From a virus: a DNA stretch of 22,983 nt. Made by a program: the position numbers and the translations under genes. The stretch spans positions 1-22,983 of IMG/VR virus record IMGVR_UViG_3300046000_000001. One strand, given 5' to 3'. Below, piece by piece: positions 1 to 22,983 of this stretch (positions within the stretch are counted from its first letter, which is position 1; every line of letters begins with the position of its first letter). Under the pieces are notes generated by a model. The model saw only the letters and a list, made by a program, of their open reading frames with translations, was not told where the DNA came from and did no database searches.

Positions 1-216
1 GGCGAGACACATGCACACATGCGAATACACGAATGTGATCACAAAACGCATGGGGGTAGGGCAAATGTGATCACGTTGGTGACCCCGGAGGCAGGGGGTC
101 GCGCGGGGTCTCAGTGTATTCTGAATTGCACCTAAAGATTTTCTCATAAAAATTCCTAGACCCACAGGGTATCCCTACGCTACGCTTGGGTAACGACAAG
201 AAGAATTGGTTAGGCA
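1..216. other. Non-coding left edge with repeats and palindromes
   Basis: I see no credible gene here. The stretch holds a tandem 8-bp duplication (ACACATGC at 7-14 and 15-22) and two copies of AATGTGATCAC at 32-42 and 64-74, each built on a GTGATCAC palindrome. The copies lie 32 bp apart, about three helical turns. A GC-rich inverted repeat follows (GACCCC 81-86 with GGGGTC 95-100 or 105-110). The composition differs from the coding DNA to the right. One forward frame stays open from the window edge to a TAA at 133-135, but the 44 residues resemble nothing I know and the repeats argue against coding. Because this lies just upstream of the terminase small-subunit gene, a packaging or terminal region is possible, but that is inference. 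Confidence 0.5.
32..74. repeat. Paired palindromic direct repeat AATGTGATCAC
   Basis: Two exact 11-bp copies at 32-42 and 64-74. The first continues into the perfect palindrome TGTGATCACA (34-43). The start-to-start spacing of 32 bp would put both on the same face of the helix, as expected for cooperative binding by a dimeric protein. The partner is unknown: a phage repressor, a host regulator or the small terminase are all possible. Confidence 0.55.
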
Positions 217-251
217 TAAAGGAAAACCCCTACGGAGTGAACCATAGGGGT
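217..251 (-). terminator. Intrinsic terminator, leftward
   Basis: Read on the minus strand, ACCCCTATGG (251-242) pairs with CCGTAGGGGT (235-226). This is a 10-bp stem with one G-U pair, closing a 6-nt loop TTCACT. A U-rich tail TTTTCCTTT follows at 225-217. Stem, loop and U-tract are in the right order only on the minus strand; on the plus strand no U-run follows the hairpin. It would end the transcript started at the minus-strand promoter at 433-461. Confidence 0.75.
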
Positions 252-426
252 GCATCAGGTATTGGTTATCTTACAGACGAGGTAGCCTACGTAGTCCACG
301 AGGAATCTGCATCAGTCTGACCTTAGGCCAACCTGTAGCGAATCTGTAGCTTCTCCTTAAGTATAGCGTAGGAGTGAACCTTGAGGGAAGAATACTATAG
401 TTATATACTAGGGTCCGCCAAAGGAC
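220..426 (-). ncRNA. Candidate phage small RNA, about 200 nt
   Basis: The sequence shows a consensus sigma70 promoter (433-461, minus strand), a predicted start near 426 and a strong intrinsic terminator (251-217), with no ORF of useful size between them. The 5' end can form a small hairpin (GTCC 426-423 with GGAC 416-413). The body holds a direct repeat GCTACAG (350-344 and 339-333), two copies of GGTTCACTCC (380-371 and 243-234, the second inside the terminator hairpin) and the split module GTCAGACTGA (321-312) with CTCGTCTGTAAGAT (281-268). The module also occurs, unsplit, in the leader of the gene at 11204. I recognise no known RNA family. It could be a regulatory RNA, a dual-function RNA encoding the 13-codon peptide at 271-312, or a leader whose terminator is sometimes read through. 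Transcription is inferred from the sequence only. Confidence 0.5.
271..312 (-). CDS. Mini-ORF inside the small RNA, 13 codons
   Basis: On the minus strand an ATG at 312-310 opens the reading frame MQIPRGLRRLPRL, ending at TAA 273-271. An AAGG Shine-Dalgarno-like sequence lies 8 nt upstream (324-321). The peptide is strongly basic (four Arg in 13). The start codon uses the last base of the first shared module and the stop codon lies inside the second, so the 30-nt insertion that splits the module lies entirely within this frame and is a multiple of three. I know no homolog. Such short frames arise by chance, so this is a weak call that rests on the ribosome-site spacing and the coincidence with the module. 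Confidence 0.2.
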   Translation of the reverse strand: MQIPRGLRRLPRL

Positions 427-432
427 AGTTTT

Positions 433-461
433 ATTATACACAGGTTTTTCACTTCTGTCAA
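433..461 (-). promoter_or_regulatory. Consensus sigma70 promoter, leftward
   Basis: On the minus strand TTGACA (461-456) and TATAAT (438-433) are both perfect consensus hexamers, separated by the optimal 17 bp. Transcription should start near 426 and run left into the terminator at 251-217. The bases just before the -10 (CCTGTG) resemble those of the three rightward promoters in this window. Confidence 0.75.
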
Positions 462-482
462 CCCCTATCTTTCTTGTCGTAT

Positions 483-501
483 CCTATAGGCGGATTTCCG
501 C
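483..501. promoter_or_regulatory. Adjacent palindromes between divergent promoters
   Basis: CCTATAGG (483-490) is a perfect palindrome and it abuts GCGGA-TT-TCCGC (490-501), a 5-bp inverted repeat with a 2-bp centre. The pair sits between the leftward promoter (-35 ending at 461) and the rightward promoter (-35 starting at 517), where a regulator could reach both. Operator function is inference. Confidence 0.3.
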
Positions 502-516
502 TCATCACGTAGGGGC

Positions 517-546
517 TTGACAAACCAGAACCTAGTGTGGTATAAT
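517..546 (+). promoter_or_regulatory. Consensus sigma70 promoter, extended -10
   Basis: TTGACA (517-522) and TATAAT (541-546), an 18-bp spacer and a TGG extended -10 element (538-540). The predicted start is near 553. It drives the small-terminase gene and probably the fibre cassette to 5164. Because the -10 overlaps the TTG at 546, that codon cannot be the start of the gene on this transcript. Confidence 0.8.
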
Positions 547-587
547 TGCCACTAAGTGATTCGTTCTTACTCAAAGGTAGAGAAACC

Positions 588-1115
588 GTGCTCTTCACAG
601 AGACCCAGCTACGTACGTCACAAGGCAAGCTACGCACCAAGTCTCTCTTCTGGGAGCTTTCGTACTTCGAACCTGAGCACGTTATCTTCACTCTCAAGGA
701 AGCTGACATTGTGCGTGAGGGTAAGACGTACACCTCCTTGCGTAAGCTGTATTTGTCGTACTGTGTCACAGACCCTACGGAGTACACCTTCGCTTGGGCT
801 GTCTTCGGTTCGTGGGAGACTTGGCTTCAACTGTCCAATAGCAACTACATCAAGAAAGACGTAGAGGCGTGGCGTAAGGAAGTCGAGGTTAAGATTAAGT
901 CTGAGGCTATCCGTTCTATCGCAGATGAGATGCGTACGGGTGGCCGTTCTTCGTTTGGTGCTGCTAAGCTTCTCTTGGAGCGTGGGTGGCTTGACGACAA
1001 GAGTGCTTCCAAGGCTAAAGAGAAACTCAAGGCCAAGGAAGAAGAGGAATTGGATAAACAAGCTCTGTCTCTCTTGAGTGAGGATGCTGAGCGTCTAGGA
1101 ATCAAGGTTCAGTAG
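588..1115 (+). CDS. Terminase small subunit (probable)
   Basis: DNA-recognition subunit of the packaging terminase, 175 residues from a GTG start. I chose the GTG at 588-590 because AAAGG (573-577) lies upstream and the in-frame TTG at 546 overlaps the promoter -10. From memory of marine podovirus and T4-like small terminases, the recognisable pattern is a YFTLK-like segment (here HVIFTLKEAD, 31-40), then TYTSLRKLYL (47-56), DPTEYTFAWAVFGSWETWL (62-80), a basic helical segment WRKEVEVKIKSEAIRSIADE (95-114) and the AAKLLLERGW motif (125-134). A charged coiled-coil tail rich in Lys and Glu runs from about 138 to 165. It is first in its transcript, and the fibre genes separate it from the large subunit. 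I am fairly sure of the family, but the call rests on motif recall and no domain search was possible. Confidence 0.62.
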   Translation: MLFTETQLRTSQGKLRTKSLFWELSYFEPEHVIFTLKEADIVREGKTYTSLRKLYLSYCVTDPTEYTFAWAVFGSWETWLQLSNSNYIKKDVEAWRKEVEVKIKSEAIRSIADEMRTGGRSSFGAAKLLLERGWLDDKSASKAKEKLKAKEEEELDKQALSLLSEDAERLGIKVQ

Positions 1116-1119
1116 CACG

Positions 1120-1413
1120 ATGAGCAAGAAGCCTAACATCACCAATATTACGTCTGGTTACAACTCTACGACAGAGATCAACCAGAACTTCCAAGCATTG
1201 CGTGATGCCTTCGACAACACTGTGTCGTTGGATGGTAGCTTGCCTAACGCTATGGACGCAGACTTCGACATGAATGGTTACGACATCCTCAACGCAGGTG
1301 GTCTCACGATCAATGGCGTAGATGTCTTTGCACTTATCAACAAAACCACAATCAGCCCTTTCGCCCCTTCGGGTGGTAGCGACGGGGATATCTGGTTTCG
1401 CGTATCTACTTAA
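1120..1413 (+). CDS. Small tail-fibre-type protein
   Basis: 97 residues. The pattern GYNSTTEINQNFQALRDAFD (14-33), followed by a segment DGSLPNAMDADFDMNGYDI (38-56) and ILNAGGLTINGV, is a common short module near the N-terminus of phage fibre or adhesin proteins, where it usually precedes a longer binding domain. Here it ends soon afterwards at GGSDGDIWFRVST, so the module stands alone. The gene starts 5 nt after the small-terminase stop. The nearest Shine-Dalgarno-like sequence (AAGG 1104-1107) is rather far, so translation probably depends on ribosomes finishing the upstream gene. It is likely a virion fibre component or an adaptor for the following proteins. The exact role is unknown. Confidence 0.55.
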   Translation: MSKKPNITNITSGYNSTTEINQNFQALRDAFDNTVSLDGSLPNAMDADFDMNGYDILNAGGLTINGVDVFALINKTTISPFAPSGGSDGDIWFRVST

Positions 1414-1424
1414 TAGGAGCCACC

Positions 1425-1817
1425 ATGGCCGCTCTTTCTGACCACGCAGAAAAACTACTCCTCGACTGGCTGATGACTAACGGTTCGGCTACACGCCCTA
1501 CCGCATGGTACGTTGCCCTCTACACTGCGGCCCCCTCGGACTCGGGTGGTGGCACTGAAGTGTCTGGCAATGGCTACTCGCGTCAGGCTGTAACCTTTGC
1601 TGCTGCATCCACTCCGGGTGGCACTACGTCTAATACTGGCGCTGTGTCGTTTACTGCCGCAGGCGGTTCGTGGGGTACCATTACTCATATCGGTATCCAC
1701 GACGCCAGCACCTCGGGCAACCTGCTGTGGCACGGCTCTATGACCGCCTCGAAGACTATTGCCGATGGTGATACTCTTGAGTTTGCTATTGGTAACATTG
1801 ACCTGACCATCGCCTAA
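1425..1817 (+). CDS. Conserved phage tail-fibre-associated protein
   Basis: 130 residues, complete. It begins with LSDHAEKLLLDWLM and continues TRPTAWYVALYTAAPSDSG, GGTEVSGNGYSRQAVTF, then WGTITHIGIHDASTSGNLLWHG and a closing ADGDTLEFAIGNIDLTI segment. This is a widespread family in phages and prophages, usually annotated as a tail-fibre or minor structural protein, with a beta-rich core after a short N-terminal helix. A good AGGAG sequence (1416-1420) precedes the ATG. The gene is more GC-rich than the internal-core genes further right. It probably forms part of the adsorption apparatus. The molecular role is not established from sequence. Confidence 0.6.
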   Translation: MAALSDHAEKLLLDWLMTNGSATRPTAWYVALYTAAPSDSGGGTEVSGNGYSRQAVTFAAASTPGGTTSNTGAVSFTAAGGSWGTITHIGIHDASTSGNLLWHGSMTASKTIADGDTLEFAIGNIDLTIA

Positions 1818-1850
1818 TCAGCGTCCTTTTGTTGAACAGGAGGGCTTGAG

Positions 1851-2579
1851 GTGGAGGGCTACCGTGTAACAGAGGAGGGTAACCTCCGTACTACTGAGTC
1901 CTCTGACACCCGTGTTACAGAAGGATTCATCGAAGGTTTTGCAGACCTTTCAGCTACAGGCTCTATCTCTGTCGTTGGTCTGTTGAAAGCACCTGCTAAC
2001 GCTTCCTTGGTAACGCAGGGTAGTGTCCTCCTTGTCGGTGAAGCTACGCTCTTCGGTAGGGCAGACTTTACTGGCGTAGGGTCAACAGCGGTTGATGGTG
2101 ATCTAAAAGCCTCTGGCGCTCACGTAGGGACCGCTACAGGCACTATCTCTTCTTCTGGGGTAAGGATACAGCCCGGAGCGACTAGCCTCTCTGCTGAGGG
2201 TTCTATCGTCTCTATCGCAGGGTTCAAGTTCGTAGGTGCCTCAGATATCCAAGCAGAGGGTATTTTCTCCTCTACGCCTAAGTTTACGGCCCAAGGTTTG
2301 TTCGGACCCTTTGACGTAGACGTAGAGAGGATCACAGAGTCTGGTGATGTAAGGGTTACTGAGGATGGAAACGTCAGGATCGTAGACTTCTACCAGCCTA
2401 ACGCAGGTACAGCTTCTCTTATCTCTGAACCATCTGTCGTTCTCTTTGTGTCTGAACCGTATGCGAAGTACTTGTCTAACTGGCAGAGAGCCGTTCCCTA
2501 CGTTAAGTACGAAGGTGAGTGGGTCATACCTCAAAAAGCCTACAAACATCTCAGTGGTAGATGGAAGAGAATCTATTGA
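1851..2579 (+). CDS. Repeat-containing fibre/structural protein
   Basis: 242 residues from a GTG start. AGGAGGG (1839-1845) precedes it at normal spacing, so I keep GTG. An N-terminal RVTEEGN segment with a second RVTEG (5-26) is mirrored by ITESGDVRVTEDGNVRI (161-177). Between them lie six tandem repeats of about 20 residues (31-150), each with Gly near position 7 and a following small-hydrophobic strand (for example ADLSATGSISVVGLLKAPAN and ASLVTQGSVLLVGEATLFGR). This is the pattern of a beta-solenoid or a beta-rich stalk. The C-terminus (WQRAVPYVKYEGEW, then GRWKRIY) resembles an aromatic end motif seen in podovirus structural proteins. A VTEEG motif also occurs in the tail tubular B-like protein. 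It is most likely a virion fibre or tail accessory protein. Confidence 0.55.
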   Translation: MEGYRVTEEGNLRTTESSDTRVTEGFIEGFADLSATGSISVVGLLKAPANASLVTQGSVLLVGEATLFGRADFTGVGSTAVDGDLKASGAHVGTATGTISSSGVRIQPGATSLSAEGSIVSIAGFKFVGASDIQAEGIFSSTPKFTAQGLFGPFDVDVERITESGDVRVTEDGNVRIVDFYQPNAGTASLISEPSVVLFVSEPYAKYLSNWQRAVPYVKYEGEWVIPQKAYKHLSGRWKRIY

Positions 2580-2591
2580 TGGAAAGAAACC

Positions 2592-3035
2592 ATGGCTAAC
2601 GTAAAAATCAGTGAGCTTACAGCGGCTGGATCAGCTTCTGGCACTCAAGAATTTGAGGTTAACGACAGCCTTACCTCTAAAAAGGTCACTGGCGCTCAGA
2701 TTAAGACGTTTGTTAACACTGATCGTGTCCAGAAAACCTCGGATACAGGGTCTGCTGTCGTTCCTTCTGGTGACGAATCCCAACGTGACGGCTCTCCTGC
2801 TGCTGGTTACCTTCGTTTTAACACTGATGCTTCGTCGTTTGAGGGCTATAACGGTACTGCATGGGGTTCTATCGGTGGTGGTGCTACGTCTGACGCTATC
2901 TACGAGAACTCGGCTACGATTGCTGAGGATATTACCATTGTGACTGGTCGTAACGGCATGTCCACTGGCCCAATAACCATCAACTCTGGTATCACCGTCA
3001 CGGTTGAATCCGGCGCAAGATACGTGGTGATCTGA
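2592..3035 (+). CDS. Tail-fibre protein, modular
   Basis: 147 residues. The N-terminus VKISELTAAGSASGTQEFEV, followed by SKKVTGAQIKTFV, is a typical attachment module of phage fibre proteins. The middle holds RDGSPAAGYLRFNTDASSFE followed by GYNGTAWGSIGGG, a widely shared fibre motif. The C-terminus carries ENSATIAEDITI, then GRNGMSTGPITINSGITVTV and ESGARYVVI, a short beta-strand cap common in cyanophage and pelagiphage fibres. There are no enzymatic motifs. It lies 12 nt after the previous stop, with GGAAAG before the ATG. Its small size suggests a linker or a minor fibre rather than a complete receptor-binding protein. Confidence 0.6.
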   Translation: MANVKISELTAAGSASGTQEFEVNDSLTSKKVTGAQIKTFVNTDRVQKTSDTGSAVVPSGDESQRDGSPAAGYLRFNTDASSFEGYNGTAWGSIGGGATSDAIYENSATIAEDITIVTGRNGMSTGPITINSGITVTVESGARYVVI

Positions 3036-3036
3036 T

Positions 3037-3474
3037 ATGAGCAAAATCGCACTAACTCCTAACGCTTCCGGCACCGGGACGTTCTCCATCGCAGCCCCCG
3101 GCACGAACACGGATCGGACGCTGACGCTGCCGGATGCTGCTGGTACTATAGCCACGACTGCTGACGTATCTGCTGGTGACGCAGGTGTCACGGCCACTCT
3201 TATTGGCGTTGGGCAAACATGGCAGTCCGTGACAAGATCGCCCGCGACCAATTACCAAAACACCACTGGTCGGCCAATCATGGTCTTTAGCTCAATGAGC
3301 AACACCTCTGGCATCCAGAATTTCCAAGTTTCCACTGACGCCTCGACTTGGGTTAACGCCGGAAACTCTCAATCGGCTAACGCCCCCAATCAGGTAATCG
3401 TCCCTAATAACCACTATTACAGGTGGACGCAAACTGTTGGGACTACGGTAATTTCTGTAACGGAGCTTCGCTGA
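3037..3474 (+). CDS. Tail-fibre/adhesin domain protein
   Basis: 145 residues. The N-terminal NTDRTLTLPDAAGTIATTAD (24-43) is a common fibre repeat. The C-terminal part starts GVGQTWQSVTRSPATNYQNT and continues GRPIMVFSS; it matches an adhesin tip domain found at the ends of many siphovirus and podovirus fibres. The start lies 1 nt after the upstream stop with no good Shine-Dalgarno sequence, which suggests coupled translation. The base composition is markedly GC-rich (41 of 60 bases at 3061-3120 are G or C), unlike the internal-core genes, which suggests exchange with other phages. It probably contacts the host surface. Confidence 0.58.
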   Translation: MSKIALTPNASGTGTFSIAAPGTNTDRTLTLPDAAGTIATTADVSAGDAGVTATLIGVGQTWQSVTRSPATNYQNTTGRPIMVFSSMSNTSGIQNFQVSTDASTWVNAGNSQSANAPNQVIVPNNHYYRWTQTVGTTVISVTELR

Positions 3475-4061
3475 TGTCCGAAATTCGCGCAAACTCGATC
3501 ACCGACGCTGCTGGCACTGGCGCTCCTAACTTCCCGAATGGGTTGGAGATTGCGGGTGCTGCGGCGGCAACGGTTCCCTCCGGCTCGGTTATGACATTTG
3601 CCATGAACACGGCACCTACGGGCTGGCTCAAGGCTAACGGCGCGGCAGTTTCGCGGACAACCTATGCCGCCCTGTTTTCAGCCATTGGCACGACGTTTGG
3701 CGTAGGTGATGGATCGACCACGTTTAACCTGCCGGACATGCGCGGACGCTTCACCCGCAACTGGGCGGACAACGGTAGCATCGACAGCGGGCGGGCATTT
3801 GGTTCTACGCAAGACCATCAAATCCAACAGCACCAACATGGGCTTGCCTTTAACGCAGACGTGACAAACGCTACGGGTGGAACCACTGGGGCGACAGTTT
3901 CAGCGTGTAACGCGCTTGCAACAAGAAGCTCTGCGTCAACCAACCCACTTTCGACCAGCTACGTTCAAGACGCCCCTTATGTCAAAAACGCTACTGGGGC
4001 TAACATTGGCACAGAAACTCGCCCAACCAACATCGCCCTTTTGGCCTGCATCAAGTTCTGA
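3474..4061 (+). CDS. Phage tail collar domain protein
   Basis: 195 residues from the ATG at 3474, which overlaps the upstream stop (TGATG), with CGGAGC at 3461-3466 as ribosome site. An upstream in-frame GTG at 3423 is rejected because it lies deep in the previous gene. Residues 38-92 match the tail collar domain: GSVMTFAMNTAPTGWLKANG, then AALFSAIGTTFGVGDGSTTF and NLPDMRGRF. A His-rich stretch HQIQQHQHGL (115-124) resembles metal-binding histidine clusters of short tail fibres. The C-terminus ends ETRPTNIALLACIKF, typical of collar proteins. Likely a trimeric fibre tip or collar protein for adsorption. Confidence 0.75.
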   Translation: MSEIRANSITDAAGTGAPNFPNGLEIAGAAAATVPSGSVMTFAMNTAPTGWLKANGAAVSRTTYAALFSAIGTTFGVGDGSTTFNLPDMRGRFTRNWADNGSIDSGRAFGSTQDHQIQQHQHGLAFNADVTNATGGTTGATVSACNALATRSSASTNPLSTSYVQDAPYVKNATGANIGTETRPTNIALLACIKF

Positions 4062-4069
4062 GGTAAACC

Positions 4070-4453
4070 ATGAAAGTCTTTCAAACTGACCACGAAGGGT
4101 TCCTTGTCGGCGAAACTGTTGCTGATCCTGATCCGATGGACGAGGGCAACTGGCTAATCCCCGGTGGCTGCGTAGAGCAAGAGCCTCCAGCCCTGTCTGA
4201 TGGTCAACGCGCACAGTTCTTTGGCGGCGCTTGGCTTATCGTTGATCCTGAGCCTGTCGTTGAGCCTGAGCCTGAGCCTGAACTTCCACCGACAAAGGCA
4301 GACCAAGAGGAACTTCGCCGTTCCGCATACCAACAGGAAGCCGACCCCCTGTTCTTCATGTCCCAGCGCGGCGAGGCCACTGTCGAAGAATGGCAGGCCA
4401 AGGTCGCTGAGATCAAAGCCCGCTATCCCTACCCCGAGGAGACCCAAGCATGA
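4070..4453 (+). CDS. Fibre-associated accessory protein, Pro-Glu linker
   Basis: 127 residues. The N-terminal half (KVFQTDHEGFLVGETVADPD, then NWLIPGGCVEQEPP, and a later GGAWLIV) looks like the head of small tail-fibre assembly proteins. A Pro-Glu-rich linker (about 61-73) follows, encoded by repeated TGAGCC hexamers. The C-terminal part, starting RRSAYQQEADPLFFMSQRGE with a later VAEIKARYPYPEE, is a common phage segment, often annotated only as hypothetical. It lies directly after the collar protein, with GAGG overlapping the upstream stop. A chaperone role for the fibre is plausible from position but not proven; it could instead be a virion protein. Confidence 0.45.
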   Translation: MKVFQTDHEGFLVGETVADPDPMDEGNWLIPGGCVEQEPPALSDGQRAQFFGGAWLIVDPEPVVEPEPEPELPPTKADQEELRRSAYQQEADPLFFMSQRGEATVEEWQAKVAEIKARYPYPEETQA

Positions 4454-4926
4454 GCGTTGTAATTGACGGAACCACGGGCATTACGGCTGCTGCTTTTGAC
4501 GGGGCGGTGGATGGTGCTGACCTAACTGGTAGCGTAGCTGCATCATTGCTTACGGGTGACGTAGCTGCCGCACGGATTACTGGCGCACTAAACGCCTCTG
4601 GCTCTGCCCCGATCTATGCCTGCCGTGCGTGGGTGAACTTCAACGGCACCGGGACTGTGGCTATCCGTGCGTCTGGCAACGTGTCGTCGATCACGGACAA
4701 TGGCACGGGCGACTACACGATCAACTTCACCACGGCCATGCCTGACGCGAACTACGCTGTTTCTGGCTCTGCTCAAATATCCAGTTTTGCCGGGACAGGC
4801 TGGCAGGGCTATTCGGTCTCAATCAGTTCAACAGCCCCCACAGCATCTGCCGTAAGAATTCTTACGTCCAGCTATGCCGCAGGCGCATTTGATGCCTCAA
4901 TTGTCGACATCGCCATTTTCCGCTGA
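4450..4926 (+). CDS. Tail-fibre adhesin domain protein
   Basis: 158 residues. The start ATG overlaps the upstream stop (ATGA), so translation is coupled. The N-terminus VIDGTTGITAAAFDGAVDGA followed by DLTGSVAASLLTGDVAAARI is a short fibre repeat region. Residues from about 58 (CRAWVNFNGTGTVAIRASGN, then NGTGDYTINFTTAMPDANYA) are a widely distributed phage adhesin domain, usually found at the C-terminus of long fibres. Finding it on a separate small protein supports a fibre apparatus made of several short subunits. GC-rich, like its neighbours. Confidence 0.6.
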   Translation: MSVVIDGTTGITAAAFDGAVDGADLTGSVAASLLTGDVAAARITGALNASGSAPIYACRAWVNFNGTGTVAIRASGNVSSITDNGTGDYTINFTTAMPDANYAVSGSAQISSFAGTGWQGYSVSISSTAPTASAVRILTSSYAAGAFDASIVDIAIFR

Positions 4927-4936
4927 AAGGACACCC

Positions 4937-5164
4937 ATGCAAGTCATCATCTTCCCGCAAGGCGACAACAAGGTGTCCGTGGTTATTCCAGCACCTGAGT
5001 TTGCCGACCAGATCGAAGCCGTGGCACATAAGGATGTCCCAGAGGGCAAGCCTTTCCGTATCATTGACGACAGCGAACTACCCTCGCGTGATAGCCGTGA
5101 TCGCTGGCTGTGGACCGAAAGCGGCCCGCTGGATGTCGCACCTGAGCCTGAGGTTACTGAATAA
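4937..5164 (+). CDS. Small conserved phage protein, unknown
   Basis: 75 residues from the ATG at 4937; AAAGGA (4926-4931) overlaps the upstream stop and sets the start. An in-frame frame extending upstream to 4874 overlaps the adhesin gene and is rejected. The protein (MQVIIFPQGDNKVSVVIPAP, then IEAVAHKDVPEGKPFRIID and WLWTES) is of a kind often found at the end of fibre cassettes in phages and prophages of alphaproteobacteria. Function unknown to me. It is the last gene before the large-terminase promoter and may serve in fibre assembly. Confidence 0.5.
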   Translation: MQVIIFPQGDNKVSVVIPAPEFADQIEAVAHKDVPEGKPFRIIDDSELPSRDSRDRWLWTESGPLDVAPEPEVTE

Positions 5165-5173
5165 ATAAAGCTC

Positions 5174-5202
5174 TTGACATACTAACCAAAGTGTGATATA
5201 TT
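5174..5202 (+). promoter_or_regulatory. Sigma70 promoter of the large terminase
   Basis: TTGACA (5174-5179), a 17-bp spacer and TATATT (5197-5202) with a TGA extended -10 element (5194-5196). The predicted transcription start is at about 5209, which is the A of the terminase ATG. The only non-coding gap in this part of the window (5165-5208) is filled by this promoter. Confidence 0.75.
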
Positions 5203-5208
5203 AGCAAC

Positions 5209-6750
5209 ATGAACCAGCAACACGTGATTAACGACCAAATCAGGCAGGCAGCAGAGAATGACCTTGAGGTCTTTGTTCGTCTGGTAGCTCCTGAACAAGT
5301 CTTGGGTCAGTGTCACTCTGAGTTGCTACAGTGGTGGACACGACAGGATTCTAAGACACATCAGCTTGTGTTGTTCCCTCGTGACCACCAGAAGTCTCGT
5401 ATGGTTGCTTACCGAGTAGTTTGGGAACTCACGAAGAACCCTACGCTACGTGTACTCTATATCTCTGCTACGGCTAACCTTGCGGAGAAGCAGCTAGGCT
5501 TTATGAAAGGTATCTTTACCTCTGAGGTATATCGTCGTTACTGGCCTGAGCACGTCCATCCTGAAGAAGGTAAGCGTACTCGTTGGACCACCTCGGAGAT
5601 TGCGTTAGACCATCCTCAGCGTAAGAAAGAAAACGTACGTGACCCTAGCATCTTCACTGGTGGCCTCACTACTTCCCTTACTGGTATGCACTGCGACATT
5701 GCAGTTCTTGACGATGTGGTTGTCTATGAAAACGCATACACTAATGAAGGCCGTGACAAAGTAAGAAGCCAGTATTCTCTGTTGTCGTCCATCGAAGGTG
5801 CTGAGGCTCGTGAGTGGGTTGTAGGCACTCGCTACCATCCGATTGATCTGTATAACGACTTGATGCAGATGATTGAGGATCAGTACGACAAAGATGGTGG
5901 TAAGGTTGGCGAAGAGAACATCTACGAAATCTTTGAACGTGCAGTAGAAGATAGGGGCGACGGTACGGGTGAGTTCCTGTGGCCTCGTCAGCAACGTAAA
6001 GACGGTAAGTGGTTTGGTTTCGACCAACAGATTCTAGCTAAGAAGCGTGGGCAGTACCTCGACAAAGGACAGTTCAGGGCGCAGTACTACAACGATCCTA
6101 CGGACCCAGATAACGTACCCGTAGGCTCCGACAAGTTTCAGTACTATGACCGTAAGCATCTCCACCTTGATAATGGTTACTGGTTCTACAAGACGCACCG
6201 CCTGAACGTTTACTGTGCAGTGGACTTTGCGTTTAGCCTTAGTAAGAAAGCTGACTACACTGCTATGGTTGTCGTCGGTGTCGATGGTGAGAATAACGTC
6301 TACGTCTTAGAGATTGATCGTTTCCGTACGGATCGCATCAGTGACTACTTCGACCATATTCTACAGCTTAGCAATAAGTGGTCGTTCAGGAAGATGAGGG
6401 CAGAAGTCACGGTGGCTCAGGTAGCTATTGTGAAGCAGCTTAAAGAACTCATCAAGCAACATGGTTTGTCGATCTCAATCGAAGAGTACCGACCGAATAA
6501 GGGCAGTAAGGAAGAGCGTATCGCAGCCGTCCTTGAGCCTCGTTACGACAACCTTTCGATCTGGCACTATAGAGGCGGTAATACTCAAATCCTTGAGGAA
6601 GAACTGTCTAGCCGTAACCCAGCCCACGACGACGTTAAGGACGCCCTAGCTTCTGCTGTCGACATGGCTGTGAAACCTATGAAGAACGTTCAGCGCAGCA
6701 AGAGTAGCAATATCGTCTGGGCTAACTCACGATTTAGAGGCAGTGCATAA
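5209..6750 (+). CDS. terL: Terminase large subunit
   Basis: ATPase and nuclease that pumps DNA into the procapsid and cuts concatemers, 513 residues. A diverged Walker A loop FPRDHQKS lies at 56-63 and Walker B IAVLDD at 164-169, followed by a coupling segment VVGTRYHPID (204-213). The C-terminal RNase H-fold nuclease shows the first catalytic Asp in CAVDFAFS (Asp339) and the last acidic cluster in NPAHDDVKDA (470-479). The length is normal for the family. No Shine-Dalgarno sequence precedes the ATG, and the predicted transcription start coincides with it, so initiation may be leaderless. The stop overlaps the portal start (TAATG), with AGAGG at 6736-6740. The small subunit lies far upstream, beyond the fibre cassette. 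Confidence 0.93.
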   Translation: MNQQHVINDQIRQAAENDLEVFVRLVAPEQVLGQCHSELLQWWTRQDSKTHQLVLFPRDHQKSRMVAYRVVWELTKNPTLRVLYISATANLAEKQLGFMKGIFTSEVYRRYWPEHVHPEEGKRTRWTTSEIALDHPQRKKENVRDPSIFTGGLTTSLTGMHCDIAVLDDVVVYENAYTNEGRDKVRSQYSLLSSIEGAEAREWVVGTRYHPIDLYNDLMQMIEDQYDKDGGKVGEENIYEIFERAVEDRGDGTGEFLWPRQQRKDGKWFGFDQQILAKKRGQYLDKGQFRAQYYNDPTDPDNVPVGSDKFQYYDRKHLHLDNGYWFYKTHRLNVYCAVDFAFSLSKKADYTAMVVVGVDGENNVYVLEIDRFRTDRISDYFDHILQLSNKWSFRKMRAEVTVAQVAIVKQLKELIKQHGLSISIEEYRPNKGSKEERIAAVLEPRYDNLSIWHYRGGNTQILEEELSSRNPAHDDVKDALASAVDMAVKPMKNVQRSKSSNIVWANSRFRGSA

Positions 6751-8495
6751 TGGCCGGAACTACCATCGAACTTGAGCACCTGCTTAACCCCGATACTCTC
6801 GCTGTCGAGATCGCTAATCGTTGGGTCGAGTGGAACTCTCTGCGTGACAAGTGGCTTGTCGAAAAGAAAGAACTCCGTAACTACCTCTACGCTACGGACA
6901 CTCGTACGACGAAGAATGCTGCCCTTCCGTGGTCGAACTCTACGACGACCCCTAAGCTGACGCAGATCATGGACAACCTCCATGCGAACTACTTTGCTAC
7001 TCTGTTCCCCCAGCAGAAGTGGATGCGTTGGGAAGGCACCTCGGCTGCAGATGGCACTAAAGCTAAGCGTGATGTCATTCAAGCGTACATGGACAATAAG
7101 GTCCGTCAGTCTGACTTTGTGAACACCGCTTCTAGCCTTCTGTACGATTGGATTCAGTACGGTAACTGCTTTGCTACTGTCGAGTGGAACCAAGACTACA
7201 ACGTCAAGGAATCCGGCGAAGTAACGACGAATTACATTGGACCTCGTCTGGTCCGTATTTCTCCTTACGACATCGTATTTAACCCTACGGCCTCTGACTT
7301 CTACAAGACGCCCAAGATCATCAAGAGCATTCTTACCCTCGGTGAGATCAAACGGATGATCGACAAAGACCCGTCTAAGGCTCATTGGCAAGCCATTATC
7401 GACAAGATGATGTACGCTCGGGCTTCTATCCGTTCGGCTGACTCTGCGTATAACAAAGCTGACGGTTTCATTGCTGATGGCTTTACGTCGATCCAGCAGT
7501 ATTATGAGTCGGACTATGTTGAGGTTCTCTCGTTCTACGGGGACATCTTCGACTACAACGAGAACAAGCTCCACTCGGATCGTATCATCACTGTTGTCGA
7601 CCGTGCTTACGTTTTGGACAATGAAGAGAACCCCTCGTGGCTGGGCCATGCGCCTATCTTCATGTCGGGTTGGCGTCCTCGCCCGGATAACCTGTACGCT
7701 ATGGGTCCGTTGGATAACCTCGTCGGTATGCAGTATCGTATCGACCACCTTGAGAACCTTAAGGCAGACGTATTCGACCAGATTGCCTACCCTGTGATGA
7801 AGATTCGTGGGGACGTAGAGGACTTTGACTTTGCACCGGGTGCTCGTATTTACCTTGGTGAAGAAGGCGACGTAGGCTACCTGCAGCCCGATGGCACTGC
7901 CCTTCAAGCTGACCTGCAAATCCAACTCCTTGAGAACAAGATGGAGGAGATGGCTGGTGCTCCTCGTCAGGCTATGGGTATCCGTACGCCCGGTGAGAAG
8001 ACTGCCTTTGAGGTCCAGAGCCTGCAGAACTCAGCCTCGCGTATCTTTGAGCACAAGACTGCCCACTTTGAGCGTACGTTCCTTGAGCCTATTATGAACG
8101 CTATGCTGGAAGTTGCTCGTCGTAACATGAACATGTCGGACACCATCCGGGTTCTTGACGACGCCACTGGGGCTATCTTGTTCCGTAGCATTACCAAAGA
8201 CGATATCACTGCCAAGGGTAAGATTGTTCCTGTCGGTGCTCGTCACTTCGCTGAACGTGCTCGTCGGGTACAGAACCTTACGCAGCTTTACCAGCTTAAG
8301 CTTGCCGACCCCACTATTGCCCCTCACTTGTCGGGTAAGGAGATGGCTAAGATCATGGCTGAAGAGCTTGGTGAGCCTCGTCTGTACGGTGAGAACATCA
8401 GCGTTATCGAACAACTTGAGACCCAACAGACCGTTCAGGAAGCCGAGATGGTTAACCAAGAACAACTGATGGCTGCTCAGCAGATGGGTGTTTAA
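6750..8495 (+). CDS. Portal (head-tail connector) protein
   Basis: 581 residues. It forms the dodecameric ring at the unique vertex through which DNA enters and leaves, and to which the tail attaches. Recognisable podovirus portal segments include the N-terminal helix EIANRWVEWNSLRDKWLVEK, then TTTPKLTQIMDNLHANYFAT with LFPQQKWMRW, the clip and wing region with PRLVRISPYDIVFNPTA, and the stem region GPLDNLVGMQYRIDHLENLK with the downstream AGAPRQAMGIRTPGEKTAFE. The C-terminus is Gln- and Glu-rich, as in T7-like portals. Position directly after the terminase and before the scaffold is canonical. The start shares one base with the terminase stop. Length fits the family. Confidence 0.92.
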   Translation: MAGTTIELEHLLNPDTLAVEIANRWVEWNSLRDKWLVEKKELRNYLYATDTRTTKNAALPWSNSTTTPKLTQIMDNLHANYFATLFPQQKWMRWEGTSAADGTKAKRDVIQAYMDNKVRQSDFVNTASSLLYDWIQYGNCFATVEWNQDYNVKESGEVTTNYIGPRLVRISPYDIVFNPTASDFYKTPKIIKSILTLGEIKRMIDKDPSKAHWQAIIDKMMYARASIRSADSAYNKADGFIADGFTSIQQYYESDYVEVLSFYGDIFDYNENKLHSDRIITVVDRAYVLDNEENPSWLGHAPIFMSGWRPRPDNLYAMGPLDNLVGMQYRIDHLENLKADVFDQIAYPVMKIRGDVEDFDFAPGARIYLGEEGDVGYLQPDGTALQADLQIQLLENKMEEMAGAPRQAMGIRTPGEKTAFEVQSLQNSASRIFEHKTAHFERTFLEPIMNAMLEVARRNMNMSDTIRVLDDATGAILFRSITKDDITAKGKIVPVGARHFAERARRVQNLTQLYQLKLADPTIAPHLSGKEMAKIMAEELGEPRLYGENISVIEQLETQQTVQEAEMVNQEQLMAAQQMGV

Positions 8496-8734
8496 TGCAA
8501 GCTGTATGGCTTAGAGGCGTCAAGGACTCTGATCGGAACCAACGCAAACAAGAAGTGTTGTCGTACCGTAATGCCTTCGACGACCTACGTGAAATTCTAG
8601 AGCAGCACTATGTCCGTAAGGAAGCTGTTCGGGATTATTCCCCCGGTTGGGAATACAAACAGATCGCCGTGAATGAATATAACGCTGTTCTCGACGATCT
8701 ACTCAACTTAATCGACCTTAACCACAAGGACTAA
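8495..8734 (+). CDS. Small conserved protein between portal and scaffold
   Basis: 79 residues, starting on the last base of the portal stop (TAATG), so translation is coupled to the portal. The sequence is highly charged and helical (RNQRKQEVLSYRNAFDDLRE, then DYSPGWEYKQIAVNEYNAVL and LLNLIDL). Proteins of this size and pattern are frequent at this place in marine podoviruses but have no assigned function. There are no membrane segments or catalytic motifs. A head-assembly or virion role is the simplest guess from context. Confidence 0.55.
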   Translation: MQAVWLRGVKDSDRNQRKQEVLSYRNAFDDLREILEQHYVRKEAVRDYSPGWEYKQIAVNEYNAVLDDLLNLIDLNHKD

Positions 8735-8738
8735 CAAT

Positions 8739-9521
8739 TTGACAAACGTGTTCGACCAAGCTCAGCAACCAACTGGGCAGAGTCAAGAGAGCCAAGCACC
8801 ACAGACGACAACTGAACAACAGGAGTCATATCTGGCAAAGCTCGTCGCCACTAAGGGAGAGAACTGGAAAGACCCTGAAGTGCTGGCCAAAGGCAAACTC
8901 GAAGCTGATGGCTACATTAAAAATCTGGAAGATCAACTTACGCAGATGCGTGAAGACCTCCAGAAACAGGACTATGCCAAGACTCTACTCGAAGAACTGC
9001 AGACCAAGGCCATGTCGCCCACCAACGTGAAACCTGCAGCGGCTAACAACAATAATAACGGTGGCACTAATACTGATGGCAATACCCCGCCGCAAGTGAG
9101 TGAGGATATCCTAAAGAGCCTTGTTGAGAAAACTCTGACTGCACGAGACCGAGATAATACTGTAAAGCAGAACCTCGCTCTTGTCGATCAGGAACTTGAG
9201 AAGACCTACGGTACTGAGGCCCCTGCCGTTGTCCAGAAGAAAGCCGAAGAACTTGGCTTGACTGTGCAGCGTCTACAGGAACTAGCGTCTGAGTCCCCTA
9301 ACGCCTTCTTTAACCTGATTGGTGAACCGAAGAAATCCTTCCAACCTATTGTGTCGGGGACGGTTCGCACGGAAGGGGTCAACATGCAAGCTTCGGCGGA
9401 GCGTAATTTCGATTACTACCAAAAACTCCGTCGGGAAAGTAAATCCCTCTACTATACTCCCAAGGTTCAACGACAGATGATGGATGATGCTGCTCGTCTT
9501 GGGAATAAGTGGAAACCATAA
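8739..9521 (+). CDS. Scaffolding (capsid assembly) protein
   Basis: 260 residues. It directs procapsid assembly and is later lost. The composition is typical: a Gln/Thr/Ser-rich N-terminus (about 8-29), acidic helices, a coiled coil around 60-90, a low-complexity Asn/Gly stretch (about 101-110), then further helices and a short basic C-terminus that would bind the capsid protein. The start is a TTG at 8739: AAGGA (8726-8730) is 8 nt upstream, while the next candidate, GTG at 8748, would be 17 nt away. The weak start may hold expression below that of the capsid protein. Position between portal and capsid genes supports the call. Confidence 0.82.
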   Translation: MTNVFDQAQQPTGQSQESQAPQTTTEQQESYLAKLVATKGENWKDPEVLAKGKLEADGYIKNLEDQLTQMREDLQKQDYAKTLLEELQTKAMSPTNVKPAAANNNNNGGTNTDGNTPPQVSEDILKSLVEKTLTARDRDNTVKQNLALVDQELEKTYGTEAPAVVQKKAEELGLTVQRLQELASESPNAFFNLIGEPKKSFQPIVSGTVRTEGVNMQASAERNFDYYQKLRRESKSLYYTPKVQRQMMDDAARLGNKWKP

Positions 9522-9538
9522 ACTAGGAGAAGACTAAA

Positions 9539-10507
9539 ATGGCTATGACTACTGCCAATATGAGTCTCCTTACTCGCTCGGAAGTATGGTCTTCGGAGCT
9601 TAAGGAAATTCTGCGCGACGAAATGATGGCACAACGCTACGTGCGTATGCTTGACGGCTTCCCTGACGGCGACCAGTTCACGATCCCGTCGATTGGCCAA
9701 GCTCAGGTTGACAACTACGCAGAAGATACTGCCGTTGTTTACCGTCCGATGGACACTGGTGAGTTCACTTTCACCATCGACAAGTATCTGTCGTCGGCTA
9801 CCTACATCACCAAGAAAGCTGAGCAAGATTCGTACTACTCGGCTGAACTGATGTCGCGCTTCGTGCCGGAACAAGAGCGGGCCATCATGGCTCACTTCGA
9901 AGCCACCACGTTCGCTGCACCTGAAGCTGGTATTTCGGCTAACTCGGAAGCTGCAATTGATGGCATTGGCCACCGTTTTGCTGGTTCGGGTACTGGCGCT
10001 GTGATCGCGGTTTCGGACTTTGCTCGTGCTCGTTACGCTCTCAAGAAGGCTAACGTTCCCGACACCAACCTGATCGCTGTCGTTGACCCTTCGGTTGAAT
10101 ACACGATCAACACCCTGACCAACCTTGTGTCGGTCTCGGATAACCCGCGTTGGGAAGGCGTTGTCGCTGATGGCATCGCTACTGGTATGCGCTTCGTGAA
10201 GAACGTGTACGGCTTCGACGTGTATACCTCGAACTACCTTGCTACCGCAACCGATTCGGCTCTGACCAACAAAGCTGCTTCGCCCGGTAACGTTGACTTC
10301 TCGACCAACAACGGCAAGGTTAACCTGTTCTTCTCGGCTGCTCCCGCTGCTCAGGCTTTTGTCGGTGCATGGCGTCAGATGCCGGAAGTGGACTACGAGT
10401 ACAACAAAGACTTCCAGCGTCACGAGTATGTTACGACTTCTCGTTATGGTGTTAAGCTGTACCGTCCCGAGAACATGGTTCGTGTTATCACGAAAACCAA
10501 CGTGTAA
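9539..10507 (+). CDS. Major capsid protein
   Basis: 322 residues. It builds the icosahedral shell and should have the HK97 fold. Recognisable segments include LLTRSEVWSSELKEILRDEM near the N-terminus, YVRMLDGFPDGDQFTIPSIG (start of the E-loop region), FTFTIDKYLSSATYITKKAE and the C-terminal EYNKDFQRHEYVTTSRYGVK followed by LYRPENMVRVI. These match capsid proteins of T7-like marine podoviruses. AGGAG (9525-9529) lies 9 nt before the ATG, one of the better ribosome sites here, and the codons are biased towards C-ending and TCG forms more than in neighbouring genes, as expected for the most abundant protein. It follows the scaffold by 17 nt. Confidence 0.93.
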   Translation: MAMTTANMSLLTRSEVWSSELKEILRDEMMAQRYVRMLDGFPDGDQFTIPSIGQAQVDNYAEDTAVVYRPMDTGEFTFTIDKYLSSATYITKKAEQDSYYSAELMSRFVPEQERAIMAHFEATTFAAPEAGISANSEAAIDGIGHRFAGSGTGAVIAVSDFARARYALKKANVPDTNLIAVVDPSVEYTINTLTNLVSVSDNPRWEGVVADGIATGMRFVKNVYGFDVYTSNYLATATDSALTNKAASPGNVDFSTNNGKVNLFFSAAPAAQAFVGAWRQMPEVDYEYNKDFQRHEYVTTSRYGVKLYRPENMVRVITKTNV

Positions 10508-10523
10508 TTAGGAGGGATATAAC

Positions 10524-11009
10524 ATGTCTTACACTAACGCTGACGGTCTCTTTGTCCTGACCGATGGTGCTCAGGGTGCTGTTAACGACGAAGGCGTCAC
10601 CGTTCGCGGTGCTCGTCAGGTCATCACCAAGAAGCTGTCTCTGGCTGCTCTTGGTTCGTCGTTTGGTTCCTCGAACATCGACCCGCTGGAAGCTATGATC
10701 CCGGCTGGTGCTATCATCGTGAATGCCGATCTGGTTATCACTGACGCTGCTACCTCGGGTGGCTCGGCTACGTTGACCATTGGTACTTACAACGCTGCTG
10801 GTACCGTTGTGGATGCTGACGGCATTGATGCTGCTATCGCTCTGACTGCTATCGACGCAGACGGTGACGTGGTGCAGTGTGATGGCGCTCAGGTGTCTGG
10901 TGTCGTTACCGTGGGTTCGGCCCCGGTCTACATTGGCGCTCTGTACGGTACGGCTGCGTTCACCGCTGGCTCGGCTGTGCTGATCGTCGAGTACATCAAG
11001 GTCGAGTAA
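10524..11009 (+). CDS. Capsid decoration-like structural protein
   Basis: 161 residues, small, rich in Gly, Ala, Thr and Val, with predicted beta strands throughout (for example DPLEAMIPAGAIIVNADLVI, then TSGGSATLTIGTYNAAGTVV and SAVLIVEYIKVE). Proteins of this pattern lie just after the capsid gene in many marine podoviruses and are taken as head decoration or head-fibre proteins. It has the strongest Shine-Dalgarno sequence in the window, AGGAGG (10511-10516), 7 nt before the ATG, consistent with near-stoichiometric expression with the capsid protein. It is the last gene before the candidate terminator hairpins at 11019. The exact role is inferred from position and composition. Confidence 0.6.
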   Translation: MSYTNADGLFVLTDGAQGAVNDEGVTVRGARQVITKKLSLAALGSSFGSSNIDPLEAMIPAGAIIVNADLVITDAATSGGSATLTIGTYNAAGTVVDADGIDAAIALTAIDADGDVVQCDGAQVSGVVTVGSAPVYIGALYGTAAFTAGSAVLIVEYIKVE

Positions 11010-11018
11010 TTGACCCTA

Positions 11019-11055
11019 GGGGTGTTGCTTAAGTGTGACACCCCACACTATTTTG
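11019..11055 (+). terminator. Candidate terminator, two overlapping hairpins
   Basis: GGGGTGT (11019-11025) can pair with ACACCCC (11038-11044). Alternatively AGTGTG (11032-11037) can pair with CACACT (11044-11049), followed directly by ATTTT. The second is short but has the better U-tract position. The two stems share bases and exclude each other. Position after the head genes and before a new promoter fits partial termination. Confidence 0.5.
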
Positions 11056-11075
11056 ATGGTCTGTTACGATTGTAC

Positions 11076-11103
11076 TTGACAGATTCTCAAAACAGTGTAT
11101 AAT
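11076..11103 (+). promoter_or_regulatory. Consensus sigma70 promoter of the tail operon
   Basis: Perfect TTGACA (11076-11081) and TATAAT (11098-11103) with a 16-bp spacer, preceded by CAGTG like the other promoters here. The start is expected near 11110, giving a leader of about 95 nt before the ATG at 11204. It gives the tail and internal-core genes their own transcript. Confidence 0.8.
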
Positions 11104-11109
11104 AAGCTT

Positions 11110-11203
11110 AAGTGCTTCCCAATGGACATATACTGTATATCTCTATAGCTTCTAACGTCAGACTGACTCGTCTGTAAGATGATACAGCTTAAGGACTCTC
11201 CGT
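11110..11203 (+). promoter_or_regulatory. Structured 5' leader of the tail operon
   Basis: The leader holds a 13-bp dyad ATATAC-T-GTATAT (11128-11140) and a hairpin CAGAC-N6-GTCTG (11159-11174). The hairpin lies inside a 24-nt module (11157-11180) whose two halves also occur, 30 nt apart, in the candidate small RNA on the minus strand at 268-321. The ribosome site AAGGA (around 11192-11196) follows. An ATG at 11179 opens a 10-codon frame that overlaps the true start out of frame, and another 8-codon frame lies at 11122-11148; neither has a clear ribosome site. Confidence 0.45.
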
Positions 11204-11767
11204 ATGGCTAACGTAAACCACAACACTCTGACTGACCCTTACCTCCACGAACCCAAGGGTGTCTCTACTGCTCTGGCAGGTCAAATCTACGTAGCTGATG
11301 GTGCTGGTAGTGGAGATTGGGTAGAGAATAGCCGTATCGTAGGTGGGTACCTTACGTTCTCCACTGGCAGTCCGTACGCCCACTCTGTCACTACCTCTGA
11401 TACCGTTCTGAACCCTACCTTCACTCTGTCGACCAATAACGGATTTACAGGGTTGTCGTCCCCTAACGCTCGTATCCGTTACGATGGTACTGAGACCATT
11501 AACGCTAGCATGGACGCAATCTTCTCCGTTCAGCAATCTTCTGGGTCGGCTAAACAAGTTCAGATGGCTTTCTTTAAGAATGGTACGGAGCTTACAGGTA
11601 GCCGTATGATTGCTACCGCAGACTCTGGTCAGTGGCACGTCATTGCTCTTAAGTTTAATACGACTATGGCGACTAACGATTACCTTGAAGTGTTCATCAA
11701 GGCTGACGCATCAGCTACCATTAACTTTGCTTCTGGCTACCTCCGCATCAGTGGGATTGCAGCGTAA
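11204..11767 (+). CDS. Fibre protein with C1q/TNF-like fold (inferred)
   Basis: 187 residues. The N-terminus MANVNHNTLTDPYLHEPKGV with a following AGQIYVADGAGSGDW is a recurrent anchor of head or tail fibre proteins in marine podoviruses. The C-terminal part, from about residue 88, alternates strands (RIRYDGTETINASMDAIFSV, then QMAFFKNGTEL and MATNDYLEVFIKADASATIN), with a KNG turn and an NDYLEVFIKA strand. This is the pattern of a trimeric jelly-roll of C1q/TNF type used for receptor binding. AAGGA precedes the ATG. It is first in the tail operon. The structural role is likely; whether it sits on head or tail, and the fold, are inference. Confidence 0.6.
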   Translation: MANVNHNTLTDPYLHEPKGVSTALAGQIYVADGAGSGDWVENSRIVGGYLTFSTGSPYAHSVTTSDTVLNPTFTLSTNNGFTGLSSPNARIRYDGTETINASMDAIFSVQQSSGSAKQVQMAFFKNGTELTGSRMIATADSGQWHVIALKFNTTMATNDYLEVFIKADASATINFASGYLRISGIAA

Positions 11768-12504
11768 TGAAGAAGACACTCTTGGAGATGGTGAGTTCGA
11801 TCCTTTCGGATATGGACTCTGAAGCTGTAAACTCCATCAGCGACACCGTAGAAGCTCAGCAGGTAGCCTCAGTCATTGAGGACGTGTACTACAACATCAT
11901 TGCTGCACGTAACATCCCAGAGCATCAGCAGCTTCTCAAACTTACTTCTTTGTCGTCATCCGTACGTCCCACCCATTTCCAGTACCCTACGAATACCCGT
12001 GACATCGTGGACTTGTCGTACAACATCGACGTACAGGGTGGCGTTAACTACCAAGAGATTCACTTCGTTGAGCCTCTGGACTTCCTCAAGCGGATGCCGT
12101 ATAATAACCCCGACAGTACTCTTGTCGTCCCAGATGCAGTAGCGTCCACTTCGTTGGTTATCTTCAAAGACAGGATGCCTACGTATTACACCTCGTTTGA
12201 TGATCTCCACATCGTGATGAATGCTTACGATGCTTCCGTAGAGACCATCCTACAGGCATCTAAGACTCGGGCCTACGGTACGGTTTATCCTACGTTTACC
12301 ATCGCTGATAGCTTCACCCCTGATCTTGACGACACCATGCTACCCTACCTTCTGGCTGAGGCTAAGTCCACTTGCTTCTCCCTCTTCAAGTCTGGGTCGG
12401 ACCCTAAGGTGGAGCAGGCTGCTCGTCGTTTGAAGTCTTTCGTTCAGAATGACATGTATCGGACTAAACGCCCTAACGTACGCAACCACTACGGCAGGAA
12501 TTGA
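11767..12504 (+). CDS. Tail tubular protein A-like (gatekeeper)
   Basis: 245 residues. Homolog in position and pattern of T7 gp11, which forms the ring between portal and nozzle. The N-terminal helix-rich segment (TLLEMVSSILSDMDSEAVNS, then EAQQVASVIEDVYYNIIAAR), the central YPTNTRDIVDLSYNI with a following VEPLDFLKRMPYN, and a helical C-terminus LLAEAKSTCFSLFKSGSDPK before QAARRL are characteristic of the family. The start shares a base with the upstream stop (TAATG). The usual partner, tubular protein B, lies downstream after one small gene. Confidence 0.85.
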   Translation: MKKTLLEMVSSILSDMDSEAVNSISDTVEAQQVASVIEDVYYNIIAARNIPEHQQLLKLTSLSSSVRPTHFQYPTNTRDIVDLSYNIDVQGGVNYQEIHFVEPLDFLKRMPYNNPDSTLVVPDAVASTSLVIFKDRMPTYYTSFDDLHIVMNAYDASVETILQASKTRAYGTVYPTFTIADSFTPDLDDTMLPYLLAEAKSTCFSLFKSGSDPKVEQAARRLKSFVQNDMYRTKRPNVRNHYGRN

Positions 12505-12505
12505 A

Positions 12506-12817
12506 TTGGTAGAGTTTGAAGAATACCCAGAGAAACAAATCTGTATTTGTCGTTGCCCTGAAAAGATGCTTACGGCCCTGACGATCCAGAAAGACCGTAG
12601 CGGATTTATCTTCTTCGAGATTGTGACCGACAAAGGGGTAATGCCCATGGAGCTAAAGGGGAGCTACTCTTCTATCCCTAAGGCTAAGGAAGCTGTCGAG
12701 CACTACGTTCGAAACATGAAAGAGACTATCGGTGCGCGTCGTGAGAACTTCGCCAAAGAACGAGAAGAACGGAAAGCGTTAAAAGATGCCCCAAAGTCTG
12801 ACTCAGAAGGTAGTTAA
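12506..12817 (+). CDS. Small conserved protein between tubular A and B
   Basis: 103 residues from a TTG at 12506; AGGA (12496-12499) lies 6 nt upstream and the TTG sits 1 nt after the tubular A stop. An in-frame ATG at 12449 would overlap tubular A by 56 nt and lacks a ribosome site, so I prefer TTG. The first half (VEFEEYPEKQICICRCPEKM, then GFIFFEIVTDKGVMPMELKG) looks like a compact beta fold with three Cys near the start (ICICRCPE). The second half is a charged helix (KEAVEHYVRNMKETIGARRE). It ends inside the tubular B gene. I do not recognise a function. Confidence 0.5.
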   Translation: MVEFEEYPEKQICICRCPEKMLTALTIQKDRSGFIFFEIVTDKGVMPMELKGSYSSIPKAKEAVEHYVRNMKETIGARRENFAKEREERKALKDAPKSDSEGS

Positions 12818-14942
12818 CACTTTCGTAAAAGGTCTTATCACCGAGGCTGGTGAACTTACGTTCCCCGAGAATGCCTCTGTCGATGAACTTAACTGCGATC
12901 TGCGTCGGGATGGCTCACGTCGTCGTAGGCTTGCAGCTAAGGTAGAAGATAGTCGTGTTCTGTCTTCGTTTACCGTAAGCACCTCTACTCGGTTTCATAC
13001 GGGTAAGTGGGAGAACGTAGGGGGTCAGTCTGGTCTTGAATTTCTTGTCCTTCAGGTTGGCTCTACCCTACGCTTCTATAACAAGTCTAACCTCCCTTAC
13101 TCGTCCCATGAGATTGCAGAAACTGTTGACCTTTCTACCTACGAAGTCGCAGGTGGTGTCGGCGCTGCTAACGCTAACTGTCAGTTTGCATCCATCAATG
13201 GTGCTCTTGTCGTCTCCTCCCCGGCCCTCAACACGATCTATATTCAGCGTGACAACACCACTGGTACTCTGACGACAACCCAGATTACCTTTCGTATTCG
13301 TGACTTTGAATGGTTGGGCGACAAAAGCACTTACACCACTGAGATTGCTACAGCTTCTGCGTCGACTGAACGGAAGTATGATACCGCTAACGCTGGCTGG
13401 TCGGGAACTAAAGGTTCTGCAGCCCTTGCCACCTACGGCGCTTACCCTCCCCTGACCCTTCCGTGGTACGCAGGTAAGGACTCTAGCGGTAACTTTTCGA
13501 AGACCGAGTGGCAGAATATCTTCTCTGGTACCAGCCTTATCGGTAACGGAACGTACATCCTTGACTTCTTCAACAAGGACCGTAGCACAGCCTCAGGCAT
13601 CGCAGGCATCACGGCAGACATCGAGAACTCTCGCTTTAAGGCTGTTGAGTCTTTTGCTGGCCGTATCTTCTACGCTGGTCTTGAGTCGGCTAAGAACGCA
13701 GGTGTCATTCTCTTCTCTCGCCAGATTGAGACCTTGAGTGAGCTTGGTGAATGTTTCCAAGTTAACGACCCCACCTCAGAAGACATCAGCGATCTGCTAG
13801 ATACCGATGGTGGTGTCGTCCGTATCCCAGATGCCGTGAACATCAAGTACCTCTACGCCTTCGGTGCTAACCTGTTTATCTTCGCGGATAACGGTGTGTG
13901 GTCGATCAATGGCGTCGATAACGTATTCCGTGCCACTGAGTACTCCTTGCGTCGTGTGTCGTATACCGGGATGCTTACGGCTGAGTCGTTTGCTGAGGCA
14001 GAAGGTGTTCCGTTCTGGTGGTCCAAGACGGGTATTCATACTCTTCAATTCGACGAAGTAAGTGGTAACCCTACGGAGCAAAACATCAGTATCCCTACGA
14101 TCCAGACCTTCTGGGATAACATTGGTTCTAACGCTCGTTCTCTCGTTCAGGCTACGTACGACCGACTGAATAAGAAAATCTACTGGGCCTACCCTAACGC
14201 CACAGAGACTAATGCGAACAAGCTGAACAACTTCCTGATCCTTGATATCCCCTTGGGTGCGTTCTACCCTTGGAAGGTTTCTGACGAGGCATCCTCGACG
14301 GACTACATCATGGGTCTTGCGGTGTACTCGGGCTACGGTTCTGACGAGCTTGTTCTTGACGTTGTTCTCTCCAACGGTGATGACGTTATCCAAGATGCTG
14401 ACGATATTGTGTCGACCCAGTTCTCGGACTTCGCTACAGGTGACCCCTCTATCGTTCTCTTGATCCGTGACGGTGCTACGGGTAAGCTTACGATGGGTAC
14501 CTTCTCTGGTGATGATTTCCTTGAGTGGGGAACGACAAACTATACCTCCTTCGCTGAAGCTGGGTATGACTTCATGGGAGACATTATGCTCCAGAAGAAC
14601 GCTCCTTACATCATCGTGTATAGCCGGGTGACCGAAGAGGGTTGGGTCGTTACAGAGGCTGGGTATGAGCCTATCCGTCCGTCATCTATCTTTGTGTCGG
14701 CATACTGGGATTTCTCTACGACACCCTCAAGTGCAGCACAACAGGCTTACCGCTACAAGACGACCCCTATTGTTGATCCCGGTGACCTTAATAACTTTGG
14801 GTACCCTGACACGGTAATCACAACTCGTCTTAAGGTCCGTGGGCGTGGTCGTTCAATGCGTATGCGCTTCGAAAGTGAGCAAGGCAAAGACTTTGTTCTT
14901 CTTGGCTATGGAGTTCTTGGTGGACGAAACAACAGGTTCTAA
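12786..14942 (+). CDS. Tail tubular protein B-like (nozzle)
   Basis: 718 residues. Counterpart of T7 gp12, the nozzle of the short tail. The N-terminus SLTQKVVNTFVKGLITEAGE with LTFPENASVDELNCDLRRDG is strongly conserved in this family across marine podoviruses. A beta-propeller-like body follows (FAGRIFYAGLESAKNAGVIL, then YAFGANLFIFADNGVWSING and VPFWWSKTGIHTLQ). The C-terminus holds RVTEEGWVVTEAGYEPIRPS (from about 614) and LKVRGRGRSMRMRFESEQGK with a late LLGYGVLGGRNNRF. The length is close to T7 gp12. It overlaps the preceding gene by 32 nt and the next by 35 nt. Its VTEEG motif recurs in the repeat protein at 1851. Confidence 0.85.
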   Translation: MPQSLTQKVVNTFVKGLITEAGELTFPENASVDELNCDLRRDGSRRRRLAAKVEDSRVLSSFTVSTSTRFHTGKWENVGGQSGLEFLVLQVGSTLRFYNKSNLPYSSHEIAETVDLSTYEVAGGVGAANANCQFASINGALVVSSPALNTIYIQRDNTTGTLTTTQITFRIRDFEWLGDKSTYTTEIATASASTERKYDTANAGWSGTKGSAALATYGAYPPLTLPWYAGKDSSGNFSKTEWQNIFSGTSLIGNGTYILDFFNKDRSTASGIAGITADIENSRFKAVESFAGRIFYAGLESAKNAGVILFSRQIETLSELGECFQVNDPTSEDISDLLDTDGGVVRIPDAVNIKYLYAFGANLFIFADNGVWSINGVDNVFRATEYSLRRVSYTGMLTAESFAEAEGVPFWWSKTGIHTLQFDEVSGNPTEQNISIPTIQTFWDNIGSNARSLVQATYDRLNKKIYWAYPNATETNANKLNNFLILDIPLGAFYPWKVSDEASSTDYIMGLAVYSGYGSDELVLDVVLSNGDDVIQDADDIVSTQFSDFATGDPSIVLLIRDGATGKLTMGTFSGDDFLEWGTTNYTSFAEAGYDFMGDIMLQKNAPYIIVYSRVTEEGWVVTEAGYEPIRPSSIFVSAYWDFSTTPSSAAQQAYRYKTTPIVDPGDLNNFGYPDTVITTRLKVRGRGRSMRMRFESEQGKDFVLLGYGVLGGRNNRF

Positions 14943-15228
14943 ACGGCTACGTGTGGTTGAGAGAGAGGATTACGCGGTTGACCTAGAGTACAACAAAGAG
15001 TTTTTGATTATCCACCTACCTTACGTGTGGAAGTTTAACAAAAGTGTTTTTGTCGATATGTTGTTTACCCTTGAAGACTTCTCTGACTTCTTTAAGACGA
15101 CAGGCTTTAAGTACCTTTACGCTGCTGTTGACACTAACAATCTGAAAATACGACGACTACTGGTTAAGCTAGGTTTTAAGAGAAAAGCTAACCAACAGGA
15201 ACTCACTGTGTACGAAAAGGAACTATAA
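14908..15228 (+). CDS. GNAT-like, gp13-type internal protein
   Basis: 106 residues from the ATG at 14908, which lies inside the end of tubular B; a longer in-frame start at 14839 would deepen the overlap and is less likely. The region YLYAAVDTNNLKIRRLLVKL followed by GFKRK (69-93) matches the acetyl-CoA-binding helix and following strand of GNAT acetyltransferases. The rest of the fold is short, so catalysis is doubtful. T7 gp13, which is GNAT-like, has exactly this place between the nozzle and gp14 and is needed for virion assembly. No strong ribosome site is visible, so translation probably relies on coupling. Position plus motif make the call fairly good. Confidence 0.6.
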   Translation: MEFLVDETTGSKRLRVVEREDYAVDLEYNKEFLIIHLPYVWKFNKSVFVDMLFTLEDFSDFFKTTGFKYLYAAVDTNNLKIRRLLVKLGFKRKANQQELTVYEKEL

Positions 15229-15641
15229 TGGACCCCGTTACTTTAGTCTTAGGCGCTGTCAGTGTGGCGGGAACTGCAAAATCCCTTTCTTTGCAGAAAA
15301 AAGCTGCTGCAGCCTCCACTCGTCAACAGGAACTGGTTGCAGCCCGTGACCGTAGACAAGCGATCAGAGAAGCACAAATTCGTCGTGCTCAAGGGATGTC
15401 GTCAGCTCAGGCTATGGGCGTAGCAGGAAGCTCAGTCTCTGGTGGTGGTGCCGCTTCTATTGGTTCTCAGCTTGGCAGTACTCTTGGGTTCTCTTCACAG
15501 ATGTCTGGTCTGTCGGCTAATATTACACGTCTGTCAAGCCAAGCTTCTATGTATGGAGATATTGCAGGGCTAGCTGCTGGTGGCTTTAATGCTCTTGATG
15601 GCTGGGGGCAACTGAAACAGAAGTTTGGTGGTAAACCGTAA
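15228..15641 (+). CDS. Internal virion protein, gp14-like
   Basis: 137 residues. It starts on the last base of the upstream stop (TAATG) with GGAA nearby. A hydrophobic N-terminal segment (PVTLVLGAVSVAGTA, 3-17) is followed by a basic helix (QQELVAARDRRQAIREAQIR) and an Ala/Gly/Ser-rich amphipathic region (GVAGSSVSGGGAASIGSQLG, then GFSSQMSGLSANITRLSSQA). This matches podovirus internal virion proteins of T7 gp14 type, which are ejected at infection and form a channel in the outer membrane. The family function is known from T7; for this protein it is inferred from pattern and gene order. Confidence 0.75.
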   Translation: MDPVTLVLGAVSVAGTAKSLSLQKKAAAASTRQQELVAARDRRQAIREAQIRRAQGMSSAQAMGVAGSSVSGGGAASIGSQLGSTLGFSSQMSGLSANITRLSSQASMYGDIAGLAAGGFNALDGWGQLKQKFGGKP

Positions 15642-18600
15642 TGGCTGAGTTTAATCCTCTTAAAAAAGAAGAAAAACCAGAAGCTGCTCCTGTATTCAAC
15701 CCTCTTGGTGTAAAAAGAGATACAGGTAAGTTTTCCTTTGCTACAACACAATCTGGTCAAGAACGTAGTGATACTCTCTTGGCTGAAACAGCTAACATGA
15801 CTCCTGACGATGTTTCAAGATCGCGTCGGGATGGAACCCTTACGACAGTGCAACAGGCTGCGTTGGGTAATGCCGACAAAGCTCAGTCTGTTAATGCTCA
15901 AACGATTATCGAAGAGTCTGCTGTAAACAACATACCTGCTGAAGAAGCCGCATTGCGTCTTACAGAAGAGTTTAATAAGGTACCTTTCTTCCAAGGTCTT
16001 GTCGACCCCGCAGTTACCGCTTTTGTTTTGTCGAGTGGAAATGAGGCTTCTAAACGTTCTGTATTCAAAAGACTGAGCAAACTTGAAATCCTTTACAACG
16101 TAGCAAACCAAAAGCTTGAGGTAGCCACTGATCCTTGGTGGAGAGACTTTGACTTTGCTTCTACGCTTATCTCTAGCGTAACCCCTATCTATTCGACAAT
16201 CTCTGCCAACAAACGTTCTGAACTGAACGCTAGACTGAATGGTCTTCTCGACGCAGAAATTTCTGAGGATGAGTTTGCTAAACAAGCCGCAGATATCCTA
16301 GACGAAGCTGGGGATATTTACGACTACTTTGGTGGTAAGAACCGAGTAAACCTTGAAGTCTTTTTGTCGTCCGTATCAGAGGGTCCGTTTGGTACTACCG
16401 CTAAACTTGATAAAGCCTTTGGCATTGTCGACATAGCTTTGCTTGGAACACCCTCTACGCTAAAAGCTGCTACCGCTATTGGTCGTGCAGGCGTTGCAGG
16501 TGTTACCTCTGCTGGCGTCGATATTGCACGTCTTGCTGGTATCGTACGTCGTGACCCTGCTCTGGTCAAACGTATCTTGCAGACGACAGCGATTAAAGAT
16601 GATCCTACGCACTCCGCTGCAATCCTTGCAAACCATACTGCTACTTCACTAGCCACCCCTAACATCACCCGCCCTCGGTTTCAAACGGCTTACTCAAACA
16701 CTGCCGTAAGGGACTTTGAGGATGCTGATGCTTTGTTTAACGTCGTACGTAGCATTCGTGGACCAGAGATGGTTGATGAGGCTGCTTTCAAAACTGTGCA
16801 AGACGAGATTCTTAAGGCTAAGACTGCTAACGGTCACCGTCAAGTTATCGACAGAAGCGTAGACATCGACGAGTTTGAAAACATTGTCTACTCAGAAGTC
16901 TATGGCACCCGTTCAGGTGGTGAGTTTGCTTCTAAGGCAAATGCTACCGTGTTGGCTAACAAGGTTGACGGTCTGGTAGCTAAGACTGAGAATGGTGGTT
17001 TTGTCGTCATTAAAGAAGAGAACGTCTCCCTTATTGATCCTTTGAAAACAGGTAAGGGCGACAACACGATTGATGGCCTTGTTCTTTTTAAGACGACAGA
17101 TACTGATGAACTTGGAGAAGGCTTCTGGGCTAAGTGGGGTTCACCCCTAGCTCAAACGTCCGATCTTAACCAAGCTCTTATCGTACAGAATGAAGCCACT
17201 ACTGCTATTCTTTCTCGTCAGGTTGAGAATGAAATTAGGCCGTTGGTTCGTACGATGAAGCCTTCGGAAATCCGTAACGTTAACGATATGTTCGAAGACT
17301 TGCAGAATGGTGTTCACTCTGTAAGAACTCAAGCTTGGACCGTAGCAGACTTTAAGTCCCAGTACTTCCAGAGGTTTAGCAAAACACCTTCCGACGAAGA
17401 AGTAGCTTACTACCTCAAAGTACAGAACTTCAACGATATTGATTGGCGTCTTAAAGCCGACATTAAGTTTAAGGATGAAGTTGCAAAGGGAACCATTGTT
17501 CTTCGTAACTTGCCTGATGAACTTAACGTACGTCCTGCTTCTGTCGACTCTGTCCCTGATAAAGACCTTATCTTTGATATCGACAGCAATGCACTTATCC
17601 CTAAGACCTCGCTTCAAGCCGATAGCCAAGTGTTTTCGGTAGCGTCTGAGCTTGCCTATAAAACACCAAGTGGTGAGCTTGTGCAATACATGACTACACG
17701 TTCGCCACTTACTCGTCGTATCCAACCTGAGGACGTATTCTCTTACAACCCCGGTGGTCCTCGTCGTTATTGGGAGCAAGAAGCTAAGTTCTACTTGAAG
17801 CAAGAGCGTGAGATTACCCTTGCTGGTGGACGTACGGCTGCTGAAACCCCTATTACTATGATGGGTGTCCGTACGCAAGAGCAAGCTTTGGCGACTAAAG
17901 CACAGTTTGATGCTATTGCTGATGCTGTCGACAAATCTATCGGTCGTGTTCTTAATAAAAACGCTTCTGTCGATGACGTTAACGCTTGGCTTAAGGCTAA
18001 TCCGACAAACCAGAATATCCTTACAGCTATCCGTAACAATTCGGCTTTTAACGTCAACATTAGCACTATTGATGACCTTGTACGGTTTTCAGAAGACACT
18101 GGGGTTAACCTCAGAAAGTCTATTGATTGGGCTGGTGACGGCACTCCTCTTACGGCTGGTCGTAACGACTACATCCCCGGTGTCGACACTGGTATGACCT
18201 ACGGCGCTTCCTTTAGGTCTGTTGGTCTTACAAAAGGTGCTCGTAAGAATAGCCCATTGCTTGGGTATGGCGGTACTGAACTTCGTCGTGTCCCAGCTAG
18301 CGACTCTATCCGCAAGTCTGTTTTGTCGTCTGTTGCTAAAAAGTCAGAGGCAGCTTACGTAGCTTCGGCAGTTAACGGCCTAATTAAAGGTGCTATCGAA
18401 AACAAAGCCCTTCTACAGGATGCTAAGAGCAGCCTTAGTGGTTTGACTCTTCGTGGTAAACTTGCGCGTCTTAAAGACTTGATCGACACCTCTACAGTTC
18501 AAGGGCGTAAGCTGGCTCTTGAGCGCGACAAGATTGAGTTCCGGGTTAACCAACGTAGTCCTCTTGACTCCGCTTGGGACTCTTTCCGCTTTGGTGTTGC

Positions 18601-20167
18601 TGAAAGCCTCTACAAGAAAGATGGCTCTAAGTTCCGTAACTGGGCGTCGGATAAGTTTAATCAGTGGTCGACAAGCCCTGTTACCGCTATGCGTGGGTGG
18701 GTCTTTGACGCATACCTTGGTATGTTTGCTTGGGACCAGCTTTACGTTCAGTCAATGCAAATGGTAAACGTCATTGGTGTGGCTGACACGGGTTCTGCTG
18801 TCGTCTCTGCTGCGTCGTACCCAATCAATAGATTCCTTCTGTCGAATGGCGACCCTAACGTTATTAAGGCTGTAGCGGATCAGGTTGCACCTATTATGGG
18901 TTTGACTTCCGACCAATACGTAGAGATGATCCAGTTGCTTCGTGGCTCGGGTCGTACAATCCTTGATGTCTCTATTGCAGAACTTGGGGAAAATGCTTCT
19001 TCAAGTCTTATCGGCAGCATCAGGGAAAAGGGTCGTTTCTTCTTTAAGGAGGGCGAACTTGTCTCTATTATTGGCGCTCACCAAACGGCTTACATGGAGC
19101 TTGTCAAACAGTTCCCTAACATTAGACCAGCTAGCCAAGAGGGTCTTCGTTGGATTGCACGTCGGCAAAACGTTCTTCGTCAAGCCATGACTTTTGCTAA
19201 CCGTAGTCCGGGGCAAAACCTTCCATTCCTGCAGTTCTTGACTTACTCTTGGCGCATGACGGAAGCTATGTTTGCTGGAAGTCTTGGTGGTGGTCGTACG
19301 GTTCTTACGGCTAAAGAAAAACTAAAGCTTGGCACTTTGCACTTGGCTGTCTTTGGCACTGCAGCGGTTCCTTTTGCAGGGTACGTAGCCGACAGGATCG
19401 ACCAGAAATACGGTATCCCTATTGACAACGACACCTATAATATGCTAAGATGGGGGATGCTTGACGTAGCCCTCACTGAAGCTTTGGGTACAGAAACTGC
19501 TTTCTCATCCCGTGTCGGTATTGGGGAGGGCATTACGTCGACTATCCTCAATCTTATGGACGGAAGTGTTATCGAAGCTTTGGCTGGTCCGTCTGGTCAG
19601 TTCACTGGAAGCACTGTTTCTTCTACGCTTAACCTTATCAAAGACGTAAGGTCTGGCGTTGGTACAGGAGACTACTCTGTCCTTAAACTGGATGTGTCGT
19701 TGCTTTCTCGTAACATTCGTTCTTGGGGTATGGCTGAGCAAACGTACTTTGCTATGATGCTTGGGCAGTACTATAACCGCACAGGTACTAAAGTTACTGG
19801 TGACGTGAGCACCCAAGAAGCAGTTGCTATCGCACTCGGCATTCCTCTGAAGAAGTTTGTCGAAGCAAATAGCCTGACGAAAACTATGTTTGCCGACAAG
19901 AACTATGAGACTAAGGTTGTCAAACGCCTTAACCAACTTTCTGTCGAAGCTGAGAAACAAACACGTCTGGGCGATACGGAGACTGCAAATTCACTTCGTC
20001 GAGAGATTGTGACAATCCTTAACGTCCACACCGGAGAACAAAGAGAGCGTATCTTTAGTGGTATGGCCCCTGAGTTCTTTAGTCAACTCGACCAAACGCT
20101 CCTTTATGCTTGGCGTAAGGAGTTGAATACCCGGAACCAAGAATCTAACATGGAAGAAGAAGAGTAA
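15641..20167 (+). CDS. Large internal core (ejection) protein, 1508 aa
   Basis: The longest gene here. By order and size it corresponds to T7 gp16 (1318 residues), an internal core protein ejected to help DNA across the envelope. The N-terminus is acidic and disordered in character (repeated FNPL: AEFNPLKKEE, then VFNPLGVKRD). An Ala/Gly-rich hydrophobic segment lies at about 268-300, and hydrophobic stretches at about 1020-1075 (AYLGMFAWDQLYVQSMQMVN, then VIGVADTGSAVVSAASYPIN) and about 1230-1255 (HLAVFGTAAVPFAGYVADRI) could insert in membrane. The segment IARRQNVLRQAMTFANRSPG with QNLPFLQFLTYSWRMTEAMF is typical of large core proteins. I see no transglycosylase motif at its N-terminus, where T7 gp16 has one. 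Both ends are TAATG-coupled to neighbours. Confidence 0.78.
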   Translation: MAEFNPLKKEEKPEAAPVFNPLGVKRDTGKFSFATTQSGQERSDTLLAETANMTPDDVSRSRRDGTLTTVQQAALGNADKAQSVNAQTIIEESAVNNIPAEEAALRLTEEFNKVPFFQGLVDPAVTAFVLSSGNEASKRSVFKRLSKLEILYNVANQKLEVATDPWWRDFDFASTLISSVTPIYSTISANKRSELNARLNGLLDAEISEDEFAKQAADILDEAGDIYDYFGGKNRVNLEVFLSSVSEGPFGTTAKLDKAFGIVDIALLGTPSTLKAATAIGRAGVAGVTSAGVDIARLAGIVRRDPALVKRILQTTAIKDDPTHSAAILANHTATSLATPNITRPRFQTAYSNTAVRDFEDADALFNVVRSIRGPEMVDEAAFKTVQDEILKAKTANGHRQVIDRSVDIDEFENIVYSEVYGTRSGGEFASKANATVLANKVDGLVAKTENGGFVVIKEENVSLIDPLKTGKGDNTIDGLVLFKTTDTDELGEGFWAKWGSPLAQTSDLNQALIVQNEATTAILSRQVENEIRPLVRTMKPSEIRNVNDMFEDLQNGVHSVRTQAWTVADFKSQYFQRFSKTPSDEEVAYYLKVQNFNDIDWRLKADIKFKDEVAKGTIVLRNLPDELNVRPASVDSVPDKDLIFDIDSNALIPKTSLQADSQVFSVASELAYKTPSGELVQYMTTRSPLTRRIQPEDVFSYNPGGPRRYWEQEAKFYLKQEREITLAGGRTAAETPITMMGVRTQEQALATKAQFDAIADAVDKSIGRVLNKNASVDDVNAWLKANPTNQNILTAIRNNSAFNVNISTIDDLVRFSEDTGVNLRKSIDWAGDGTPLTAGRNDYIPGVDTGMTYGASFRSVGLTKGARKNSPLLGYGGTELRRVPASDSIRKSVLSSVAKKSEAAYVASAVNGLIKGAIENKALLQDAKSSLSGLTLRGKLARLKDLIDTSTVQGRKLALERDKIEFRVNQRSPLDSAWDSFRFGVAESLYKKDGSKFRNWASDKFNQWSTSPVTAMRGWVFDAYLGMFAWDQLYVQSMQMVNVIGVADTGSAVVSAASYPINRFLLSNGDPNVIKAVADQVAPIMGLTSDQYVEMIQLLRGSGRTILDVSIAELGENASSSLIGSIREKGRFFFKEGELVSIIGAHQTAYMELVKQFPNIRPASQEGLRWIARRQNVLRQAMTFANRSPGQNLPFLQFLTYSWRMTEAMFAGSLGGGRTVLTAKEKLKLGTLHLAVFGTAAVPFAGYVADRIDQKYGIPIDNDTYNMLRWGMLDVALTEALGTETAFSSRVGIGEGITSTILNLMDGSVIEALAGPSGQFTGSTVSSTLNLIKDVRSGVGTGDYSVLKLDVSLLSRNIRSWGMAEQTYFAMMLGQYYNRTGTKVTGDVSTQEAVAIALGIPLKKFVEANSLTKTMFADKNYETKVVKRLNQLSVEAEKQTRLGDTETANSLRREIVTILNVHTGEQRERIFSGMAPEFFSQLDQTLLYAWRKELNTRNQESNMEEEE

Positions 20168-22842
20168 TGGCTATCTTTCAAGACCTCAACGCAAGTGTTA
20201 CTCCTGTTCGCCCAGTTGAGCAACCAAGTGCTATTGGCGCTGTGGCTGACCTTTTGAAGGGTTCAGGTTTCTTTGACAAGAGAGAGACTACAAAACCTAC
20301 TGAAGGTGAAGCGTACGAAGCTGAGTGGAATACTTTTCTTGCTGATGAAAAAAGAGTTCTTCAGCCGGGTGATCCGGGATATGGTGATTGGCTTCGTACG
20401 ACATCCATTAAGTTTGTTTCTAAGAAGCCACAGTTTGCTGGTAAGGTAAAGTCTAACCTTGAGGCGCAAGGTATCGCAATTCCTGTTGACCCTGAGACTT
20501 CAGAGCAAGACGCACGTCAAGCTCTCTACACTACTTGGTCGTCGTCTCCTGTTGGTATGGTGGCAGAGAGTAATGCTAAACGTGCGGCTACTGACAAGAA
20601 TGGTACGCTTAACCCCAAAGTGTTTGAAGCGGAAATAGACAAAGCTTTTGCTAAGCACATTACCGTTCAGGCTGAACTAGCCCAGCAAGACACTGACGTT
20701 AAGACTGCAGAGAACCGTAAAACTCTTGGACAGACCTACTGGAATAAAGGCAAGTATTTTGCTGATGAAGCTGTTCTTGGGCAAGTAAACGTTCTGGCTG
20801 ATCTCGTAGAAGACGTACGTGATGGCTCAGCTATGATTACTCCTGAGATGTCTGAAGTTCTTGGACTTCCAGCAGGTAAAGTTACGACAGAAAACTTCTC
20901 TACTCTCCTGAATAAGTATCGCCCTGTGCTTATCCAAAGCCTTATTGCTAATACAGCCAATACACTTGCTAGCTCTGGTAACGTTGACATCACTGTCCTT
21001 GAGGAAAACCCTCCGTCAGCAGAGTGGATTACGGCAGTCATGGGGCCTATCGACGAGGTGATTAAGGCTGGTCAGAACTTCGACTCGGCTGCTGAAGTCG
21101 TTAAGAATATGCAGGATACAGACCTTATTACTGCTTTCAACGGCCTTACTCCTAAGCAAAGAAGTGTTATTAGCATCAGCCAACTTATGCCACCTGAGCT
21201 AAGGTCTAGGGTTTATGAAATTAGTAACGACGTAAACTGGAAAGAAACCGCAGATAAAGTTGCGCTTATGTTCACTGCTGAAAACCCGCCTGAGGTTATC
21301 ATAGAAGACATTAGCAACATGTCAACTACTGACGCTAACAACGCTGCTTTGGTCGCTGCAGGTGCTCTCGACACAGGTGGTACAAAAGGCCCAACCCTAC
21401 GCTCTTCGGTACTTACTCTGTTTGCAGGCAGCAATCGTGTAGACCCTAGCCAAGATTTAGGTATCGAAACGTTTTCTGCTTTGAGCAAGAACTCCGCAGG
21501 CATCAACCAAGAAGCTGCTATGGACCCGGCTTTTAAAGCTGCTGTTGTCGATAACGTACTTGCTGACATCACCAAAAGCTTTAAGAAATACGGTAACCTT
21601 CTTAAAGGGCAGGCTAACATTGCCTACACTGTCGACGACAAAGGTAACGTTTCTATTGTTCCCGATGTTGTTGGCGACCCCGAGATGGGCGTAGACTTTA
21701 ACACTATGCAAGCCGTTGAGATGGTAGCAGAGCAACTTAACAACTCCGAAGTGGCTCTTACGTTTACCCGTAAGTTGGCTGAGTTGGATAAGCTTGGTGC
21801 TGTCGGTGCTGAGATTAAAGAAACGTTCCTTACGGTTAACGGTCTAAACATTGGAGCCGGGGAGACTGTTACTGCAGGTGGGGCAGGTTCTAAGTCTACT
21901 TCTACTCCTACTAACATTGGTGATGCCTTGGGTCTGGACTTCACCACCCTTGAGGCTGAGAACGGTTTGCCTCAGGGCTACCTTGAGCGTACTGCGTTCC
22001 TTGAATCAGGTGGTGACCCTCTCGCCCAGAACCCTGAGTCGTCCGCTGGCGGTCTCTTCCAGTTTATCGACGGTACCGCTAAAGACTATGGCGTTAAGGA
22101 CAGGTTCGACCCCGTTCAGGCCACCGATGGTGCAGTAGATGTTGCTGTCGATAACATGCGTACCCTGACTGCAGCCTTGGGTCGTGAACCCACTGGTGCT
22201 GAACTGTACCTCGCGCATCAGCAAGGCGGTGGTGGCGCTAGAGCACTTCTCTCCAACACCAGTGCTAACGTAGTCGATGCTCTCGCTCCTCTCTACAAGG
22301 GTGATCGTGAACGGGCTGCAAGGGCTGTACGCCTTAACAAAGGCAACGTCAACATGACTGCAGGTGAGTTCGCTAGCCTTTGGTTGGACAGGTTCAATAA
22401 CGCCAAGACTATTGCTCCTACCGCTGGCACTCCGGCTAATGCTAATGCTGTCGCTAGCCGTGCAGGAGAGGCCGTACAACGTGCAGTCAATCCTTCGGCA
22501 GGAGCAGCTAGCGTAGACGTTAACCTGTCCTCTGGTGCCTCTCCTACGGCCCCTATGGAAGCTGCTGACGCTACTCTCCCCGAGGCTATCCCGGCTGAAA
22601 CCCCTACGGGAACCCAAGGAGCAAGTGAGCTTAGCCCTGCTATCGCTGTCGACCAAGACGTTCAGGCTTTCATCCAAGAGATTGCTGGTGACCCTGATAA
22701 GTCTTACGTCTCTGAGGCTGAGTTCCTTGCGGCACAAGAACGTGGTGAACTTGAGGCTGGGGACACTGTTGTCGTCAATGGTGATGTTTACGTGATCCGT
22801 AAGAACGGTTCGGCTCGTAGACTTGGCTCTGCTAACACTTAA
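20167..22842 (+). CDS. Internal virion protein with lytic transglycosylase domain
   Basis: 891 residues. The first 580 or so are helical and charged without a family I can name, comparable in position to an internal core protein of gp15 type. Residues about 590-740 form a lytic transglycosylase (SLT) domain: YLERTAFLESGGDPLAQNPE followed by SSAGGLFQFIDGTAKDYGV, with the catalytic Glu at 613 in FLESGG, and then AELYLAHQQGGGGARALL near 670-690. It would cut peptidoglycan during DNA ejection. A Pro/Ala/Thr-rich linker leads to a short C-terminal beta module (EAGDTVVVNGDVYVIRKNGS). The start is TAATG-coupled to the 1508-residue protein. In T7 this enzyme sits at the N-terminus of gp16 instead. 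Confidence 0.85.
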   Translation: MAIFQDLNASVTPVRPVEQPSAIGAVADLLKGSGFFDKRETTKPTEGEAYEAEWNTFLADEKRVLQPGDPGYGDWLRTTSIKFVSKKPQFAGKVKSNLEAQGIAIPVDPETSEQDARQALYTTWSSSPVGMVAESNAKRAATDKNGTLNPKVFEAEIDKAFAKHITVQAELAQQDTDVKTAENRKTLGQTYWNKGKYFADEAVLGQVNVLADLVEDVRDGSAMITPEMSEVLGLPAGKVTTENFSTLLNKYRPVLIQSLIANTANTLASSGNVDITVLEENPPSAEWITAVMGPIDEVIKAGQNFDSAAEVVKNMQDTDLITAFNGLTPKQRSVISISQLMPPELRSRVYEISNDVNWKETADKVALMFTAENPPEVIIEDISNMSTTDANNAALVAAGALDTGGTKGPTLRSSVLTLFAGSNRVDPSQDLGIETFSALSKNSAGINQEAAMDPAFKAAVVDNVLADITKSFKKYGNLLKGQANIAYTVDDKGNVSIVPDVVGDPEMGVDFNTMQAVEMVAEQLNNSEVALTFTRKLAELDKLGAVGAEIKETFLTVNGLNIGAGETVTAGGAGSKSTSTPTNIGDALGLDFTTLEAENGLPQGYLERTAFLESGGDPLAQNPESSAGGLFQFIDGTAKDYGVKDRFDPVQATDGAVDVAVDNMRTLTAALGREPTGAELYLAHQQGGGGARALLSNTSANVVDALAPLYKGDRERAARAVRLNKGNVNMTAGEFASLWLDRFNNAKTIAPTAGTPANANAVASRAGEAVQRAVNPSAGAASVDVNLSSGASPTAPMEAADATLPEAIPAETPTGTQGASELSPAIAVDQDVQAFIQEIAGDPDKSYVSEAEFLAAQERGELEAGDTVVVNGDVYVIRKNGSARRLGSANT

Positions 22843-22859
22843 GCTTATAGGGGAATGAA

Positions 22860-22983
22860 ATGGACGGAGAAGCCATTCAAAAGGAAATAGCAGAGATGGA
22901 TAAGCGTTTGGCTCTCCTTGAGCAGAAAATGGACCAGATCGACAAGAACGTAACGAGCATTAACGACAACCTAGCTAAGATTT
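22860..22983 (+). CDS. Coiled-coil protein, partial; possible holin-like
   Basis: Starts at ATG 22860 with AGGGGA (22849-22854) 5 nt upstream and is cut by the window end after 41 codons. A competing ATG at 22855 stops after 11 codons. The visible part is a regular charged coiled coil (IQKEIAEMDKRLALLEQKMD, then DKNVTSINDNLAKI). Phage proteins with such an N-terminus often continue into one membrane segment (XhlA-type or holin-associated proteins), and lysis genes often follow the internal core genes. The membrane part is not visible, so the function is a guess; a small structural coiled-coil protein is the alternative. Confidence 0.4.
   Translation, partial: MDGEAIQKEIAEMDKRLALLEQKMDQIDKNVTSINDNLAKI

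Follow-up and report, generated by a model that had tools for sequence, protein, structure and literature searches.

The stretch of DNA analysed here (hereafter, the window) spans 22,983 bases and makes up an entire IMG/VR virus record, which is classed as linear. Judging from the gene order and the homology of the terminase, portal, coat and adaptor genes, it corresponds to the late arm of a Veravirus-like phage (Cobavirinae, Zobellviridae). Among isolates, CRP-5 (a Roseobacter phage) and ICBM2 (a Lentibacter phage) are closest to this marine Rhodobacteraceae phage. Two sites in the window are considered here. The left one, which is bounded by the phrog_8035 gene (588-1112) on one side and by the genome end on the other, carries a predicted small RNA (sRNA) on the minus strand; the right one, between a terminator that follows the preceding gene (11019-11044, plus strand) and the tail operon, is the leader of the first gene of this operon (11204-11767, plus strand; phrog_38624, of unknown function). 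A Pfam search with the neighbouring genes produced zero matches. Cobavirinae such as SIO1 lack an RNA polymerase of their own (PMC6775973); neither “promoter” nor “non-coding” occurs in the main text of that paper, a literature search for an SIO1 small RNA and for Zobellviridae transcriptomes returned nothing relevant, and this analysis found nothing on how Cobavirinae time gene expression.

The predicted sRNA would be transcribed from a promoter (433-461, minus strand; TTGACA-17-TATAAT) that matches the sigma-70 consensus in 12 of 12 positions, up to a strong intrinsic terminator of 10 pairs with the loop UUCACU (226-251), yielding a transcript of ~205 nt (218-427), the start being placed from the promoter. 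On the minus strand, this transcript opens with a hairpin, GUCC-UUUGGC-GGAC (426-413), and a second part, UAGUAUAUAACUAUAG (410-395), which together make up a 5' element (395-426), followed by the first copy of an AAGGA...CAGAUUC motif (CTTAAGGAGAAGCTACAGATTC, 340-361) and a similar stretch, CCTAAGGTCAGACTGATGCAGATTCC (302-327). No Rfam 15 family reached the gathering score anywhere in the window, and the candidate at 218-461 (minus strand) is unannotated in the CRP-5 and ICBM2 records. In ICBM2, the counterpart of the left site is flanked by the last structural gene, which ends at 40241, and the direct terminal repeat (40749-40907), and contains an sRNA gene (40364-40652) with the promoter at 40364 and the terminator at 40620-40652.

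We collected the sRNAs of the two clades nearest to the window, the window-like clade (G1) and its sister clade (G2), through the terminator hairpin, and read the region upstream of the phrog_8035 gene in the best 80 of 368 relatives of this gene. Outside these clades, an opposite-strand promoter matching the consensus in 11-12 of 12 positions is present at the same place in 53 of 56 loci, which are partly redundant and in which the promoter is the best within a 170-bp stretch. In most sRNAs of the relatives, a TATAGTATATAC-type stretch comes after an initial hairpin, the sequence of which changes: among 30 distinct 5' ends, the mean stem score was 7.4 vs 2.8 for shuffled sequences, and the AT motif was found in 29 vs 14.8. 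CAGAT precedes the terminator in 20 of 28 distinct sRNAs (13 of these 28 from G1 or G2), compared to 4.8 after shuffling. The predicted transcripts range from 110 to 270 nt across the genus, and the indels between related sRNAs are not multiples of three. With its own promoter and terminator, conservation and no obvious coding capacity, the predicted molecule has the features of a stand-alone phage sRNA. The window sRNA and the sequences upstream of the phrog_8035 gene in contigs L258-L315 together represent a genus-wide candidate ncRNA family with a 12/12 promoter, a changing 5' hairpin, the TATAGTATATAC element and a terminator.

The surroundings of the sRNA are rich in short repeats. ACGACA-type repeats lie upstream of its promoter (~462-516) and, inverted, just past the terminator (~190-205; ACGACAAGAA / TTCTTGTCGT), and similar words occur in relatives. 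Palindromes of the GTGATCAC type are repeated near the predicted terminal repeat (~30-85) and also occur downstream of the sRNA terminator in contigs L279-L311. Double-hairpin inserts of the type GCCC-n-GGGC-GTC-GCAC-n-GTGC, which look like small mobile palindromes, are present in the sRNAs of 43436_350 and 42397_108 and past the terminator in 46009_5052.

At the right site, the tail-operon promoter (11076-11103, plus strand; TTGACA-16-TATAAT) likewise matches the sigma-70 consensus in 12 of 12 positions. The 5' part of the leader combines an AU-rich hairpin with CTATAG (11121-11146, plus strand) and is followed by a ~45-nt insert (11156-11200, plus strand) that ends near the start codon and includes the Shine-Dalgarno sequence TAAGGA (11190-11195). 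Among 14 distinct tail leaders, the 5' stem score was 6.4 vs 4.4 for shuffled sequences, and the AT motif was found in 10 vs 3.4; the 5' architecture of the tail leaders is related to that of the sRNA across the genus. A GC hairpin with TATA...CTATAG is also seen in predicted early-arm leaders (G001, 32440-32530; G002, 36230-36340), so this 5' element may be general to the phage transcripts. In three contigs (L148:4521-4985, L160:794-1291 and L167:4448-4999), small ORFs with an HNH-like motif (YHVDHIVPIQGK...HVPWNLQ) are inserted between the leader and the tail gene; Pfam searches with two of the three gave no match.

The two sites are connected by a shared module. In the sRNA, it is split into GTCAGACTGA (321-312, minus strand), which is contained in CCTAAGGTCAGACTGATGCAGATTCC, and CTCGTCTGTAAGAT (281-268, minus strand), separated by a 30-nt spacer (282-311), and in the leader insert the two pieces are directly joined as GTCAGACTGACTCGTCTGTAAGAT (11157-11180, plus strand), with a stem (11159-11163/11170-11174), a 6-nt loop and a UAAGAU tail. 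The preliminary description, which reported these 24 nt as common to two non-coding transcripts, is exact in letters and coordinates; at the sequence level, both transcripts are there, are conserved and have the module in common. It had also proposed a motif search across the genome; within the window, the 14-mer occurs perfectly twice and the 10-mer three times, the third copy being inside the portal gene (7106-7115). The 14-mer alone is present in >100 IMG/VR contigs and was dropped as a collection query because it is too common. When the two short non-coding transcripts were simulated with a first-order Markov model, the best joined match in 3000 runs was 16 and none reached 24, which excludes chance as the source of the ordered 10+14 match. 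All three copies of CTGTAAGAT in G001, an assembled relative of 44 kb, are located in the leader (14713-) or the sRNA (28602+, 28637+). The split pattern CAGACTGA-N0..30-CGTCTGTAAGA matched 21 IMG/VR contigs, of which L186, L193 and L194 show no sequence resemblance in the surroundings of the match; the others match at an sRNA or a leader of this phage group. The spacer in the sRNA differs among relatives in both length and sequence, so the loop or domain is variable, and the split by 30 nt is one of its states.

The module is present in 9/9 distinct sRNAs and 5/5 distinct leaders of G1; GTCAGACTGA is invariant in these sRNAs, as is the CGTCTGTAAGAT part of the second piece, which is absent in G2. 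Relatives that lack the module in both places, which the preliminary description named as counting against its proposal, do exist: the sRNAs of CRP-5 and ICBM2 are devoid of it, as are those other relatives that were read, and the ~45-nt insert is missing from the leaders read outside G1 and G2 (those of CRP-5, ICBM2, P12053L, SIO1 and further contigs). Judging from this distribution, the module is clade-specific and younger than the predicted sRNA, which is genus-wide.

In the same alignment columns, the G2 leaders carry TAGGGT-TCAGAT-ACCCTA, or a variant of it, instead of CAGAC-TGACTC-GTCTG. The exact 23-mer TAACGTAGGGTTCAGATACCCTA was found in 6 of 2.9 million IMG/VR contigs, namely, four G2-type leaders (35670_1139, 45999_99, 42397_108 and 17766_39) and two G2 sRNAs (42465_3246 and 20042_4326). 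The two sRNA contigs include no leader, so this 23-nt match links separate contigs; where a single G2 contig carries both loci, the best hairpin match has a length of 13 nt in 42397_108 and 10 nt in 17766_39, and 43436_350 has none of at least 9 nt. The G2a leaders share 10-13 nt with several other G2 sRNAs. One contig, 35670_1139, combines a G1 sRNA with a G2a leader, and in it an inserted gene separates the leader from the tail gene. In G2, a different hairpin is common to the same two places, which suggests a functional or recombinational link between them. Contig 20042_4326 (IMGVR_UViG_3300020042_004326; L144/L332) seems to be chimeric, with parts of the phrog_8035 gene flanking the sRNA in opposite orientations.

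The CAGAC/GTCTG stem proposed for both RNAs is supported for the leader only. In the alignment of the leaders, 87.9% of the cells in the hairpin are paired, compared to 26-44% in slid controls, RNAalifold independently chose the same hairpin, and the check for compensatory changes showed that four of the six stem pairs changed on both sides, with at most one such pair in the slid controls. All these two-sided changes fall on the single split between G1 and G2 and, therefore, may represent a single replacement. In the sRNA, the five CAGAC/GTCTG pairs never vary within G1, and CUACAGAU or GCAGAUU would pair better with the 3' arm; furthermore, AGACTGATGCAGATTCC, the 5' part within the stretch at 302-327, is largely conserved in G1 and G2, whereas GTCTG is gone in G2. 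We therefore rejected conservation of this pairing in the sRNA. Also rejected, for lack of covariation, was a long alternative helix in the leader, CUGUAUAUCUCUAUAG/CUGUAAGAUGAUACAG. Neither the sRNA nor the leader is more stable than shuffled sequence, and unusual stability was accordingly discarded as a feature of either RNA.

Most economically, the module originated by copying of a hairpin between the two non-coding sites. The reading we prefer, with a probability of about 0.35, is that the leader hairpin was copied within the genome and that the sRNA serves as a decoy or co-target. The genus has a predicted stand-alone sRNA between the conserved late phrog_8035 gene and the genome end, the 3' part of which, in the two clades nearest to the window, shares a short stem-loop module with the ~45-nt leader insert beside the ribosome-binding site. 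Under the preferred reading, the leader hairpin would be a cis-acting RNA element targeted by a nuclease or RNA-binding protein of either the host or the phage; the translation of the tail mRNA or its stability would be set by this factor, and the sRNA, by displaying the same element, would compete for this factor or be handled by it. That the RNAs are made, that the factor exists and that the sRNA acts in this manner is what we infer from the sequence comparisons. This reading is supported by the 24-nt match, which is beyond chance and, in G001, confined to the two transcripts; by the presence of the module in all G1 sRNAs and leaders; by the different hairpin at the same two places in G2, which suggests that the match itself may matter; and by the two-sided changes in the leader stem together with the 5' architecture shared across the genus. 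It is weakened by the unconserved pairing in the sRNA, the mismatched G1/G2a combination in 35670_1139, the between-contig nature of the 23-nt match, the confinement of the stem changes to one split, the ordinary stability of both RNAs, a leader conservation in G1 only like that of the preceding gene, and the fact that most of the genus lives without the module. A stronger version, in which the 3' part of a genus-wide sRNA mimics the hairpin of the phage's own tail leader and the two change together from clade to clade as a co-evolving decoy-target pair that times the tail genes, appears rather unlikely.

Nearly as likely as the decoy or co-target reading is that only copying took place: the leader insert would derive from the 3' part of the sRNA, or the reverse, with re-homogenisation by recombination, and the hairpin would act only locally, for example, as an mRNA stabiliser or a spacer for a new ribosome-binding site. 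Several observations are consistent with this possibility. The insert is a discrete addition, with its own TAAGGA, between the old end of the leader (CTAACG) and the start codon, and small hairpin inserts (TTACTCGAAGAGTAACTGTAAGA; GCCCGTAGGGC-type) come and go in the sRNAs. In G1, identity is 95-100% for the leader and 97-100% for the preceding gene (97-98% in most members), such that conservation of the leader does not exceed that of this gene, whereas the gene downstream is only 74-82% identical in most G1 relatives. Thus, by sequence comparison, the start codon of the tail gene (~11204) is a mosaic boundary, at which genes were inserted in three contigs, and this favours recombination as the source of the copying. 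Copying alone, however, does not predict matches in exactly these two transcripts in both clades.

Control at the DNA level, whereby palindromes downstream of both promoters (CAGAC-N6-GTCTG, TAGGGT-N6-ACCCTA and TATAGTATATACTATAG-like) would be operators of a phage regulator, is quite unlikely. An AT-rich palindromic element follows both promoters across the genus, and dimeric regulators typically have half-sites spaced by 11 bp, as in the leader, but the half-sites in the sRNA gene are 30 nt further apart, with variable spacing, and the other strong promoters found are not followed by the CAGAC module.

It is very doubtful that the sRNA is an attenuated leader similar to lambda pR'-6S RNA-tR', in which a promoter-proximal -10-like pause element (TATAGTATAT) would load an antitermination factor that permits read-through past the sRNA terminator, via the terminal repeat, into the early genes of a concatemer. 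This possibility fits the features seen across the genus, namely, a promoter matching the consensus, the -10-like element, a transcript of 110-270 nt and a strong terminator, as well as the predicted early genes that come next on the same strand in G001; nevertheless, by eye, convergent-gene-like sequence seems to follow the terminator in L132 and L140, an antiterminator is not known, and the module is left unexplained. No less doubtful is a role of sRNA transcription beside the terminal repeat in concatemer processing or packaging, like that of T7 phi-OR towards CJ: in ICBM2, the sRNA gene (40364-40652) sits past the last structural gene and ahead of the terminal repeat (40749), which agrees with such a role, but the predicted end of transcription is ~97 nt short of the repeat, and there would be no reason for the module in the leader. 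Least probable of all is regulation of the tail leader by antisense pairing, given that, although AGAAGCUA of the sRNA is complementary to UAGCUUCU of the leader in G1 only, the module has the same sense in both RNAs and the duplex energies (z -0.5 to -1.3) are no better than those of shuffled sequences. Pairing of the sRNA with gene starts in the window was not supported either, the best unrelated z being -2.6 (the gene at 1851, one of 22).

The predicted sRNA recurs with a consensus promoter at a fixed position in dozens of marine phage genomes and has no counterpart in Rfam, which makes it a concrete candidate regulator, and the clade-matched hairpins provide a testable link from it to the tail operon; hosts of ICBM2 and CRP-5 are available in culture. 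The comparisons with known systems that follow concern the possible mode of action, with no claim of membership. CsrB/CsrA-type sponges are small RNAs that repeat hairpins of mRNA leaders located near the ribosome-binding site; here, too, the sequence of a leader hairpin is found in a small RNA, without an established repeated GGA-in-loop signature. Of the features expected of protein-titrating sponge RNAs, a sequence common to sRNA and leader is present. In lambda, pR'-6S RNA-tR' is a short terminated transcript with a promoter-proximal element, and in T7, phi-OR and CJ involve transcription near the genome end; in contrast, the sRNA described here runs opposite to the late genes from a host sigma-70 promoter, and we know of no Q or phage RNA polymerase for the window phage, unlike in lambda and T7. 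In the HK022 put-type antiterminator RNA, cis-acting 5' hairpins suppress downstream terminators, and the sRNA and the leader also carry predicted 5' hairpins. T4-type phages have short non-coding stem-loops common to intergenic sites. For these, the phrase “mobile stem-loop regulatory cassettes” appears in the literature (PMC4177764 and others). In the present case, by contrast, there are two sites only, one of them a discrete sRNA, and the sister clade matches a different hairpin. Finally, AgvB is an mRNA-mimicking phage sRNA that decoys the host sRNA GcvB (PMC12197685). The likeness lies in a phage-encoded RNA carrying a sequence that is also present in an mRNA, and AgvB works as a decoy; the difference is that here the common part is a hairpin of a phage mRNA leader, in a T7-like marine phage.
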